Assembly: GCF_026898135.2 (NCBI RefSeq) | Contig: NZ_CP114035.2 | Span: 1,343,501 to 1,407,500 of the forward strand | Length of the DNA stretch: 64,000 bases | Origin: Pseudomonas fortuita | GTDB lineage: Bacteria > Pseudomonadota > Gammaproteobacteria > Pseudomonadales > Pseudomonadaceae | Reading direction: 5' to 3' | Part shown: positions 1 through 64,000 of the stretch, one piece after another | Numbering within the stretch: the first letter of the stretch is position 1 | How the letters are laid out: each line of letters begins with the position of its first letter | Made by a program: the position numbers and the translations under genes | Notes under the pieces: model-generated | The model's database searches: none | What the model saw: only the letters and a program-made list of their open reading frames with translations | What the model was told of the DNA's origin: nothing

Positions 1-189
1 CAGCTGTGGCAGTGGTTGGAGGCGGGGGCGTATTTCTATGTGTGTGGCGATGCGCAGCGCATGGCCAAGGATGTAGATGCGGCGTTGCGCACGGTTGTGG
101 CTGAGCATGGCGGGATGGATGAGGCGCAGACGGCTGCCTATGTCAAAGGGTTGAGCAAGGCCAAGCGTTATCGGCGGGATGTGTACTGA
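1..189 (+). CDS. C-terminal end of assimilatory nitrate/sulfite reductase flavoprotein (partial)
   Basis: Frame 1 is open from the first base to a TGA at 187-189 and gives 62 residues. They contain the end of a ferredoxin-NADP reductase-type NAD(P)H-binding domain: YVCGDAQRMAKDV, then a helix and the terminal KAKRYRRDVY. This tail is typical of CysJ-type reductases and of the flavoprotein half of fused assimilatory nitrate reductases. It lies directly upstream of nirBD, and I recall a nitrate reductase/sulfite reductase flavoprotein fusion at this place in P. putida, so a nitrate reductase is the better guess. A sulfite reductase alpha subunit cannot be excluded because the catalytic part lies outside the window. 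Confidence 0.75.
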   Translation, partial: QLWQWLEAGAYFYVCGDAQRMAKDVDAALRTVVAEHGGMDEAQTAAYVKGLSKAKRYRRDVY

Positions 190-210
190 GTGCACCGGGA
201 TGGGCTGATG

Positions 211-227
211 TGCACCCCGGTTGTGCA
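211..227. promoter_or_regulatory. Candidate NtrC enhancer site upstream of nirB
   Basis: TGCACC-N5-TGTGCA matches the NtrC consensus TGCACC-N5-GGTGCA at 11 of 12 defined positions. A second TGCACC half-site begins at 191, 20 bp away, with a poor partner half. The site lies about 145 bp upstream of the start expected from the sigma-54 promoter at 338-353, a usual distance for an enhancer. Binding is inferred. Confidence 0.6.
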
Positions 228-242
228 TTTTGATCGCCTGTG

Positions 243-320
243 GGGCCCCTTCGCAGCACAAGGCTGCTCCTGCAGGGATCGCGTGCTCCTGTAGGAGCAG
301 CCCTGTGCTGTGAAGAGGCC
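243..320. repeat. REP doublet (REPIN)
   Basis: Two imperfectly inverted REP units, each with GGAGCAGCC-type cores and GGCC ends, lie between the upstream reductase and nirB. The REPIN sits between the candidate NtrC enhancer and the sigma-54 promoter, so it may act as spacer DNA and as a 3' hairpin for the upstream message. Confidence 0.75.
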
Positions 321-337
321 GGTACAGGCAAAGCAAT

Positions 338-353
338 TGGCACATTCCCTGCT
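338..353 (+). promoter_or_regulatory. Sigma-54 (-24/-12) promoter of nirBD
   Basis: TGGCAC-N5-CTGCT has the invariant GG (339-340) and GC (351-352) separated by exactly 10 bp, and differs from TGGCAC-N5-TTGCW only at the first base of the -12 box. Transcription would start near 363-364, just before the leader hairpins. Nitrate and nitrite assimilation is commonly under NtrC/sigma-54 control in pseudomonads, and a candidate NtrC site lies upstream. Confidence 0.7.
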
Positions 354-371
354 TTACCTCCACTACAACAA

Positions 372-463
372 GCCCCACTGATCAACGGCGATCAACCTGG
401 GGGCACACCGTGATGAATACAGGCAAAGGCGCCTGGAGCTTCGGCTCCAGGCGCTTTTTTTTT
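372..463 (+). promoter_or_regulatory. ANTAR-type antitermination leader of nirBD
   Basis: Two small hairpins precede an intrinsic terminator. P1 is TGATC/GATCA (379-394) closing the hexaloop AACGGC, with an outer GCCCC/GGGGC clamp (372-376 with 400-404). P2 is CAGGC/GCCTG (420-435) closing the hexaloop AAAGGC. Both loops have A at position 1 and G at position 4, the signature of RNA targets of ANTAR proteins such as NasR and NasT. The 3' arm of P2 (431-435) is also part of the 5' arm of the terminator (428-455), so P2 and the terminator exclude each other. The likely partner is NasT, which is not in this window. Confidence 0.8.
428..463 (+). terminator. Leader terminator upstream of nirB
   Basis: An 11-bp GC-rich stem (429-439 with 444-454, plus a G-U pair) is capped by a stable cUUCGg tetraloop and followed by nine T residues (455-463). 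It ends 16 nt before the nirB ATG. It would stop transcription unless the upstream P2 hairpin forms. Confidence 0.9.
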
Positions 464-479
464 GATCGAGGATCGGCTT

Positions 480-3032
480 ATGAAGGCAACAGCGAGCAGC
501 GGGCAACGAGAGCGACTGGTCATCGTCGGCAACGGCATGGTCGGCCACCATTGCGTCGAACAACTGGTCAGCCGCGGCGCCCTGCAGCGCTTCGAGGTGC
601 GGGTGTTCGGCGAAGAGCGCCAACGTGCCTACGACCGTGTGCACCTTTCCGAGTACTTCGGCGGCAGCTGTGCCGAGACCCTGGCCCTGTGCGAACACGA
701 GTTCTACCCCGCCAACGGCGTGCACTTGCACCTCGGTGAGGCCGTGCTGGAAATCGACCGTGAGCGCTGCGAGGTCGTCACCGCCGAGGGGCGCTATGGC
801 TACGACCAACTGGTCCTTGCCACCGGCTCCTACCCGTTCGTGCCGCCGATCGAAGGCTCCAGTGGCAATGCCCGCCTGGTCTACCGTACCCTCGACGACC
901 TCGATGGCATTCGCGCCGCAGCCGCTGGTGCCCGCCGTGGCGTGGTGGTCGGTGGTGGCCTGCTCGGCCTGGAGGCCGCCAATGCGCTCAAGTCGCTGGG
1001 CCTGGAAGCCCACGTGGTGGAATTTGCCCCACGGCTGATGCCGGTTCAGCTGGACGGCGAGGGCGGTGCCGCGCTCAAGGCACAGATCGAAGCGCTGGGC
1101 GTTGGCGTGCACCTGTCGCGCGCCACCCAGTCGATCAGCACCGGTGAAGCATTCCGCTACCGCATGAACTTCGACGGTGGCGAGCACCTGGAAACCGACC
1201 TGATCGTGTTCTCCGCCGGTATCCGCCCACAGGATGCCCTGGGCCGTGGCTGCGGCCTGGATATCGCTGTGCGCGGTGGCGTGGTAATCGACAACCACTG
1301 CCGCAGCAGCGACCCGCGCATCTTCGCCATTGGCGAGTGCGCGTCCTGGAACGGCAGCGTGTTCGGCCTGGTCGCCCCCGGCTACAGCATGGCGCGCAAC
1401 CTGGCCGCATTACTGATGGGGGAGGCGGCGGTAGCGTTCACCGGCGCGGACATGTCGACCAAACTCAAGCTGCTGGGCGTGGATGTCGGCTCGATCGGCG
1501 ATGCCCATGGCGCCACCGCCGGTTCACGCAGCTACCGCTTCATCGACGAAGCCAACAGCGCCTACCGCCGGCTGGTGGTGGACGCCAGCGGCAAGCACGT
1601 GCTCGGCGCGGTGCTGGTCGGCGACAACACGTATTACGACACCCTCTTGCAGTACGCCCAGAACGGTATTGCCCTGCCAGCCGACCCTGCAGCGCTGATC
1701 CTGCCCCAAGGCGGTGGTGCACCGGCCCTTGGCGCCGATGCGCTGCCCGATAGCGCAACCATCTGCTCGTGCCACAACGTCAGCAAGGGCGCGGTGTGCG
1801 CGGCCATCGACAGCGGCTGCAGCGACCTTGCTGCGGTCAAAGGCTGCACCAAGGCCGCCAGCGGCTGTGGTGGTTGCGCGGCCTTGCTCAAGCAAGTGTT
1901 CGAGCACGAACTGACCGCCCGCGGCGTAGCGGTGGACAAAAGCCTGTGCGAGCATTTTACCTACACCCGTCAGGAACTGTACGGGCTGGTGCGGGTGGAG
2001 GGCATCCGCACCTACAGCGAGCTGCTCGAACGCCACGGCAAGGGCCACGTTGGCTGTGACATCTGCAAGCCGGCGGTGGGCAACATCCTCGCCTCGTGCT
2101 GGAACCAGCCGATCATGGACCCCGCGCTGGTGCCGTTGCAGGATACCAACGACACCTTCATGGCCAACATGCAGAAGAACGGCACCTACTCGGTAGTGCC
2201 GCGCATTCCCGGGGGTGAAATCACCCCCGACAAGCTCATCGTCATCGGCCAGGTGGCCAAAAAATATGACCTGTACACCAAGATCACCGGCGGCCAGCGC
2301 ATTGACCTGTTCGGTGCCCAGTTGCACGAACTGCCGCTGATCTGGGGCGAGCTGATCGACGCAGGCTTCGAAACCGGCCATGCCTACGGCAAGTCGACCC
2401 GCACGGTGAAATCCTGCGTGGGCAGCACCTGGTGCCGTTACGGCGTGCAGGACAGCGTTGCCATGGCCCTGCGCCTGGAAGACCGCTACAAGGGCCTGCG
2501 CAGCCCCCACAAGCTCAAGTTTGCAGTGTCGGGCTGCACCCGCGAATGCGCCGAGGCGCAGAGCAAGGACATCGGCGTGATCGCCACCGACAAGGGCTGG
2601 AACCTGTACGTGTGTGGCAACGGCGGTATGCGCCCACGGCATGCCGAACTGTTTGCCACCGACCTGGACGACGAAACCCTGGTGCGGCTGATCGACCGCG
2701 TGTTGATGTTTTACATCCGCACGGCCGACAAGCTGCAGCGCACCTCGGTGTGGCGCGAAAACCTGGATGGCGGGCTGGGCTACCTGAAGCAGGTGATCAT
2801 CGACGACAGCCTGGGCCTGGCCAGCGAGCTGGAAGCGCAGATGCAGCATGTGGTCGACCAGTACGAGTGCGAATGGGCCAACGCGCTCAACGACCCGGAG
2901 AAGCTCAAGCGCTTTCGCACTTTCGTCAATGACCGGCGTGCCGACCCCGACGTGCACTTTGTGCGCGAACGCGAACAACGCCGGCCCGCTGCACCGCTGC
3001 ACCTCATTGCTACTGTCGAGGAGGCTGTCTGA
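480..3032 (+). CDS. nirB: Assimilatory nitrite reductase [NAD(P)H], large subunit
   Basis: This 850-residue cytoplasmic enzyme reduces nitrite to ammonium with six electrons from NAD(P)H. The order is an FAD-binding Rossmann motif (VIVGNGMVG from residue 14), a second nucleotide-binding motif (VVVGGGLLGLEAANAL), a BFD-like [2Fe-2S] domain (CSCHNVSKG and GCTKAASGCGGC), and the sirohaem/[4Fe-4S] domain with C-x5-C (CVGSTWC) and C-x3-C (CTREC). The ATG at 480 is chosen because GAGGA lies at 468-472. The frame opens at a TTG at 462, but that codon falls in the terminator U-run. The gene overlaps nirD by one base and is controlled by the sigma-54 promoter and ANTAR leader described above. Confidence 0.96.
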   Translation: MKATASSGQRERLVIVGNGMVGHHCVEQLVSRGALQRFEVRVFGEERQRAYDRVHLSEYFGGSCAETLALCEHEFYPANGVHLHLGEAVLEIDRERCEVVTAEGRYGYDQLVLATGSYPFVPPIEGSSGNARLVYRTLDDLDGIRAAAAGARRGVVVGGGLLGLEAANALKSLGLEAHVVEFAPRLMPVQLDGEGGAALKAQIEALGVGVHLSRATQSISTGEAFRYRMNFDGGEHLETDLIVFSAGIRPQDALGRGCGLDIAVRGGVVIDNHCRSSDPRIFAIGECASWNGSVFGLVAPGYSMARNLAALLMGEAAVAFTGADMSTKLKLLGVDVGSIGDAHGATAGSRSYRFIDEANSAYRRLVVDASGKHVLGAVLVGDNTYYDTLLQYAQNGIALPADPAALILPQGGGAPALGADALPDSATICSCHNVSKGAVCAAIDSGCSDLAAVKGCTKAASGCGGCAALLKQVFEHELTARGVAVDKSLCEHFTYTRQELYGLVRVEGIRTYSELLERHGKGHVGCDICKPAVGNILASCWNQPIMDPALVPLQDTNDTFMANMQKNGTYSVVPRIPGGEITPDKLIVIGQVAKKYDLYTKITGGQRIDLFGAQLHELPLIWGELIDAGFETGHAYGKSTRTVKSCVGSTWCRYGVQDSVAMALRLEDRYKGLRSPHKLKFAVSGCTRECAEAQSKDIGVIATDKGWNLYVCGNGGMRPRHAELFATDLDDETLVRLIDRVLMFYIRTADKLQRTSVWRENLDGGLGYLKQVIIDDSLGLASELEAQMQHVVDQYECEWANALNDPEKLKRFRTFVNDRRADPDVHFVREREQRRPAAPLHLIATVEEAV

Positions 3033-3394
3033 TGAACCTGTCCAATGCTGCTGTGAAAACCCACGCGAACTGGCAAGCGGTGTGCCTGGCACAAGACCTG
3101 GTGCCCGACTCTGGGGTGGTAGTGTGGCTGGACGGGGCCCAAGTGGCGCTGTTCTACCTGCCGGGGCAGGCGCAGCCGCTGTATGCGGTGGACAACCGTG
3201 ACCCGCGGTCCGGTGCCAACATCATCGGCCGCGGGCTGGTGGGCAGTGTGCAGGGCGAGCTGGTGGTCGCAGCGCCGTTGTACAAGCAGCATTTCAGCCT
3301 GCAGACCGGGGAGTGCCTGGAGGATGGCGGGCAGAGGTTGCGGGTGTGGCCGGTGCGCTTGAACGGTGAGGCTGTGGAGTTGGCGGTGGGCTGA
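3032..3394 (+). CDS. nirD: Nitrite reductase [NAD(P)H], small subunit
   Basis: A 120-residue NirD protein. It has the Rieske-like fold of the family but, as usual for NirD, none of the Cys/His ligands of a true Rieske cluster. Recognisable family stretches are ALFYLPG, YAVDNRDP, GRGLVG and APLYKQHFSLQTGECL. Its ATG shares one base with the TGA of nirB, so translation is coupled, and the product forms a complex with NirB. A large palindrome follows at 3437-3486. Confidence 0.95.
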   Translation: MNLSNAAVKTHANWQAVCLAQDLVPDSGVVVWLDGAQVALFYLPGQAQPLYAVDNRDPRSGANIIGRGLVGSVQGELVVAAPLYKQHFSLQTGECLEDGGQRLRVWPVRLNGEAVELAVG

Positions 3395-3436
3395 GAGGTT
3401 GCGGGGGCTCGGCAGTTGTTCGCCGTTGCATTTTCG

Positions 3437-3486
3437 TCGCCTGGGAAATCGAGCGCCGCGCGGGCGGCGCTCGGTCTCCCAGGCGA
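3437..3486. repeat. Palindromic element of the GAGCGCCGC family
   Basis: A 10-bp outer arm (TCGCCTGGGA / TCCCAGGCGA) encloses an inner GAGCGCCGC / GCGGCGCTC stem. The right half recurs almost exactly downstream of the long inverted repeat before gyrA (61247-61267), and the inner stem recurs at 33944-33971. The related AGCGCCGCC core is found at 46695-46752. It may terminate nirBD, but there is no T-run. Confidence 0.7.
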
Positions 3487-3516
3487 TGAAGATGCTGATG
3501 CGGTAAGCTTGAGGCC

Positions 3517-4449
3517 ATGAACCTCGACACCCGCATTAAATACCGCCACCTGCTGTGCTTCCTGGAGATTGCCCGGCAGGGCAGCCTGGCCAGGGCTGCC
3601 GACGTGCTCGCCATCAGTCAGCCGGCCATCTCCAAGACCCTCAAGGAACTCGAAGACCTGCTGGAAGCGCGCCTGTTCGCGCGTAGCCGGCAGGGCGTCG
3701 AGCTTACCCCGGCCGGGACCCGTTTCATGCGTTATGCCGGGCCCAGCGTGCAAGCCCTGCGCGATGGCGTCAGCAGCCTGCGCGGTGAAGCGCGGGCGCC
3801 GTCGCAGGTGCGTATTGGCGTGCTGTCGACGGTCGAGGGCCTGCTCATGCCCGAAGTGCTGTGCCGCATGCACCAGCGCCATGAAGCGCTGGTCATCAGC
3901 GTGGCCACCGGGGTCAGCGCGCAGCTGCTCGGTCAACTGCGCCTGGGCGAGCTGGAACTGGTGGTCGGGCGTATGACTGACAGCCCGCAGATCCAGGGGC
4001 TGTCGTTCGAACACCTGTACAGCGAGTCGATGAGCCTGGTGGTGCGCCCGGGCCACCCGCTGCTGGCCAGCACGCCCGTCGAGCGGGGGCAGGTCGGGCG
4101 TTACCCGCTCGTGCTGCCGCCCGCCGGGACCACCATCCGCCAGCACGCCGACAGCCTGTTTGTGCAATGCGGCATCCAGATGCCGGCGCAGCGCCTGGAG
4201 ACCTTGTCGCTGGCTTTGAGCCGGCGTTATGTGCTGGGCAGTGATGGCCTGTGGGTGGCACCGCGCGATGCCGTGCTGCTCGACCTGCGCCGAGGCGAGC
4301 TGGTCGAGCTTGACCTGGGCGTGCGCGAGCCCGGCGGCTCGGTTGGCATCTGCCGCAATGCGGCCTTGCCGCAGAGCCTGCCGGGGCAGTGGGTATGCGA
4401 GGTGCTGCGTGAGGTGGCGGCGCAATATCGGGAGCAGTCGTATCCGTGA
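3517..4449 (+). CDS. LysR-family transcriptional regulator, PcaQ-like
   Basis: A 310-residue LysR regulator with an N-terminal winged HTH (residues about 8-66, including AADVLAISQPAISKTLKELE) and a periplasmic-binding-protein-like effector domain. The N-terminal RIKYRHLLCFLEIARQGS stretch resembles PcaQ, the protocatechuate-pathway activator. No pca genes occur in the window, so it acts in trans or has another target. It reads with nirBD but is separated by 122 bp including a palindrome, so it is probably transcribed on its own. The family assignment is firm; the PcaQ identity is a similarity call. Confidence 0.85.
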   Translation: MNLDTRIKYRHLLCFLEIARQGSLARAADVLAISQPAISKTLKELEDLLEARLFARSRQGVELTPAGTRFMRYAGPSVQALRDGVSSLRGEARAPSQVRIGVLSTVEGLLMPEVLCRMHQRHEALVISVATGVSAQLLGQLRLGELELVVGRMTDSPQIQGLSFEHLYSESMSLVVRPGHPLLASTPVERGQVGRYPLVLPPAGTTIRQHADSLFVQCGIQMPAQRLETLSLALSRRYVLGSDGLWVAPRDAVLLDLRRGELVELDLGVREPGGSVGICRNAALPQSLPGQWVCEVLREVAAQYREQSYP

Positions 4450-4463
4450 GCATCGTGGCCGTT

Positions 4464-4488
4464 GAGCGTTTCCAGCTGAGAAACGCTC
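4464..4488. terminator. Hairpin between convergent genes
   Basis: A perfect 9-bp inverted repeat, GAGCGTTTC / GAAACGCTC, with a 7-nt loop sits between the ends of the LysR gene and the convergent delta-60 gene. Position suggests a bidirectional terminator, although no T-run follows on either strand. Confidence 0.5.
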
Positions 4489-4510
4489 GCACGGATCACC
4501 CCGGTAGCAA

Positions 4511-5842
4511 TCACGTAGCCCGCAAGGAGACCGCGATCACACAAGGCACAGTGGAGCCTCGGTCCTCTTCGTCACGGCCACTGAGCAACAGGCGTTGGTT
4601 AGGTGTATCGAGGGCGATCGACCCCGTCGATGTATAGAAGCCGTCCTCGGGTAGATGAGCGCCGAACGTGCCATAACCGTGAGGAGGGACGAAGGTGGTG
4701 TCAAATTTGCCGTCCGAGGTGAAGCGAAAGGCAAGAGAGTGGGTATAGAACATGCCATAGCCGACCAGGCCGTTCGCTACCTCGACGCCTGCGTACCAGC
4801 CTCCGGGGCGGTCGAATACCAAAACGTTGCCGTCATTGAACTCTTTGGCTGGCTTGCCGGAATAGTCGATGCGGTAAACAGCCGGGTGGCTGATATCTGC
4901 ATCGAGGGAGTAAAGTTCGCCATAAAAACTGAAGCGTTGAGAGATGGCATCCACTGAAAAGCCATTGTTGATCACCCAAGGGTCCGACCAATGCTGGCCA
5001 TGATCGCCAAAGGCATCATCCATTGTTCCGTCGAGGGTCAAGGCCGTAGTGACGCTGTACGCATCGCCGTTGCGCATCAGGTACAGGGGTAGTAGCAGAC
5101 GCTCCGGGCCAGAGGGGAGCGTGAAACTGGCAATACCATCGATGATGTGATCCTGGGCATTTGGAATCAGCTTGAGCACATCAAGGACGCCATCAGTCGC
5201 AAAACGCTTCCATAGCGCGCCTTCGAGGTCGAGCGCGATCACCACCGGTTCGAACATCTGAGGCCCGCGACGCAACCCGCTGGCGAAAATTCGATCTTTC
5301 GCCAGTGCCACGTGTTCAAGCAGCAGCTCTTCTTGGATCACATCACGAATATCTACGAATCCTTTGCCTTGGCCAAATGTGAGGTCCGGTTCCCCCGAGG
5401 CAGTCAATTTCCAGAGGTGACTTGTTGATTCACCCTCCACGCCCTCCACGAGGGCAATGATCAGTAAATTCCCTGCAGCATCTTCAACGAGGCCGCTCAG
5501 CCTGCTGTAGGCAGCTTTTGGTACCTGATTGAAATCGAAGACGCCATCGCCATGGAAGCCGCTATCCAACCCCCCGTGTTCATTCAAGCAAGCCACGAAG
5601 ACCTTGAACTCATCGGTATTGGGGTTGCTACTCCTACCCATTACATAACTGCGCCCACGGCGTGTCCTGCTATTGATGACCCCATTACTATCGGCGCGAG
5701 ACCCAGTTGCCTTTTCGAAGATACATGCAAGCCCGCCGACGCCATAATGTTGATCGATCGGCGCCTTCGGCAATGGAGTAGATGATGGGACCGGACCGGA
5801 GGGGAACAGGGTTGAACGGTTAGGCTTTCGTGAGGCGTTCAT
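4511..5842 (-). CDS. Delta-60 repeat protein of unknown function
   Basis: A 443-residue protein with at least four copies of the delta-60 signature (G-x-x-D-x-x-F-G type): GGLDSGFHGDG, GEPDLTFGQGKG, GTMDDAFGDHG and GKFDTTF. Such repeats form beta-propeller-like folds in many secreted or surface proteins. No signal peptide or membrane segment is evident. The N-terminus is Ser/Pro rich. Start ATG at 5842 follows AAAGGA. Base composition and codon use are visibly less GC-biased than in neighbours, with many AT-ending codons, which suggests horizontal acquisition. It stands alone between a convergent LysR gene and an AT-richer spacer. I cannot assign a function. Confidence 0.75.
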   Translation of the reverse strand: MNASRKPNRSTLFPSGPVPSSTPLPKAPIDQHYGVGGLACIFEKATGSRADSNGVINSRTRRGRSYVMGRSSNPNTDEFKVFVACLNEHGGLDSGFHGDGVFDFNQVPKAAYSRLSGLVEDAAGNLLIIALVEGVEGESTSHLWKLTASGEPDLTFGQGKGFVDIRDVIQEELLLEHVALAKDRIFASGLRRGPQMFEPVVIALDLEGALWKRFATDGVLDVLKLIPNAQDHIIDGIASFTLPSGPERLLLPLYLMRNGDAYSVTTALTLDGTMDDAFGDHGQHWSDPWVINNGFSVDAISQRFSFYGELYSLDADISHPAVYRIDYSGKPAKEFNDGNVLVFDRPGGWYAGVEVANGLVGYGMFYTHSLAFRFTSDGKFDTTFVPPHGYGTFGAHLPEDGFYTSTGSIALDTPNQRLLLSGRDEEDRGSTVPCVIAVSLRAT

Positions 5843-6207
5843 GACATTTCCTTTGAAAAGGGTACATGCAGAGCGCGCGGCCGCAATGGCGGGTCACTCA
5901 GATTTGGCAAATTACGTTGCCTGGTCATTGGAAAGCAGGCTCGAGTTCGGCGCTACTGGCAGAAATGTCAGGTTTTTCGGCTTGCTCGCTGAGCCTTTTG
6001 TTGTTTAAAAAGGCTGTTGGCTGCGAGGCGCTGTCGCTGCGAATGGTCAATACTGGCCATTGCCTCGGAAGATTGTGAAGAAGCGCACTGCCTACTGAAC
6101 TTAGTCCGTGAAACCCGCTCCTATGCCGGTAGCCATTGGTCATGGCCGCCTGCTAAGCTCGCGGCTTTACCCTGATTGCCCTTATGGCGCATGAACAAGG
6201 AATTAGC
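5843..6207. other. 365-nt non-coding spacer
   Basis: The divergent region between the delta-60 gene and the FKBP gene is AT-richer than the surroundings, particularly at 5843-6070. An 8-bp hairpin with one wobble lies at 6042-6061 (AATGGTCA / TGGCCATT). It should hold promoters for both genes, but I could not assign -35/-10 boxes. Short open frames here show no coding character. Confidence 0.5.
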
Positions 6208-6960
6208 ATGAAACAGCATCGTTTGGCGGCTGCGGTTGCCCTGGTAGGCCTGGTACTGGCTGGCTGTGATCAACAGGCCAGCAGCCCCGAGCTGAAGACT
6301 CCGGCGCAGAAAGCCTCCTACGGTATCGGCCTGAACATGGGCAAGAGCCTGGCTCAGGAAGGCATGGAAGACCTTGATTCGAAATCGGTCGCTCTGGGCA
6401 TCGAAGACGCGGTTGGCAAGAAAGAGCAACGCATCAAGGATGAAGAGCTGGTAGAGGCGTTCACCGCCTTGCAGAAACGTGCCGAAGAGCGTCTGGCCAA
6501 GGCCAGCGAAGAAGCCGCCTCGGCCGGCAAGAAGTTCCTCGAAGAAAACGCCAAGAAGCCTGGCGTGGTCACCACTGCCTCGGGCCTGCAGTACGAAGTG
6601 GTCAAGAAGGCCGATGGCCCGCAGCCCAAGCCGACCGACGTGGTCACTGTTCACTACGAAGGCAAGCTGATCGATGGCAAGGTGTTTGACAGCTCTGTGG
6701 AGCGTGGCAGCCCGATCGATCTGCCGGTCAGCGGTGTGATCCCGGGTTGGGTTGAAGGCCTGCAGTTGATGCACGTCGGCGAGAAGTACAAACTGTTCAT
6801 CCCGGCTGAACTGGCTTACGGCGCACAAAGCCCAAGCCCGCTGATCCCGGCAAACTCGGTACTGGTGTTCGACCTGGAACTGATCGCCATCAAGGACCCG
6901 GCCCAACTGCAAGGCGCTGAGCCGGAAGCCGAGGCTCCAGCTGAAGCACCTGCCAAGTAA
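6208..6960 (+). CDS. FKBP-type peptidyl-prolyl cis-trans isomerase lipoprotein
   Basis: A 250-residue periplasmic or outer-membrane lipoprotein that isomerises Xaa-Pro bonds, as FkpA and Mip do. The N-terminus has a lipoprotein signal peptide with lipobox LAGC (Cys20), then an FKBP_N dimerisation region (residues about 28-120), an FKBP catalytic domain (VVTVHYEGKLIDGKVFDSS to VLVFDLELI), and an Ala/Glu/Pro tail. The ATG at 6208 is chosen over an in-frame ATG at 6184 because AAGGAA (6197-6202) precedes it and the signal peptide then begins properly. A strong terminator follows, so the gene is a single transcription unit at its 3' end. Confidence 0.93.
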   Translation: MKQHRLAAAVALVGLVLAGCDQQASSPELKTPAQKASYGIGLNMGKSLAQEGMEDLDSKSVALGIEDAVGKKEQRIKDEELVEAFTALQKRAEERLAKASEEAASAGKKFLEENAKKPGVVTTASGLQYEVVKKADGPQPKPTDVVTVHYEGKLIDGKVFDSSVERGSPIDLPVSGVIPGWVEGLQLMHVGEKYKLFIPAELAYGAQSPSPLIPANSVLVFDLELIAIKDPAQLQGAEPEAEAPAEAPAK

Positions 6961-6978
6961 CACTGGCTGGTGCTCGCC

Positions 6979-7012
6979 AAACGCCCCGTTCTGACGGGGC
7001 GTTTTCGTTTTT
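6979..7012 (+). terminator. Intrinsic terminator of the FKBP gene
   Basis: AAACGCCCCG / CGGGGCGTTT forms a 10-bp stem with a 6-nt loop (6979-7004), followed by T-rich sequence. Confidence 0.9.
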
Positions 7013-7201
7013 GGCGATTGGACGAACCTGCGACAACTGATACTGTCCGAGAAAATGCAGTGTGTAGATGTAGGATGTTTCTGACGCAAATCGTTTGCGG
7101 TCCGGCATCCACGGCTTGAAACGGCTGTGTAAAAAACGCCCGATCTGACCGTGGCCCTTGCCTGGCAGGCACCTGGGGTCAGAAACGTACCCCTGTTCAC
7201 A

Positions 7202-7230
7202 AGGTTATCCACAATAAATGTGGATAACCT
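7202..7230. promoter_or_regulatory. Inverted pair of consensus DnaA boxes
   Basis: A perfect 12-bp inverted repeat, AGGTTATCCACA-N5-TGTGGATAACCT, contains two exact DnaA boxes (TTATCCACA) facing each other at 7205-7213 and 7219-7227. The right arm ends 18 nt before the ykvA-like ATG. As DNA it could bind DnaA; as RNA it would form a hairpin just before the Shine-Dalgarno sequence. The sequence match is certain, the function is inferred. Confidence 0.6.
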
Positions 7231-7248
7231 GTTCCGCCTGGAGGCTCC

Positions 7249-7689
7249 ATGAGCGCACCTTGGAATTTTGCCCGTTTCCTGCCCTTGGCCGAGCGCCTGC
7301 TAAGCCGTGGCCGGCTGCCGGCCCTGCTGTTTGCAGTGGCCCGCAAAGGCCCGCGCCTCGGCCAGCTGCGTGAGGACGTGAAGCTGCTGCAGTCGCTGTG
7401 CCTGGCGTGGTGGCGCGGCGAGTATCGCGCCATAAGCCCCAAAGCGCTGGTCACCATTGTGGCCGGCTTGTTGTACTTCGTCAGCCCCATCGATGCCATC
7501 CCCGACTGGTTGCTGGGCGTGGGTTTTCTGGATGACATCGCCGTGCTGGGCTGGGTGTTGAAGACTGTGGCCGATGAACTGGCGCGCTTCAGGGCCTGGC
7601 GCGACAGCCAGGCACCCGAGCGGTTGCGCGTGGTCGAGCGCCTGCCAGCGACCCCGCAAGCGCTGGGCCTGGAGCGCAATACGCAGTGA
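7249..7689 (+). CDS. YkvA/DUF1232 family membrane-associated protein
   Basis: A 146-residue protein with the DUF1232 core: the hydrophobic segment ALVTIVAGLLYFVSPIDAIP followed by DWLLGVGFLDDIAVL (residues about 65-100). The P-I-D-x-I-P-D and D-D sequence is the family signature. Function is unknown in bacteria; a membrane location is likely. Start ATG follows GGAGG with good spacing. Its leader holds a pair of facing DnaA boxes. Confidence 0.85.
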   Translation: MSAPWNFARFLPLAERLLSRGRLPALLFAVARKGPRLGQLREDVKLLQSLCLAWWRGEYRAISPKALVTIVAGLLYFVSPIDAIPDWLLGVGFLDDIAVLGWVLKTVADELARFRAWRDSQAPERLRVVERLPATPQALGLERNTQ

Positions 7690-7713
7690 AATCAGCCTGA
7701 ATTGCTCCTCAAC

Positions 7714-7760
7714 CGGACAGACCCCGGAGTTGGTAATATAATTGGCATAAGGGTTATGCC
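7714..7760 (+). promoter_or_regulatory. Sigma-70 promoter with overlapping operator for the HTH operon
   Basis: CGGACA (7714-7719), a 17-bp spacer and a perfect TATAAT (7737-7742) form a good sigma-70 promoter. Directly over the expected start site lies a perfect dyad GGCATAA-N3-TTATGCC (7744-7760). The HTH protein encoded next is a natural candidate to bind it, which would give autorepression. Confidence 0.6.
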
Positions 7761-7763
7761 TAC

Positions 7764-7788
7764 GGATTACATGCTGTAATCCTTTTTT
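7764..7788 (+). terminator. Hairpin plus T-run in the leader of the HTH operon
   Basis: GGATTACA-N3-TGTAATCC is a perfect 8-bp dyad followed by six T residues, ending 12 nt before the ATG at 7801. It could be a second operator, a leader attenuator, or a terminator for the upstream ykvA-like gene. Confidence 0.55.
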
Positions 7789-7800
7789 AAGGGGTTTGTA

Positions 7801-8139
7801 ATGGGTATTCAGGTCATCAGCCGGGACGGTCAACCCGAGTACGCCGTCGTTCCCTGGGAGCAGTACCAGGCACTGCTCAAGGCAGCAGGGCAGGCGCCTG
7901 CCGAGGCGGTTGCCACTGAAGATGCCGGCTCCGCTGCCGTGGCGCCCATGCCGGCGTTCAGTGAAGTAGGGCAGATCCGCCAGGCCAAGGGCATAGCCCC
8001 TGAGCAACTGGCGCGCAATGTCGGGGTGAGCCCGGCGTATCTGGCCATGATCGAGTCGGGCGAACGTCAGCCGGATGCTGCCATCCGACGCGCCTTGGCT
8101 TGGCACCTGGGGGTGGCTGGCTGGAGCGAGCCATCATGA
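7801..8139 (+). CDS. XRE-type HTH regulator with Phd-like N-terminus
   Basis: A 112-residue protein. Residues 1-28 (IQVISRDGQPEYAVVPWEQY) resemble the N-terminal strand-helix unit of Phd/YefM antitoxins. Residues 29-55 are an Ala-rich linker. Residues about 57-104 form an XRE HTH (IRQAKGIAPEQLARNVGVSP, YLAMIESGERQPD). AAGGGG precedes the ATG by 6 nt. The next gene starts inside its stop codon (ATGA overlap). The tandem dyads upstream suggest autoregulation. The architecture recalls antitoxins, but no toxin fold is recognised next door. Confidence 0.8.
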   Translation: MGIQVISRDGQPEYAVVPWEQYQALLKAAGQAPAEAVATEDAGSAAVAPMPAFSEVGQIRQAKGIAPEQLARNVGVSPAYLAMIESGERQPDAAIRRALAWHLGVAGWSEPS

Positions 8140-8504
8140 GCCAGGTCAGGATCAGCCGTCAGCACTGGGAGAACCTGCTGGGCGAGCTTGATCTGGCCCG
8201 ACGTCAACGTCACTTGCTGACCTACCGAGCGCTGATCGAGCGACTGCAACTGCCCAGCCCCGCCATGCAGACGCTGACTGCCGCGCTGGAGTACCTGGCA
8301 GTGCTGGATGCCCGTGCCGAGCAGCCGTTGCGCAGCTCGCTGGTAATCAGCCAGGGCGCCAGCCGTTTACCGCGCACCGGCTTTTTTGAATGTGTCGAAC
8401 GGCTGGGGCGGTTTGCCGGGCCGGTCGATGGAATGGAGGCGGCCTCCTGGCATGCCTCCGAGGTGGCTCGGGTGTTCGAGTACAGCTACCCCGAAACCGC
8501 CTGA
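8136..8504 (+). CDS. Conserved hypothetical protein, partner of the HTH gene
   Basis: A 122-residue protein whose ATG overlaps the stop of the HTH gene by 4 nt, so the two are translationally coupled. It is predicted soluble and helical in its first half (QHWENLLGELDLARRQRHLL), then has a Gly/Arg-rich region ending in EVARVFEYSYPETA. I do not recognise a family. It may be a partner or effector of the HTH protein. A REPIN begins 6 nt after its stop. Confidence 0.7.
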   Translation: MSQVRISRQHWENLLGELDLARRQRHLLTYRALIERLQLPSPAMQTLTAALEYLAVLDARAEQPLRSSLVISQGASRLPRTGFFECVERLGRFAGPVDGMEAASWHASEVARVFEYSYPETA

Positions 8505-8509
8505 TGGGG

Positions 8510-8621
8510 GCCTGTTCTGGCCCTGTCGCCGGCAAGCCAGCTCTCACAGGCACACCCCATCACTCAGAGCCTGTGCTGTACCTGTGGGAGCTGGCTTGCC
8601 GGCGATAGGGCCAGGGCAGGC
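8510..8621. repeat. REPIN overlapping the end of the EAL gene
   Basis: 41-bp arms (8510-8550 and 8581-8621) of the GGAGCTGGCTTGCCGGCGA type are separated by 30 bp. The stop codon of the convergent EAL gene (8564-8566) lies in the loop, so its last 18 codons are REP sequence. Confidence 0.9.
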
Positions 8622-9532
8622 AAACCATGCCGGTGGATCAATCCACAACCTTTGCCGTCAGCATCCACCACCTCCAATGCCTCCAGGTGCCGATGCCGCT
8701 CAAACAACTCCAGCAACTGCCCAAGCGTGGCGTTGAGCCGCACTGTCGGTTGCTCGGCCAACGGCACGCTGCCCAGCGCCGGTAACGGCCAGCTTTCCCG
8801 TACGCCCAGCTCTTGCGGGCGCCCCAGCAGGTAGCCCTGCACCAGGTCTACCCCCATCTCGGTCAGCACTGCCAGCTCCTCTGCCAGCTCGATGCCTTCG
8901 GCAATCACCTGTGCCTTCGATGCCCGGGCAATCTGCAAGATCGAGCCAACGAACTCGCGCTTGAGCGGGTCGCGGTGAATACCGTCGATGAAGTGGCGGT
9001 CGATCTTCACGTATTCAGGGCGCAACTCCGACCACAGGCGCAAGCTTGAATAGCCCGCGCCCAGATCGTCGAGGGCTATTGAAAAGCCCATGTCACGGTA
9101 GTGGTGCAGCGCATTTGACAGCAGCTGGAAGTCGTCGGTCGGGGTGTGCTCGGTCAGCTCGATTACCACCCGGCTGGGCGGCAGGCCGACCTGCTCCAGC
9201 AGCTTCAGGGTGAGGCCGGACGGGTAGTGCGGCTCCAGCAGCGATTCAGGCGAGATGTTGAGAAACAGCTTGCCCTGCAACTGCTGTTCGCTAAAGCGCC
9301 GGCAGGCACTTTCCCGGCAAGCGGCTTCCAGCTCGGTGAGGCGGCCGGCCTGGCGGGCGATGCTGAACAGGTTCAGGGGGGCATGCAGCGGGCTGTTGGA
9401 CGGCCCGCGGCTCAGCGCTTCATGGCCGAAAACCCGTTGCTCGCTCAGGCACATGATCGGCTGAAACAGACTGTGGATGCTGCGTTGAGCCAGGATGGCA
9501 CTCAAGGCACTGAGCTGTTCGGCGACGGTCAT
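8564..9532 (-). CDS. EAL-domain c-di-GMP phosphodiesterase with truncated CBS-like tail
   Basis: A 322-residue protein without membrane segments. The EAL domain is intact: GHEALSRG (E38), NISPE, VIELTEH, ALDDLGAGYSSL, KIDRHF, VIAEGIE and QGYLLGRP, so it should hydrolyse c-di-GMP to pGpG. After residue about 255 a CBS-like segment begins (LNATLGQLLELFERHRH, LEVVDADG) but ends after about 45 residues in the REP-encoded tail ALALSPASQLPQVQHRL. EAL-CBS-GGDEF proteins are known in pseudomonads, so this may be a remnant of one. The start is the ATG at 9532, preceded by AGGAAT. Confidence 0.88.
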   Translation of the reverse strand: MTVAEQLSALSAILAQRSIHSLFQPIMCLSEQRVFGHEALSRGPSNSPLHAPLNLFSIARQAGRLTELEAACRESACRRFSEQQLQGKLFLNISPESLLEPHYPSGLTLKLLEQVGLPPSRVVIELTEHTPTDDFQLLSNALHHYRDMGFSIALDDLGAGYSSLRLWSELRPEYVKIDRHFIDGIHRDPLKREFVGSILQIARASKAQVIAEGIELAEELAVLTEMGVDLVQGYLLGRPQELGVRESWPLPALGSVPLAEQPTVRLNATLGQLLELFERHRHLEALEVVDADGKGCGLIHRHGLPALALSPASQLPQVQHRL

Positions 9533-9650
9533 GACGTATTCCTGAAAATGAAAGGGCCGGGCATTTGCATGCCCGGCCACCGTATTTCACGACAGCGCGA
9601 TGACTGTTTGATGACAGGTCGCACTATTTTGCCATCACTGCCGACTCGCC

Positions 9651-11732
9651 TTACTTCTTGGCCACCTTGGTGCTGGCGCTGAGGTAGTCGATCAGGATAC
9701 GACCGGTTTCCGAAAGGTAGGCGTCGTCTTCCGGCTTGGTGTTTTCGTCCTCGACCGGCAGCGCGTCCTCGTCCTCTTTTTTCAGCTCTTTGAGCGGCTC
9801 TTCACCCTTGGCCTTGCGGCGGATGTTCTCCAGCGCCAGCTGTTTGGCTTCGATTTCGTCGTGGCGTGCACGGCGGTCCTGCTCGTTCAGGCTGACGGTT
9901 TTTTCGGTCATCAGCTTCTGCGTCAGGGCAAGGCGGTCGCGAATGTAGGTGAACTCGGCATCCTTGTCGCTGCGCGCTTCATGTTGCGCCTTGAGCATGG
10001 CCAGGTAAGGCTTGAACGGGTCCGCCGCCGGCTTGACTACCGGGCGGATGGTGTCCCACGGCATGGCTTCGGGCAGAGCGCTCTCGCCGATTTCCTTGGT
10101 ATCGATGATCGACGGGTAGTCGATGTCCGGCAGTACGCCCTGATGCTGGGTGCTCTGCCCGGAAACCCGGTAGAACTTGGCCAGGGTCAGCTTCAGCTCG
10201 CCATGGTTGAGCGGCTGGATGGTCTGCACGGTGCCTTTGCCGAAGGTCTGGCCACCGATGATCAGCGCGCGGTGGTAGTCCTGCATGGCGCCCGCGAAGA
10301 TCTCTGACGCCGAGGCCGACAGGCGGTTGACCAGCAACGCCAGTGGGCCTTTGTAGAAGGCACCCGGGTTTTCGTCTTCGAGCACGTCTACGCGGCCGTC
10401 GCTGTTACGCACCAGCACGGTCGGGCCTTTCTCGATGAACAGGCTGGTCAGCTCGGTGGCTTCCTGCAGGGAGCCGCCGCCGTTGTTGCGCAGGTCGATG
10501 ACCACGCCGTCGACTTTCTCTTTCTGCAGCTCGGTGAGCAGTTTCTTCACGTCACGCGTGGTGCTCTTGTATTCCGGGTCACCGGCGCGATAAGCCTTGA
10601 AGTCGAGGTAGAAGGCCGGGATCTCGATGATACCCAGTTTGTAGTCACGCCCGTCCTGCTTGAGCTTGAGCACCGACTTTTTCGCCGCCTGCTCTTCGAG
10701 TTTTACCGCTTCACGGGTGATCGACACGATCTTGCTGGTCTGGTCGCTCGGCGCATTGCTGGCGGGGATGACTTCCAGGCGTACCACCGAGCCTTTCGGG
10801 CCACGGATCAGCTTGACCACCTCGTCCAGGCGCCAGCCGACAACGTCGACCATCTCCTTGTTGCCCTGGGCCACGCCGATGATCTTGTCGGCCGGTGCTA
10901 CCTGCTTGGTCTTGGCTGCCGGGCCTGCCGGCACCAGGCGTACGATCTTGACCTGGTCGTTGTCGCTTTGCAGCACCGCGCCGATGCCTTCGAGCGACAG
11001 GCTCATGTTGATGTCGAAGTTTTCCGCGTTGTCTGGCGACAGGTAGTTGGTGTGCGGGTCATAGGACTGGGCGAAGGTGTTGATATAGGCCTGGAAGATA
11101 TCCTCGGCACGGGTCTGGTCCAGGCGCGCCAGCTGATTCTTGTAGCGCTTGATCAGGGTTTCCTGGATCTGCTTGGGTTCCTTGCCGGCGATCTTCTGGC
11201 GCAGCACCTCGTCCTTGACGCGTTTGCGCCACAGGTCGTCGAGCTCGGCCTGGTCCTTCATCCACGGTGCGTCCTTGCGGTCGATCAGCAAGGTTTCCTT
11301 GGCGGTGAAGTCGATCTTGTCCACGCCTTTGTTCAGCTCGGCCAGGGCGAAGTCCAGGCGCTGCTTGACACGGTCCAGGTAGCGTTTGTAGATGGTGAAG
11401 CCCGGGTCCAGGTTACCGCTCTTGAGGAAATCGTCGAATTGCGTTTTCCACTTGTCGAATTCGGCAATGTCGGCAGCGGTGAAGTAGCTGCGCGCCGGGT
11501 CCAGCAGCTTGATGTAGCTGTCGTAGATGATGACCGAGCGGGCATCGTCCAGCGGCGGCTTGCTGTAGTGGTGGCGCTTGAGCAATTCCACCACGTTGAG
11601 GCTGGCGACGATCTCGTCGCGGTCCGGCTGCAGGCCGTCCCACTTGTTGGCGGCCGCTGCATTGCCGCCGAGCGCGAGGCTGCCCAGGCCGATCATTACA
11701 GCGAGGGCGGTGCTTGGGAGGAAATGCTTCAT
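9651..11732 (-). CDS. prc: Carboxy-terminal (tail-specific) periplasmic protease
   Basis: A 693-residue S41 protease of the Tsp/Prc type that degrades periplasmic proteins with nonpolar C-termini and trims envelope proteins. It has a signal peptide (LPSTALAVMIGLGSLALGG, then AAA), a long N-terminal helical domain, a PDZ domain (EGIGAVLQSDNDQVKIVRL region) and the catalytic Ser in SASASEIFAGAMQD with Lys in TFGKGTVQ. The C-terminus is highly charged. The start MKHF (11732) places the signal peptide properly; an in-frame ATG at 11765 would add eleven residues, and neither has an obvious Shine-Dalgarno. It diverges from the quinone oxidoreductase gene. Confidence 0.94.
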   Translation of the reverse strand: MKHFLPSTALAVMIGLGSLALGGNAAAANKWDGLQPDRDEIVASLNVVELLKRHHYSKPPLDDARSVIIYDSYIKLLDPARSYFTAADIAEFDKWKTQFDDFLKSGNLDPGFTIYKRYLDRVKQRLDFALAELNKGVDKIDFTAKETLLIDRKDAPWMKDQAELDDLWRKRVKDEVLRQKIAGKEPKQIQETLIKRYKNQLARLDQTRAEDIFQAYINTFAQSYDPHTNYLSPDNAENFDINMSLSLEGIGAVLQSDNDQVKIVRLVPAGPAAKTKQVAPADKIIGVAQGNKEMVDVVGWRLDEVVKLIRGPKGSVVRLEVIPASNAPSDQTSKIVSITREAVKLEEQAAKKSVLKLKQDGRDYKLGIIEIPAFYLDFKAYRAGDPEYKSTTRDVKKLLTELQKEKVDGVVIDLRNNGGGSLQEATELTSLFIEKGPTVLVRNSDGRVDVLEDENPGAFYKGPLALLVNRLSASASEIFAGAMQDYHRALIIGGQTFGKGTVQTIQPLNHGELKLTLAKFYRVSGQSTQHQGVLPDIDYPSIIDTKEIGESALPEAMPWDTIRPVVKPAADPFKPYLAMLKAQHEARSDKDAEFTYIRDRLALTQKLMTEKTVSLNEQDRRARHDEIEAKQLALENIRRKAKGEEPLKELKKEDEDALPVEDENTKPEDDAYLSETGRILIDYLSASTKVAKK

Positions 11733-11872
11733 GCTGATTCGACGTGGAGGCAATTGATCACGCATAGTAGGCCGTCTTTTCCGTTGCCGGTTCCATGGAA
11801 CCGGGCAAATACTGCAAAAAGCCTGGGGTGTGCGTTCCCCAGGCCCAGTCATGATTCAACTATGGAGGCACT

Positions 11873-12835
11873 GTGAAGGCATTGCAAGGCGTTGACGGAC
11901 ATGTGGAGTGGGTCGAGGCCGAACGCCCGGCCTGTGACGCGGGCCAAGTGCGCATTCGCGTGGCTGCTGCGGGCCTGAACCGCGCCGATCTGCTGCAGAT
12001 GAAAGGTTTGTACCCGCCACCGCCAGGCGCCAGCCCATACATGGGCCTTGAATGCGCCGGGGTGGTCGAGGAAGTGGGCGCCGGCGCCGACTGGCGCGTG
12101 GGCGACCGGGTGTGCGCACTGCTGGCCAGTGGCGCCATGGCCGAGGAAGTGGTGGTCGATGCCCGTCATGTACTGCCGGTGCCCGAAGGGCTCAGCCTGC
12201 ATGAAGCGGCAGCCTTGCCGGAGGTGTATGCCACTGCCTGGCTGAACATCTTCCAGCTGGGGGGTGTGAAGGCCGGTGAGAAGGTGCTGGTGCATGCTGG
12301 CGCCAGTGGCGTTGGCTCGGCTGCCATCCAGCTGTGCAAGGCATTCGGCAGCCCGGTGTGGGTCAGCGTCGGCTCGCCGGATCGCCTGGCCTATTGCGAA
12401 GCGCTGGGCGCTGCGGGGGGTGTGGTACGTAACGAGAACCTGGATGCACTGGAAGGTTTCGGGCCGTTCGACGTGATTCTCGACCCGGTGGGCGCCAGCT
12501 ACGGCGAACTCAACCTCAAGCTGCTGGCCCGTGACGGGCGCTGGGTGATCATCGGCCTGATGGGCGGGCGCAAGTTTGAGCTGGACTTGGCCCAGGTGCT
12601 GGGCAAGCGCCTGGAAATTACCGGCTCAACGCTGCGCAACCGCGATGACGGCTTCAAGGCCGAGTTGCTGCGTGAGCTGCAACAGCAAGTGTGGCCGCTG
12701 TTCGCCGAAGGGCGTTTGTCACCCCAGCTGGTCGATACCTACCCGGTGGAGTTTGCCCAGGCGGCGTATGCCGAGCTTGAGACCAACCAGGTGTCGGGCA
12801 AGCTGGTAATGGTGATCGACCCAAGCCTGGTGTAA
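11873..12835 (+). CDS. NAD(P)H quinone oxidoreductase (zeta-crystallin-like MDR)
   Basis: A 320-residue medium-chain dehydrogenase/reductase without zinc ligands, similar to QorA and PIG3. The N-terminal GroES-like part contains AAGLNRADLLQMKGLYPPP and GLECAGVVEEVGAG; the Rossmann motif is HAGASGVGSAAIQL. It probably reduces quinones or reactive carbonyls with NADPH. The start is GTG at 11873 with GGAGG at 11864-11868. A REPIN follows the stop. Confidence 0.92.
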   Translation: MKALQGVDGHVEWVEAERPACDAGQVRIRVAAAGLNRADLLQMKGLYPPPPGASPYMGLECAGVVEEVGAGADWRVGDRVCALLASGAMAEEVVVDARHVLPVPEGLSLHEAAALPEVYATAWLNIFQLGGVKAGEKVLVHAGASGVGSAAIQLCKAFGSPVWVSVGSPDRLAYCEALGAAGGVVRNENLDALEGFGPFDVILDPVGASYGELNLKLLARDGRWVIIGLMGGRKFELDLAQVLGKRLEITGSTLRNRDDGFKAELLRELQQQVWPLFAEGRLSPQLVDTYPVEFAQAAYAELETNQVSGKLVMVIDPSLV

Positions 12836-12843
12836 GCAGGCCC

Positions 12844-12937
12844 GGCCCCTTCGCGGGCACGCCCGCTCCCACAAAGACCCCACAATGTCCGAGCGTGTGG
12901 TGATACCTGTGGGAGCGGGCGTGCCCGCGAAGAGGCC
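12844..12937. repeat. REPIN
   Basis: Two inverted REP units of the TTCGCGGGC-N3-GCCCGCTCCCAC type (12844-12873 and 12908-12937) lie between the convergent quinone oxidoreductase and HAD phosphatase genes. Confidence 0.88.
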
Positions 12938-12948
12938 CACACAAATCT

Positions 12949-13602
12949 TCAGGACCAGCTAAGGATCGGCCAGCCATTGGTCTGGGCATGCTCGCGCAAC
13001 ACCGCATCCGGGTTCACCACATGCGGGTGATCCACCTTCAGCAGCAGCGGCAGGTCATTGCGTGAATCGGAATAGAAGCTCGCCCCCTCCAGATTCTCCT
13101 GCTCCTGATCCAGCCATTCCAGCAGCCGGGTGATCTTGCCTTCGCGGTAGGTCAGTACCCCGTGAGTCTTGCCCGTATACACCCCGTTCACCGCCTCTAG
13201 CTCAATCGCCAGGTATTCATCCACCCCCAGCCGTGCCGCAATCGGCCCGACGAGGTGCGTCCCCGAAGCGGAAATGATCAGAATGCGGTCCCCACGCTGG
13301 CGGTGCTCGGCAATGCAGCGGCAGGCGTCGCCAAAGATGATCGGCTCTATCACGTCTTCTACCCACGGCTCCACCAGGTGCTCGACTTCTTCCAGGGTAC
13401 GCCCGGCAATCGGCTCCAGGCTGAAGGCCATGTACTCCTCCATCCGCAGGTGGCCCTTGCCATAGGCCTCCATCAGTTCATGGTCGCGGCGCAGGAACGC
13501 TTTGCCGTCTACCCAGCCCAGCCGGGCCATCTGCTCGCTCCACAGCGACGCGCAGTCACCGTGGATCAAGGTTTCGTCCAGATCGAAAATTGCCAGTGCC
13601 AT
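12949..13602 (-). CDS. HAD-IB family phosphatase of the organophosphorus cluster
   Basis: A 217-residue HAD hydrolase with the DxDxT nucleophile motif near the start (FDLDETL, D7/D9), a helical cap, motif II in ILIISASGTH and motif IV in FYSDSRNDLPLL. It resembles SerB-like phosphomonoesterases, not the phosphonatase PhnX. The ATG at 13602 follows AAGGAG, which overlaps the stop of the ABC ATPase gene, so it is the last gene of the transport operon. Inference: it removes phosphate from a product released by the upstream phosphodiesterase-like enzyme, or from an imported phosphomonoester. Confidence 0.88.
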   Translation of the reverse strand: MALAIFDLDETLIHGDCASLWSEQMARLGWVDGKAFLRRDHELMEAYGKGHLRMEEYMAFSLEPIAGRTLEEVEHLVEPWVEDVIEPIIFGDACRCIAEHRQRGDRILIISASGTHLVGPIAARLGVDEYLAIELEAVNGVYTGKTHGVLTYREGKITRLLEWLDQEQENLEGASFYSDSRNDLPLLLKVDHPHVVNPDAVLREHAQTNGWPILSWS

Positions 13603-13616
13603 TGTGTTGAATCTCC

Positions 13617-14606
13617 TTAAGCCACTTCCCGCAGCGCCGTGGGGTCGATGGACAAGCTTACCCGTTTCCCGTCCCCGTGCAGGTCGGCCGGCGAGCGGTT
13701 GAGCACGTCGACCACCAACTCCACCTCGCGCACGTTTACCCGGTAGCGGATCACATTGCCCAGCAGGCTGTGGCTGCGGACTTCGGCATCCAGTTCGCCG
13801 TTGACGCCCAAGGTGATCGACTCTGGGCGGATCGCCAGGCGGCTGGTGACCGGGCGCTGCAACAGGCGGCTGGCGCTTTCGGCGTCGAGCAGGTTGTAGT
13901 TGCCGATAAAGCCGGCGGCAAACAGGTCCACAGGCGCTGTGTAGAGGGTTTCGGCATCGCCGCTCTGGACGATACGCCCCTGATTCATCAGAAAGATGCG
14001 GTCGGACAGGGTCAGCGCTTCTTCCTGGTCGTGGGTGACGAAGATAGTGGTTAGCCCCAGCTCGCGCTGGATGGCACGAATCTGCTCGCGCAGGTGTTTG
14101 CGAATACGCGCATCCAGTGCCGACAGCGGCTCGTCGAGCAGCAGCAGGCGCGGGCGGGTAACCAGTGAGCGGGCCAGGGCCACGCGCTGGCACTGGCCGC
14201 CAGACAACTGGTGCGGGTAGCGCCCGGCAAAGTTGCCCAGCTCCACCAGCGCCAGCACCTCACGGACACGGGCCTGGCTTTCGTCGGCCTTGACCTTCTG
14301 CATGCGCAAGCCAAACGCCACGTTCTGTTCCACGGTCATGTTGGGGAACAGCGCGTAACTCTGGAACACCATGCCAATGCCACGCTTCTGCGGGCTCAGC
14401 GGCACGATGTCGTGGCCGTCGAGAAGGATCTGCCCGCTGTCCACCGGCGTCAGCCCGGCGATGCAGCGCAACAGGGTGGACTTGCCGCAGCCGGACGGGC
14501 CCAGCAGGGTCACGAACTCGCCGCGCTCGATGTGGCAGTCGATGTTCTCGAACACCGGGCTGCCGGCGTAGCTTTTCTGCAGGTTCTGTACGCTGACGAA
14601 GCTCAT
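13617..14606 (-). CDS. ABC transporter ATP-binding protein (PhnT/PotA-like)
   Basis: A 329-residue ABC ATPase with Walker A GPSGCGKST, signature LSGGQCQRVALARS, Walker B LLLLDEPLSALD and H-loop TIFVTHDQEEAL, followed by a TOBE-like C-terminal domain. Cys replaces the usual Gln/Arg within the signature (GGQCQR). It energises the two permeases encoded directly upstream, with a one-base gap. The family covers iron, polyamine and 2-aminoethylphosphonate importers. The substrate is inferred from the neighbours. Confidence 0.93.
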   Translation of the reverse strand: MSFVSVQNLQKSYAGSPVFENIDCHIERGEFVTLLGPSGCGKSTLLRCIAGLTPVDSGQILLDGHDIVPLSPQKRGIGMVFQSYALFPNMTVEQNVAFGLRMQKVKADESQARVREVLALVELGNFAGRYPHQLSGGQCQRVALARSLVTRPRLLLLDEPLSALDARIRKHLREQIRAIQRELGLTTIFVTHDQEEALTLSDRIFLMNQGRIVQSGDAETLYTAPVDLFAAGFIGNYNLLDAESASRLLQRPVTSRLAIRPESITLGVNGELDAEVRSHSLLGNVIRYRVNVREVELVVDVLNRSPADLHGDGKRVSLSIDPTALREVA

Positions 14607-14607
14607 G

Positions 14608-15402
14608 TCAGGTCTTGTCCTTGTTCAGGCGGTTGGCGACCCAGGTCAGTACCAGCACGAAGGCGAAGTACGAGATCACCAGTGCGCTGTTGAAGTGGCC
14701 GCTGCTGTTGCGCATGTTGTTCAGGTACACCTGCAGGGTCTCGTAGCGGGTGCCGACCAGCAGGTTGGCGAACACAAACTCGCCGAACAGGAACGAGAAC
14801 GACAGCAGTAGCGCCACCATCAGGCCCTTGCGCAGGTTGGGCAGCACCACCAGCAGCGCTGCCTGCCAGGTGCTGGCGCCGAGTAGCTGGGCGGCGTCCA
14901 TCAGGTCGCGCAGGTTGATTGCCTGCAGGTTGTTGGTAATGGCCCGGTACATGAACGGCAGGGCAATGGTGAAATAGCAGCCGATCAGGATCCACGGCGT
15001 GCCCACCATGGCCATCGGCCCGCTGCCATACAGTTGCAGCAGCCCCACCGAGGACACCACCGGCGGTACCGCGAACGGTAGCAGGATGAGCATGTTCATC
15101 AACGCATCGAGCCGCGGGAAGTGGTAGTGCACCACGAACAGCAGCGGCAGGATCAGCACCACCGACAGCAGCAGCGCGCCCAGGCACACCAGCAGCGACT
15201 GGCCGAAGGCGGCGAGGAAGCGCGGCTCACTCCACAGTGCCACGTACCATTTCAGGGTCAGGCCGCTGGGCAGCAGGCTGGCCGACCAGCTGGTGGCCAG
15301 CGAATAGAGCAGGGTGCCGGCCAGTGGCAGCAGCAGGATCAAGAACAGCAGGTAGACCACAACGCGGTGGTACCAGCCGCCGGAACGGGCGTCAGCGCGC
15401 AT
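14608..15402 (-). CDS. ABC transporter permease (PhnV-like)
   Basis: A 264-residue inner-membrane permease with about six transmembrane helices (YLLFLILLLPLAGTLLYSLA, LLVCLGALLLSVVLILPLL and others) and the EAA-type loop NLRDLMDAAQLLGAS facing the ATPase. It is preceded by GAGGAG and overlaps the upstream permease gene by 11 nt, showing an operon. It forms the heterodimeric channel with the 15392-16243 product. Confidence 0.92.
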   Translation of the reverse strand: MRADARSGGWYHRVVVYLLFLILLLPLAGTLLYSLATSWSASLLPSGLTLKWYVALWSEPRFLAAFGQSLLVCLGALLLSVVLILPLLFVVHYHFPRLDALMNMLILLPFAVPPVVSSVGLLQLYGSGPMAMVGTPWILIGCYFTIALPFMYRAITNNLQAINLRDLMDAAQLLGASTWQAALLVVLPNLRKGLMVALLLSFSFLFGEFVFANLLVGTRYETLQVYLNNMRNSSGHFNSALVISYFAFVLVLTWVANRLNKDKT

Positions 15403-16243
15403 GGTAGCTCCTCTTCAGCAGCCATTGATGCACCACCGTGACCAGCGTCATCAGCCCCACCAGCACCATGGCCAGGGCGCTGGCCAGGTTCGGGTCGAGG
15501 CTGATGTCCCCGGCTACCAGGCCAGCGATACGGATCGGCAGTACGTTGAAGTTGCCGGTGGTCAACGCGTACACGGTGGCGTATGCACCGAGGGCGTTGG
15601 CCAGCAGGATGACGAAGGTGCCCAGCAGTGCCGGGGTGAGCACCGGCAGGCCGATGTGCCGCCAGTATTGCCAGTGGTTGGCGCCAAGCAGGGCGGCCGA
15701 CTCGCGCCAGTCTTCACGCAGGGCGTCGAAGGCGGGGTAGAGCAGCAACACACCCAGCGGGATCTGGAAGTAGGTGTACACCAGGATCAGCCCGCTTTTG
15801 GAATAGATACTGAAGTCTTCCAGCAGGCCGACCTGCTTCAGCAGCAGTGTCAGCGCGCCGTTGAACCCGAGCAGGATGATGAAGGCGAACGCCAGCGGCA
15901 CGCCGGCAAAGTTGCTGGTCATGTTGGCGAAGGCGCTGACGAAGTCGCGCAGCTTCGAGTCCACCTGGCGCAACGAATAGGCGCCAAGGGTGGCGATGAC
16001 GATGCCGAACAGGCTCGACCAGAAGCTGATCTCCAGGCTGCGTTGTATGGCCTGCAGGTAGAACTTGGAGCTGAACACCTTGCTGAAGTTTTCGACGCCC
16101 CAGCCGGCTTCCGATTGCACGCTGTTGATCGCCACCCAGGCCAACGGGGCAATCTGGAAGATGACGAAGAACACGGCAAACGGCAGCAAGCAAAGCAGGG
16201 CCAGGTAGCGGCCACGGGCGCCGCTGCGCTTGGGTGTGGTCAC
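15392..16243 (-). CDS. ABC transporter permease (PhnU-like)
   Basis: A 283-residue permease with about six transmembrane helices (YLALLCLLPFAVFFVIFQIA at the start) and an EAA loop (DWRESAALLGANHWQYWRH). The GTG at 16243 is chosen because it overlaps the TGA of the preceding gene (GTGA) and GGAGC precedes it. The longer frame to 16309 lies wholly inside the upstream coding sequence and has no ribosome site. Confidence 0.9.
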   Translation of the reverse strand: MTTPKRSGARGRYLALLCLLPFAVFFVIFQIAPLAWVAINSVQSEAGWGVENFSKVFSSKFYLQAIQRSLEISFWSSLFGIVIATLGAYSLRQVDSKLRDFVSAFANMTSNFAGVPLAFAFIILLGFNGALTLLLKQVGLLEDFSIYSKSGLILVYTYFQIPLGVLLLYPAFDALREDWRESAALLGANHWQYWRHIGLPVLTPALLGTFVILLANALGAYATVYALTTGNFNVLPIRIAGLVAGDISLDPNLASALAMVLVGLMTLVTVVHQWLLKRSYHAR

Positions 16244-17046
16244 TTCAGCAGCTCCCGGCACACGGTCTTGTCGTGGGCAGCGCCCAGCAGCTCGCATAGG
16301 GTGCCGCACAGCTCGGTCTGCAGCGGCTTGGCCGCCGGGTCCAGGCTGAAGGCGTCACCAAAGACGAACAGCGGCACTTCGCGCTCCTCGGTCAGCAGGC
16401 CGTTGTGCGAGCGGTCGTTGTTCATGCCGTGGTCGGCGGTGACCATTACCTGATAGCCCTCTTCGAGCCAGCCTGGCAGGTAGTCGGCCAGCAAGATATC
16501 GACGCTGCGCGCTGCGTTGCGGTACTGGCTGCTGTCCAGGCCGTGGCGGTGGCCGACATCGTCGATGCTCATCGGGTGCACCAGCAGGAAGTTGGGGGCA
16601 TGGCGACGGCGCAGGTATTCGCCATCCGCCAGCAGATGCGAATCGGGGTAACGGTCGTCCCAGTAGAACAGCCCATGCTGGATCGGCAGCTTCGGCGCGT
16701 GGGTATGGCGGTCGCGCTGGGGGTCGAAAGGCGAGCGGTTGTACAGCTCACTCATCCAGTGATAGGCCGCCGCTGCGGTGCCCAGGTTGGCTTCGCGGGC
16801 GTAGTGGAACACGCTGCGCTGGTTGGACAGGCGGTTGACGTTATTGTGCACGATGCCGCTGTCGATGGGCGGCACGCCGGTGAGGATGCATTCGTACAAC
16901 GGCCGTGACAGCGACGGCAGCTCGCATTCCACGCGGTACAGCGCGGCGCGGTCGGCCTCTACATAGGCATGCAGGTGGCCCATGGCGTGGTGGGCGACCT
17001 GATAGTTCAGGCCGTCTAGCAGGACCAGGATGACGTTGTGTTGCAT
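16240..17046 (-). CDS. Alkaline-phosphatase-superfamily hydrolase (phosphodiesterase/pyrophosphatase type)
   Basis: A 268-residue enzyme with the metal and nucleophile pattern of type I phosphodiesterase/nucleotide pyrophosphatases: D11 in LVLLDG, S47 in SLSRPLYE at the position of the NPP threonine nucleophile, D162/H166 in IDDVGHRHG, D205/H206 in TADHG and H214 in SHNGL. The nucleophile is therefore Ser, not Thr. There is no signal peptide, so it acts in the cytoplasm, after import. It is encoded between the binding protein and the permeases of an ABC importer. Phosphonoacetate hydrolase PhnA belongs to the same superfamily but is larger. Substrate unknown; a phosphodiester or phosphonate is likely. 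Confidence 0.88.
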   Translation of the reverse strand: MQHNVILVLLDGLNYQVAHHAMGHLHAYVEADRAALYRVECELPSLSRPLYECILTGVPPIDSGIVHNNVNRLSNQRSVFHYAREANLGTAAAAYHWMSELYNRSPFDPQRDRHTHAPKLPIQHGLFYWDDRYPDSHLLADGEYLRRRHAPNFLLVHPMSIDDVGHRHGLDSSQYRNAARSVDILLADYLPGWLEEGYQVMVTADHGMNNDRSHNGLLTEEREVPLFVFGDAFSLDPAAKPLQTELCGTLCELLGAAHDKTVCRELLK

Positions 17047-17070
17047 GGTGGCTCCAGTCATAAACCGCGT

Positions 17071-17150
17071 TGGCTTCTTCGCGGGCATGCCCGCTCCCAC
17101 AGGGTTTTGCACGGCCTCTGTGGGAGCGGGCGTGCCCGCGAAGGGGCCGG
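17071..17150. repeat. REPIN inside the transport operon
   Basis: Inverted REP units of the GCGGGCATGCCCGCTCCCAC type occupy most of the gap between the binding-protein gene and the hydrolase gene. Such an intra-operon hairpin can protect the upstream message and raise binding-protein level over the permeases. Confidence 0.9.
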
Positions 17151-17175
17151 GTCAGGCACTAGGCAAGCTAGCCGT

Positions 17176-18234
17176 TTATTCCATCTCGATGATCACTTGC
17201 TCCTGCCACATCTGTGGCAGTTTCTTCGAGGTGGCTTCCCAGGCTTCGGCATTCTTGATCGGCTGGGCAGCTCCGTATTGCTCGTTAGGCAGCAACTTGG
17301 CCTGCACATCCGCCGGCAGCTTCAGGTGCTCGGCACGGATGGGCCGGGCATGCCCCTGGGCCAGGTTGATCTGCCCGGCATCGCTGAAGATGTATTCACG
17401 GGTCAGTTTGGCCGCGTTGGGGTGCTTGGCGTATTTGTTGATGACCGTGGTATAGCCGGAAATCACCGAGCCATCCGACGGGATCAGCACTTCAAAGCGC
17501 TTGGGGTCGATCTGTTCACGGTAGCTCAAGCCGTTGAAGTCCCACACCACGCCGACTTCCACCTCGCCTTTCTCCAGGGTCTGGATGGTCGGGTTGGCCA
17601 GCGACAGGCGCTTTTGCTGGGCCAGTTTGGTGAACAGTTGCAGGCCGGGGGCCACGTTGCTTTCATCGCCTTTGTAGGCGATGGCGGCGGCGAGCACGCC
17701 GTTGGCGGCCTGGGCGGCAGTGCCGACGTCGCCGATGGCGACCTTGTACTTGCCTTTTTCCAGGTCATGCCAGGTTTTCGGCCGTTCCTCTTCCTTGACC
17801 AGGTCCTTGTTGATGATGAAGGCAATGGTGCCGGTATAGGCCAGCGCCCAGTGGCCGTCCTTGTCCTTGGCCCACTCCGGCACCTGGTCCCAGGTGCTTG
17901 GCTTGTATGGCTGGCTCACGCCCTTGGTCACCGCGATAGGGCCGAAGGCGGCCCCCACATCGCCAATGTCGGCGCTGGCGTTGTCCTTCTCGGCTTCGAA
18001 CTTGGCAAGTTCCTGTGCCGAGCTCATGTCGGTGTCGCTGTGTTTGAGGCCGTATTTGCTGGCCAGGTCTTCCCAGGTGCCTTTCCAGTTGGCCCAGGCA
18101 TCGGGCATGCCCACGCTGTTGACGGTGCCTTCCTTGCGGGCGGCATCTTCCAGGGCCTTGAGGTCCTCGGCCATGGCCGAGGTACAGAACGCGATGGCCG
18201 AACCGAGCAGTGACGCCATGAACAACTTTTTCAT
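17176..18234 (-). CDS. ABC transporter periplasmic substrate-binding protein (PhnS/PotD-like)
   Basis: A 352-residue periplasmic binding protein with a clean signal peptide (MKKLFMASLLGSAIAF, cleavage after SAMA). It is of the family-1/iron-polyamine-phosphonate binding type. It is the first gene of the operon and is preceded by AAGGAG. A CTAG-centred dyad at 18302-18313 lies 68 nt upstream of its start and may be an operator for the divergent GntR regulator. The ligand cannot be read from sequence. Confidence 0.92.
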   Translation of the reverse strand: MKKLFMASLLGSAIAFCTSAMAEDLKALEDAARKEGTVNSVGMPDAWANWKGTWEDLASKYGLKHSDTDMSSAQELAKFEAEKDNASADIGDVGAAFGPIAVTKGVSQPYKPSTWDQVPEWAKDKDGHWALAYTGTIAFIINKDLVKEEERPKTWHDLEKGKYKVAIGDVGTAAQAANGVLAAAIAYKGDESNVAPGLQLFTKLAQQKRLSLANPTIQTLEKGEVEVGVVWDFNGLSYREQIDPKRFEVLIPSDGSVISGYTTVINKYAKHPNAAKLTREYIFSDAGQINLAQGHARPIRAEHLKLPADVQAKLLPNEQYGAAQPIKNAEAWEATSKKLPQMWQEQVIIEME

Positions 18235-18301
18235 CCGTAGCTCCTTGAGTGGGTGCCTTTAACCGATCGTTGTTATGAGTGAAGCCGTTGCCTGGAACCT
18301 T

Positions 18302-18313
18302 TGGTCTAGGTCA
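18302..18313. promoter_or_regulatory. Candidate GntR/UTRA operator upstream of the transport operon
   Basis: TGGTCTAGGTCA is close to TGGTCTAGACCA, the dyad bound by HutC-subfamily GntR regulators such as NagR and DasR. It lies 68 nt before the binding-protein start codon and shares the central CTAG with the site near the regulator gene. Confidence 0.5.
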
Positions 18314-18534
18314 GCAAACCTTGAGCCAAGGTAGGCCGCTTGCGTGACAATTTGATGTAGGGAAGGGCCCGCCAAGGTGTCGACGGGCTCCTGGCAATAC
18401 AGCGTAGACCATGGTGAACCCCCGGTTTTGCGGGGCTGGCCCGATTCTGGCAGTACCCCGTCGGCAGCCTTGTCACAGGATGTTCATCAGCCCTGCCTAG
18501 GCTTGCACTATTCTCCAAGTGCCCTGTTCTGGGG

Positions 18535-18548
18535 CTGGACTAGTCCAG
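18535..18548. promoter_or_regulatory. Candidate autoregulatory operator of the GntR/UTRA gene
   Basis: CTGGACTAGTCCAG is a perfect 14-bp palindrome with the TGG-N-CTAG-N-CCA layout of HutC-subfamily operators. It ends 14 nt before the regulator's ATG, where binding would block its own expression. Confidence 0.6.
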
Positions 18549-18562
18549 ATAGGTAACCATTC

Positions 18563-19276
18563 ATGCAGCCGATGCCACCGCGTGCGGTAACAGCCATCTG
18601 CCATGCCCTGCTGGAGCAAATCGAGCACGGCCTGCTGGCGCCCGGCGGCAAGCTGCCGGCCGAGCGCAAGCTCAGCGAGGTGTTCGACACCACGCGCATC
18701 ACCCTGCGTGAGGCACTGGCGCAGCTGGAGGCCCAGGGCCTGATCTACCGCGAAGAGCGTCGCGGCTGGTTCGTCGCGCCCGAGCGGCTCACCTACGACC
18801 TGATCGAGCGCAGCCACTTCCATGCTATGGTGCGCGATCAGGGGCGTGTGGCCACTACCGAACTCCTCTCGGCACGGCTGCAGCCAGCGTCGGCGGCCAT
18901 CTGTGCCCGCTTGCAGCTACCGGCGTTGTCCAGCGTGGTGCGAATCTGCCGCTTGCGGCGAATTGACGGGCGCGCGGTGCTGTATGCCGAGCACTACCTG
19001 AATCCCCGTTATTTTCCGGGCATTCTCGAACAGGACCTGGCGCAGTCGCTGACCGAGATTTATGGGCGGGTGTATGGCATCCGGTACGGGCAGGTATGCT
19101 TCGAAATCTTGCCGACGGCATTGCCGGTGGAGGCAGCAGGGGCGTTGAAGGTGTCGGTGGGCAGCCCGGGGCTGCACATTACGCGGGTCAACAGCGACCA
19201 GCATGGGCACCTGATCGACTGTGACCTGGAGTATTGGCGGCATGATGCCATCCGCATCCGTGCACAGGCCGGTTGA
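18563..19276 (+). CDS. GntR-family (HutC/UTRA) transcriptional regulator of the organophosphorus cluster
   Basis: A 237-residue regulator with an N-terminal winged HTH (AICHALLEQIEHGLLAPGGK, LPAERKLSEVFDTTRITLRE) and a C-terminal UTRA ligand-binding domain (from about residue 80, ending LIDCDLEYWRHDAIRIRA). The UTRA subgroup includes PhnR/PhnF-type regulators of phosphonate uptake. It is divergent from the transport operon, with dyads near both starts, so it very probably represses or activates that operon in response to a phosphorylated ligand. The exact ligand is unknown. Confidence 0.9.
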   Translation: MQPMPPRAVTAICHALLEQIEHGLLAPGGKLPAERKLSEVFDTTRITLREALAQLEAQGLIYREERRGWFVAPERLTYDLIERSHFHAMVRDQGRVATTELLSARLQPASAAICARLQLPALSSVVRICRLRRIDGRAVLYAEHYLNPRYFPGILEQDLAQSLTEIYGRVYGIRYGQVCFEILPTALPVEAAGALKVSVGSPGLHITRVNSDQHGHLIDCDLEYWRHDAIRIRAQAG

Positions 19277-19287
19277 TCTTGGATTCT

Positions 19288-19392
19288 GGGCTGCTTTGCA
19301 GCCCATCGCCGGCAAGCCAGCTCCCACCTTGATTGCATTGGCTTCAGGCCCTGTGCAGTGCCTGTGGGAGCTGGCTTGCCGGCGTTCGGGGC
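19288..19392. repeat. REPIN
   Basis: Inverted units of the CGCCGGCAAGCCAGCTCCCAC type lie between the convergent GntR and MscS-type genes, ending right at the stop codon of the channel gene. Confidence 0.85.
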
Positions 19393-21552
19393 CTAACTGG
19401 AGGAACCGGATTCCGCTATCCCACCTCCACCAGCAGTCACCACCTGTACCGACAACCGCGGCGTCGCCAGGTCCAGCCCGGCTTCATCCAGCTGCCGCTT
19501 CAGCGCCAGGTTGAACGCCCGCGACACTTCCCACTGCTTGATCGGCGCGGTCTTGAACCGGGCCCGCAAGATCGCCGACCCCGATTCGAAACTCTCCACG
19601 CCTTGCAGCTCCAGCGGTGACCAGATGTTGCGGCGCATCAATGGGTCATTGCGCAGCTTCTGCCCCACCTCGCGAACCAGCGTGATCGCCTGGTCGATGT
19701 TCATGCTGTGCGGGACCGCCACGCGGAAGATCGCGTAGCCAAACTCCCGCGAGTAGTTCTTGATGCTCTTGATCTCGCTGAACGGGATGGTGTGCACGAT
19801 GCCGTCGATGTCCCGCAGGCGCACAGTACGGATGGTCAGCCCCTCTACCGTGCCCAGGTGCCCGCCCACGTCCACGTAGTCGTCGATGGCCAGCGAGTCT
19901 TCGATGATGATGAACAACCCGGTGATCAGGTCGGCCACCAGCGATTGCGCACCAAAGCCGATGGCCAGGCCGATCACACCGGCACCGGCCAGCAGCGGGG
20001 TCACGTTCATGCCCATGTTGGCCAAGGCGACAATCACCGCAATGATGAAGATGACCACGAACAGCACGTTGCGGATCAACGGCATCATGGTTTGCGCACG
20101 AGCGTTCGCCAGGCCCCGGCGCGAACGCACCAGGGCGTGGTGCACGGCGGTGTCGGCAAGGATCCACACCAGCCAGGCGACGATCAGCGTGCCGGCCAGG
20201 CCCAGCAGGCGCAGGCTCACTTCATGGCCGTCGCCCTCGGCAAAGCCGATCATCGACAGGCCCCACACCCGCAGGCCCAGTTCGATGAACACCAGCCAGA
20301 TGAACAGGTGCACCAGCAGGTAGCCGAAGTTGCGCAGGCGTTCGGCATACACCGCCTGGCGCTTGTTGGCGCGTTTGGGGTTGGCGGCGTGGCGGCGCAC
20401 CAGGCCGTTGAGCACCATGCACACCACCACCAGCACCGTGCACATCAGCGACTGGCGCAGGGCGGTGCTGGTGTCACCGGCCGAGACAAAGGTGGCGAAC
20501 AGCGAAATGGCCACCAGAATCAGCGCCGGTATGAACCAGAAGCTGCCGAGGATCTCGATGGTGTCGCTGAGGGTTCGCCGGGTCAGGCGCCGTGCCAGCG
20601 GCTGGTTGCGGATCAGGTGGGCGATGGGGCGGCGGAAGCGCAGGATGAACAGCCCGGTGCACAGTGCGGCGATGACGTTGGCCAAGGTCGCCAGGGCATG
20701 GGCCAGGTGGGTCCCCAGTGCGACCAGCATGCGCGGGTCGCTCATGGCCTCGCCAAACGCTGCGAAGCTGCCGATCAGCCACAGCGGGCGAAATGCCTGA
20801 TGCCGCAGGATATGCAGGGCGCGGTGGCGGTGCGGGCCGTCGAGCAGCGAGAAGGCGATCACGCAGATGGCCGAGAAGCAGGTGCCGACGACCAGTGCGT
20901 AGGCCAGCACCATGGCCAGCGATTTACCCAGTGACGGTGGCAGCACAACGCTCAGGTACACGGTGAACACCAGCGCCACCAGCCAAGGGCCGAGCTTGCG
21001 CAGGGCAAAGCGCACCAGGTCCCAGGTACGCGGGTGCTGGGGCAGTTCTTCGCTCAGGCCAAAGCGCAGGCGTATCCGGTGGCCGACCCAGTTGAAGGCG
21101 TAGGCCAGCACGCTCCACACGGCAATGACGGCGGCAAAGCCGAACAGGATCGCCGGCCACTGGTGCACCGGCACTACCAGGTCGGTCAGTTCGGCTTGGG
21201 CTTGTTCGATTTCTGCCGCCCAGCGGTGAAACGGGCTGGCATCGCCGCTGAACTGTTTTTCAAAATCATGCAGCGCGCCGCCAATCAGGCCGAGCACGCC
21301 CTGTTCCACGCTGGGCTGCGATTGCCTGGTGGCGTCGCGCAGCTTTTTAAGATCGGCCAGCAGCTTGGCCCGCTGCTGGTCGTTTTCCAGGTTCTTGATC
21401 ACTTCGTCCAGCGACTTGCCCAGCGGCTCGGTAGCCTCCGGTTGCGCGGGCGCACTGCCGCCCAGCAGGCCGGGCAGGCCCGCTGCCTGTACCGGAGTGA
21501 TGAACAGCAGCAGGAGAAGGAACAGGTAACGCAGGAGGGCAGGCACGGGCAA
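19393..21552 (-). CDS. Large MscS-family mechanosensitive ion channel
   Basis: A 719-residue inner-membrane channel with a signal peptide (LFLLLLLFITPVQA), a periplasmic region with coiled-coil character (residues about 30-140), several transmembrane helices, and the MscS core: the Gly/Ala-rich pore helix GAGVIGLAIGFGAQSLVADL followed by FIIIEDSLAIDDYVDVGG. It resembles YbiO/YnaI-type enlarged MscS proteins that release solutes on osmotic downshift. The frame opens at a TTG (21552) 5 nt after GAGG; a GTG two codons later is also possible. Confidence 0.92.
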   Translation of the reverse strand: MPVPALLRYLFLLLLLFITPVQAAGLPGLLGGSAPAQPEATEPLGKSLDEVIKNLENDQQRAKLLADLKKLRDATRQSQPSVEQGVLGLIGGALHDFEKQFSGDASPFHRWAAEIEQAQAELTDLVVPVHQWPAILFGFAAVIAVWSVLAYAFNWVGHRIRLRFGLSEELPQHPRTWDLVRFALRKLGPWLVALVFTVYLSVVLPPSLGKSLAMVLAYALVVGTCFSAICVIAFSLLDGPHRHRALHILRHQAFRPLWLIGSFAAFGEAMSDPRMLVALGTHLAHALATLANVIAALCTGLFILRFRRPIAHLIRNQPLARRLTRRTLSDTIEILGSFWFIPALILVAISLFATFVSAGDTSTALRQSLMCTVLVVVCMVLNGLVRRHAANPKRANKRQAVYAERLRNFGYLLVHLFIWLVFIELGLRVWGLSMIGFAEGDGHEVSLRLLGLAGTLIVAWLVWILADTAVHHALVRSRRGLANARAQTMMPLIRNVLFVVIFIIAVIVALANMGMNVTPLLAGAGVIGLAIGFGAQSLVADLITGLFIIIEDSLAIDDYVDVGGHLGTVEGLTIRTVRLRDIDGIVHTIPFSEIKSIKNYSREFGYAIFRVAVPHSMNIDQAITLVREVGQKLRNDPLMRRNIWSPLELQGVESFESGSAILRARFKTAPIKQWEVSRAFNLALKRQLDEAGLDLATPRLSVQVVTAGGGGIAESGSSS

Positions 21553-21590
21553 ATCTACCTCAGGTCAAACGATTGACCGAGTGTAGAGGT

Positions 21591-21758
21591 TTATGTCGGC
21601 AGTTTCTCGAGGATCTTCCAGCAGGTGAGGCCAAAGATACCCAAGGTGCCGATCCACATCATCAGTACACCGATATTGCGCTCGCGCATGCTGAAGCCAA
21701 TGGTCAGCAGCAGCAGGAACAGGAACACCGGCACGAACAGTGACAGGAACGGTGACAT
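21591..21758 (-). CDS. Small two-helix membrane protein (55 aa)
   Basis: A 55-residue protein, nearly all hydrophobic: helix 1 LFVPVFLFLLLLTIGF, a short polar turn RERN, helix 2 VLMMWIGTLGIFGLTCWKIL. AAGGA lies upstream of the ATG. It sits directly upstream of the channel gene in the same direction and may be cotranscribed. Function unknown; such small conserved membrane proteins are easily missed. Confidence 0.7.
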   Translation of the reverse strand: MSPFLSLFVPVFLFLLLLTIGFSMRERNIGVLMMWIGTLGIFGLTCWKILEKLPT

Positions 21759-21830
21759 GGACAGCAATCCTTTTGCAGTGGGGCCATGTAACAAGCATAG
21801 CGCTTGGCAAGCGAGGCGGGATTGACCTTG

Positions 21831-21942
21831 AGCAGGCCCGGCCTCTTCGCGGGCTTGCCCGCTCCCACAGGTTCAGCGCAGTTCCCGAAGGTTGTGCGGT
21901 CCCTGTGGGAGCGGGCGAGCCCGCGAAGAGGCCGGGCCTGCT
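21831..21942. repeat. REPIN with 41-bp arms
   Basis: Arms 21831-21871 and 21902-21942 are reverse complements with one mismatch, around a 30-nt loop. It sits 4 nt from the apeB stop codon and can act as its terminator. Confidence 0.92.
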
Positions 21943-21946
21943 TACA

Positions 21947-23236
21947 TCAAGGCAGCTCGCGGCTTCGGTAGAAGGCAGTCAGTACCTTCACCAGGTGCGC
22001 CAGGTCGTGGCTGCCGCACAGTTCGCGAATGGAGTGCATGGCAAAGGTCGGCAAACCGATATCCACCGTGCGCACGCCCAGGTGGCTGGCTGTAATCGGC
22101 CCGATGGTCGAGCCACAGCCCATGTCGCTGCGCACCACAAAGCTTTGTACCGGCACTTCCTCGGCCATGCACAGGTGGCGGAAGAAACCGGCGGTTTCGC
22201 TGTTGGTGGCGTAGCGCTGGTTGTTGTTTACCTTGATCACCGGCCCGGCGTTGAGCTTGGGCCCGTGGTTGCCATCGTGCCTGTCGGCGTAGTTGGGGTG
22301 CACGCCGTGGGCGTTGTCGGCCGACACCATCAGCGAGCGCTGCACGGTGCGCACGTAGGCGTCGCCATCGGGCAGCAAGCGCTGCAGGGTCTGCTCCAGC
22401 ATTGGGCCGTCGGCACCGCAGGCCGAGCTGCTGCCGACTTCTTCGTGGTCGTTGCACACCAGCACGCAGGTTTCGTCACTGTCGGCGGCCAGCAGGGCTT
22501 GCAGGCCGGCGTAGCACGACAGCAGGTTATCCAGGCGCGCCCCGGCGATGAAGTCGCCGTTCAGGCCGACCAGCGCGGCGTCCTGGGTGTCGTAGAAGCT
22601 CAGTTCGTAATCCAGCACCACGTCTGCGATCAGCTCGTGCTCGCGGGCCAGTTGCTCGGTGAGCAGGGCGCGGAAGTCGATACGCTCGTCACCCGCTACC
22701 TGAGCCAGGATGGGCGGCAACTCGTTCTGCGGGTTGATCGCCCAGCCTTCATTGGCAGTGCGGTTCAGGTGGATGGCCAGGTTGGGGATGATCGCGATCG
22801 GCAGCTTGAAGTCGATCAGCTGGCTTTCAACTTTGCCGTCACGGCGGTAGGTGACACGGCCGGCCAGGGAAAGGTCACGGTCGAACCATGGCGCCAACAG
22901 GGCGCCGCCATACACTTCCACACCCAACTGCAGGAAGCCCTGGCGCTGCAGCTCGGGCTGCGGCTTGACGCGCAGGCACGGGCTGTCGGTGTGGGCACCG
23001 ACCATACGGATACCGTTGAGCAACGGTGCCTGCTTGCCCAGTTTGATGGCGATGATCGACGAGTCGTTACGGGTGACGTAGTAGCGGCCGCCAGGCACGG
23101 TGGCCCAGCTGTCGCGCTCGTCCAGGCGCTGATAGCCTGCAGCTTCCAGGCGTTGGGCCAGGCTGGCGGTGGCGTGGAAGGGCGTGGGAGAGGCCTTGAG
23201 GAATTCGATAAGGCCAGTATTCAGTGCATCGCGCAT
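21947..23236 (-). CDS. apeB: M18 family aminopeptidase
   Basis: A 429-residue dinuclear zinc aminopeptidase of the M18 family. Metal and catalytic motifs are present: [17 protein letters not shown] and the C-terminal MHSIRELCG. It removes N-terminal residues, often acidic or aromatic, from peptides in the cytoplasm. Length matches the family (about 430). It is flanked by REPINs and probably forms a single-gene unit. Confidence 0.95.
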
Positions 23237-23295
23237 AGCTCACTCCAGACAGCAGTGGCGCGAGTTTAACGCACAATGTCGACAATATGTGTCTG

Positions 23296-23385
23296 CCTCT
23301 TCGCGGGCCTGCCCGCTCCCACCGGTACTGCACACATTTCCAACGCAGGGTCATCCCTGTGGGAGCGGGCGAGCCCGCGAAGAGG
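23296..23385. repeat. REPIN
   Basis: Inverted units 23296-23322 and 23359-23385 of the CGCGGGC-N3-GCCCGCTCCCAC type lie between apeB and rluA. Confidence 0.9.
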
Positions 23386-23405
23386 CCGGGACAGCCAGCC
23401 GAAAA

Positions 23406-24041
23406 TCAGAAGGGCGCGGGGCACTCGAACTTCAACCGCTCACCGGACACTGGGTGGGTAAAGCTCAACATGGAGGCATGCAGGCACAGCCGCTCATGGG
23501 CCGCCAGTGCTTCGGGGTTGGCATACAGCCGGTCACCCAGCAGCGGGTGGCCGATCGACAGCATGTGCACGCGCAACTGGTGCGAGCGCCCGGTGATCGG
23601 CGTCAGTTCTACCCGGCAGTAGTCACCGCAGCGCTCGACGATGCGCCAGAAGGTCAGCGCATGTTTGCCCTGCTCGTGGTCCACCACATGCCGTGGCTTG
23701 GTTGGCGGGTCGTAGCGCAGCGGCAGGTCGATGCTGCCGCTGTCCAGTGCCGGTTGGCCCCAGCACAGTGCGGTGTAGGCCTTCTCGGTTTCGCGGTCGT
23801 GGAACTGCCGCGACAGCTCGCGGTGGCTGTCGGCATCGCGGGCCAGCAGGATGATGCCGGAGGTTTCCCAGTCCAGGCGGTGCACGATAAGCGCGTCGGG
23901 GTAGCCGTTTTCCTGCAGGCGGGTAATCAGGCAGTCCTTGTTATCCTCGGCGCGGCCGGGCACCGACAGCAGCAGGGTCGGCTTGTTGATCACCAGGATG
24001 GCGGCGTCTTCGTGCAGGATCTGGATATTGGACAGCGGCAT
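23406..24041 (-). CDS. rluA: 23S rRNA/tRNA pseudouridine synthase RluA
   Basis: A 211-residue pseudouridine synthase that lacks an S4 domain, as expected for RluA (E. coli 219 aa). The catalytic Asp is in VHRLDWETSGI, and PITGRSHQLRVHMLSIGHP and GDRLYANPEA match RluA closely. It modifies U746 of 23S rRNA and U32 of some tRNAs. It follows minE on the same strand after a long perfect inverted repeat, so it is probably a separate unit. Confidence 0.94.
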   Translation of the reverse strand: MPLSNIQILHEDAAILVINKPTLLLSVPGRAEDNKDCLITRLQENGYPDALIVHRLDWETSGIILLARDADSHRELSRQFHDRETEKAYTALCWGQPALDSGSIDLPLRYDPPTKPRHVVDHEQGKHALTFWRIVERCGDYCRVELTPITGRSHQLRVHMLSIGHPLLGDRLYANPEALAAHERLCLHASMLSFTHPVSGERLKFECPAPF

Positions 24042-24073
24042 TGCATGGTCTCTGTTAAATCGGGAGAAAAAAG

Positions 24074-24179
24074 CGGGGCCGCTCTGCGGCCCATTCGCGG
24101 CACAAGGCCGCGCCTACAAGGGATCGCGCTCCCCTGTAGGCGCGGCCTTGTGCCGCGAATGGGCCGCAGAGCGGCCCCG
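24074..24179. repeat. Perfect 45-bp inverted repeat (REPIN) after minE
   Basis: 24074-24118 and 24135-24179 are exact reverse complements, with a 16-nt loop. They carry the GCGGCCTTGTGCCGCGAA REP core. The element begins 14 nt past the minE stop codon and can terminate the min operon. Confidence 0.93.
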
Positions 24180-24192
24180 GCTTTCAGCCAGA

Positions 24193-24447
24193 TCAGCGAT
24201 CCGGCAGGGTGATGTTCAGCTCCAGAATCGAGCAGCTGCCTTGGTTTTCCAGCTCGATGTGCACGTCATCGTTGCCGATGTTCACATACTTGCGGATCAC
24301 TTCCAGCAGTTCTTTCTGCAGCGCCGGCAGGTAGTCCGGCTCGCTGCGTTGGCCGCGCTCGTGCGCCACGATGATCTGTAGACGCTCTTTCGCTACCGAC
24401 GCGCTGGTCTGTTTCTGTCTGCCACGAAAGAAGTCAAAAAGGTTCAT
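24193..24447 (-). CDS. minE: Cell division topological specificity factor MinE
   Basis: An 84-residue MinE: membrane-targeting [10 protein letters not shown], the MinD-activating helix ([16 protein letters not shown]), then the dimerisation domain. It stimulates MinD ATPase and drives pole-to-pole or polar patterning so that MinC blocks septa only away from midcell. The start codon lies 3 nt after the minD stop. Confidence 0.97.
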
Positions 24448-24450
24448 GGT

Positions 24451-25263
24451 TTACTTGCCTCCAAACAGTCGCGCGAAGAATCCTTGCTTCGGCACTTCGA
24501 TGAACCGCAGGGGCTTTTCTTTGCCCAGCAGGCGGTCGACGGTATCGCTGTACGCCTGGCCAGCGTCGCTCTGGTCGTCGAGGATGACCGGGATACCCTG
24601 GTTGGAAGCCTTGAGCACGGCCTGAGACTCGGGAATCACGCCCTTGAGCTTGATCGCCAGGATCTCTTCGACGTCGGCGATGCTCAGCATTTCGCCCTTT
24701 TCCACGCGCTCGGGGTGGTAACGGGTGATCAGCAGGTGTTCCTTGATGGGCTCTTCGCCTTTTTCGGAGCGACGCGATTTGCTCGACAGGATGCCCAGCA
24801 TGCGATCGGAGTCACGTACCGAGGACACTTCGGGGTTGGTGACCACAATGGCTTCGTCTGCGAAGTACATGGCCAGGTGTGCGCCTTTCTCGATACCGGC
24901 CGGCGAGTCGCAGATGACGTAGTCGAAGGTTTCCTTCAGCTCCATCAGCACCTTTTCCACGCCTTCCTGGGTCAGCGCGTCCTTGTCACGGGTCTGGCTG
25001 GCGGCCAGCACGAACAGGTTCTCAAGGCGCTTGTCCTTGATCAACGCCTGCTGGAGGTTGGCCTCGCCGTTGACCACGTTGACGAAGTCGTACACCACGC
25101 GGCGCTCGCAGCCCATGATCAGGTCGAGGTTACGCAGGCCCACGTCGAAGTCGACGATGACGGTCTTGTGGCCACGCAGTGCGAGGCCGGTACCAATGGC
25201 GGCGCTGGTGGTGGTCTTGCCCACACCCCCCTTGCCGGAAGTAACCACGAGAATCTTGGCCAA
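24451..25263 (-). CDS. minD: Septum-site determining ATPase MinD
   Basis: A 270-residue ParA/MinD ATPase: deviant Walker A GKGGVGKTT near the N-terminus, switch region VDFDVGLRNLDLIMGCERR, CDSPAGIE, and the C-terminal amphipathic membrane helix KQGFFARLFGGK. It recruits MinC to the membrane. The start codon is TTG (25263), preceded by AGGGGTG; the residues that follow (AKILVVTSGKGG) match the known MinD N-terminus, so the rare start seems real. A gap of 101 nt with a 16-bp palindrome separates it from minC. Confidence 0.97.
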   Translation of the reverse strand: MAKILVVTSGKGGVGKTTTSAAIGTGLALRGHKTVIVDFDVGLRNLDLIMGCERRVVYDFVNVVNGEANLQQALIKDKRLENLFVLAASQTRDKDALTQEGVEKVLMELKETFDYVICDSPAGIEKGAHLAMYFADEAIVVTNPEVSSVRDSDRMLGILSSKSRRSEKGEEPIKEHLLITRYHPERVEKGEMLSIADVEEILAIKLKGVIPESQAVLKASNQGIPVILDDQSDAGQAYSDTVDRLLGKEKPLRFIEVPKQGFFARLFGGK

Positions 25264-25286
25264 GGTGTTTCACCCCTAAAATAAGT

Positions 25287-25302
25287 CGGGACACGTGTCC
25301 CG
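25287..25302. promoter_or_regulatory. Perfect 16-bp palindrome between minC and minD
   Basis: CGGGACACGTGTCCCG lies 23 nt upstream of the minD TTG codon. It may be an operator for an internal promoter or an mRNA hairpin that sets the ratio of MinC to MinD. No known regulator is assigned. Confidence 0.5.
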
Positions 25303-25364
25303 GCAAAAAGCATAAAAACGGCAACAGTTAAAAAAGTTGCTCTGAAAATGACGGCAAGTATCCG

Positions 25365-26126
25365 TTAAAGACGGGTGATGTTCAACACATCACCGGACAG
25401 GCTGACTTGCACACCGGTGCCCCACAGAGGGTCGCGGCGCAGGTCTTCGCAAACCTTGTACTGGCCTGCGATGGAGACCATTTCGGCGGTCATCTGCTGG
25501 CAGAAGATACGCGCTTTGGTGTTGCCTTTGATGCCGGCCAGGGCGCGGCCGCGCATGGCGCCGTACACATGGATGTTGCCATCGGCCAGAAGTTCCGCGC
25601 CCGGGCTGACCGAGGCGGTAACGATCAGATCGCCACCTTGCGCGTAGATCTGCTGGCCGCCGCGCACTGGCGCGGTAATGATCCGGGTCGGGCGCACCTC
25701 GGGCTCGGGGGCGGGTGGTGGCACGGGGGCCGGCTCGGGTTTTTTGACAACCTCGGGTTCCGGCTCCAGCGGCCGCTCGCGGGCGCCGGACGGTGGCAGC
25801 ACCGGCAGGTCGATGGCGATGGCGGCTGCAATGTCCTCGATGCGATTGGCGCGGATGGCCAGGGTACGCAGGCCATGGTGGCGGCAGATACGCATCAAGC
25901 CTGGCAGGTCGATTGCCCCTTCGCCGGCCGGCAGCTTGTCCAGCGCCAGCACCAGTGGCGTATTGCTGAAGAAATTCGGTGCCTGGGCAACTTTGGCCGC
26001 CAGCTGGCGGTCGAGGCCCTCAAGGTCATTGCGCGCCAGTTCCAGCACTGTGATGGCGAGCATGCTGCCCTTGAGCTGGAACACGGAGGCGGTGTCGGGT
26101 GTGTGGTTTGGGCTCATGGTCTGCAT
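25365..26126 (-). CDS. minC: Septum formation inhibitor MinC
   Basis: A 253-residue MinC with an N-terminal FtsZ-inhibiting domain ([19 protein letters not shown]), a Pro/Glu-rich linker (residues about 120-145) and a C-terminal right-handed beta-helix domain that binds MinD ([36 protein letters not shown]). A second in-frame ATG three codons later (26117) is also possible; neither has a strong Shine-Dalgarno. It is first in the minCDE operon. Confidence 0.96.
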
Positions 26127-26237
26127 AGACGGCTTGTTGCGAAAAAAGTGCCCTGATTTATAACGAGAACACCGGTTGCCCGCAACATACGCTGATCCGT
26201 TGTAGAATGCGCAGCCTTTGTCTTTCCGGAAGCTTCA

Positions 26238-27173
26238 ATGGAACGCCCGCGTTTTCGCCCCTATTTCCTTCACCCAAAGTTCTGGGGCCTGTGGCTGGGC
26301 CTGGGCCTGCTGTGGCTGGTGGTCCAGTTGCCGTACCGGGTCCTGTTGAAAGCCGGTGCCGCGTTGGGGGCCGTGATGTATTGCTTTGCCGGCGAGCGTC
26401 GGCGCATTGCCGCCCGCAACCTAGAGCTGTGCTTCCCGGAGCTGTCGGTCGACGAACGGCGCCGTTTGCTCAAGGCCAACTTCGCTTCTACCGGTATCGC
26501 CTTCTTCGAAATGGCCATGAGCTGGTGGTGGCCCAAGGCCAGGCTGGCGCGCCTGGCCCATATCGAGGGGCTGGAGCACTTGCAGGCCGCCCAGCAGGCG
26601 GGGCAGGGCGCCATCCTCATGGCCGTGCACTTTACCACCCTGGAAATCGGCGCCGCGCTGCTGGGCCAGCAGCACACCATCGACGGCATGTATCGTGAGC
26701 ACGGCAATGCGCTGTTCGACTTCATCCAGCGCAGCGGCCGCGAGCGGCATAACCTCGATTCGCTGGCGGTGGAGCGCGAGGACGTGCGCGGCATGCTCAA
26801 GCTGCTGCGTTCGGGCCGGGCGATCTGGTACGCACCGGACCAGGACTACGGGGCCAAGCAGAGCATTTTCGTGCCGCTGTTCGGCATCCCGGCGGCGACG
26901 GTAACCGCCACCACCAAGTTCGCCCGATTGGGCAAGGCACAGGTGATTCCGTTCACCCAGAAGCGCCTGGAGGATGGCAGCGGCTATCGTCTGGTCATCC
27001 ACCCGCCGTTGGCGGACTTTCCCGGCGAAAGCGAAGAGGCCGACTGCCTGCGCATCAACCAGTGGGTCGAGCGTGTGTTGCGCGAGTGCCCCGAGCAGTA
27101 CCTGTGGGCGCACCGCCGGTTCAAGTCGCGGCCCGAGGGTGCGCCGCGGCTGTATGACAAGAAAAAGCGCTGA
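26238..27173 (+). CDS. Lipid A biosynthesis late acyltransferase (LpxL/HtrB family)
   Basis: A 311-residue inner-membrane acyltransferase that adds a secondary acyl chain to lipid A. It has one N-terminal transmembrane helix (FWGLWLGLGLLWLVVQLPYR) and the H-x4-E catalytic dyad in VHFTTLE, then WYAPDQDYG and the terminal LWAHRRFKSRPEG stretch, all typical. It is divergent from minC. Pseudomonads carry several HtrB paralogues, so the acyl chain and position cannot be fixed from the sequence. Confidence 0.93.
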   Translation: MERPRFRPYFLHPKFWGLWLGLGLLWLVVQLPYRVLLKAGAALGAVMYCFAGERRRIAARNLELCFPELSVDERRRLLKANFASTGIAFFEMAMSWWWPKARLARLAHIEGLEHLQAAQQAGQGAILMAVHFTTLEIGAALLGQQHTIDGMYREHGNALFDFIQRSGRERHNLDSLAVEREDVRGMLKLLRSGRAIWYAPDQDYGAKQSIFVPLFGIPAATVTATTKFARLGKAQVIPFTQKRLEDGSGYRLVIHPPLADFPGESEEADCLRINQWVERVLRECPEQYLWAHRRFKSRPEGAPRLYDKKKR

Positions 27174-27190
27174 AATTTTTGCTGTGAGTG

Positions 27191-27289
27191 CCGGCCCCTC
27201 GCGGGGCAAGCCCGCTCCCACGGGTTTTCTACACGGCCTGAGGGAGCAGGGATACCTGTGGAAGTGGGCTTGCCCCGCGAAGAGGCCGG
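27191..27289. repeat. REPIN
   Basis: Inverted units 27191-27224 and 27255-27289 of the CGCGGGGCAAGCCCGCTCCCAC type lie between the acyltransferase and patatin genes. Confidence 0.88.
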
Positions 27290-27319
27290 TACTGACAAAG
27301 TGAATCCAGGAAGGAAGCC

Positions 27320-28468
27320 ATGGCCCCACCCCCGGTAACCGGTCTTATCCTTTCTGGCGGCGGCGCCCGCGCCGCCTATCAGGTCGGCGTATTGGCCGGC
27401 ATCGCCGAGCTGCTGCCCGCCGGCGCACATAATCCGTTCCCGGTCATCGTCGGCACCTCTGCCGGTGCCATCAATGCCGTCACCCTGGCCAGCGGCGCCA
27501 CCCACTTCAACGACGCCGTGCAGCGGCTAACCGCCTTCTGGCAGAACTTTCGCAGCCATCTGGTCATCCGCAGCGACTGGCCCGGTGTAGTCCGTCAGGC
27601 CAGCCGTTTTGTCGGCCACAGCCTGCTGGGGCTGGGCGGCCAGGCGCCAGTAGCGCTGCTGGACAGCAGCCCGTTGCGCAGCCTGCTGGAGGCACACCTG
27701 AACCTGGATGGCATCGGCCATTCCCTGGCCGCCGAGCAGTTGCACGCGGTGGCCGTCACCGCCTTTGGCTACGAGTCTGGCCAAGCGGTCACCTTCTACC
27801 AAGGGCGCGGCACCATCGAAGCCTGGCTGCGCCACCGCCGCATCGGTGTGCCCACGCCATTGACCATCGACCACCTGCTGGCCAGCGCGGCCATTCCACT
27901 GCTGTTTGCCCCGGTGCAGCTGGGCGACGAATTCTACGGTGATGGCGCGGTGCGCCAGTCAGCGCCGATCAGCCCAGCCCTGCACCTGGGTGCCAGCCGG
28001 GTGCTGGTGGTCGGGGTCAGCGGCAACCCGCAGCGGCCAGCGCCGCCCTTGCCCACTCAGCGCGTGTTCAGCGGGCAGCAGCCCAGCCTGGCGCAGATTG
28101 GTGGGCACTTGCTTAACAGCACGTTCATCGACAGCCTGGAAGACGATATCGAGCTGCTGCAGCGGCTGAACCACCTGAGCCGGCTGCTGCCGGCGCATCT
28201 GGATGCCCGGCGCCTGGGGCTGGCCCCAGTCGAGGTGCTGGTGGTAGCCCCCAGCCAGCCGTTGGATGAGATCGCCGCCCGGCACCGGCGTGAGCTCCCG
28301 GCGGCGTTGCGCCTGTTCCTGCGTGGGCCAGGGGCGACCCGCACCAGCGGGGCGGGGGTGTTGAGCTATCTGCTGTTCGAGGCCAGCTATTGCAGTGAGC
28401 TGATCGAACTGGGGCGCAAGGATGCCCTGGCCAAGAAGCGGGAGCTGTGTCAGTTCCTCGGAATTTAA
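27320..28468 (+). CDS. Patatin-like phospholipase
   Basis: A 382-residue patatin-family lipid acyl hydrolase. The oxyanion motif GGGARAAYQVG is at residue 13, the nucleophile is in GTSAGA and the catalytic Asp in DGAVR, giving a complete Ser-Asp dyad. No signal peptide is seen. It probably deacylates phospholipids at the inner membrane. It is convergent with mlaA across a REPIN. Confidence 0.92.
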   Translation: MAPPPVTGLILSGGGARAAYQVGVLAGIAELLPAGAHNPFPVIVGTSAGAINAVTLASGATHFNDAVQRLTAFWQNFRSHLVIRSDWPGVVRQASRFVGHSLLGLGGQAPVALLDSSPLRSLLEAHLNLDGIGHSLAAEQLHAVAVTAFGYESGQAVTFYQGRGTIEAWLRHRRIGVPTPLTIDHLLASAAIPLLFAPVQLGDEFYGDGAVRQSAPISPALHLGASRVLVVGVSGNPQRPAPPLPTQRVFSGQQPSLAQIGGHLLNSTFIDSLEDDIELLQRLNHLSRLLPAHLDARRLGLAPVEVLVVAPSQPLDEIAARHRRELPAALRLFLRGPGATRTSGAGVLSYLLFEASYCSELIELGRKDALAKKRELCQFLGI

Positions 28469-28481
28469 TGTTGCCTGTACC

Positions 28482-28573
28482 GGCCTCATCGCCGGCAAGC
28501 CAGCGCCCACAGGATTACCACAGCCTTGGGCATTGTGCGCAGCTGTGGGCGCTGGCTTGCCGGCGATCGGGCC
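28482..28573. repeat. REPIN between convergent genes
   Basis: Units 28482-28512 and 28543-28573 are inverted copies of the CGCCGGCAAGCCAGCGCCCAC type. The element fills the 114-nt gap between patatin and mlaA and can terminate both. Confidence 0.9.
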
Positions 28574-28582
28574 GCAGCAGGT

Positions 28583-29410
28583 TTACTCCGCTATCTGCAA
28601 CTTGCGCGCCTGGGTGTACACATACCGCACTTTCTCGTATTCGAAAGGCGAGTTCAGCTGGCCATAGCGGAAGTTGGTGGAGTAGCGCTTGTCCACCACG
28701 CGCAGCGCGAAGATTTCCGGGTGGTCGGTGCTGGCTTCGGCCACGTTCAGGTAATTGATCGCCTGCTCGCCGGCATAGTCCACCACCAGCCCGGTGGTAT
28801 CGCGCAGGTTCGATGGCCCCAGCAGCGGCAGCATCAGGTACGGCCCCTCCGGTACGCCATAGAAGCCCAGGGTCTGGCCAAAGTCCTCGCTCTGGCGCGG
28901 CAGGCCCATGCTGGTCGCCGGGTCCCATAGCCCACCCACGCCGATGAGGGTGTTGAACATCAGCCGTGCCGTGATCTCGGCCGAGCGCTTGGGCTTGAGC
29001 TGCAACACGCTATTGAGCAGGTTTGGCACGTCGCCGAGGTTGTTAAAGAAGTTGCTCACCCCCGTGCGCACGAAGCGTGGCGTGACGTACTGGTACCCAT
29101 TCACCAGTGGCAGCAGCACCCACTGGTCTAGCCGGTAGTTGAAGTGATACACGCGCCGGTTGATCGACTCCAGCGGGTCGTACACGTTCAGTGCTTCCAG
29201 GGTTGAACGCTCGAACTCGCGCTGGTCCAGCCCCGGGTTGAATTTCAGCTCGCGCAGCGGGTCGATGAAACCATCGGCTTCGGGCACCAGTGGAGCGGTA
29301 CCGATCACCTGCGGGTCGGCCTCGACCACGCTGGCCCGGGGCGCGGTCTCGGCGGCCAGGGTGTGGCCAGCGGCAAGCAAGGCAGTGGCGAAGAGGAGTT
29401 TGTTAACCAC
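28583..29410 (-). CDS. mlaA: MlaA/VacJ family phospholipid-transport protein
   Basis: A 275-residue MlaA, the outer-membrane part of the Mla system that removes mislocalised phospholipids from the outer leaflet. Family landmarks are YDPLESINRRVYHFN, FVRTGVSNFFNNL, ARLMFNTLIGVGGLWDPA and GPSNLRDTTG. The start is GTG at 29410, preceded by GGAG, and overlaps the stop of the upstream hydrolase gene by 8 nt. The signal peptide (LLFATALLAAGHTLAAE) has no lipobox Cys, unlike E. coli MlaA, so the protein is probably not lipidated. Confidence 0.92.
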   Translation of the reverse strand: MVNKLLFATALLAAGHTLAAETAPRASVVEADPQVIGTAPLVPEADGFIDPLRELKFNPGLDQREFERSTLEALNVYDPLESINRRVYHFNYRLDQWVLLPLVNGYQYVTPRFVRTGVSNFFNNLGDVPNLLNSVLQLKPKRSAEITARLMFNTLIGVGGLWDPATSMGLPRQSEDFGQTLGFYGVPEGPYLMLPLLGPSNLRDTTGLVVDYAGEQAINYLNVAEASTDHPEIFALRVVDKRYSTNFRYGQLNSPFEYEKVRYVYTQARKLQIAE

Positions 29411-30701
29411 GGAAGAACTCCAGCATGGCGTCACTGTTGACGCGATAGTTGAGGTTGCCGCAATGGCCGCCATGGGGGTAGAGGGTCAGCCGGTCACCGA
29501 ACACCTTGCGCAGGAAACCGATGTCGCCCGGGCCGAGAATGACATCGTCGGCGTTGTGCATCACGGCGATCTTGTCACTGTCACGCAGGTAGTCTTCCAG
29601 GGCATACAGGCTGGTCTGGTTGACCAGTTGCAAGATGCTGTTGCCATCGGTGCGGGCGCGCCACATGGGGATTACCTGTTCGGTCATGTAGCAGTCAAAG
29701 TCGCATTGCAGGGCACGCTTGAAAAACGGCGTGAGGCTGCTGCCTTCGGTGATCGGGAACTTCGGCGGAATGATCAGGCCGCGGCGGTTGATCAGGTCGG
29801 AAGTGAAGGCGATGTCCGCTGCCGAGAACCGGAACGAAGTGCCGATCAGCATGGCCATCTGTTCGTTGGACAGGTGCTGTTTCGACTGCTGGAAGTCATA
29901 AAGCAGGGCGTCGTTCAGGTCGATGTAGCCTTTGTCCTGGAAGTAGCGCGTCAGTTTGGTCAGCATCAGCTCATAGAAGGTGGTACTGCGATCGATGCCT
30001 TTGACCTGGGTCTGCACCAGTTTGTCCAGGTTGTTGATCGAGGTGTACAGGTTGACCGGCGGGTTCAGCAGCAGCACGCGCTTGAAGTTGAAACTGCGGC
30101 GGGTTTCGTCCAGGTGGCTGACGAACGCGGCGTCGAGCGCACCCAGGCTGTAGCCGGTGAGGTAGAAATCGCTGACCGGCAGGCGTGGATGCTGGGCGCG
30201 CACGGCCTGCATTACCCGGTACATGTCCTCGGCGTCTTCCCGGCTGACGCCGGGGGTGGCAAAGCGTGACGCGGCGCTCATGAAGTCGTAGCTGGTGGGC
30301 GACGACAGTTGCACCACGTGGAAGCCGGCCTGGTAGAACAGCTTTTTCAGGTATTCGTTGATGCTGCTGGTGTACGGTGCGCCGGTGCCGGCAATAATGA
30401 AGATAAGCGGCGCTTCGCGGTCTTGGCGGGCCAGGCGGTATTTGAGCTTTTTCACGGCCCAGAAATTGTCGGGCAACGTGAATTCACGCTCGGGGCGCAG
30501 GTTGAGGCTGTAGTCCGACTGGGTAATGTCCTCGTCGCTGGGCAGGGTAGGCCGCTGATCCGGCGGCGTGGTGGCGATGGTCGCCTCGAACGGGTTGGTC
30601 AAGGGGTAGCCGTAGCTGGCAGCGTCGATATCCCGCGCTGAAGCGGCCACCGCCATGAGCAGGCTACCCAGCAGGGCAGCGAGGCGCAAAGATCGATGCA
30701 T
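29403..30701 (-). CDS. Exported alpha/beta-hydrolase of unknown substrate, coupled to mlaA
   Basis: A 432-residue protein with a signal peptide (LAALLGSLLMAVAASA). The alpha/beta-hydrolase core has IFIIAGTGAPY (oxyanion strand) and the nucleophile elbow LTGYSLGAL (S185); an Asp in MHNADDVI and the His in PHGGHCGN near the C-terminus could complete the triad. The start ATG (30701) follows a G-rich ribosome site. The stop overlaps the start of mlaA by 8 nt, so the two are translationally coupled, which suggests a role in outer-membrane lipid handling. Some database entries label similar proteins as kinases, which the sequence does not support. Confidence 0.85.
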   Translation of the reverse strand: MHRSLRLAALLGSLLMAVAASARDIDAASYGYPLTNPFEATIATTPPDQRPTLPSDEDITQSDYSLNLRPEREFTLPDNFWAVKKLKYRLARQDREAPLIFIIAGTGAPYTSSINEYLKKLFYQAGFHVVQLSSPTSYDFMSAASRFATPGVSREDAEDMYRVMQAVRAQHPRLPVSDFYLTGYSLGALDAAFVSHLDETRRSFNFKRVLLLNPPVNLYTSINNLDKLVQTQVKGIDRSTTFYELMLTKLTRYFQDKGYIDLNDALLYDFQQSKQHLSNEQMAMLIGTSFRFSAADIAFTSDLINRRGLIIPPKFPITEGSSLTPFFKRALQCDFDCYMTEQVIPMWRARTDGNSILQLVNQTSLYALEDYLRDSDKIAVMHNADDVILGPGDIGFLRKVFGDRLTLYPHGGHCGNLNYRVNSDAMLEFFRG

Positions 30702-30891
30702 GTAATCCCCCAAAAGAACGCAAGGTCGAGCAGTGTGCAGGCTAGGACCACAGCCAACCGGGCAAAGTTGCCAGTTGCGGTGGCCTTTGGTGTGCTTGTT
30801 ATTTGCAACATAGCTGCAGGGTTGTGATTTTGCCTTACAACCGGGCATAAGCGATCATGGATGCTTTCGATTACCGCTATTGGAGAACAGG

Positions 30892-31260
30892 ATGTCTCGT
30901 TCAGTGCCGGCTGCGCTGCTCTTGCTGTTTCTGGGGCTGTGGCTCGCTGCCAGTTATGGCGTGCGTTATGGGCTGATGGAGGATGGCCAGTGGGTAGGGC
31001 TGTGCACATTGCCTGCGGCGTACTGGCAGTGCGAGGTGCGCTCGCTGCTGGGGCTAGGCATTCACCACCAGGTGCTGGCCTGGGGCGGGCTGGGCCTGGC
31101 GCTGCTGTCGCAGTTCGTGCCTGCGCGGGCCGGCTGGTGGCTGGCGGTGTTGGCATTGGTATTCGCGGTGCCGGCGCTGGTGCTGTATACCGCCAGCATT
31201 GCCGTGTTTGCGCTGGTGTTGGCGGGGTTGCGCCTGGTCAGGAGACCGCAGCAAGGCTGA
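30892..31260 (+). CDS. Small polytopic membrane protein of unknown function
   Basis: A 122-residue hydrophobic protein with three to four transmembrane helices (AALLLLFLGLWLAASYGV, LAWGGLGLALLSQFV, WWLAVLALVFAVPALVLY and IAVFALVLAGLRLV). GGAG lies 8 nt before the ATG. It is divergent from the hydrolase/mlaA operon and convergent with the GH17 gene. I do not recognise a family. Confidence 0.8.
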   Translation: MSRSVPAALLLLFLGLWLAASYGVRYGLMEDGQWVGLCTLPAAYWQCEVRSLLGLGIHHQVLAWGGLGLALLSQFVPARAGWWLAVLALVFAVPALVLYTASIAVFALVLAGLRLVRRPQQG

Positions 31261-31286
31261 CAGGGGCGCGAAGCGGCCCCCGGGCA

Positions 31287-32852
31287 TCAAGCCTGGCGCA
31301 CCCGCAAGCTGCGCCACAATGCGGCTGTCATCAGCACACTCACCACCGCCCAACCCCAGGCCTGCTGGTTTTCCAGCCCTTCCACGAACAACTGCGGCGC
31401 CACCCCGGCCCCGACAATGAACGCGAGCAACGCCACCTCCGCCCGCCGCGCGGGCACCGGCCACAGCACATACACCAGCGCCGGCAACGCCAGCGCGGCG
31501 CTGGGGAAGCTGCGGTAGCGCGGGTCGAACACCATTGCCAGCATGCTCACCGCCGCGGCAAAGCCCGCCGCCAGCAACAGCCAGCCGGCCCGCGCCTGCA
31601 GCCAGGCGAACAAGCGCACGCGCCAACCGGCACGCTGCGCCAACGCCAGCAGCGCATGGGCCAGCACCAGCACGTTCAGCCCGGCCAGTGCAACGGCCCA
31701 CAGCCACTCCCCGGCAAAGCGTGCATGGGTGCGCATCAGCTCGCCCCACAGCCCCAGGCAACCCGCGCCAAACGCCGCCAGCAATGGCAGCAACAAGGCA
31801 GCCTGCGGGCTGGCGGGGCGCCCGGCAAGCAACAACATGCCCGCCATCAACAGTGCACTGGCCAGCAACCACTGCGGCCAGTCCTGCAGGTTGCTGACCG
31901 GCCCCTCCAGTATGCCCTTGTCCTGCCGGTCGGCATCGTAAAGCCCCCAGTAACCGCCTACCGCCCCTTCATTGGCACGCTTCCATGGCTGGTCGAACGC
32001 TTCGATCAGGTTGTAGTGCCAGCCGTTGCTTTCGGCCAAGGTTACAAAACCGCGGATGAAGCGCGCCTCGTTGACGCGGCTGGGTACGGCGGTCTCGCGC
32101 TGGCGGCCTTCGCTGGGCCAGCCGGTTTCGCCAATCAGGATGTCCTTGGGCGCAAAGCGCGTGCCGAATACCCGCCGCACATCGGCGACGTGGGCCAGTG
32201 CATCGTCAATGCCGCGCGGGTCGTCTTCCCAGTAGGGCAGCAGGTGTATGGTCAAAAAATCCACCGCCGGCGCCACCTGCGGGTGCTGCAGCCAGAACTC
32301 CCACACATCCGCGTAGGTCACGGGCACCTTGACCTGGCTTTTCACCCGGGCGATCAGCTTGGCCAGGTGCGCGCCGGTAACTTCTTTGCGCAGCAATGTC
32401 TCGTTGCCCACGATTACCGCGCTGACCACATCGGGGTTGGCGTTGGCGGCGGCGATCAGCAAGTCGATTTCCCGGTCGGTGTCGGCCGGGTGAGCGTTCA
32501 CCCAGGCGCCCAGCATCACTTTCAGCCCATGCTTGCGGGCCAGCGCCGGGATGGCCTCAAGGCCGGTCATGGAATAGGTGCGGATGCACTGGAAACGCTC
32601 AGCCAGCAAGGCAAGGTCGGCGTCCATCCGTGCCGGGCGCAGGCGAAACGGCTGGTCATACGGCGACTGGTCCTTGTCGAACGGCGTGTACGACGCGCAT
32701 TGCAACTTGTGCGTCGGGCTGGCCGCATCGGGCAGGTGCACCGGCTTGCCAAGCCCGTACCAGAGCCCGGCGAGCCCGGCCAGGGCCAGCAGGCAGGCAA
32801 GCAGGTAAAGCGGCAGCAACAGGCGGGCAGAACTGGGCATCGGGCGGTCCAT
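31287..32852 (-). CDS. Membrane-anchored GH17 beta-(1,3)-glucanosyltransferase
   Basis: A 521-residue protein: one N-terminal membrane helix, a periplasmic glycoside hydrolase family 17 domain, then about seven transmembrane helices from residue about 335. The general acid is in VIVGNETL (E151) and the nucleophile in ILIGETGWPSEG (E242). Pseudomonad GH17 enzymes of this type elongate or branch beta-(1,3)-glucans, probably osmoregulated periplasmic or cyclic glucans. The ATG at 32852 is used; the frame continues upstream to a TTG at 32864. Confidence 0.88.
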   Translation of the reverse strand: MDRPMPSSARLLLPLYLLACLLALAGLAGLWYGLGKPVHLPDAASPTHKLQCASYTPFDKDQSPYDQPFRLRPARMDADLALLAERFQCIRTYSMTGLEAIPALARKHGLKVMLGAWVNAHPADTDREIDLLIAAANANPDVVSAVIVGNETLLRKEVTGAHLAKLIARVKSQVKVPVTYADVWEFWLQHPQVAPAVDFLTIHLLPYWEDDPRGIDDALAHVADVRRVFGTRFAPKDILIGETGWPSEGRQRETAVPSRVNEARFIRGFVTLAESNGWHYNLIEAFDQPWKRANEGAVGGYWGLYDADRQDKGILEGPVSNLQDWPQWLLASALLMAGMLLLAGRPASPQAALLLPLLAAFGAGCLGLWGELMRTHARFAGEWLWAVALAGLNVLVLAHALLALAQRAGWRVRLFAWLQARAGWLLLAAGFAAAVSMLAMVFDPRYRSFPSAALALPALVYVLWPVPARRAEVALLAFIVGAGVAPQLFVEGLENQQAWGWAVVSVLMTAALWRSLRVRQA

Positions 32853-33049
32853 CGTCAGGCGCAAAAGGGTAGATAGTAGCCCGGCGCCAAAGCTTTGGCA
32901 TGCAAGGATCGCGCAGGCGGGTGTAGGCCAATGACGCTAATGGCACAGTGCTGTCGCATATGGGGCGGGTGCAGGTCGCTGCTGGATCAGGTCGACCTGT
33001 ATTGCAGGCAGATGATGCAATCTCCAAGACCTGACGAGGGGATGCTTTG

Positions 33050-33910
33050 ATGGCGACTTTGAAAAAAATGCGACGGTTCCTGGGTGTGGGCACCGCCCTG
33101 GTAATGGCCATGGGCGCTGCACAGGCAATGGCTAAAGAAGTAAGCATTGGTTACGTGGATGGTTGGGCCGACAGCGTGGCGACCACCAACGTGGCCGCCG
33201 AAGTGATCAAGCAAAAGCTCGGCTACGACGTTAAGTTGCAGGCTGTGGCCACAGGGATCATGTGGCAGGGTGTGGCAACCGGCAAGCTCGATGCCATGTT
33301 GTCCGCCTGGTTGCCGGTGACGCATGGTGAGTACTGGGCCAAGAACAAGGACAACGTGGTCGACTATGGCGCCAACTTCAAGGACGCCAAGATCGGCCTG
33401 ATCGTCCCCGAGTACGTCAAGGCGGCGAGCATCGCCGACCTCAAGACCGATAGTAGCTTCAAGCAGAAGATTGTTGGCATCGACGCGGGCTCCGGCGTGA
33501 TGCTCAAGACCGACCAGGCGATCAAGGACTACGACCTGACGGGTTACAAGCTGCAGGCCAGCTCGGGCGCGGCGATGACTGCGGAACTGGGCCGTGCCTA
33601 TGCCAAGCAGCAGTCGATTGCAGTGACCGGCTGGGTCCCGCACTGGATGTTCGCCAAGTGGAAACTCAAGTTCCTCGAAGACCCGAAAGGCGTGTATGGC
33701 GCGGCAGAAACCGTGAACAGCATCGGCAGCAAGGAACTGGCTACCAAGGCACCAGAAGTGGCGGAGTTCCTGAAGAAGTTCAGTTGGAAGTCCAAGGACG
33801 AGATTGGCGAGGTGATGCTGGCGATTCAGGAAGGGGCCAAGCCTGAAGCGGCGGCCAAGGATTGGGTGGCCAAGCACCCTGATCGCGTGAAGGAGTGGAC
33901 GGGTAAGTAG
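33050..33910 (+). CDS. Glycine betaine/choline-type ABC substrate-binding protein (orphan)
   Basis: A 286-residue periplasmic binding protein of the OpuAC/ProX-like family with signal peptide (FLGVGTALVMAMGAAQAMA). Family stretches are SIGYVDGWADSVATTNVAAE, TGIMWQGVATGKLDAMLSAW and GWVPHWMFAKWKLKFL, with the Trp residues that form the quaternary-amine cage. No permease or ATPase genes are adjacent and a terminator follows. Orphan binding proteins (BetX, CaiX) that share a core transporter are known in pseudomonads. GAGGGG precedes the ATG. Confidence 0.9.
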   Translation: MATLKKMRRFLGVGTALVMAMGAAQAMAKEVSIGYVDGWADSVATTNVAAEVIKQKLGYDVKLQAVATGIMWQGVATGKLDAMLSAWLPVTHGEYWAKNKDNVVDYGANFKDAKIGLIVPEYVKAASIADLKTDSSFKQKIVGIDAGSGVMLKTDQAIKDYDLTGYKLQASSGAAMTAELGRAYAKQQSIAVTGWVPHWMFAKWKLKFLEDPKGVYGAAETVNSIGSKELATKAPEVAEFLKKFSWKSKDEIGEVMLAIQEGAKPEAAAKDWVAKHPDRVKEWTGK

Positions 33911-33943
33911 CGTTTGCCGTTGCTTTTTTAGCGCCAGTTAGAT

Positions 33944-33971
33944 CGAGCGCCGCCTGCGCGGCGCTCGTTTT
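33944..33971 (+). terminator. Terminator of the betaine-binding protein gene
   Basis: A 10-bp stem CGAGCGCCGC / GCGGCGCTCG with a CTGC loop is followed by four T residues. The stem belongs to the GAGCGCCGC palindrome family. Confidence 0.85.
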
Positions 33972-34148
33972 ATGCCCGACCGCTAAACCGAAGCCGGTCC
34001 CATTCCAGCCCTGCCCCCATCTTTTCTTTGTTACGCAACCGGTAAAACACCGTTGCATCTAAGACTAAGGTCGTCTGGTTGCCGTCCAACAGCCGCATAA
34101 AGTAAGGGCGTGGGTTTCACCCCTACCTGTGCTGCTAGGACAAAAACA

Positions 34149-34460
34149 ATGAACGACAGCATTTACCTCTCGATACAAAACAGCCCCCGTTTCAAGGAGC
34201 TGGTCACCAAACGCGAACGGTTCGCCTGGGTTCTCTCGGCGATCATGCTCGGCCTGTACTGCGGTTTCATCCTCCTGATCGCCTACGGTCCTCATCTGCT
34301 GGGCGCCAAGCTCAGCCCTGAGTCGTCGATCACCTGGGGCATTCCCCTGGGCGTCGGCCTGATCGTTTCGGCATTTGTCCTGACCGCCATCTACGTACGC
34401 CGCGCCAACGGCGAATTCGATGAGCTGAACAAGGCCATCCTCAAGGAGGCGCAACAATGA
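34149..34460 (+). CDS. DUF485 membrane protein of the acetate permease operon
   Basis: A 103-residue DUF485 protein with two transmembrane helices ([20 protein letters not shown] and [20 protein letters not shown]), ending [14 protein letters not shown]. The family is almost always encoded directly before ActP (E. coli YjcH). Its stop overlaps the actP start (ATGA), so expression is coupled. It may assist permease assembly. Start ATG follows AGGA. Confidence 0.93.
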
Positions 34461-36121
34461 TTCGTCACGCCAAAGCCCTGGCCGTACTGGCCTGCGGAGC
34501 CTTTGCACCCGCCGTGTGGGCAGCCGATGCCCTGACCGGCGAGGTGCAGAAACAGCCGCTGAACGTTGCCGCGATTGCCATGTTCGTGGCCTTCGTCGCC
34601 TTCACCCTCGGTATTACCTACTGGGCCTCCAAACGCAACAAGTCGGCGGCGGACTACTATGCTGCCGGTGGCAAGATCACCGGCTTCCAGAACGGCCTGG
34701 CGATTGCCGGCGACTACATGTCGGCTGCCTCCTTCCTGGGTATTTCCGCCCTGGTGTTCACCTCTGGCTACGATGGCCTGATCTACTCGATCGGCTTTTT
34801 GGTCGGCTGGCCCATCATTCTCTTCCTGATTGCCGAGCGCCTGCGTAACCTCGGCAAGTACACCTTTGCCGACGTGGCCTCGTACCGCCTTGGGCAGAAG
34901 GAAATCCGTACCCTGTCGGCCTCCGGTTCGCTGGTGGTGGTGGCGTTCTACCTGATCGCGCAGATGGTCGGTGCCGGCAAGCTGATCGAACTGTTGTTCG
35001 GCCTGGACTACCACGTCGCGGTGATCCTGGTGGGGATCCTGATGTGCCTGTATGTGCTGTTCGGCGGCATGCTGGCCACCACCTGGGTACAAATCATCAA
35101 GGCCGTGCTGCTGCTGTCCGGTGCCAGCTTCATGGCGCTGATGGTGATGAAGCACGTAGGCTTCGACTTCAACACCCTCTTCTCGGAAGCGATCAAGGTG
35201 CACAGCAAGGGTGAGGCGATCATGAGCCCGGGTGGCCTGGTCAAGGACCCGATCTCGGCCTTCTCGCTGGGCCTGGCGCTGATGTTCGGTACCGCCGGCC
35301 TGCCGCACATCCTGATGCGCTTCTTTACCGTCAGTGATGCCAAGGAAGCCCGCAAGAGCGTGCTTTACGCTACCGGCTTCATCGGTTACTTCTACATCCT
35401 CACCTTCATCATCGGCTTTGGCGCGATCCTGCTGGTCAGCACCAACCCGGACTTCAAGGACGCCGCCGGCGCCCTGTTGGGCGGCAACAACATGGCCGCG
35501 GTGCACCTGGCCGATGCCGTGGGTGGCAGCATCTTCCTCGGCTTCATTTCGGCAGTGGCCTTTGCCACCATCCTGGCAGTGGTTGCCGGCCTGACCCTGG
35601 CCGGTGCCTCGGCGGTGTCCCACGACCTGTACGCCAGCGTATGGCGCAAGGGCAAGGCCAACGACAAGGACGAAATCCGCGTGTCGAAGATCACCACCAT
35701 CGCCCTGGGCGTGCTGGCGATCGGCTTGGGCATCCTGTTCGAGAAACAGAACATCGCCTTCATGGTTGGCCTGGCGTTCTCCATTGCCGCCAGCTGCAAC
35801 TTCCCGGTACTGCTGCTTTCGATGTACTGGAAGAAGCTGACCACCCGCGGCGCCATGATCGGCGGCTGGCTGGGCCTGGTGAGTGCGGTGACGCTGATGA
35901 TCCTCGGCCCGACCATCTGGGTGCAGATCCTCGGCCACGAAAAACCGATCTACCCGTACGAGTACCCGGCGCTGTTCTCGATGGCCATTGCCTTCGTCAG
36001 CATCTGGTTCTTCTCGGTCACCGACAAGTCCAAGGCGGCTGACGACGAGCGTGCGCTGTTCTACCCGCAGTTCGTGCGTTCGCAGACTGGCCTGGGTGCC
36101 AGCGGGGCGGTTTCCCACTGA
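34457..36121 (+). CDS. actP: Cation/acetate symporter ActP
   Basis: A 554-residue sodium:solute symporter with an N-terminal signal-like segment ([19 protein letters not shown]) and about 13 transmembrane helices. Typical stretches are [53 protein letters not shown] and KWINP-region equivalents. It imports acetate and other short carboxylates for growth or scavenging. It follows the DUF485 gene in the usual order. A 30-bp perfect inverted repeat follows the stop. Confidence 0.95.
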
Positions 36122-36127
36122 TGCTGT

Positions 36128-36192
36128 AGCAGCCCCCCTGAAATGCAGAACGCCCCGCTTGCCGGGGCGTTCTGCATTTCAGGGGGGCTGCT
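36128..36192. terminator. Perfect 30-bp inverted repeat after actP
   Basis: 36128-36157 and 36163-36192 are exact reverse complements around a 5-nt loop. The inner part (CGCCCCG-N5-CGGGGCG followed by TT) resembles a classical terminator; the outer part extends it. It lies between actP and the DUF3309 gene, which are convergent, so it can stop both. Confidence 0.85.
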
Positions 36193-36234
36193 GATAACAA
36201 AGGCCCAGTAGCCCCCAAGTTCAGGCGGACAGGC

Positions 36235-36387
36235 TCATATCATGCCCAATAACAACAGCACCAGCAGAATCACCAGCACGGCGCCAACGATGCCAGACGG
36301 GCCATAGCCCCAGCTGCGCGAGTGCGGGAAGACCGGTAAGCCACCAATCAGCAACAGGATCAGGATGATGATGAGAATCGTGGTCAT
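36235..36387 (-). CDS. DUF3309 membrane miniprotein (50 aa)
   Basis: A 50-residue protein with the DUF3309 pattern: helix ILIIILILLLIGGLPVFPHS, the conserved SRSWGYGPSG turn, then helix IVGAVLVILLVLLLLGMI. AAGGA precedes the ATG at 36387. Function unknown; a cell-envelope location is certain from hydrophobicity. The upstream 239 nt contain its promoter but no other feature I can name. Confidence 0.85.
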   Translation of the reverse strand: MTTILIIILILLLIGGLPVFPHSRSWGYGPSGIVGAVLVILLVLLLLGMI

Positions 36388-36626
36388 GACGGAGTCCTTG
36401 CGTAGTTGAGGGTAAAGGGCCTCGGATTGCTGGCCTCTTGTAAAGTCGGACTGTTGCCGCTTGGCAAAGATTCCATTTGAGTATTGCCGGTATGGGATTC
36501 TTCGCCGCGCCGGGCCGGTACTGACCACACAGTCATGCCCGCCCATTCACTAGCCTGATGAACCCTGCCTGCCCACTCGGCCTTGTTTAGACTCGTTGCA
36601 CCCTCACCAGAACAAGGCCAGCCACC

Positions 36627-37436
36627 ATGCAAAACCGCATCATGATCACTGGCGCCGGGTCCGGCCTCGGTCGCGAGATCGCCCTGCGCTGGGCGCGTGA
36701 GGGCTGGCGCGTGGCGCTGGCCGATGTCAACGAAGCCGGCCTGCGCGAAACCCTGGAGCTGGTCCGCGCTGCCGGCGGCGACGGCTTCTTCCAGCGCTGC
36801 GACGTCCGCGATTACAGCCAGCTGACGGCCATGGCCCAGGCCTGCACCGAGCAGCTCGGCGGCATCGATGTGATCGTCAACAACGCAGGTGTCGCTTCGG
36901 GCGGCTTCTTCGCTGAACTGTCGCTGGAAGACTGGGACTGGCAGATTGCGGTCAACCTGATGGGGGTGGTCAAAGGCTGCAAGGCCTTCCTGCCGCTGCT
37001 GGAGCGCAGCAAGGGGCGCATCATCAATATCGCCTCGATGGCCGCGTTGATGCAGGGCCCGGGCATGAGCAACTACAACGTGGCCAAGGCCGGTGTGCTG
37101 GCTTTGTCAGAGAGCCTGCTGGTGGAGTTGCGCCAACTGGAGGTGGCGGTGCACGTGGTGTGCCCGTCGTTCTTTCAGACCAACCTGCTGGACTCGTTCC
37201 GCGGGCCCAACCCGGCAATGAAAGCGCAAGTGGGCAAGCTGCTGGAAGGCTCGCCGATCAGTGCGTCGGACATAGCTGACTACATGCATCAGCAGGTGGC
37301 CGCTGGCGAGTTCCTGATCCTGCCCCACGAAGCCGGGCGCGAAGCTTGGGCGTTGAAGCGGCAGGCGCCTGAGCGGCTGTATGAAGAAATGGCGGAAATG
37401 GCGGTAAAAATGCGCGCCAGAGGGCATTCGAAGTGA
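36627..37436 (+). CDS. Short-chain dehydrogenase/reductase
   Basis: A 269-residue classical SDR with the nucleotide motif ITGAGSGLGREIAL (TGxxxGxG), NNAG in VIVNNAGVAS, catalytic Ser in INIASMAA and YxxxK in NYNVAKAGV. The N-terminal Arg and the Asp of LADVNEAG suggest NAD(H) preference. The substrate is not predictable; the C-terminal LPHEAGREAWALKRQAPERL region is shared by SDRs that act on lipophilic substrates. It seems monocistronic. Confidence 0.9.
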   Translation: MQNRIMITGAGSGLGREIALRWAREGWRVALADVNEAGLRETLELVRAAGGDGFFQRCDVRDYSQLTAMAQACTEQLGGIDVIVNNAGVASGGFFAELSLEDWDWQIAVNLMGVVKGCKAFLPLLERSKGRIINIASMAALMQGPGMSNYNVAKAGVLALSESLLVELRQLEVAVHVVCPSFFQTNLLDSFRGPNPAMKAQVGKLLEGSPISASDIADYMHQQVAAGEFLILPHEAGREAWALKRQAPERLYEEMAEMAVKMRARGHSK

Positions 37437-37556
37437 ATGGTCTGTAGGGGAAATTACCCGCGAATGTAGGGTGCTTCTGATTTGCTGTGGAGCTATTGAG
37501 TAGGTGAATGCCCGCGATGCACGCTCCGTTTTTCCCTTTCGCTGGAGGAGCGGTAC

Positions 37557-37745
37557 ATGCTGGTAATAGGACGCGAAGTGGGGGAGGTCATCGTGATTGG
37601 CGATGACATCCGGATCATGGTGGTAGAAACGCGTGACGGGGTGGTGCGCTTCGGGATCGACGCCCCGAAGGCGGTGTCAGTGCATCGTGCCGAGGTCTAC
37701 AGGCGCATCAAGGAGGCAGGTCAGCGTAAGGCCCGCAGGGCTTGA
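37557..37745 (+). CDS. rsmI: CsrA/RsmA-family post-transcriptional regulator, RsmI-like
   Basis: A 62-residue CsrA homologue that binds GGA-loop hairpins in mRNA leaders. The beginning (MLVIGREVGEVIVIGDDIRI) and the RNA-binding VHRAEVYRRI with the key Arg are conserved, but residues 4-6 read IGR in place of the usual LTR, and the tail is short and Arg-rich. P. putida has RsmA, RsmE and RsmI; the divergent sequence and its place here fit RsmI. A strong GGAGGAG ribosome site precedes it. The symbol is less certain than the family. Confidence 0.88.
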   Translation: MLVIGREVGEVIVIGDDIRIMVVETRDGVVRFGIDAPKAVSVHRAEVYRRIKEAGQRKARRA

Positions 37746-37781
37746 GGTTGCCAGTGCTGACCTCATCGCGGGCTTGGCGTG

Positions 37782-38009
37782 CTAATCGAGCAGCTCGCGG
37801 GGCACATCATGCTTGGCCAGCAATTGGCACTGCTGGCTTTCCGGGTCGAACAGGATGAACGCCTGGCCTTTGGCCAACGCCTGGCGTACCCGAAGCACAC
37901 GGGTTTCCAGCGGGGTGTCGTCGCCATTGTCGGTGCCATCGCGGGTGACGAAGTCCTCAATCAGGCGGGTCAAGGTTTCGGCTTGCAGTTGCTCGTAGGG
38001 GATCAGCAT
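37782..38009 (-). CDS. YheU family protein (UPF0270)
   Basis: A 75-residue protein starting MLIPYEQLQAETLTRLIEDF, which matches YheU/UPF0270, and keeping FVTRDGTDNG and the helical RQALAKGQAFILFD. Function unknown; the family is small, soluble and conserved in gammaproteobacteria. It is convergent with rsmI. Confidence 0.88.
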   Translation of the reverse strand: MLIPYEQLQAETLTRLIEDFVTRDGTDNGDDTPLETRVLRVRQALAKGQAFILFDPESQQCQLLAKHDVPRELLD

Positions 38010-38091
38010 GGTGGGCAGGTTCTGAAGTAAGTGTGGGCAATGCTACGCGAAACGTTCGGGCATTTGGGGCTGCAAAGCAGCCCCCAGGCCA

Positions 38092-39276
38092 TCAGCCTTT
38101 ATTGCCAACCAGGCTGTCCACCGCCGGCACCCGCGTGTCGCTCTCCATCTGCGCATCGTGCTCCAGCTGGTGGCTGAACCTTTCAAGCGAGGCATTGGCC
38201 GGCTGCGAGTCGCTGGCAAACACGGGCGGGCTCAACAGGTACGCCGACAGCAGCCGGCTCAACGCCGCAAGGCTGTCGATGTGCGTGCGTTCGTAGCCAT
38301 GGGTGGCATCGCAACCAAACGCCACCAGCGCGGTACGAATGTCATGCCCCGCCGTTACCGCCGAATGGGCATCGCTGAAGTAATAGCGGAACAGGTCGCG
38401 CCGTACCGGCAGGTCGTGGTCGCCGGCCAGTTTCAGCAAATGCCGGGACAGGTGGTAGTCATAGGGCCCCGAAGAGTCTTGCATGGCCACGCTGACCGCA
38501 TGCTCGCTGGAGGCCTGCCCAGGTGCCACCGGGGCGATGTCGATACCAACGAATTCGCTGACATCCCAGGGCAGGGCACCCGCGGCACCCGAGCCGGTCT
38601 CTTCGGTAATGGTGAACAGCGGGTGGCAATCGATCAACGGTTGTTGGCCGCTTTCCACCACCGCCTTCAGCGCCGCCAGCAACGCTGCTACGCCGGCCTT
38701 GTCATCCAGGTGGCGGGCGCTTATGTGGCCGCTTTCGGTGAACTCGGGCAGCGGGTCGAAGGCGACGAAGTCACCAATGCTCACGCCCAGCGCCTCGCAG
38801 TCGGCCCGGGTGGCGCAGTAGGCGTCCAGGCGCAGCTCCACGTGGTCCCAGCTGACCGGCATCTGGTCGATGGCGGTGTTGAAGGCATGCCCGCTGGCCA
38901 TCAACGGCAGCACGCTGCCGCGCACGACCCCCGTGTCGGTGAACACGCTGACCCGGCTGCCTTCGGCGAAGCGGCTGGACCAGCAGCCGACCGGCGCCAG
39001 GGCCAGGCGCCCGTTGTCCTGCAGTTGGCGCACGCTGGCGCCGATGGTATCCAGATGGGCCGATACGGCCCGGTCGGGGGATGACTGCCGCCCCTTGAGG
39101 GTGGCGCGTATGGTGCCGCGACGGGTCAACTCGAAGGGTATACCCAGTTCGTCCAGGCGTTCGGCCACGTAGCGCACGATGGTGTCGGTGAAACCGGTGG
39201 GGCTGGGGATGGCGAGCATCTCCAGCAGCACTCGTTTGAGGTAGTCGAGATCGGGCTCGGGGTAGTGCTCAGACAT
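38092..39276 (-). CDS. NAGGN-system M42 family peptidase
   Basis: A 394-residue M42 glutamyl aminopeptidase-like metallopeptidase that accompanies the N-acetylglutaminylglutamine amide genes in many bacteria. Metal-binding motifs are AHLDTIG, HLDDKAGVAALLA, TEETGSGAAG and the terminal CDATHGYERTHIDSL. It may recycle or trim the osmolyte or related peptides; the exact reaction is not established to my knowledge. The ATG at 39276 follows AAGGAG. It lies downstream of ngg across a REPIN. Confidence 0.9.
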   Translation of the reverse strand: MSEHYPEPDLDYLKRVLLEMLAIPSPTGFTDTIVRYVAERLDELGIPFELTRRGTIRATLKGRQSSPDRAVSAHLDTIGASVRQLQDNGRLALAPVGCWSSRFAEGSRVSVFTDTGVVRGSVLPLMASGHAFNTAIDQMPVSWDHVELRLDAYCATRADCEALGVSIGDFVAFDPLPEFTESGHISARHLDDKAGVAALLAALKAVVESGQQPLIDCHPLFTITEETGSGAAGALPWDVSEFVGIDIAPVAPGQASSEHAVSVAMQDSSGPYDYHLSRHLLKLAGDHDLPVRRDLFRYYFSDAHSAVTAGHDIRTALVAFGCDATHGYERTHIDSLAALSRLLSAYLLSPPVFASDSQPANASLERFSHQLEHDAQMESDTRVPAVDSLVGNKG

Positions 39277-39290
39277 ATGTACTCCTTCAT

Positions 39291-39386
39291 CGGCCTCTTC
39301 GCGGGGCAAGCCCGCTCCCACAGGTCAGTGCTGACTTGAGAGCCACCGTGGACCTGTGGGAGCGGGCTTGCCCCGCGAAAAGGCCG
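39291..39386. repeat. REPIN inside the NAGGN operon
   Basis: 36-bp arms (39291-39326 and 39351-39386) with one mismatch lie between ngg and the M42 peptidase gene, almost filling the gap. Confidence 0.92.
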
Positions 39387-39394
39387 TCATTGAT

Positions 39395-41140
39395 TCACGC
39401 CAAGGCCCGGCTATGCGGAAACAGCAGGTCGATAAAGCGCTCGGCGGTTGGCTGCGGTTCATGGTTGGCCAACCCGGCACGTTCGTTGGCCTCGATGATC
39501 ACGTATTCAGGCTGCCCGGCATCACGCACCATGAAGTCCAGCCCAACCACCGGAATCTCCAGCGCCCGTGCAGCGCGCACGGCAGCGTCGGCCAGCACCG
39601 GGTGCAGGCGTTCGGTCACATCTTCCAGGGTGCCGCCGGTGTGCAGGTTGGCGGTGCGCCGTACCGCCAGGCGCTGCCCGGCTGGCAATACATCGTCATA
39701 GGCAAAGCCCGCTGCACGCACTGTGCGCTCGGTTTCGCCGTCCAGCGGAATGCGGCTTTCGCCACCGGTGGCGGCCTGGCGGCGACGGCTCTGGGCTTCG
39801 ATCAGCTGGCGGATGCTGTGCTTGCCGTCACCCAGCACCTGGGCAGGGTGGCGAACGGCCGCGGCCACCACCTCGTAGCCGATTACCACGATGCGCAGGT
39901 CGAACCCGGCATGGAAGCTCTCCAGCAGTACGCGGCTGTCGAACTGGCGGGCGTGCTCAACGGCGCGGGTGATCTCGTCAATGCAGGTCAGGTTCACCGC
40001 CACGCCTTGGCCTTGCTCGCCATCGACCGGTTTGACCACCACCGCGCCATGCTCGTCGAGAAACGCCAGGTTGTCGTCTGCATTGCCGGCCAGCTGCTGC
40101 GCTGGCACCTGTAGCCCGGCGTTGTGCAGGGCATGCTGGGTCAGGCGTTTGTCCTGGCACAGGGTCATGGTCACGGCACTGGTCAGGTCGCTGAGCGATT
40201 CACGGCAGCGAATGCGGCGCCCGCCAAGGCTCAGGGTGAACAGGCCGCCAGCGGCGTCATCCACCTGCACGTCGATGCCCCGGCGCAGGGCCTCATCGAC
40301 GATGATGCGGGCGTAGGGGTTCAGCTCGGCCTCAGGGCCCGGGCCCAGGAACAGCTGCTGGTTGATGCCGTTCTTGCGTTTGACCGCAAAGGTGGGCAGG
40401 TTGCGAAAACCCAGCTTCTGGTACAGGCGCTTGGCGTGGCGGTTGTCGTGCAAGACCGACAGGTCGAGGTAGGCCAGGCCACGGCTCATGAAGTGCTCGA
40501 TCAGGTGGCGCACCAGCACCTCGCCTACGCCGGGGCGGGTGCAGTGCGGGTCTACAGCCAGGCACCACAGGCTGCTGCCGTGTTCCGGGTCGTCGAACGC
40601 CTTGGCATGGTTCAGGCCCATGACGCTGCCAATCACTGCGCCACTGTCTTCGTCCTCGGCCAGCCAGTACACCGGGCCGCCCAGGTGCCTGGGGGTAAGC
40701 AGGTCTGGGTCTACCGGCAGCATGCTGCGTGCCTGATACAGGGTGTTGATGGCCTGCCAGTCGGCCGGGTTTTGCGCCCGGCGCACGCGAAAGCCGCGGA
40801 ACACCCGCTGCGCCGGCCGGTAGTCGGTAAACCACAGGCGCAGGGTGTCGGACGGGTCAAGGAACAGCTGCTGAGGGGCCTGGGCCAGCAACTGCTGCGG
40901 CGCGGCCACGTACAGGGCGATGTCGCGCTCGCCAGGGCGTTCGTCCAGCAGCTCTTCGGCCAGGCTGACCGGGTCGGGGTAGGTATGGCCGATCAGCAAT
41001 CGACCCCAGCCACAGTGCACCGCGCGAGGCTGGTCATGGGGCTGGCTGCCATCGCCGGCCAGGCGCGCCTGCAGGCGCTCGTAGGACGGCGCCTGGCCGC
41101 GCAACAGACGCTGGCCGTAAGCGATTTCATGGGCTTTCAT
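39395..41140 (-). CDS. ngg: N-acetylglutaminylglutamine synthetase (GNAT/ATP-grasp)
   Basis: A 581-residue fusion enzyme. The N-terminal half carries a GNAT acetyltransferase fold (VDPHCTRPGVGEVLVRHLIE, KRLYQKLGFRN); the C-terminal half is an ATP-grasp ligase (AVVVKPVDGEQGQGVAVNL, VIGYEVVAAAVRHPA). Together they acetylate glutamine and join a second glutamine to give N-acetylglutaminylglutamine, which the next enzyme amidates. Product is a compatible solute made under osmotic stress. The ATG is 3 nt after the stop of the amidotransferase gene. Confidence 0.94.
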   Translation of the reverse strand: MKAHEIAYGQRLLRGQAPSYERLQARLAGDGSQPHDQPRAVHCGWGRLLIGHTYPDPVSLAEELLDERPGERDIALYVAAPQQLLAQAPQQLFLDPSDTLRLWFTDYRPAQRVFRGFRVRRAQNPADWQAINTLYQARSMLPVDPDLLTPRHLGGPVYWLAEDEDSGAVIGSVMGLNHAKAFDDPEHGSSLWCLAVDPHCTRPGVGEVLVRHLIEHFMSRGLAYLDLSVLHDNRHAKRLYQKLGFRNLPTFAVKRKNGINQQLFLGPGPEAELNPYARIIVDEALRRGIDVQVDDAAGGLFTLSLGGRRIRCRESLSDLTSAVTMTLCQDKRLTQHALHNAGLQVPAQQLAGNADDNLAFLDEHGAVVVKPVDGEQGQGVAVNLTCIDEITRAVEHARQFDSRVLLESFHAGFDLRIVVIGYEVVAAAVRHPAQVLGDGKHSIRQLIEAQSRRRQAATGGESRIPLDGETERTVRAAGFAYDDVLPAGQRLAVRRTANLHTGGTLEDVTERLHPVLADAAVRAARALEIPVVGLDFMVRDAGQPEYVIIEANERAGLANHEPQPTAERFIDLLFPHSRALA

Positions 41141-41143
41141 GGG

Positions 41144-42931
41144 TTAGATTCCTTGTTCGCTCAACCACAGGTTCAGCGCTGCCAGCTGCCACAGCTTGGA
41201 GCCGCGCAGTGGGGTGAGCTGGCCGTGTGGGTTGCTCAGCAGACGGTCGAGCATGGCCGGGTTGAACAGCCCACGGTCCTGGCTGGGGTCGGTCAGCAGC
41301 TCACGCACCCAGCCCAGGGTGGCGCCTTCCAGGTGCTTCAGGCCCGGTACCGGGAAGTAGCCCTTCTTGCGGTCAATCACCTCATGGGGAATTACCCGTC
41401 GTGCTGCCTGCTTGAGCACCTGCTTGCCGCCATCGGGCAGCTTGAAGCGCGCCGGGATACGTGCCGACAGTTCCACCAGGCGGTAGTCGAGGAACGGTGT
41501 GCGCGCCTCCAGGCCCCAGGCCATGGTCATGTTGTCCACACGCTTGACCGGGTCGTCCACCAGCATCACCGTGCTGTCCAGCCGCAGGGCCTTGTCCACT
41601 GCGTCGCGGGCACCGGGGCGGGCGAAGTGCTCGCGCACAAAGTCGCCGGCGGCGTCGGTGTCCAGCAGCCAGGGCGCCTGCACGGTGTCGCGGTACTCGG
41701 CATGGCTGCGGTCGAAGAACGCGTCGCGGTAAGCCGCAAAGGCGTCATCGGCGCCGTCCACCTGCGGGTACCAGTGATAACCGGCAAACAGCTCGTCGGC
41801 GCCCTGGCCGCTTTGCACGCCCTTGCAGTGCTTGGCCACTTCCCGCGACAGCAGGTAGAAGGCGATGCAGTCGTGGCTGACCATCGGCTCGCTCATGGCG
41901 CGGAATGCAGCCGGCAACTGGTCGATGATCTCGTGTTCGGCAATGCGCAACTGGTGGTGGCGGGTACCGTAGTGTTTGGCGATCAGGTCGGAATACTGGA
42001 ACTCATCGCCACGTTCGCCACCGGCATCTTCGAACCCGATGGAGAATGTCGACAGGTCGTCCACGCCGACTTCGCGCAGCAGCCCGACCAGCAGGCTGGA
42101 GTCGACACCGCCGGACAGCAGCACGCCGACGTCCACTGCAGCACGTTGGCGAATGGCCACGGCGTCGCGGGTGGCGTCGAGCACGCGGGTGGTCCAGCCT
42201 TCCAGATCAAGCTCACGCTCATCCGGGTTGGCACCGTATTTCAGCTGCCACCAGGTCTGGCGTTCCACTTCGCCATGGCGGTCGACGCGCATCCAGGTGC
42301 CGGGTTCAAGCTTCTGCACGTTGGCCAGCAGCGTGCGCGGCGCGGGTACCACGGCGTGGAAGTTCAGGTAATGGTTGAGCGCCACCGGGTCGAGCATCGG
42401 GTCGATATCGCCACCCTTTAGCAGCGCTGGCAAGGTCGAGGCAAAACGCAGGCGCTCGCCGTTGCGCGATAGGTACAGGGGCTTGACGCCCAGACGGTCG
42501 CGGGCCAGGAACAGGCGCTGGTTGTCGCGCTCCCAGATGGCCAGGGCGAACATGCCGTTGAGCTTGGGCAGCAAGGCTGCGCCCCAGGCGTGATAGCCCT
42601 TGAGCAGTACTTCGGTGTCGCCGTCGGACCAGAAGCTGTAGCCCAGGTCCTGCAGCTCCTGGCGCAGTTCGGGGAAGTTGTAGATGGCACCGTTGAAGGC
42701 CAGTGACAGGCCCAAGGTGTTGTCGACCATCGGTTGCGCCGAGCCGTCGGACAAGTCCATGATTTTCAGGCGTCGGTGGCCGAGGGCGATCGGGCCTTGG
42801 CTATGGAAGCCCCACGCATCCGGGCCGCGAGGCGCCAGGTGATGGGTGATGCGCTCTACCGCAGCCAGGTCGGCTGGGCGAGGGGCTTGGTCGAGGGGGG
42901 TGAAACGCAACTCTCCTGCTAATCCGCACAT
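41144..42931 (-). CDS. N-acetylglutaminylglutamine amidotransferase (AsnB/AsnO family)
   Basis: A 595-residue asparagine-synthetase-like enzyme. Cys2 (MCGLAGELRF) is the glutaminase nucleophile; the synthetase half has the PP-loop LLSGGVDSSLL and SGQGADELFAGYHWYP. It uses glutamine and ATP to convert N-acetylglutaminylglutamine to its amide (NAGGN). It is first in the osmolyte operon, with AAGGA before the ATG. The upstream 105 nt hold the promoter, which I could not resolve. Confidence 0.93.
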   Translation of the reverse strand: MCGLAGELRFTPLDQAPRPADLAAVERITHHLAPRGPDAWGFHSQGPIALGHRRLKIMDLSDGSAQPMVDNTLGLSLAFNGAIYNFPELRQELQDLGYSFWSDGDTEVLLKGYHAWGAALLPKLNGMFALAIWERDNQRLFLARDRLGVKPLYLSRNGERLRFASTLPALLKGGDIDPMLDPVALNHYLNFHAVVPAPRTLLANVQKLEPGTWMRVDRHGEVERQTWWQLKYGANPDERELDLEGWTTRVLDATRDAVAIRQRAAVDVGVLLSGGVDSSLLVGLLREVGVDDLSTFSIGFEDAGGERGDEFQYSDLIAKHYGTRHHQLRIAEHEIIDQLPAAFRAMSEPMVSHDCIAFYLLSREVAKHCKGVQSGQGADELFAGYHWYPQVDGADDAFAAYRDAFFDRSHAEYRDTVQAPWLLDTDAAGDFVREHFARPGARDAVDKALRLDSTVMLVDDPVKRVDNMTMAWGLEARTPFLDYRLVELSARIPARFKLPDGGKQVLKQAARRVIPHEVIDRKKGYFPVPGLKHLEGATLGWVRELLTDPSQDRGLFNPAMLDRLLSNPHGQLTPLRGSKLWQLAALNLWLSEQGI

Positions 42932-43035
42932 AAGTCCTTACCGGTTTTTCCGTTGGGGAGGGGGCGCCCAGGATTAGGGCACCTTAAGGAACTGACCGGC
43001 GTGCTTTTTGAGAGTTTTAGAACGATTTGTTATAT

Positions 43036-43074
43036 GGGGCCGCTGTGCGGCCCAATCGCCGGCGGCCCCCGGCC
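43036..43074. repeat. Partial REP element
   Basis: GGGGCCGCTGTGCGGCCC and the adjacent CCGGCGGCCCCCGG are fragments of the REP family that ends in GGCC. They lie directly downstream of mnmC and may serve as its terminator. Confidence 0.55.
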
Positions 43075-43076
43075 GA

Positions 43077-45041
43077 TTACTTCCCCCGAATCAGCTTACG
43101 CAAGGCAAACCGGTTCGGATGACACGCCTCTGCCACTGCCCGGGGCAACGGCAGCGGCTCCCCACATACCCAGGCCGCCACCAGCTCGCCACTCAGTGGC
43201 GCCGTGATCAACCCGCGCGACCCATGCCCGCTGTTCACATACAACCCATCCAGCCAAGGGCAGGCCACATCCGGCACCTGCCGCGCATCCCGGCTCAGCA
43301 CCGCATAGGTTTCGGCAAATGCCTGTCCATCCGCTACCGGCCCCACGATCGGCAGGTAGTCCGGGCTGGTGCAACGGAACGCCGCGCGCCCCTGCAACTG
43401 CTCAGGGGCCAACCCGGCTGTGCCCAGGCGCTGCGCCAGGTCGAGGGAAATCTCGTTCAGCAACGCCAGGTTGCCCTGGTGCTCGGCCACCGTCGGCGCC
43501 AAGTCTTCGCTGTGGAAGTCAAAGCTCGCGCCCAGGGTATGTTCATCCTCGCGTGGCGGCGCCACGTAGCCCTCCGCGCACACCACGGTGCGCAGTGCCC
43601 GGCTGCTGGCGGTGGCCGGCAAGCGGGTGATCTGCCCCCGGATGCGCTTGAGCGGCAGCTGCGCGCAAGGCTCGAAGCGCTTTACCTCGGCGGCACTGGC
43701 CAGAATCACCACGGGCGCGCTGGCGATCAGGCGGTCACCCGCCCAAGCCTGCCACTGCTGGTCGACCTTGCGCAGCTCGAGCACTTCCTGATGGGTGACC
43801 AGTCGAATCCCTGGGTGCTGCAGTTGCTCCTGGCACAACGCAGGTGGGTGCACCCAGCCGCCTTCGGGGTAGAACAACCCCCCGGCCGGTAACGCCACCC
43901 CGGCGACGGCTTCGGCCTCCGTGCGCGGCAGTGCGTGCAGCAGGTTGTGGTCGAAGGCGGCGGCCAGCTTGCCCTGGCGCTCAGCTTCCTTGCTGTCGAA
44001 GGCCAGTTGCAGCACCCCGCAAGCCTCCCAGTCGCGGCCACGCTGCAGGCGTTCAAGCTGGCGCCGGGTGTAGCCGAAACCGGACAGGATCACCTGCGAC
44101 AGCGCAGTGCCATGGGCAGACAGCTTGAGGTACAGCACCCCTTGCGGGTTGCCTGAAGCTTCCTGTGCCGGGGCACCGTGGCGCTCCACCACGGTCACCT
44201 GCCAGCCGCGTCGGGCCAGGCTGGCGGCCGTTGTGCTGCCGGCGAGCCCGGCACCGATCACCAGCGCCTCGCGCGGTCCCTGTGTAACGGCGGGACGCGC
44301 GTACCAAGGTGCCCCTGGGCTGGGCTGGGGGCCGACGTAGGCGCCGCTCATCACTTCCCACTTCTTGCCGATGCCCGGCACCTTCTTCATGGCGAAACCG
44401 GCGTCGACCAGGCTGCGGCGGACCCAGCCGGTGGTGGTGAAGGTGCCCAGCACAGTGCCCGGGTGCGACAACCGCGCCAGTTGCGCGAACAGTTCCGGGG
44501 TCCACATGTCGGGGTTTTTGGCAGGGGCGAAGCCATCGAGGAACCACACATCGACCTGCGCATCGAGTTGCGGCAGTTGCTCAAGTACGTCGCCGATCAG
44601 CAAGGTCAGGGTGACCCGGCCATCGGCGAAGGTGAACTGCTGAAAGCCCGGGTGCACTGCCACATATTGCGCCAGCAATGGCTCTGTGTAGGCGGCAAGC
44701 TCCGGCCAAAGGCGCACTGCCCGGGCCATGTCTTCGTGCCCGAGAGGGTATTTCTCGACACTGACGAAGTGCAGGCGGGCGTCGCGGTGCGCGTGCTGGT
44801 CAAACAGCTGCCAGGCGCAGAAAAAATTCATGCCGGTGCCAAAACCGGTTTCGCCGATCACCTTGCAGGCATGCGGCGCCAGGTTGGCAAAGCGCTCGGC
44901 CAGGCGGGTCTGGCCCAGGAACACATGCTTGGTTTCTTCGATGCCTTCGTTGACCGCGAAATAGACGTCGTCATATTGCCGCGAGTGGGGGCGGCCCTGG
45001 TCGTCCCAGTCGATTTGTGCGTGCTGGAGGAGGGTGGACAT
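43077..45041 (-). CDS. mnmC: Bifunctional tRNA (mnm5s2U34) biosynthesis enzyme MnmC
   Basis: A 654-residue two-domain enzyme for the tRNA wobble uridine. The N-terminal methyltransferase domain (VIGETGFGTGMNFFCAW; DVWFLDGFAPAKNPDMW) is MnmC2, and the C-terminal FAD oxidoreductase (ALVIGAGLAGSTTAASLARR, from about residue 262) is MnmC1. The oxidase removes carboxymethyl from cmnm5s2U and the methylase makes mnm5s2U. Length and domain order agree with E. coli MnmC. It is convergent with nothing nearby and diverges from pap. Confidence 0.95.
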   Translation of the reverse strand: MSTLLQHAQIDWDDQGRPHSRQYDDVYFAVNEGIEETKHVFLGQTRLAERFANLAPHACKVIGETGFGTGMNFFCAWQLFDQHAHRDARLHFVSVEKYPLGHEDMARAVRLWPELAAYTEPLLAQYVAVHPGFQQFTFADGRVTLTLLIGDVLEQLPQLDAQVDVWFLDGFAPAKNPDMWTPELFAQLARLSHPGTVLGTFTTTGWVRRSLVDAGFAMKKVPGIGKKWEVMSGAYVGPQPSPGAPWYARPAVTQGPREALVIGAGLAGSTTAASLARRGWQVTVVERHGAPAQEASGNPQGVLYLKLSAHGTALSQVILSGFGYTRRQLERLQRGRDWEACGVLQLAFDSKEAERQGKLAAAFDHNLLHALPRTEAEAVAGVALPAGGLFYPEGGWVHPPALCQEQLQHPGIRLVTHQEVLELRKVDQQWQAWAGDRLIASAPVVILASAAEVKRFEPCAQLPLKRIRGQITRLPATASSRALRTVVCAEGYVAPPREDEHTLGASFDFHSEDLAPTVAEHQGNLALLNEISLDLAQRLGTAGLAPEQLQGRAAFRCTSPDYLPIVGPVADGQAFAETYAVLSRDARQVPDVACPWLDGLYVNSGHGSRGLITAPLSGELVAAWVCGEPLPLPRAVAEACHPNRFALRKLIRGK

Positions 45042-45089
45042 GGTTGGCTCGGTTGCAGCGGATGGCGGGATTTTATGCCATACCCGCTA

Positions 45090-45119
45090 CCTGTGGGAGC
45101 GCGTTCACTCGCGAAGAGG
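45090..45119. repeat. Single REP unit
   Basis: CCTGTGGGAGCGCGTTCACTCGCGAAGAGG is one unpaired, slightly degenerate REP copy in the mnmC-pap intergenic region (shown here only by position and its GTGGGAGCG head). Confidence 0.7.
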
Positions 45120-45177
45120 TCAGTACAGGCAGAAATGAAATCCGCTAGTCTTGCTTATCCATTGAAGGAGCCAGTGC

Positions 45178-46671
45178 ATGTTCGAATCCGCCGAAATCGG
45201 CCACAGCATCGACAAGGAGGCTTACGACGCCGAGGTACCCGCTTTGCGCGAGGCCCTGCTCGAAGCCCAGTACGAACTCAAGCAGCAGGCGCGCTTCCCG
45301 GTGATCGTGCTGATCAACGGCATCGAAGGCGCCGGCAAGGGTGAGACGGTAAAACTGCTCAACGAGTGGATGGACCCGCGCATGATCGACGTGCTCACCT
45401 TCGACCAGCAGACCGACGAAGAGCTGGCCCGCCCGCCCGCCTGGCGCTACTGGCGGGCTTTGCCACCCAAGGGGCGGATGGGCGTGTTCTTTGGCAACTG
45501 GTACAGCCAGATGCTGCAGGGGCGGGTGCACGGGGTGTTCAAGGATGCCGTGCTTGATCAGGCCATCATGGGCGCCGAGCGCCTGGAGCAGATGCTGTGC
45601 GATGAAGGTGCACTGATCATCAAGTTCTGGTTCCACCTGTCCAAGAAGCAGATGAAGGCCCGGTTGAAGTCGCTCAAGGACGACCCGCTGCACAGCTGGA
45701 AGATCAGCCCGCTGGACTGGCAGCAGTCGCAAACCTACGACCGCTTCGTGCGCTTTGGCGAGCGCGTACTGCGCCGCACCAGCCGCGATTATGCGCCGTG
45801 GCATATCGTTGAAGGCGTAGACCCGAACTACCGCAGCCTGGCGGTGGGGCGTATCTTGCTGGACAGCCTGCAAGCCGCGCTGGCCAACAACCCCAAGGGC
45901 AAGCACCAGGGCAACGTGGCACCGCTGGGCCGCAGTATCGACCAGCGCAGCCTGCTCGGCGCCCTGGACATGACGTTGCGCCTGGACAAGGCTGACTATC
46001 AGGAGCAGTTGGTCACCGAACAGGCCCGCCTGGCCGGCCTGCTGCGCGACAAGCGCATGCGCCGGCACGCCCTGGTGGCGGTGTTCGAAGGCAACGATGC
46101 TGCCGGCAAGGGCAGTGCCATCCGCCGCGTGGCGGCGGCGCTGGACCCGCGCCAGTACCGCATCGTGCCGATTGCCGCGCCCACCGAGGAAGAGCGCGCG
46201 CAGCCCTACCTGTGGCGGTTCTGGCGGCATATTCCAGCACGCGGCAAGTTCACCATCTTCGATCGCTCCTGGTATGGCCGGGTGCTGGTGGAACGGGTGG
46301 AAGGCTTTTGCAGCCCGGCGGACTGGATGCGCGCCTACAGTGAGATCAACGACTTTGAAGAACAGTTGGTGAATGCCGGCGTGGTGGTGGTGAAGTTCTG
46401 GCTGGCGATCGACCAGCAGACCCAGCTGGAGCGCTTTCAGGAGCGTGAGCAAATCCCGTTCAAGCGCTACAAGATCACCGAGGACGATTGGCGCAACCGC
46501 GACAAGTGGGACGACTACACCCAGGCGGTGGGCGATATGGTCGACCGGACCAGCAGCGAAATTGCGCCCTGGACGCTGGTGGAGGCCAACGACAAGCGCT
46601 GGGCGCGAGTGAAGGTGCTGCGCACTATCAATGAGGCGCTGGAGGCAGCGTTTGCCAAGCACAAGAAATAG
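45178..46671 (+). CDS. pap: Polyphosphate:AMP phosphotransferase (double-domain PPK2)
   Basis: A 497-residue protein with two tandem PPK2 domains. The first has a P-loop at INGIEGAGKGETV (residues about 47-59) but the second, FEGNDAAGKGSAIRRVA with DRSWYGRVLVERVEGF, is nearer the catalytic consensus. The double-domain class II enzymes make ADP from AMP and polyphosphate. GAAGGAG precedes the ATG. A 58-nt perfect palindrome follows the stop. Confidence 0.93.
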   Translation: MFESAEIGHSIDKEAYDAEVPALREALLEAQYELKQQARFPVIVLINGIEGAGKGETVKLLNEWMDPRMIDVLTFDQQTDEELARPPAWRYWRALPPKGRMGVFFGNWYSQMLQGRVHGVFKDAVLDQAIMGAERLEQMLCDEGALIIKFWFHLSKKQMKARLKSLKDDPLHSWKISPLDWQQSQTYDRFVRFGERVLRRTSRDYAPWHIVEGVDPNYRSLAVGRILLDSLQAALANNPKGKHQGNVAPLGRSIDQRSLLGALDMTLRLDKADYQEQLVTEQARLAGLLRDKRMRRHALVAVFEGNDAAGKGSAIRRVAAALDPRQYRIVPIAAPTEEERAQPYLWRFWRHIPARGKFTIFDRSWYGRVLVERVEGFCSPADWMRAYSEINDFEEQLVNAGVVVVKFWLAIDQQTQLERFQEREQIPFKRYKITEDDWRNRDKWDDYTQAVGDMVDRTSSEIAPWTLVEANDKRWARVKVLRTINEALEAAFAKHKK

Positions 46672-46694
46672 GCCGGGTGCTGGTCTTGGGATTT

Positions 46695-46752
46695 TTTTGC
46701 GCCCGTGACATCAAGCGCCGCCCGGGCGGCGCTTGATGTCACGGGCGCAAAA
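46695..46752. repeat. 58-nt perfect palindrome after pap
   Basis: The sequence is symmetric about CCCGGG (46721-46726) with no unpaired centre, from TTTT at the left to AAAA at the right. Its core AGCGCCGCC recalls the palindrome family at 3437 and 61039. It may terminate pap, though the 3' side is A-rich and not T-rich. Confidence 0.9.
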
Positions 46753-46880
46753 GCTCGCAAGCCCCAGCCATGCCCCAAAAGAATGACCTGATGAATTCTT
46801 TTCTCGGCACCCACCCCCGTCACTGCCCTCCAAGCCCGTAGAATTCAATCACCCCCACCACGGGCTTGACCGAGGACACT

Positions 46881-47843
46881 ATGCACACCACTTCCGGCCG
46901 CTGGAGCTATGGCCTGTTCCTGGCACTTCTGACCGCGCTGCTCTGGGGCATCTTGCCGATCAAGCTCAAGCAGGTACTGCAGGTGGTCGACCCGATCACC
47001 GTCACCTGGTACCGCCTGCTGGTTTCAGGTGGCCTGCTGTTTGCCTGGCTGGCAGCCCAACAGCGCTTGCCCTCGTTCACGCGCCTGGCCCCCAGGGGCA
47101 AAGGCCTGGTAGTGGTGGCTGTGCTTGGCCTGATGGGCAACTACGTGCTGTACCTGATCGGCCTCAACCTGCTCAGCCCCGGTACCGCGCAACTGGTGGT
47201 GCAGGTCGGCCCGGTGCTGTTGCTGGTGGCCAGCGTGTTTGTGTTCCGTGAGCGCTTCAGCCTGGGGCAGGGGGTGGGCCTGCTGATTCTGCTGGCGGGT
47301 TTTGGGCTGTTCTTCAACCAGCGCCTCGAAGAGCTGCTGACCTCACTGGGTACCTACACCACCGGCGTGCTGACCATTCTGCTGGCCACCAGCATCTGGG
47401 TGTTCTATGCCCTCAGCCAGAAGCAACTGTTGACCGTGTGGCATTCACAGCAGGTGATGATGGTGATCTACCTCAGTTGCGCTGCGCTGCTCACGCCTTG
47501 GGTACACCCACTGGAGGCGTTGCAGTTGACCCCGGTGCAGGGCTGGCTGTTGCTGGCCTGTTGCCTGAATACGCTGGTGGCCTACGGCGCGTTCGCCGAG
47601 GCGCTGGCGCACTGGGAGGCGTCGCGGGTCAGTGCCACCCTGGCGCTGACCCCGCTGGTGACGTTCGTTGCGGTGGCGGTGGCGGCAGGGGTGTGGCCGG
47701 AGTACGTGCAGGCCGAAGACATCAATGCCCTGGGCTATGTAGGGGCGGTGACCGTGGTGTGCGGCTCGGCGCTGGTGGCGCTGGGGCCATCGCTGGTGGC
47801 CAGTTGGCGTGCCCGCAAGGCGCGATTGGCCCAGTTTCACTGA
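46881..47843 (+). CDS. EamA-family (DMT) permease
   Basis: A 320-residue inner-membrane protein with ten predicted helices in two EamA repeats (first around TALLWGILPIKLKQVLQVVD, second from TSIWVFYALSQKQLL). Such drug/metabolite exporters move amino acids or related metabolites. The ATG at 46881 is chosen because GAGGA lies just upstream, five codons after a possible in-frame ATG at 46866. The substrate cannot be predicted. Confidence 0.9.
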   Translation: MHTTSGRWSYGLFLALLTALLWGILPIKLKQVLQVVDPITVTWYRLLVSGGLLFAWLAAQQRLPSFTRLAPRGKGLVVVAVLGLMGNYVLYLIGLNLLSPGTAQLVVQVGPVLLLVASVFVFRERFSLGQGVGLLILLAGFGLFFNQRLEELLTSLGTYTTGVLTILLATSIWVFYALSQKQLLTVWHSQQVMMVIYLSCAALLTPWVHPLEALQLTPVQGWLLLACCLNTLVAYGAFAEALAHWEASRVSATLALTPLVTFVAVAVAAGVWPEYVQAEDINALGYVGAVTVVCGSALVALGPSLVASWRARKARLAQFH

Positions 47844-47848
47844 GCGTT

Positions 47849-47999
47849 TTGTGGGAGCGGGCTTGCCCCGCGAACACCGGCGAAGCCGGTGCCTTGCACC
47901 GCGCGGTCCCTTTCGCGGGGCAAGCCCGCTCCCACAGGTTCACCACGGGGCTGAATGTTGTGCTACCCCTGTGGGAGCGGGTTTACCCGCGAAGGGGCC
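47849..47999. repeat. Cluster of three REP units
   Basis: REP copies at 47849-47874, 47909-47938 (inverted) and 47966-47999 follow the EamA gene. The first two form a REPIN; the third is an extra copy. They separate it from the convergent fumC. Confidence 0.9.
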
Positions 48000-48018
48000 A
48001 GCACAGGCTATAGATGAC

Positions 48019-49413
48019 TCAGCCCTTGCCACCCGGTGCCAGCATGTTCTCCGGCCGTACCCATTGGTCGAACTGCTCATTGGTCAGGTACTTCAGCTCC
48101 AGTGCAGCCTCGCGCAGGGTCTTGCCCTCGCTATAAGCCTTCTTGGCAATTTCCGCCGCCTTGTCGTAGCCAATATGCGGGTTCAATGCCGTTACCAGCA
48201 TCAAGCCACGCTCCAGGTGCGCGGCCATCTGCTCGGCATCGGGCTCGATGCCCGCCACGCAGTGCAGCTGGAAGTTGCGGCAGCCATCGGCCAGCAGTTC
48301 GATCGACTGCAACAGGTTGTGGATGATCACCGGTTTGAACACGTTCAGCTGCAAATGCCCCTGGCTGGCGGCAAAACCGATGGCCGCGTCGTTGCCCAAC
48401 ACCTGGCAGGCCAGCATCGACAGCGCCTCGCACTGCGTCGGGTTGACCTTGCCTGGCATGATCGAGCTGCCCGGTTCGTTGGCTGGCAGGCGCACTTCGG
48501 CCAAACCGGCGCGCGGGCCGGAGCCCAGCAAACGCAGGTCGTTGGCGATTTTCATCAGCGCCACGGCCAGGGTTTTCAGGGCGCCCGCCAGGCTGGTGAG
48601 TGGTTCGTGGCCGGCGAGGGCGGCGAACTTGTTCGGCGCCGTGACAAAGGGTAGCCCGGACAGCGCCGCCAGCTCGGCGGCGATGGCTTCGGCAAAACCG
48701 TGCGGGGCATTCAGCCCGGTACCTACGGCGGTGCCGCCCTGGGCCAGTTCGCACACTGCCGGCAGGGTGGCGCGGATGGCGCGCTGGGCATAGTCGAGCT
48801 GGGCGACGAAGGCAGACACCTCCTGGCCGAAGGTAATCGGTGTGGCGTCCATCATGTGGGTGCGGCCAGTCTTTACCAGCTTTTGGTGGCGCCCCGACAG
48901 CTCGGCCAGCCCCGACGACAGTTCGGCGATGGCGGGCAACAGGTGCGCGTGCACCGCCTGCGCAGCAGCAATGTGCATGGCAGTCGGGAAGCAATCGTTG
49001 GAACTTTGCGAGCGATTGACATGATCGTTGGGGTGTACTGGCGCTTTGCCGCCGCGGCCTTTGCCGGCCAGTTCGTTGGCGCGCCCGGCGATCACTTCGT
49101 TGACGTTCATGTTGCTTTGCGTGCCGCTGCCGGTCTGCCAGACGACCAACGGGAACTGGTCGTCGTGCTGGCCACCCAGCACTTCGTCGGCGGCTTGTTC
49201 GATCAGCCGCGCGATGTCGGCCGGCAGGTCGCCGTTGCGGTCGTTGACGCGTGCCGCGGCCTTCTTGATCAGCGCCAGGGCGTGCAGCACCGCGATGGGC
49301 ATGCGCTCCTTGCCAATGGCGAAGTTGATCAGCGAGCGCTGGGTTTGCGCACCCCAGTAGGCGCCTTCAGGAACTTCGACCGGGCCCAGGCTGTCTGTCT
49401 CGATACGGCTCAT
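48019..49413 (-). CDS. fumC: Class II fumarate hydratase
   Basis: A 464-residue iron-independent fumarase: S-loop signature [29 protein letters not shown], and [16 protein letters not shown] are all present. It interconverts fumarate and malate in the TCA cycle and, in pseudomonads, class II copies help when iron is scarce or superoxide is high. The ATG at 49413 with AGGAG upstream is chosen and gives [10 protein letters not shown], the usual N-terminus. It is divergent from the DUF2059 gene. Confidence 0.95.
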
Positions 49414-49567
49414 TCTGTACTCACTCCTGTGTAGTTCGAAATCGCAGTTTAGGCCTTGATTCGACCGAGCGGTTCCGTCGCTCGTCGTGCCACTTGAGCA
49501 CATCGCCACCACGGCGCAGAATGCTCTACTCTGAGGTACCCGCCTCCCTCTCCTTGAAGGAAATGCA

Positions 49568-50092
49568 ATGACCCGTCTCCGTGTCCTTTGTGCCGCCGTT
49601 GCCCTGGCTTGCGCCAGCGGCCAGGTGCTCGCTGCCACCGCCAGCCATAACGCTGCTGCCGAGAAATTCCTGACCCTGGCCAACGCCGACAAGCTGGGCA
49701 CCCCGGTGTACATGCAGGTCCAGCAGATGTTCGCCCAGCGCTTTGCCCAGACCAAGGCCCCGGCCGCCAAGCAGCCGGTGCTGGAAAGCTACCAGGCCAA
49801 GGCCAACGCCGCGCTGGACAACGCCATCGGCTGGAACAAGCTGAAGCCGAAGATGGTCGACCTGTACACCCAGACCTTCACCGAACAAGAGCTGAAAGAC
49901 CTGGTCAAGTTCTACGAATCGCCGCTGGGCAAGAAAGTACTGCGTGAAATGCCCAAGGTTACCCAGCAGTCGGCCCAGTTGACCCAGCAGAGCCTGGAGC
50001 CAGCAGTGCCGGTGGTGAACAAGCTGCTGGAAGACATGACCAAGGAACTGGACCCTAACGCAGGCAAGGCCGCCGTTCCTGCCAAGAAGTGA
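49568..50092 (+). CDS. DUF2059 exported protein
   Basis: A 174-residue protein with signal peptide ([18 protein letters not shown]) and a helical DUF2059 domain ([31 protein letters not shown]). Function unknown; the family is periplasmic. GAAGGAAA precedes the ATG. A BolA gene follows after 10 nt, so the two are probably cotranscribed. Confidence 0.92.
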
Positions 50093-50102
50093 GCACGCCG
50101 CG

Positions 50103-50399
50103 ATGACCATGCAACAGCGCATTGAACAACAGCTGGGTGCCTTGGCGCCGCAGCACCTGCAAGTGCTCGACGAAAGCCACATGCACAGTCGTGGTCAGGA
50201 GACCCACTACAAGGCAGTGATCGTCAGCGAGCAGTTTGCCGGGTTGAACAGCGTCAAGCGCCACCAGAAGGTGTACGCCACCATGGGTGAGCTGATGCAG
50301 CAGATCCATGCCCTGGCCATCCATACCTACACCGCAGAAGAGTGGGCCAAGGTCGGCGCAGCGCCGGCCTCGCCGGTGTGTGCCGGCGGCGGGCACTGA
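50103..50399 (+). CDS. bolA: BolA family protein
   Basis: A 98-residue BolA-like protein: DESHMHSRGQETHYKAVIVS, the KRHQKVYATMGELM segment and the His that can share a [2Fe-2S] cluster with a monothiol glutaredoxin. BolA proteins act in iron-sulfur trafficking and morphology control. It forms an operon with the DUF2059 gene. The REPIN 38 nt downstream probably stabilises the message. Confidence 0.9.
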   Translation: MTMQQRIEQQLGALAPQHLQVLDESHMHSRGQETHYKAVIVSEQFAGLNSVKRHQKVYATMGELMQQIHALAIHTYTAEEWAKVGAAPASPVCAGGGH

Positions 50400-50436
50400 A
50401 ACCTTTCTGTTGTTCTGGTAGAATCCTGCAAAATCC

Positions 50437-50558
50437 GGGGGCCGCTTTGCGGCCCTTTCGCGGCACAAGGCCGCTCCCACAGGAACCGCACTCGCCATCG
50501 GGTTACGCGGTCCCTGTGGGAGCGGCCTTGTGCCGCGAAAGGGGCGCAAAGCGCCCCC
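50437..50558. repeat. REPIN
   Basis: Units 50437-50483 and 50513-50558 of the GCGGCACAAGGCCGCTCCCAC type form a near-perfect 46-bp inverted repeat between bolA and trhO. Confidence 0.92.
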
Positions 50559-50627
50559 ATGCTTTTTTCAATACCTGTCAAACCCGGTCCGCCCCTTACG
50601 AGGGCAACCACCTGGAGAACCTGTTTC

Positions 50628-51560
50628 ATGTCACAACCCATCGTCGTCGCGGCGCTGTACAAGTTCGTCACCCTGCAAGACTACGTAGAGCTGCGCGAAC
50701 CGCTGCTCAAGGCCATGCTCGACAACGACGTCAAAGGCACCCTGCTGCTGGCCCACGAAGGCATCAACGGCACTGTGTCGGCCACCCGCGAAGGCATCGA
50801 CGGGCTGCTGGCCTGGTTGCGCAACGACCCGCGCCTGGCCGATGTCGACCATAAAGAATCGTACTGCGACGAGCAGCCGTTCTACCGCACCAAGGTCAAG
50901 CTCAAGAAAGAAATCGTCACCCTCGGCGTACCAGGCGTGGACCCGAACCAGGCGGTCGGCACCTATGTCGAACCCAAGGACTGGAACGCGCTGATCAGCG
51001 ACCCGGAAGTGCTGCTGATCGACACCCGCAATGACTACGAAGTGGCCATTGGCACCTTCAAGGGCGCGGTGGACCCCAAGACCGAAACCTTCCGCGAGTT
51101 CCCGGAGTACATCAAGGCCAACTTCGACCCCAGCAAGCACAAGAAAGTGGCCATGTTCTGCACCGGCGGCATTCGTTGCGAAAAAGCCTCCAGCTACATG
51201 CTCGGTGAAGGCTTCGAGGCGGTCTATCATCTTAAGGGCGGCATCCTGAAATACTTCGAAGAAGTGCCTCAGGAAGAAAGCCTGTGGGACGGCGACTGCT
51301 TCGTCTTCGACAACCGCGTCACGGTGCGCCATGACCTGACCGAAGGCGAGTACGACCAGTGCCACGCCTGCCGCCACCCGATCAATGCACAAGAGCGCGC
51401 GTCCGAGCACTATTCGCCAGGTGTCAGCTGCCCGCATTGCTGGGACACCCTGAGCGAGAAGACCCGGCGCAGCGCCATCGACCGGCAGAAGCAGATCGAG
51501 CTGGCCAAGGCCCGCAACCTGCCGCACCCGATCGGTTACAACTACAAAGCCGAGGCTTGA
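50628..51560 (+). CDS. trhO: tRNA uridine(34) hydroxylase (rhodanese-like, YceA)
   Basis: A 310-residue protein with an N-terminal acylphosphatase-like fold ([20 protein letters not shown]) and a rhodanese domain whose active-site Cys is in [13 protein letters not shown]-terminal Cys motifs ([13 protein letters not shown]) may bind metal. TrhO makes 5-hydroxyuridine at position 34 of tRNAs with oxygen. The ATG at 50628 begins [13 protein letters not shown]; the upstream frame is not coding. It is three bases from the next gene. Confidence 0.94.
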
Positions 51561-51563
51561 TGC

Positions 51564-52196
51564 ATGTCTGCCCGCCTGATCTATGTGATGGACCCGATGT
51601 GCTCCTGGTGCTGGGGGTTCGCGCCGGTAGCCGCCGCCCTGATCGCCCAGGCGCGTGAGGCGGGCGTTGCCACCCGCGTGGTGCCGGGCGGGTTGCGCAC
51701 CGGCGGCAGCGCGCTGGACGGCTCCACCCGCAAGTACATCCTCGAACACTGGCAGGCGGTGGCTGACGCCACCGGCCAGCCTTTTCGTTTCGAGGGGGCC
51801 ATGCCTGACGGCTTCGTCTATGACACCGAGCCGGCCTGTCGCGCCCTGGTCACCGCCCGCGAGCTTGACGCCGAGCGCGTCTGGCCGCTGCTGGCGCTGA
51901 TCCAGCGTTCGTTCTACGAGCAGGGCGTGGACGTGACCACTGCGCCACAGCTGGTCGAGCTGGCCTCGCAGTGCGGCTTCGACCGCGCCGTGTTTGCCGA
52001 CACCTTCGCCCGCGCCGATACCCGAGCCGCCACCGCAGCCGATTTCAGCTGGGCCCAGGACCTGGGTATCGCCGGCTTCCCGACCCTGCTGGCCGAACGC
52101 AATGGCCAGCTGGCGCTGCTGACCAACGGCTACCAGCCGCTGGAGCGCCTGCAACCCTTGCTCGGCCGCTGGCTGCAGCAGGCCGCCTGTGCTTGA
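51564..52196 (+). CDS. DsbA-family thioredoxin-fold protein (FrnE-like)
   Basis: A 210-residue cytoplasmic protein with CxxC in MDPMCSWCWGF (residues 12-15), a helical insert and the cis-Pro of GIAGFPTLLAE. There is no signal peptide, so it is not a periplasmic DsbA; FrnE-like proteins act as cytoplasmic oxidoreductases. It overlaps the ABC exporter gene by 8 nt and follows trhO by 3 nt, so the three form an operon. Confidence 0.9.
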   Translation: MSARLIYVMDPMCSWCWGFAPVAAALIAQAREAGVATRVVPGGLRTGGSALDGSTRKYILEHWQAVADATGQPFRFEGAMPDGFVYDTEPACRALVTARELDAERVWPLLALIQRSFYEQGVDVTTAPQLVELASQCGFDRAVFADTFARADTRAATAADFSWAQDLGIAGFPTLLAERNGQLALLTNGYQPLERLQPLLGRWLQQAACA

Positions 52197-54021
52197 TGTG
52201 CCGGGGTCACCCGACCCGGTGCCGGGCAAGCCTCATGCTGCGGGCGATCGACTGAGCTGGGCGGAAATCCGCCGCCTGGCCCTGCATCACAAGAAAAACC
52301 TCTGGTCTGCCAACCTCATCGCCGTGCTGGCGGCTTGCTGCAGTGTGCCCATCCCGTTGCTGTTGCCCCTGCTGGTGGACGAAGTGCTGCTGGGCCATGG
52401 CGATGCCGCCCTGAAGTGGATGAACCACCTGCTGCCATCCAGCTGGCAGGTGGCAGCCGGTTATATCGGGCTGATGCTGGCGCTCACCTTGTGCCTGCGC
52501 CTGGCTGCCCTGGCATTCAACGTGCTCCAGGCCAAGTTGTTTGCCGGTTTGGCCAAGGATATCGTCTACCGCCTGCGCATCCGCCTGATCGAGCGCCTCA
52601 AGCGCATTTCGCTGAAGGAATACGAAAGCCTGGGCAGTGGCACGGTCACTACCCATCTGGTCACCGACCTGGACACCCTCGACAAGTTCGTTGGCGAAAC
52701 ACTCAGCCGTTTCCTGGTGGCCATGCTGACCTTGACCGGCACAGCGGCGATCCTGATCTGGATGCACTGGCAGCTGGCCTTGCTGATCTTGCTGTTCAAC
52801 CCGCTGGTGATCTACTTCACCGTGCAGTTGGGCAAGCGCGTCAAACACCTTAAAAAGCTTGAGAACGACAGCACCGCGCGTTTTACCCAGGCGCTGACGG
52901 AAACCCTTGATGCCATCCAGGAAATCCGTGCAAGCAACCGCCAGGGCTACTTCCTTGGTCGCTTGGGCCTGCGCGCCCGCGAGGTGCGTGATTACGCCGT
53001 AGATTCCCAGTGGAAGAGCGATGCCAGTGGCCGAGCCAGTGGCTTGTTGTTCCAGTTCGGCATCGACATCTTCCGCGCCGCGGCCATGCTGACCGTACTG
53101 TTCTCCGACCTTTCCATCGGCCAGATGCTGGCGGTGTTCAGCTACTTGTGGTTCATGATCGGGCCGGTGGAGCAATTGCTCAACCTGCAATATGCCTACT
53201 ACGCCGCGGGAGGTGCGCTGAGCCGCCTCAACGAGCTGCTGGCACGCGATGACGAGCCGCAGTACCCGGCCGCCAGCGACCCGTTCGCCGGCCGCGAGAC
53301 GGTGGGCATCGAAGTGCGCGACTTGCGCTTTGCCTATGCTGACGAGCCGGTGCTGGAAAACCTCGACCTGTCCATCGCCCCGGGGGAAAAGGTGGCGATT
53401 GTCGGCGCCAGTGGTGGCGGCAAGAGCACCCTGGTGCAACTGCTGCTTGGCCTTTACAGCGCCCAGGCCGGGACCATCCGCTTTGGCGGTGCCAGCCTGC
53501 AGGAAATCGGCCTGGAAACCCTGCGCGAAAACGTCGCGGTGGTGTTGCAGCACCCGTCGCTGTTCAACGACACCGTACGCGCCAACCTGGCCATGGGCCG
53601 CGACTGCAGCGACGAGGCGTGCTGGCAGGCGCTGCGCATCGCCCAGCTGGATGCCACCATCGCCGCCTTGCCACAGGGCCTGGACAGTGTGGTGGGGCGT
53701 TCCGGCGTGCGCTTGTCTGGCGGGCAGCGCCAGCGCCTGGCCATTGCCCGCATGGTGCTGGCCGAGCCCAAGGTGGTCATTCTCGACGAAGCCACCTCGG
53801 CCCTGGACGCCGCCACCGAGTACAACCTGCACCAGGCCCTGGCGCGCTTCCTCAGCGGCCGCACCACGCTGATCATCGCCCACCGGCTGTCGGCGGTGAA
53901 GCAGGCCGACCGGGTGCTGGTGTTCGATGGCGGGCATGTGGCCGAAGATGGCGACCACCAGCAGCTGATTGCCGAGGGTGGGTTGTACGCCAAGCTTTAT
54001 GGGCACTTGCAGCAAAGCTGA
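52189..54021 (+). CDS. ABC exporter with fused membrane and ATPase domains
   Basis: A 610-residue half-exporter: six transmembrane helices (LIAVLAACCSVPIPLLLPLL first), then an ATPase with Walker A GASGGGKS, signature LSGGQRQRLAIAR, Walker B VVILDEATSALD and H-loop IIAHRLSAV. It is of the MsbA/lipid or multidrug exporter type and works as a homodimer. The start is GTG at 52189 within the end of the DsbA-like gene. Substrate unknown. Confidence 0.91.
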   Translation: MLDVPGSPDPVPGKPHAAGDRLSWAEIRRLALHHKKNLWSANLIAVLAACCSVPIPLLLPLLVDEVLLGHGDAALKWMNHLLPSSWQVAAGYIGLMLALTLCLRLAALAFNVLQAKLFAGLAKDIVYRLRIRLIERLKRISLKEYESLGSGTVTTHLVTDLDTLDKFVGETLSRFLVAMLTLTGTAAILIWMHWQLALLILLFNPLVIYFTVQLGKRVKHLKKLENDSTARFTQALTETLDAIQEIRASNRQGYFLGRLGLRAREVRDYAVDSQWKSDASGRASGLLFQFGIDIFRAAAMLTVLFSDLSIGQMLAVFSYLWFMIGPVEQLLNLQYAYYAAGGALSRLNELLARDDEPQYPAASDPFAGRETVGIEVRDLRFAYADEPVLENLDLSIAPGEKVAIVGASGGGKSTLVQLLLGLYSAQAGTIRFGGASLQEIGLETLRENVAVVLQHPSLFNDTVRANLAMGRDCSDEACWQALRIAQLDATIAALPQGLDSVVGRSGVRLSGGQRQRLAIARMVLAEPKVVILDEATSALDAATEYNLHQALARFLSGRTTLIIAHRLSAVKQADRVLVFDGGHVAEDGDHQQLIAEGGLYAKLYGHLQQS

Positions 54022-54043
54022 ATTTCAGGTGCCTTGTGCCGTC

Positions 54044-54164
54044 GCTGTGGGAGCGGCCTTGTGTCGCGAAAGGGCTGCAAAGCAGCCCCGGCAATTTCAG
54101 CATCAACCTTGAAATCCGGGGGCCGCGTCGCGGCCCTTTCGCGACGCAAGGCCGCTCCCACAGC
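54044..54164. repeat. REPIN in reversed orientation
   Basis: Units 54044-54089 and 54119-54164 are of the same type as those at 50437-50558, but their heads point outward, not inward. Arms are 46 bp with several mismatches. Confidence 0.88.
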
Positions 54165-54282
54165 GTGCGTGCAAATCCTGCGATTCCCTGTCATAAAAAA
54201 CCCCGTCACGTTGATGGCAGATGGCCTACGCTGTGCTTGTCTGGGTCGATTTGCGCCTTATCTGCTCTGTGACAGGGACTCC

Positions 54283-56739
54283 ATGAAGGGACATCGCACA
54301 CTCGAAGCGCCAAAGTTGCTCGGCATCACTTGGCCCTTCATCGCCGTTGTGGTCTTCCAGGTGGCACTCGGTAGCCTCAGCCTTTATACGCTGTCGGCCG
54401 TGCGTGCCTATGTCGCGGGCGAAAGCCTGTGGTCCAAGGCGCAGAAAGACGCCATCTATTACCTGAACCTGTACGCCGACACCCGCGACGAAAGCACCTA
54501 CCAGCGTTATCGCCAGGCCATTACCGTGCCCCAGGGTGACCACCAGCTACGCGAGGTGCTCGACCACCCCAGCCCCGACCTGGCTGCCGCGCGCCAAGCT
54601 GTGCTGCAAGGCGGCAACCACTCTAACGATGTCGAACGGATCATCTGGTTCTACCGTAACTTTCGCAACATCAGCTACATGCAGACAGCCATCGACTACT
54701 GGGACATCGGCGACGACTACCTGGCCAAGCTCGATGTACTGGCCGGCGAGATGCGCCAAAGTTTTGCCAATGGCCCGGTCGACGCCCAGGCAGTCAACGC
54801 CTGGAAGGCCCGCATCGTCACCATCAACGAAGGGGTCACGCCGGCGGCCAAGGCGTTCAGCGATGCCTTGGGCGAAGGCTCGCGCATGTTGCTGCGGGTG
54901 CTACTGATTACCAACCTGCTGACAGCGATGTTCCTCATTACCATTGCCTGGCGCCGCTCCAGCAAGCTGCTGGCCCAGCGGCAGGCATTTGCCAGCGCCC
55001 TGCAGGAAGAAAAAGAGCGGGCCCAGACCACCTTGCAGGCCATTGGCGATGCGGTCATTACCACCGACGTGGATGGCTGCATCGGCTACATGAACCCAGC
55101 CGCCGAGCAATTGACGCACTGGCAGTCTGGCCAGGCCCAGGGCTTGCCGTTGTCGGCGCTGTTCAGCCTGGTGGACGAGCAGGCGGAGGAAGATGGCCGC
55201 AGCCTGGTCGAGCAGGTACTGAGTGGCAGCCTCAAGGGCGGCGCCGAGCATGCCCGGCTGATCCAGCGCCTGGATGGCAGCACCGTGTCGATCAACCTGG
55301 TGGGCTCGCCGATCGTCAGTAACGGCCAGCTCAGTGGCATCGTCCTGGTGCTGCATGACATGACCCAGGAGCGGCAGTACATCGCCAACCTGTCCTGGCA
55401 GGCTACCCATGACGCCCTGACCGGGCTGGCCAACCGCCGTGAGTTCGAATACCGCCTGGAGCAGGCGCTGAACGGCCTGGCGCGCCAGGCCGGGCGGCAT
55501 TCGCTGATGTTCCTTGACCTTGACCAGTTCAAGCTGGTGAACGACACCTGCGGGCATGCCGCTGGCGACGAATTGTTGCGGCACATCTGCGCTGTGCTGC
55601 AATCGGGCCTGCGCGAAGGCGATACCCTGGCGCGGCTGGGTGGCGATGAGTTTGGCGTGCTGCTGGAAAACTGCCCGCCCGAGCAGGCCGAGCGCATTGC
55701 CGAGCAGTTGCGCCAGATGGTGCAGAGCTTGCACTTTGTGTGGAAGGGGCGGCCGTTCGTCACTACGGTCAGCGTCGGCCTGGTGCACATGGCCCAGGCA
55801 CCTGGCACCCTGGAGGCCTCGCTGCGGGCCGCCGACATGGCTTGCTACATGGCCAAGGAGAAGGGCCGCAACCGCGTACAGGTGTACCACACCGACGACA
55901 GCGAGCTGTCCATGCGTTTTGGCGAAATGGCCTGGATCCAGCGCTTGCACGTGGCTCTGGAAGAAAACCGCTTCTGCCTCTACGCACAGGAAATAGCGCC
56001 GCTGAAAGCCTTTGAAGGCCCAGGCCATATCGAAATCCTGCTGCGCCTGCACGACGAAAGTGGCCGCACCATCCTGCCCAGCAGCTTCATTCCTGCGGCC
56101 GAGCGCTACGGCCTGATGAGTGCGCTGGACCGTTGGGTGGTGCGCAATGTGTTCCAGGTTGTGCGCCAATGCCTGGACGAAGGCCGCGAAGGGCCGCTGT
56201 CGACCTGCGCGATCAACCTGTCAGGGTCGAGCATTGGCGATGACAAGTTCCTTGAATACCTGCAGCGGTTGTTTGTCGAGTATGCCATTCCGCCGCGGAT
56301 GATCTGTTTCGAAATCACCGAAACCAGCGCAATTGCCAACCTGGGCAGTGCCATTCGCTTCATCAACGAGTTGAAGGGGCTGGGCTGCCGCTTTTCGCTC
56401 GATGACTTCTGCGCCGGCATGTCGTCGTTCGCCTACCTCAAGCATTTGCCGGTGGATTACTTGAAGATCGACGGCAGTTTCGTCAAGGACATGCTCGACG
56501 ACCCGATCAACCGGGCCATGGTCGAGGTCATCAACCACATCGGCCATGTCATGGGTAAACGCACTATCGCCGAGTTCGTCGAAACACCCTTGATCGAGCA
56601 GGCCCTGCAGGAAATAGGCGTGGATTACGCCCAGGGTTACCTGATCGAGCGCCCCCAGGTGTTCACCTGTGACAGTCTGCAGCGCCAACGGATTGCCGCC
56701 CGGCCTCTGTTGCAGCGGGCACCTGGCACATTTCGCTAG
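54283..56739 (+). CDS. Membrane PAS-GGDEF-EAL protein
   Basis: An 818-residue c-di-GMP enzyme. Two transmembrane helices (residues about 12-34 and 202-224) bracket a periplasmic sensor; then a PAS domain (from about 245), a GGDEF domain with intact GGDEF (about residue 453) and inhibitory-site RxxD (REGD), and an EAL domain in which EAL reads EIL (584) but the other catalytic residues (INLSG, EITET, DDFCAG, KIDGSF) remain. It could both make and break c-di-GMP; the architecture recalls RbdA. ATG 54283 follows AGGGA. The undA gene follows after 30 nt. Confidence 0.92.
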   Translation: MKGHRTLEAPKLLGITWPFIAVVVFQVALGSLSLYTLSAVRAYVAGESLWSKAQKDAIYYLNLYADTRDESTYQRYRQAITVPQGDHQLREVLDHPSPDLAAARQAVLQGGNHSNDVERIIWFYRNFRNISYMQTAIDYWDIGDDYLAKLDVLAGEMRQSFANGPVDAQAVNAWKARIVTINEGVTPAAKAFSDALGEGSRMLLRVLLITNLLTAMFLITIAWRRSSKLLAQRQAFASALQEEKERAQTTLQAIGDAVITTDVDGCIGYMNPAAEQLTHWQSGQAQGLPLSALFSLVDEQAEEDGRSLVEQVLSGSLKGGAEHARLIQRLDGSTVSINLVGSPIVSNGQLSGIVLVLHDMTQERQYIANLSWQATHDALTGLANRREFEYRLEQALNGLARQAGRHSLMFLDLDQFKLVNDTCGHAAGDELLRHICAVLQSGLREGDTLARLGGDEFGVLLENCPPEQAERIAEQLRQMVQSLHFVWKGRPFVTTVSVGLVHMAQAPGTLEASLRAADMACYMAKEKGRNRVQVYHTDDSELSMRFGEMAWIQRLHVALEENRFCLYAQEIAPLKAFEGPGHIEILLRLHDESGRTILPSSFIPAAERYGLMSALDRWVVRNVFQVVRQCLDEGREGPLSTCAINLSGSSIGDDKFLEYLQRLFVEYAIPPRMICFEITETSAIANLGSAIRFINELKGLGCRFSLDDFCAGMSSFAYLKHLPVDYLKIDGSFVKDMLDDPINRAMVEVINHIGHVMGKRTIAEFVETPLIEQALQEIGVDYAQGYLIERPQVFTCDSLQRQRIAARPLLQRAPGTFR

Positions 56740-56769
56740 CGAGAAATCACAAGGATCAAGGAGCTGAAA

Positions 56770-57555
56770 GTGATTGATGCATTCGTTCGTATCGGGCCTC
56801 TGATGGACCCCGCCAGCTACCCCCAATGGGCCCAGCAACTGATTGAAGACTGCCGGGAGAGCAAGCGCCGGGTGGTGGAGCATGAGTTCTACGCGCGCCT
56901 GCGCGACGGCCAGCTCAAGCAGTCGACCATTCGTCAGTACCTGATCGGTGGCTGGCCGGTGGTGGAGCAGTTCTCTCTGTACATGGCCCATAACCTGACC
57001 AAGACCCGCTATGGCCGCCATCAGGGCGAAGACATGGCGCGGCGCTGGCTGATGCGCAACATCCGCGTCGAGCTCAACCATGCCGACTACTGGGTGAACT
57101 GGTGCCAGGCCCATGGTGTGCACCTGCATGATTTGCAGGCCCAGGAAGTGCCACCCGAGCTGAACGGCCTGAACGACTGGTGCTGGCGCGTGTGCGCCAC
57201 CGAGAACCTGGCCATTTCCATGGCAGCGACCAACTACGCCATCGAGGGTGCGACCGGGGAATGGTCGGCGGTGGTGTGCTCGACCGATACCTACGCCCAA
57301 GGCTTCCCGGAAGACCAGCGCAAGCGGGCGATGAAGTGGTTGAAAATGCATGCCCAGTACGATGATGCGCACCCTTGGGAGGCGCTGGAAATCATCTGTA
57401 CCCTGGCCGGCGAGAACCCGAGCCTTGGGCTGCGTACCGAGTTGCGCAGGGCGATTTGCAAGAGTTACGACTGCATGTACCTGTTCCTGGAGCGGTGCAT
57501 GCAGCTGGAGAGCCGCCAGCAAGGCCGTTTGCGCCCGGCGTTGGCGGCCGGCTGA
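56770..57555 (+). CDS. undA: 1-Undecene-forming fatty acid decarboxylase/oxidase UndA
   Basis: A 261-residue haem-oxygenase-like di-iron oxidase, formerly named TenA-like. Metal ligands can be read: E66 (VVEQF), E101 and H104 (ELNH), E159 (AIEG), H194, D198 and H201 (H-x3-D-x2-H). E101/H104/E159/H194 agree with the positions I recall for the P. fluorescens enzyme, of the same length. It oxidatively decarboxylates medium-chain fatty acids such as lauric acid to a terminal alkene and CO2. The start is GTG at 56770 with AAGGAG upstream. It is not TenA, since the thiaminase Cys pattern is absent. It lies close behind the GGDEF/EAL gene. Confidence 0.9.
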   Translation: MIDAFVRIGPLMDPASYPQWAQQLIEDCRESKRRVVEHEFYARLRDGQLKQSTIRQYLIGGWPVVEQFSLYMAHNLTKTRYGRHQGEDMARRWLMRNIRVELNHADYWVNWCQAHGVHLHDLQAQEVPPELNGLNDWCWRVCATENLAISMAATNYAIEGATGEWSAVVCSTDTYAQGFPEDQRKRAMKWLKMHAQYDDAHPWEALEIICTLAGENPSLGLRTELRRAICKSYDCMYLFLERCMQLESRQQGRLRPALAAG

Positions 57556-57561
57556 TCTTTC

Positions 57562-57672
57562 GCCTGTACTGGCCCTATCGCCGGCAAGCCAGCTCCCACA
57601 GGGATTCCACATTGCCCTGGCCTGTGGTGATCCTGTGGGAGCTGGCTTGCCGGCGATAGGGCCAGGACAGGC
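57562..57672. repeat. REPIN with 41-bp arms
   Basis: 57562-57602 and 57632-57672 are inverted copies with one mismatch around a 29-nt loop, between the convergent undA and yciK genes. Confidence 0.92.
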
Positions 57673-57680
57673 AAAAGAGC

Positions 57681-58421
57681 TTATTGGGCGTTGAGAGCCT
57701 GCCCATTCACCTCTTTGCTGTCCGGCCCCATCAGGTACAGATACACCGGCATGATCTCTTCAGGCAGCGGGTTGTTCTGCGGGTTTTCGCTGGGGTAAGC
57801 CTGGGCCCGCATCGCTGTGCGCGTGGCGCCCGGGTTGATGCTGTTGGAGCGCACGGGTGCCACGCCTTCCAGTTCGTCAGCCAGGGTCTGCATCAGGCCC
57901 TCGGTCGCGAACTTCGACACGCCATAGGCGCCCCAGTAGGCCCGGCCTTTGCGGCCGACGCTGCTGCTGGTGAACACCACCGAGGCGTCTTCCGACAGCT
58001 TCAGCAGGGGCAGCAGGGTGCTGGTGAGCATGAAGGTGGCATCGACGTTGATGTGCATCACGCGCATGAAGTTGTCGCCCGACAACTGTTCCAGCGGCGT
58101 GCGCGGGCCAATGATCGAGGCGTTGTTCAGCAGGCCGTCCAGGCGGCCGAACTGGTCTTCGATCATCACTGCCAGCTCGTCGTACTGGTGGGGCAGGGCG
58201 GTTTCCAGGTTGAACGGGATGACCACCGGTTGCGGGTGTCCGGCGGCTTCGATCTGGTCGTAGACCTCGTTCAGGTTGGCCTCGGTCTTGCCCAGCAGTA
58301 GCACGGTGGCGCCCAGTGCAGCGTAAGCCTTTGCGGCCGCGGCACCAATGCCGCGGCCGGCGCCGGTAACCAGGATGACCCGGCCTTGCAGCAGGTCGGG
58401 ACGGGCGGTGTAGTCGAACAT
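57681..58421 (-). CDS. yciK: YciK-family short-chain oxidoreductase
   Basis: A 246-residue SDR with GAGRGIGAAAAKAYAALG near the N-terminus, NNAS motif in LLNNASIIGP, catalytic SSSVGRKG and YGVSK. It is the third gene of the ubiG-mupP-yciK operon, 21 nt behind mupP. Its substrate is not known to me; the operon context points to envelope or quinone metabolism. Confidence 0.92.
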   Translation of the reverse strand: MFDYTARPDLLQGRVILVTGAGRGIGAAAAKAYAALGATVLLLGKTEANLNEVYDQIEAAGHPQPVVIPFNLETALPHQYDELAVMIEDQFGRLDGLLNNASIIGPRTPLEQLSGDNFMRVMHINVDATFMLTSTLLPLLKLSEDASVVFTSSSVGRKGRAYWGAYGVSKFATEGLMQTLADELEGVAPVRSNSINPGATRTAMRAQAYPSENPQNNPLPEEIMPVYLYLMGPDSKEVNGQALNAQ

Positions 58422-58442
58422 TGTGTATTCCCTGTCTCTAGT

Positions 58443-59114
58443 TCAGCAGCCACACAGCGCGCTGTCGATCACTTTGCGCAGTTCCAGCGGGTGGTCCACC
58501 ACCACGTCGGCACCCCAGTTGTTGGGGTTGTCCTCTGGATGAATATAGCCGTAACGCACCGCAGCCGTGCGCGTGCCAGCGTCGCGGCCAGACTCGATGT
58601 CGCGCAGGTCGTCGCCAACGAACAGCACGCTGGCAGGGTCCAGGCCCAGGGTGGTGCAGGCCAGGGTCAGCGGCTCGGGGTCAGGCTTGCTGTTCTTCAC
58701 GTGGTCCGGGCAGATCAGCAGTGCCGAGCGCTCGGCCAGGCCCAGCTGCTGCATGATCGGCTCGGCGAAGCGTACCGGCTTGTTGGTGACCACGCCCCAC
58801 AGCAGGTTGCCTTTTTCGATGTCAGCCAGCAGCTCGGCCATGCCGTCGAACAGCTTGCTGTGGACCGCGCAGTCGCGTTGGTAGCGCTCCAGAAACTCCA
58901 GGCGCAGGGCCTCGAAGCCCTCGGCTTCCGGGTCCATGGCAAACGCAGTGGCAACCATGGCGCGGGCGCCGCCAGAGATCACGCCACGGATCAGGTGGTC
59001 GGCAACGGCTGGCAGGCCGCGCTCGGCGAGCATGGCCTGGCAAATGGCGATGAAGTCCGGCGCCGTGTCGAGCAAGGTGCCGTCCATGTCGAAGAGTACT
59101 GCTCGCAAACGCAT
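58443..59114 (-). CDS. mupP: N-acetylmuramic acid 6-phosphate phosphatase MupP
   Basis: A 223-residue HAD hydrolase (DMDGTLLDT near the N-terminus; [32 protein letters not shown]). In Pseudomonas this ubiG-linked HAD dephosphorylates MurNAc-6-P in the anhydro-MurNAc recycling route, which bypasses de novo UDP-MurNAc synthesis and gives fosfomycin resistance. The ATG at 59114 is favoured over one at 59120 because GAGGA then has correct spacing; the latter would overlap the ubiG stop. Confidence 0.92.
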
Positions 59115-59116
59115 GC

Positions 59117-59815
59117 TCATTCCTCGCGCAGGGTCTGGATCATGTAGTTGACGTCGACGTCGCTGTTGAGCTTGTAGTGCTTGGTCAGCGGGTTATAGGT
59201 GAGGCCAATGATGTCCTTCACCTGCAGGCCGGCATCACGGCTCCAGGCGCCCAGTTCGGACGGGCGGATGAACTTCTTGAAGTCATGGGTGCCGCGCGGC
59301 AGCATCTTCAGGATGTACTCGGCGCCGACGATGGCCAGCAGGTAGGCCTTGGGGTTGCGGTTGATGGTGGAGAAGAACACCTGGCCGCCTGGCTTGACCA
59401 TACGGTAGCAGGCGCGAATCACCGAGGACGGGTCGGGGACGTGTTCGAGCATTTCCAGGCAGGTGACAACGTCGAACTGTTCAGGCATTTCTTCGGCCAG
59501 GGCTTCGGCGGTGATCTGCCGGTACTCCACCTGTACGCCCGACTCCAGCTGGTGCAACTGGGCCACCGCCAGTGGTGCCTCGCCCATGTCGATACCGGTT
59601 ACCGTGGCGCCGCGCAGGGCCATGGCTTCGCTGAGGATGCCGCCGCCGCAGCCTACGTCCAGCACTTTCTTGCCGGCCAGGCTGGCCCGCTCGTCGATCC
59701 AGTTGACGCGCAGCGGGTTGATTTCGTGCAGCGGCTTGAACTCGCTTTCGCGGTCCCACCAACGGTGGGCCAGCGCTTCGAACTTGGCGATTTCGGCGCG
59801 GTCGACGTTGCTCAT
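59117..59815 (-). CDS. ubiG: Ubiquinone biosynthesis O-methyltransferase UbiG
   Basis: A 232-residue SAM methyltransferase: [14 protein letters not shown] (motif I), [14 protein letters not shown], and [20 protein letters not shown]. It performs both O-methylations in ubiquinone synthesis at the inner membrane. The start at 59815 gives [20 protein letters not shown], the standard beginning. It is first in the ubiG-mupP-yciK operon and divergent from mtnA. Confidence 0.95.
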
Positions 59816-59858
59816 TGAACAGTCCTCTGAAACTTCGCAAAATTGGGCCGGAGTATAC

Positions 59859-59889
59859 CCGAGCGCTCGGCCCCCAGGCTCGCTATAAT
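59859..59889 (+). promoter_or_regulatory. Probable mtnA promoter region
   Basis: A perfect TATAAT at 59884-59889 lies 36 nt upstream of the mtnA ATG. The -35 region is poor. CCGAGCGCTCGG, a 12-bp palindrome, covers it at 59859-59870. On the opposite strand TATACT precedes ubiG. Both may be regulated from this short divergent region. Confidence 0.45.
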
Positions 59890-59925
59890 CGCCGGCTTTT
59901 GACATGCGAACCACGGGGAGAGGCG

Positions 59926-61002
59926 ATGCGCGAGCGACTTTTGGCGGCGGAGAAGGTGACCGGGATCCGCTGGCAGGGCGGCATCTTGCACCTGCTCGAC
60001 CAGCGCCTGCTGCCGTCGGAGGAACGCTGGCTGGCCTGCGACAATGTTGCGCAGGTGGCGGCGGCAATCCGCGACATGGCGGTGCGCGGCGCCTCGGCCA
60101 TTGGTATTGCCGCGGCCTACGGCCTGGTATTGGCCCTGGAAGAGCGGCTGGCCGAGGGTGGCGACTGGGAAATGGACCTGGAAGAAGACTACCTCACCCT
60201 TGCCGAAGCACGCCCCACGGCGGCCAACCTGTTCTGGGCGCTGAACCGCATGCGCGAACGCCTGCTGCGCCTGCGCCCTGATGAAGACGTGCTGGCCGTG
60301 CTGGAGGCAGAGGCCGTGGCCATCCACGAAAGCGACCGTGAAGCCAACCTGACCATGGCCCAGCAAGGTATCGAGCTGATCCGTCGTCATCAGGGCAATG
60401 CCCAGGCCCTGCTCACCTACGGCAATGCCGGTGCCCTGGCCAGCGGCGGTTTTGGCACCGCCCTGGGGGTGATTCGCGCCGGCTACCTGGAGGGCATGGT
60501 CGAGCGGGTGTACGCCGGCGAGACTCGCCCCTGGTTGCAAGGCTCGCGCCTGACCGCCTGGGAGCTGGCCAACGAAGGCATCCCGGTAACGCTCTGTGCC
60601 GACTCGGCGCTGGCGCACCTGATGAAGAGCAAGGGCATCACCTGGGTGGTGGTGGGGGCGGACTGCATTGCTGCCAATGGTGACGTGGCCAGCAAGATCG
60701 GCACTTACCAGCTGGCGGTCAGTGCCATGCACCACGGCGTGCGCTTCATGGTGGTGGCGCCGAGCACCAGCATCGACCTGAACCTGGCCACCGGCGAGGA
60801 TATCCCGCTGGAAGAGCGTGACGCCGACGAGTGGCTGGACTTTGGCGGTGCCCCGGCGGTACCGGATGTCGAAGTGTTCAACCCGGTGTTCGATGTGACC
60901 CCGGCCGACTTGATCGACGTGATCGTGACCGAGCGGGGCATCGTAGAGCGCCCGGATACCGCCAAGCTGGCCCAGTTGATTTGCCGCAAGCGGCTGCATT
61001 GA
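59926..61002 (+). CDS. mtnA: Methylthioribose-1-phosphate isomerase
   Basis: A 358-residue eIF2B-alpha-like isomerase that converts methylthioribose 1-phosphate to the ribulose form in the methionine salvage pathway. Motifs are [48 protein letters not shown], and [20 protein letters not shown] with the catalytic Cys/Asp. The ATG at 59926 follows GGGGAGAGG. No other salvage genes are adjacent. Confidence 0.95.
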
Positions 61003-61038
61003 GGGCGTAAGGCGATAGACGTCTGTCGTTTTTTAGAT

Positions 61039-61255
61039 CGAGCGCCGCCCGCGCGGCGCATCGCGAGCTGTGCTCGCTCCTACGTTTGTTTCGGGCCAAT
61101 TTTTCCTGTGCCGTTTGCGCGCGGCCCCCTTGGCGCATGGCACGCTATCGTGCCGTACAAAAATGGCGGTCGCGCACGCCTGTCACAGGCTTGACTGGCC
61201 CGAAACAAACGTAGGAGCGAGCACAGCTCGCGATGCGCCGCGCGGGCGGCGCTCG
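61039..61255. repeat. Long inverted repeat upstream of gyrA
   Basis: 61039-61098 and 61196-61255 are perfect 60-nt reverse complements separated by 97 nt. The arms contain GAGCGCCGC palindromes plus an AGCTGTGCTCGCTCCTAC unit. The spacer itself holds GGCACG-N4-CGTGCC (61138-61153) and GCCTG-N3-CAGGC (61178-61190). The rest of the 498-nt gap (61256-61500) should hold the gyrA promoter and leader; I could not fix its boxes. Confidence 0.9.
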
Positions 61256-61500
61256 TTCTCCCAGGCGACACAATATTCAAGGCAAGCACCCCGTGCCACC
61301 TCTCCCCACCGCCCCCGCCTTTGTGATAACATCCGGCAGTTTCCAAGACCGCTCATCACGGCGGCCTTCATTGCGCAGATCCATGGCACAACTCATTGAT
61401 TTGTCGTAAGTCGTCGCACCCTTATGCGCTGCGGCGGCGAGCTTCGTTCGGCCCTTGATGGAGCTGCGAAGTTTCACCAGAAAAAGGAATCAGGCTTCTC

Positions 61501-64000
61501 ATGGGCGAACTGGCCAAAGAAATCCTCCCGGTCAATATCGAAGACGAACTGAGACAGTCTTACCTCGACTACGCGATGAGCGTGATTGTCGGGCGAGCGC
61601 TGCCCGATGCGCGTGACGGCTTGAAGCCCGTGCATCGTCGCGTTCTCTATGCGATGAGCGAACTGGGCAACGACTGGAACAAGCCGTACAAGAAATCCGC
61701 CCGTGTGGTCGGTGACGTGATCGGTAAGTACCACCCGCACGGCGACACTGCGGTCTACGACACCATCGTGCGTATGGCCCAGCCGTTCTCGCTGCGCTAC
61801 CTGCTGGTCGATGGTCAGGGCAACTTCGGTTCGGTGGACGGCGACAACGCTGCGGCCATGCGATACACCGAAGTGCGCATGACCAAGCTGGCTCACGAGC
61901 TGCTGGCCGACCTGCACAAGGAAACCGTCGACTGGGTGCCCAACTATGACGGCACCGAGCAGATCCCGGCGGTCATGCCGACCCGTATTCCCAACCTGCT
62001 GGTCAACGGATCCAGCGGTATCGCCGTGGGCATGGCGACCAACATTCCGCCACACAACCTCGGTGAAGTGATCGACGGCTGCCTGGCGCTGATCGACAAC
62101 CCCGAAGTCACCATCGATGAGCTGATGCAGTTCATCCCTGGGCCGGACTTCCCGACTGCCGGTATCATCAACGGCCGTCAGGGCATCATCGAGGCCTATC
62201 GTACCGGTCGTGGCCGCATATACATGCGTGCCCGCTCCGAAATCGAAGACATCGACAAGGTTGGCGGCCGTCAGCAGATCGTCGTGACCGAGCTGCCGTA
62301 CCAGCTGAACAAGGCGCGCCTCATCGAGAAGATCGCCGAGCTGGTAAAAGAGAAGAAGATCGAAGGCATCACAGAGCTGCGCGACGAGTCCGACAAGGAC
62401 GGCATGCGCATCGTCATCGAGCTGCGCCGCGGCGAGGTGCCGGAGGTGGTGCTCAACAACCTCTACCAGCAAACCCAGCTGCAGAGCGTGTTCGGCATCA
62501 ACGTGGTCGCCCTGATCGACGGCCGTCCGCGTTTGCTCAACCTCAAGGACCTGCTCGAAGCGTTCGTCCGTCACCGCCGTGAAGTGGTGACACGCCGTAC
62601 CGTATTCGAGCTGCGCAAGGCCCGTGAGCGTGGCCACATCCTTGAAGGCCAGGCGGTTGCACTGTCCAACATCGACCCGGTCATCGCCCTGATCAAGGCG
62701 TCGCCAACCCCGTCCGAGGCCAAAGAAGCCCTGGTTTCCACGCCGTGGGAATCCAGTGCCGTGCAGGTCATGGTCGAGCGCGCCGGCGCCGATTCCTGCC
62801 GCCCTGAGGACCTGCCGGAGCAGTACGGCCTGCATGACGGCAAGTACTTCCTGTCGCCGGAACAGGCCCAGGCCATCCTCGACCTGCGCCTGCACCGCCT
62901 GACCGGCCTTGAGCACGAGAAGCTGCTGGCCGAGTACCAGGAAATCCTCGAGCAGATCGGCGAGCTGATCCGCATCCTCAGCAGCGCAGAGCGCCTGATG
63001 GAAGTGATCCGCGAAGAGCTGGAAGCCATCCGTGCCGAATACGGCGATGTGCGCCGCACCGAAATTCTCAATGCCAGCCACGACCTCAACTACGGCGACA
63101 TGATCCCGGAAGAAGAGCGCGTGGTCACCATCTCCCACGGTGGTTATGCCAAGACCCAGCCATTGTCCGCTTATCAGGCCCAGCGCCGTGGCGGTAAAGG
63201 CAAGTCGGCGACCGGCGTGAAGGACGAGGACTACATCGAGCACCTGTTGGTCGCCAACAGCCATGCCACCCTGTTGCTGTTCTCCAGCAAGGGCAAGGTG
63301 TACTGGAAGAAGACCTACGAAATCCCCGAAGCGTCCCGCGCTGCCCGTGGTCGCCCGCTGGTCAACCTGCTGCCGCTGGAGGAAGGTGAGCGCATCACCG
63401 CCATGCTGCAGATCGACCTCGAAGCGCTGCAGCAGAACGCTGACCTTGACGAAGAGCTGGAAGACGCTGATGACACCGTGCTCGAGGGTGAGTTGGTAGA
63501 GGCCGAGGAAGTCGACGAGGAAGATGGCGACACCGCAGAGTGGGTGGCAGAGCCGACAGGCGCCTACATCTTCATGGCCACGGCCTCCGGTACCGTCAAG
63601 AAAACCCCGCTGGTGCAGTTCGCCCGCCCACGCTCCAACGGCCTGATCGCCCTGAAGCTGAAGGAAGGTGACACCCTGATTGCGGCGGCCATCACTGACG
63701 GCGCCAAAGAAGTCATGATGTTCTCCGACGCCGGCAAGGTCATCCGTTTCGCCGAGAGCGTAGTGCGTGAAATGGGCCGTACTGCCCGTGGTGTTCGCGG
63801 CATGAAGCTGGGCAAAGGCCAGCAGATCATTTCGATGCTGATCCCGGAGTCCGGTTCGCAGATTCTCACTGCCTCCGAGCGTGGCTTCGGCAAGCGCACC
63901 CCGCTGTCCAAGTTCCCGCGTCGCGGCCGTGGTGGCCAGGGCGTGATTGCCATGGGTACCAAAGGGCGCAACGGCCTGCTGATCGGTGCTATCCAGGTGC
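61501..64000 (+). CDS. gyrA: DNA gyrase subunit A (3' end outside window)
   Basis: The first 833 codons of GyrA. The breakage-reunion domain shows the catalytic Tyr122 in [11 protein letters not shown], and the quinolone region [11 protein letters not shown] has Thr83 and Asp87, the normal susceptible residues in Pseudomonas. The beta-pinwheel C-terminal domain contains an acidic insertion at residues about 642-686 ([13 protein letters not shown] and onward). GyrA with GyrB introduces negative supercoils. An AAAAGGAA ribosome site precedes the ATG. Confidence 0.97.

Follow-up and report, generated by a model that had tools for sequence, protein, structure and literature searches.

A highly probable NalA-type leader, with NtrC/sigma-54 start and NasT antitermination predicted, upstream of nirBD in a Pseudomonas putida-group bacterium

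The region between nasA and nirB

What controls the nirBD operon at a locus where a promoter motif, two RNA hairpins and a terminator precede nirB? In the window, i.e. the whole stretch of 64,000 nucleotides that was analysed, nirB (480-3032; nitrite reductase large subunit, TIGR02374, 1048 bits) and nirD (3032-3394; small subunit, TIGR02378, 98.6 bits) follow, on the same + strand, the 3' end of nasA (1-189), which codes for a fusion of nitrate reductase with flavodoxin/FAD/NAD reductase domains and whose entire gene lies at G000:C1:1339664-1343689. Of the 80 loci retained, those of P. hunanensis and Pseudomonas sp. LB-090624 come closest over the first 300 residues of NirB (96 percent each). 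The leader stands directly upstream of nirBD, the place required of a NalA-type nirBD leader in Pseudomonas. We consider it highly probable that it is such a leader, the transcription of which would be started by NtrC and sigma-54 and carried into the operon by NasT antitermination.

The motif scan places an NtrC-like site, TGCACC-N5-TGTGCA, exactly where the original prediction had put it, at 211-227 (+ strand, 11/12 consensus letters). It also reveals a second one that had been overlooked, at 191-207 (+ strand, 8/12 letters), exactly 20 bp upstream of the first. The GG-N10-GC promoter formerly drawn at 338-353 is indeed present, as an exact match to the sigma-54 -24/-12 motif on the + strand within TGGCACATTCCCTGC (GG at 339-340, GC at 351-352), but it ends one base earlier, at 352; transcription is predicted to start near 363. 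At the scale of the window neither motif is unusual when taken alone, which counts against the NalA-type reading: allowing at most one mismatch, there is 1 NtrC-like site vs 0.64 expected, and there are 21 promoter-like sites (two exact) vs 24.4 expected. The other exact -24/-12 match, at 46106-46120, was rejected, as two long open frames that overlap each other both cover it.

The RNA part is of another kind. Two hexaloop hairpins with A at the first and G at the fourth loop position (A1/G4) had been claimed, and were found on the + strand with five perfect closing pairs each: P1 (379-394; loop AACGGC at 384-389, lower stem 372-376/400-404) and P2, the putative antiterminator (420-435; loop AAAGGC at 425-430). 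The UUCG-capped terminator said to overlap the second hairpin is there as well (425-463, + strand): its 15-bp hairpin (425-458, core 429-454), followed by a U-tract at 455-463, shares bases with P2, so that the two are mutually exclusive. A search of both strands of the 64 kb for this combination, a pair of A1/G4 hexaloops of which the second is overlapped by a terminator, gives a single match, and 0/3000 dinucleotide shuffles of the 403 bases contain it; it is unusual with respect to chance. The leader also folds better than all of its shuffles (z-score -6.2, 0/200 folding as well). When the RNA ends at 436 or 440, P1 plus P2 is the best predicted fold; at full length the terminator is favoured by about 15 kcal/mol (-44.2 vs -29.3 kcal/mol when P1 and P2 are imposed). 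Termination is therefore the predicted default; to pass, the transcript would need an RNA-binding protein that holds P2. The two hairpins, the terminator overlapping P2 and a cognate ANTAR protein in the genome, NasT, are among the features that characterize an ANTAR dual-hexaloop RNA.

Conservation of the leader and its promoter among relatives

At nirB, the relatives have kept the promoter, the hairpins and the terminator. The P2 core is found in 77/80 nirB loci; it is missing from two with little upstream DNA (L056, L081) and from that of Halopseudomonas bauzanensis (L082), whose nirB has no visible leader and whose genome yielded no ANTAR protein. The latter nirB has a -24/-12-like motif close to its start codon. 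A strict automatic parse recovers the full architecture in 52/80 loci, a count into which L040 and L041 enter through a different hairpin, one overlapping the promoter. We aligned 67 leaders, the window and 66 of 75 distinct ones, nine having been excluded by eye beforehand (L040, L041, L047, L062, L065, L066, L069, L070, L075): within this selection A1 is invariant in both loops (67/67), and G4 is present in 66/67 for P1, with one gap, and in 67/67 for P2. An A1/G4 hairpin was later detected in four of the excluded leaders, L062, L066, L070 and L075. Without any selection, an A1/G4 hexaloop closed by at least 4 perfect pairs and at most 70 nt upstream of P2 exists in 65/78 cases (77 leaders and the window), and 38/800 coding segments pass the same test. 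The 13/78 leaders where this strict rule finds no canonical P1, L047, L065 and L069 among them, count against the NalA-type reading. Four nirB leaders (L066, L075, L190, L191) have three A1/G4 hexaloop hairpins instead of two.

The stems vary in a compensatory way. In P1, 4/5 pairs are changed on both sides, a count reached by 10/500 shuffles, and the covariation score is reached by 0/500; in the terminator of the relatives' nirB leaders 4/11 pairs are changed on both sides. Related sequences enter these measures repeatedly, so that none of the figures is a probability.

The -24/-12 promoter keeps its place upstream of the leader, as expected for a NalA-type nirBD leader: a match lies 84-92 nt upstream of the hairpin-2 loop in 41/77 relatives' loci and at another distance in 14/77, the remaining 22/77 having none within 150 nt (13 of these 22 are Stutzerimonas). 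For the NtrC-like pair we retained the 44 loci, window included, which among 78 show a promoter match and in which the end of nasA can also be recognised. A gap of 20 bp is the best among gaps of 14-30 in 35/44 of them; the pair score of the window is reached by 0/200 mononucleotide shuffles. At six of the 44 the score is reached by at least 24/200 shuffles, so that no pair is evident there.

NtrC itself is encoded in the genome (profile match, 791 bits). Could another activator drive the sigma-54 promoter, the antitermination part being unchanged? Many other proteins match the NtrC model below cut-off; the region upstream of narK, which has a similar leader, shows no conspicuous NtrC-like site; and PMC3973561 describes for P. 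protegens a NalA homologue at which NtrC motifs were not found, a report that also counts against the NalA-type reading as a whole. The recurrent tandem pair at nirB, on the other hand, and the NtrC dependence reported for orthologs (PMC12830290) speak for NtrC, and make another activator improbable.

The space between the NtrC-like sites and the promoter is occupied here by a REPIN-like inverted repeat with two REP-like arms (244-320, no strand), which had likewise been overlooked. REP doublets forming hairpins are described as REPINs (PMC3116915). Matches to microRNA families obtained at 242-323 by the Rfam search were rejected, as they arise from this palindrome. Such a repeat fills the gap in 19/44 nirB loci, where the proximal NtrC-like site is 107-189 bp from the GG; in the other 25 the distance is 32-132 bp, 62-64 in nine of them, some of these distances resting on weak pairs. 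A regular helical phase of this spacing was looked for by eye across the 44 loci and not seen. The repeat also simply follows the 3' end of nasA, and elements of this kind may be common at such a place. Our literature search found no paper joining REPIN, NtrC and sigma54.

NasT, its candidate targets and the relatives with NasR

NasT, made of a receiver and an ANTAR domain, is the sole ANTAR protein found in the genome; its gene adjoins a NasS-like gene and that of a narK-like transporter. The five residues through which NasT of P. putida contacts c-di-GMP are all present in it. A protein phosphatase 2C–protein kinase fusion is encoded beside narK and nasST (L009:2683-4353, minus strand).

Two further leaders of the same layout, first spotted by eye, precede nasA (L007:6040-6139; core G000:C1:1339547-1339596), with a sigma-54-like promoter, dual hexaloops and a REP-like palindrome upstream, and narK (L009:5603-5699, minus strand; core G000:C1:1741142-1741191). 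A model built from nirB leaders only, R1, run over the window, L007 and L009, gives the narK leader 15.6 bits (E 0.012) and the nasA leader 15.4 bits (E 0.014); as it gives 18.7 bits to the reverse strand of the nirB leader, above both, R1 alone is weak support for them. Genome-wide, with 150 of 5881 candidates scored, R1 has neither among the matches listed. It is thus conservation in relatives that carries the claim for these two leaders, and not R1: the nasA leader is present in 17/19 related loci and the narK leader in 29/30. Two of the three missing cases failed because a contig end cuts the locus and upsets the offset; the second model, R2, finds a leader in both (G002:C26:44-87 and G035:C308:209-253). 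The third, at nasA of G043, shows on inspection by eye two variant loops, GATGCC and AACGGT. R2 contains the nasA and narK leaders of the present genome, so that its matches to them are by construction; with 150 of 3857 candidates scored genome-wide, it gives no fourth site with a score near theirs, the next one being at E 0.016.

These leaders are not strictly identical to that of nirB. A GG-N10-GC match precedes 17/17 nasA leaders and 15/29 narK leaders; in the nasA leaders, G replaces A1 of P2 in 3/17 and an A-C mismatch interrupts the P2 stem in 17/17. Between the nirB, nasA and narK leaders both sides of P2 differ in 3/5 pairs, a number that is not exceptional (reached by 428/500 shuffles), while the P2 covariation score across the three types exceeds 500/500 shuffles. 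This points to a single NasT acting on three leaders in the genome. Several leaders per NasT would not be new in principle, NasT hairpins being reported upstream of several genes in Bradyrhizobium (PMC6759348). A literature search by title, outside which Romeo 2012 and Nie 2024 remained, gave no paper devoted to the Pseudomonas nasA or narK leaders. In genome G013 a leader-model match (L196:4523-4585, minus strand, E 2.4e-7) lies upstream of a gene of the formate/nitrite transporter family, possibly a further target.

Among 59 genomes of the genus, NasT is found in 53 and a leader match (E up to 0.001) in 51, many of these matches being by construction since R2 was built partly from leaders of the same genomes. 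Both occur together in 49/53 NasT genomes; the 4/53 where no match to the leader model was obtained count against the NalA-type reading. The weaker matches L190, L191, L195, L198 and L189, identified by the N-termini, as well as L192, L193 and one of the two in L196, identified by family search, are nirB leaders with long linkers.

Of the six genomes in which NasT was not found, three have an NIT-ANTAR protein of the NasR type (G001, G018, G043), one has two ANTAR matches (G051), and two, G003 and G037, have none. The nirB leader is kept in G018 and G043; the match in G043 is by construction, because its own leader (L050) is part of R2, that in G018 is not. G001 gave no leader match. In the genomes of L050 and L083 the NasR-type regulators (L185, L201) adjoin an NMT1-like, i.e. 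nitrate-transporter-like, gene, NasT is not among the ANTAR matches, and the nirB leader is kept with its A1/G4 loops. In those of L040 and L041 the one ANTAR protein found is again a NasR-type NIT-ANTAR; there the P1 hairpin is kept (within 2378-2436) with the loop CCACAT replacing A1/G4. Given L050 and L083, this loop change is not strictly tied to NasR.

The original prediction proposed that nitrogen limitation starts the transcript and that nitrate or nitrite lets it pass the terminator. This is now supported by the conserved elements, by the presence of the NasT, NasS-like and NtrC genes and by the mechanism reported for the orthologous NalA. The elements, their conservation and covariation, and the NasT and NtrC genes are observations; the regulation itself is proposed by analogy with the published orthologs, from homology and motifs. 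When nitrogen is limiting, phosphorylated NtrC sitting on the tandem sites (191-227) would activate sigma-54 RNA polymerase at 338-352, and the leader transcript would begin near 363. With neither nitrate nor nitrite, NasS would hold NasT, the 15-bp terminator would form and transcription would stop near 463. When either is present, free NasT would bind the P1 and P2 hexaloops; the P2 so held would make the 5' arm of the terminator unavailable, and transcription would proceed into nirBD.

The same RNA might be read otherwise, as mainly a trans-acting small RNA whose product is the terminated transcript, readthrough being secondary. The Rfam family that it matches, RF00625 (P11), is catalogued as a small RNA gene, and so strong a terminator would yield a discrete RNA of about 100 nt. 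The P11 match is full-length (326-455, promoter boxes included; 37 bits, E 8.6e-6), below the gathering score of 70. This counts against the NalA-type reading, but the shortfall is one model's score threshold and no biological feature: what it lowers is the claim of P11 membership under Rfam's rule, and the orthology is unaffected. In the genome, with 150 of 301 candidates scored, a second P11 match (G000:C1:3924841-3924978, 29.4 bits) falls within an open reading frame and was set aside as a chance match; three weaker matches accompany it. The hexaloops and the exclusivity of P2 and terminator, conserved directly upstream of nirB and also before nasA and narK, are what cis control predicts; we thus regard a mainly trans-acting RNA as very improbable, a trans role on top of cis control being something that the leader may have. 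It is just as hard to believe that most nirBD expression comes from transcripts reading through from nasA, the terminator merely ending the nasA transcript: nasA certainly ends at 189, in the same direction and about 290 bases upstream of nirB, yet a conserved -24/-12 promoter separates the two genes, and a hairpin pair, of which P1 shows covariation, is needless for plain termination.

Retaining the NalA-type reading, we can look at the hexaloop leader more broadly, as a stable module in changing surroundings, a view that we hold about as readily as we doubt it. Here one NasT would serve the nirBD, nasA and narK leaders; in other Pseudomonas NasR (NIT-ANTAR) is present, NasT is not found and the nirB leader is kept, with the P1 loop CCACAT in two related genomes; and in the putida group REPINs would have inserted between NtrC sites and promoter, a separation that DNA looping apparently tolerates. 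A leader kept with NasT in some genomes and NasR in others would offer a natural test of the RNA features that an ANTAR protein requires, and the REPIN spacer one of the enhancer-promoter distance.

Comparison with known systems

The leader is the NalA leader known from P. aeruginosa and P. putida: the system is already known and looks ordinary for the relatives. The mechanism is summarised in a review of 2026 (PMC12830290), which cites Nie 2024 for P. putida and Romeo 2012 for P. aeruginosa. According to it, nalA of the orthologs is started by sigma-54 and NtrC, NasT binds NalA, NasS holds NasT when nitrate or nitrite is missing, and c-di-GMP weakens the binding of NasT. As described there and in PMC3973561, the known leader shares with ours the position upstream of nirBD and the terminator before nirB; it also shares the sigma-54/NtrC start and NasT antitermination, which here are deduced from homology and motifs. 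Our comparison supports the NalA switch as widespread among Pseudomonas relatives.

The present locus differs from the known leader in two respects. The first is the REPIN-like palindrome that here separates the NtrC-like sites from the promoter. The second is the place of the nitrate reductase gene, which in P. aeruginosa is PA1779. By a paper title, the P. aeruginosa operon is nirBD-PA1779-cobA, whereas here nasA is separate, upstream, with a leader of its own. What we add to the known system is thus the nasA and narK leaders, the REPIN-like palindrome, and the NasR relatives that keep the nirB leader with no NasT detected.

At last, the leader resembles the ANTAR dual-hexaloop antiterminators, i.e. 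eut with EutV, nasF with NasR and amiE with AmiR, both by its two A1/G4 hexaloop hairpins and by the exclusivity of P2 and terminator, as described in PMC3369931 and PMC8934654. It differs from all three by its regulator, which here would be NasT in place of EutV, NasR or AmiR.
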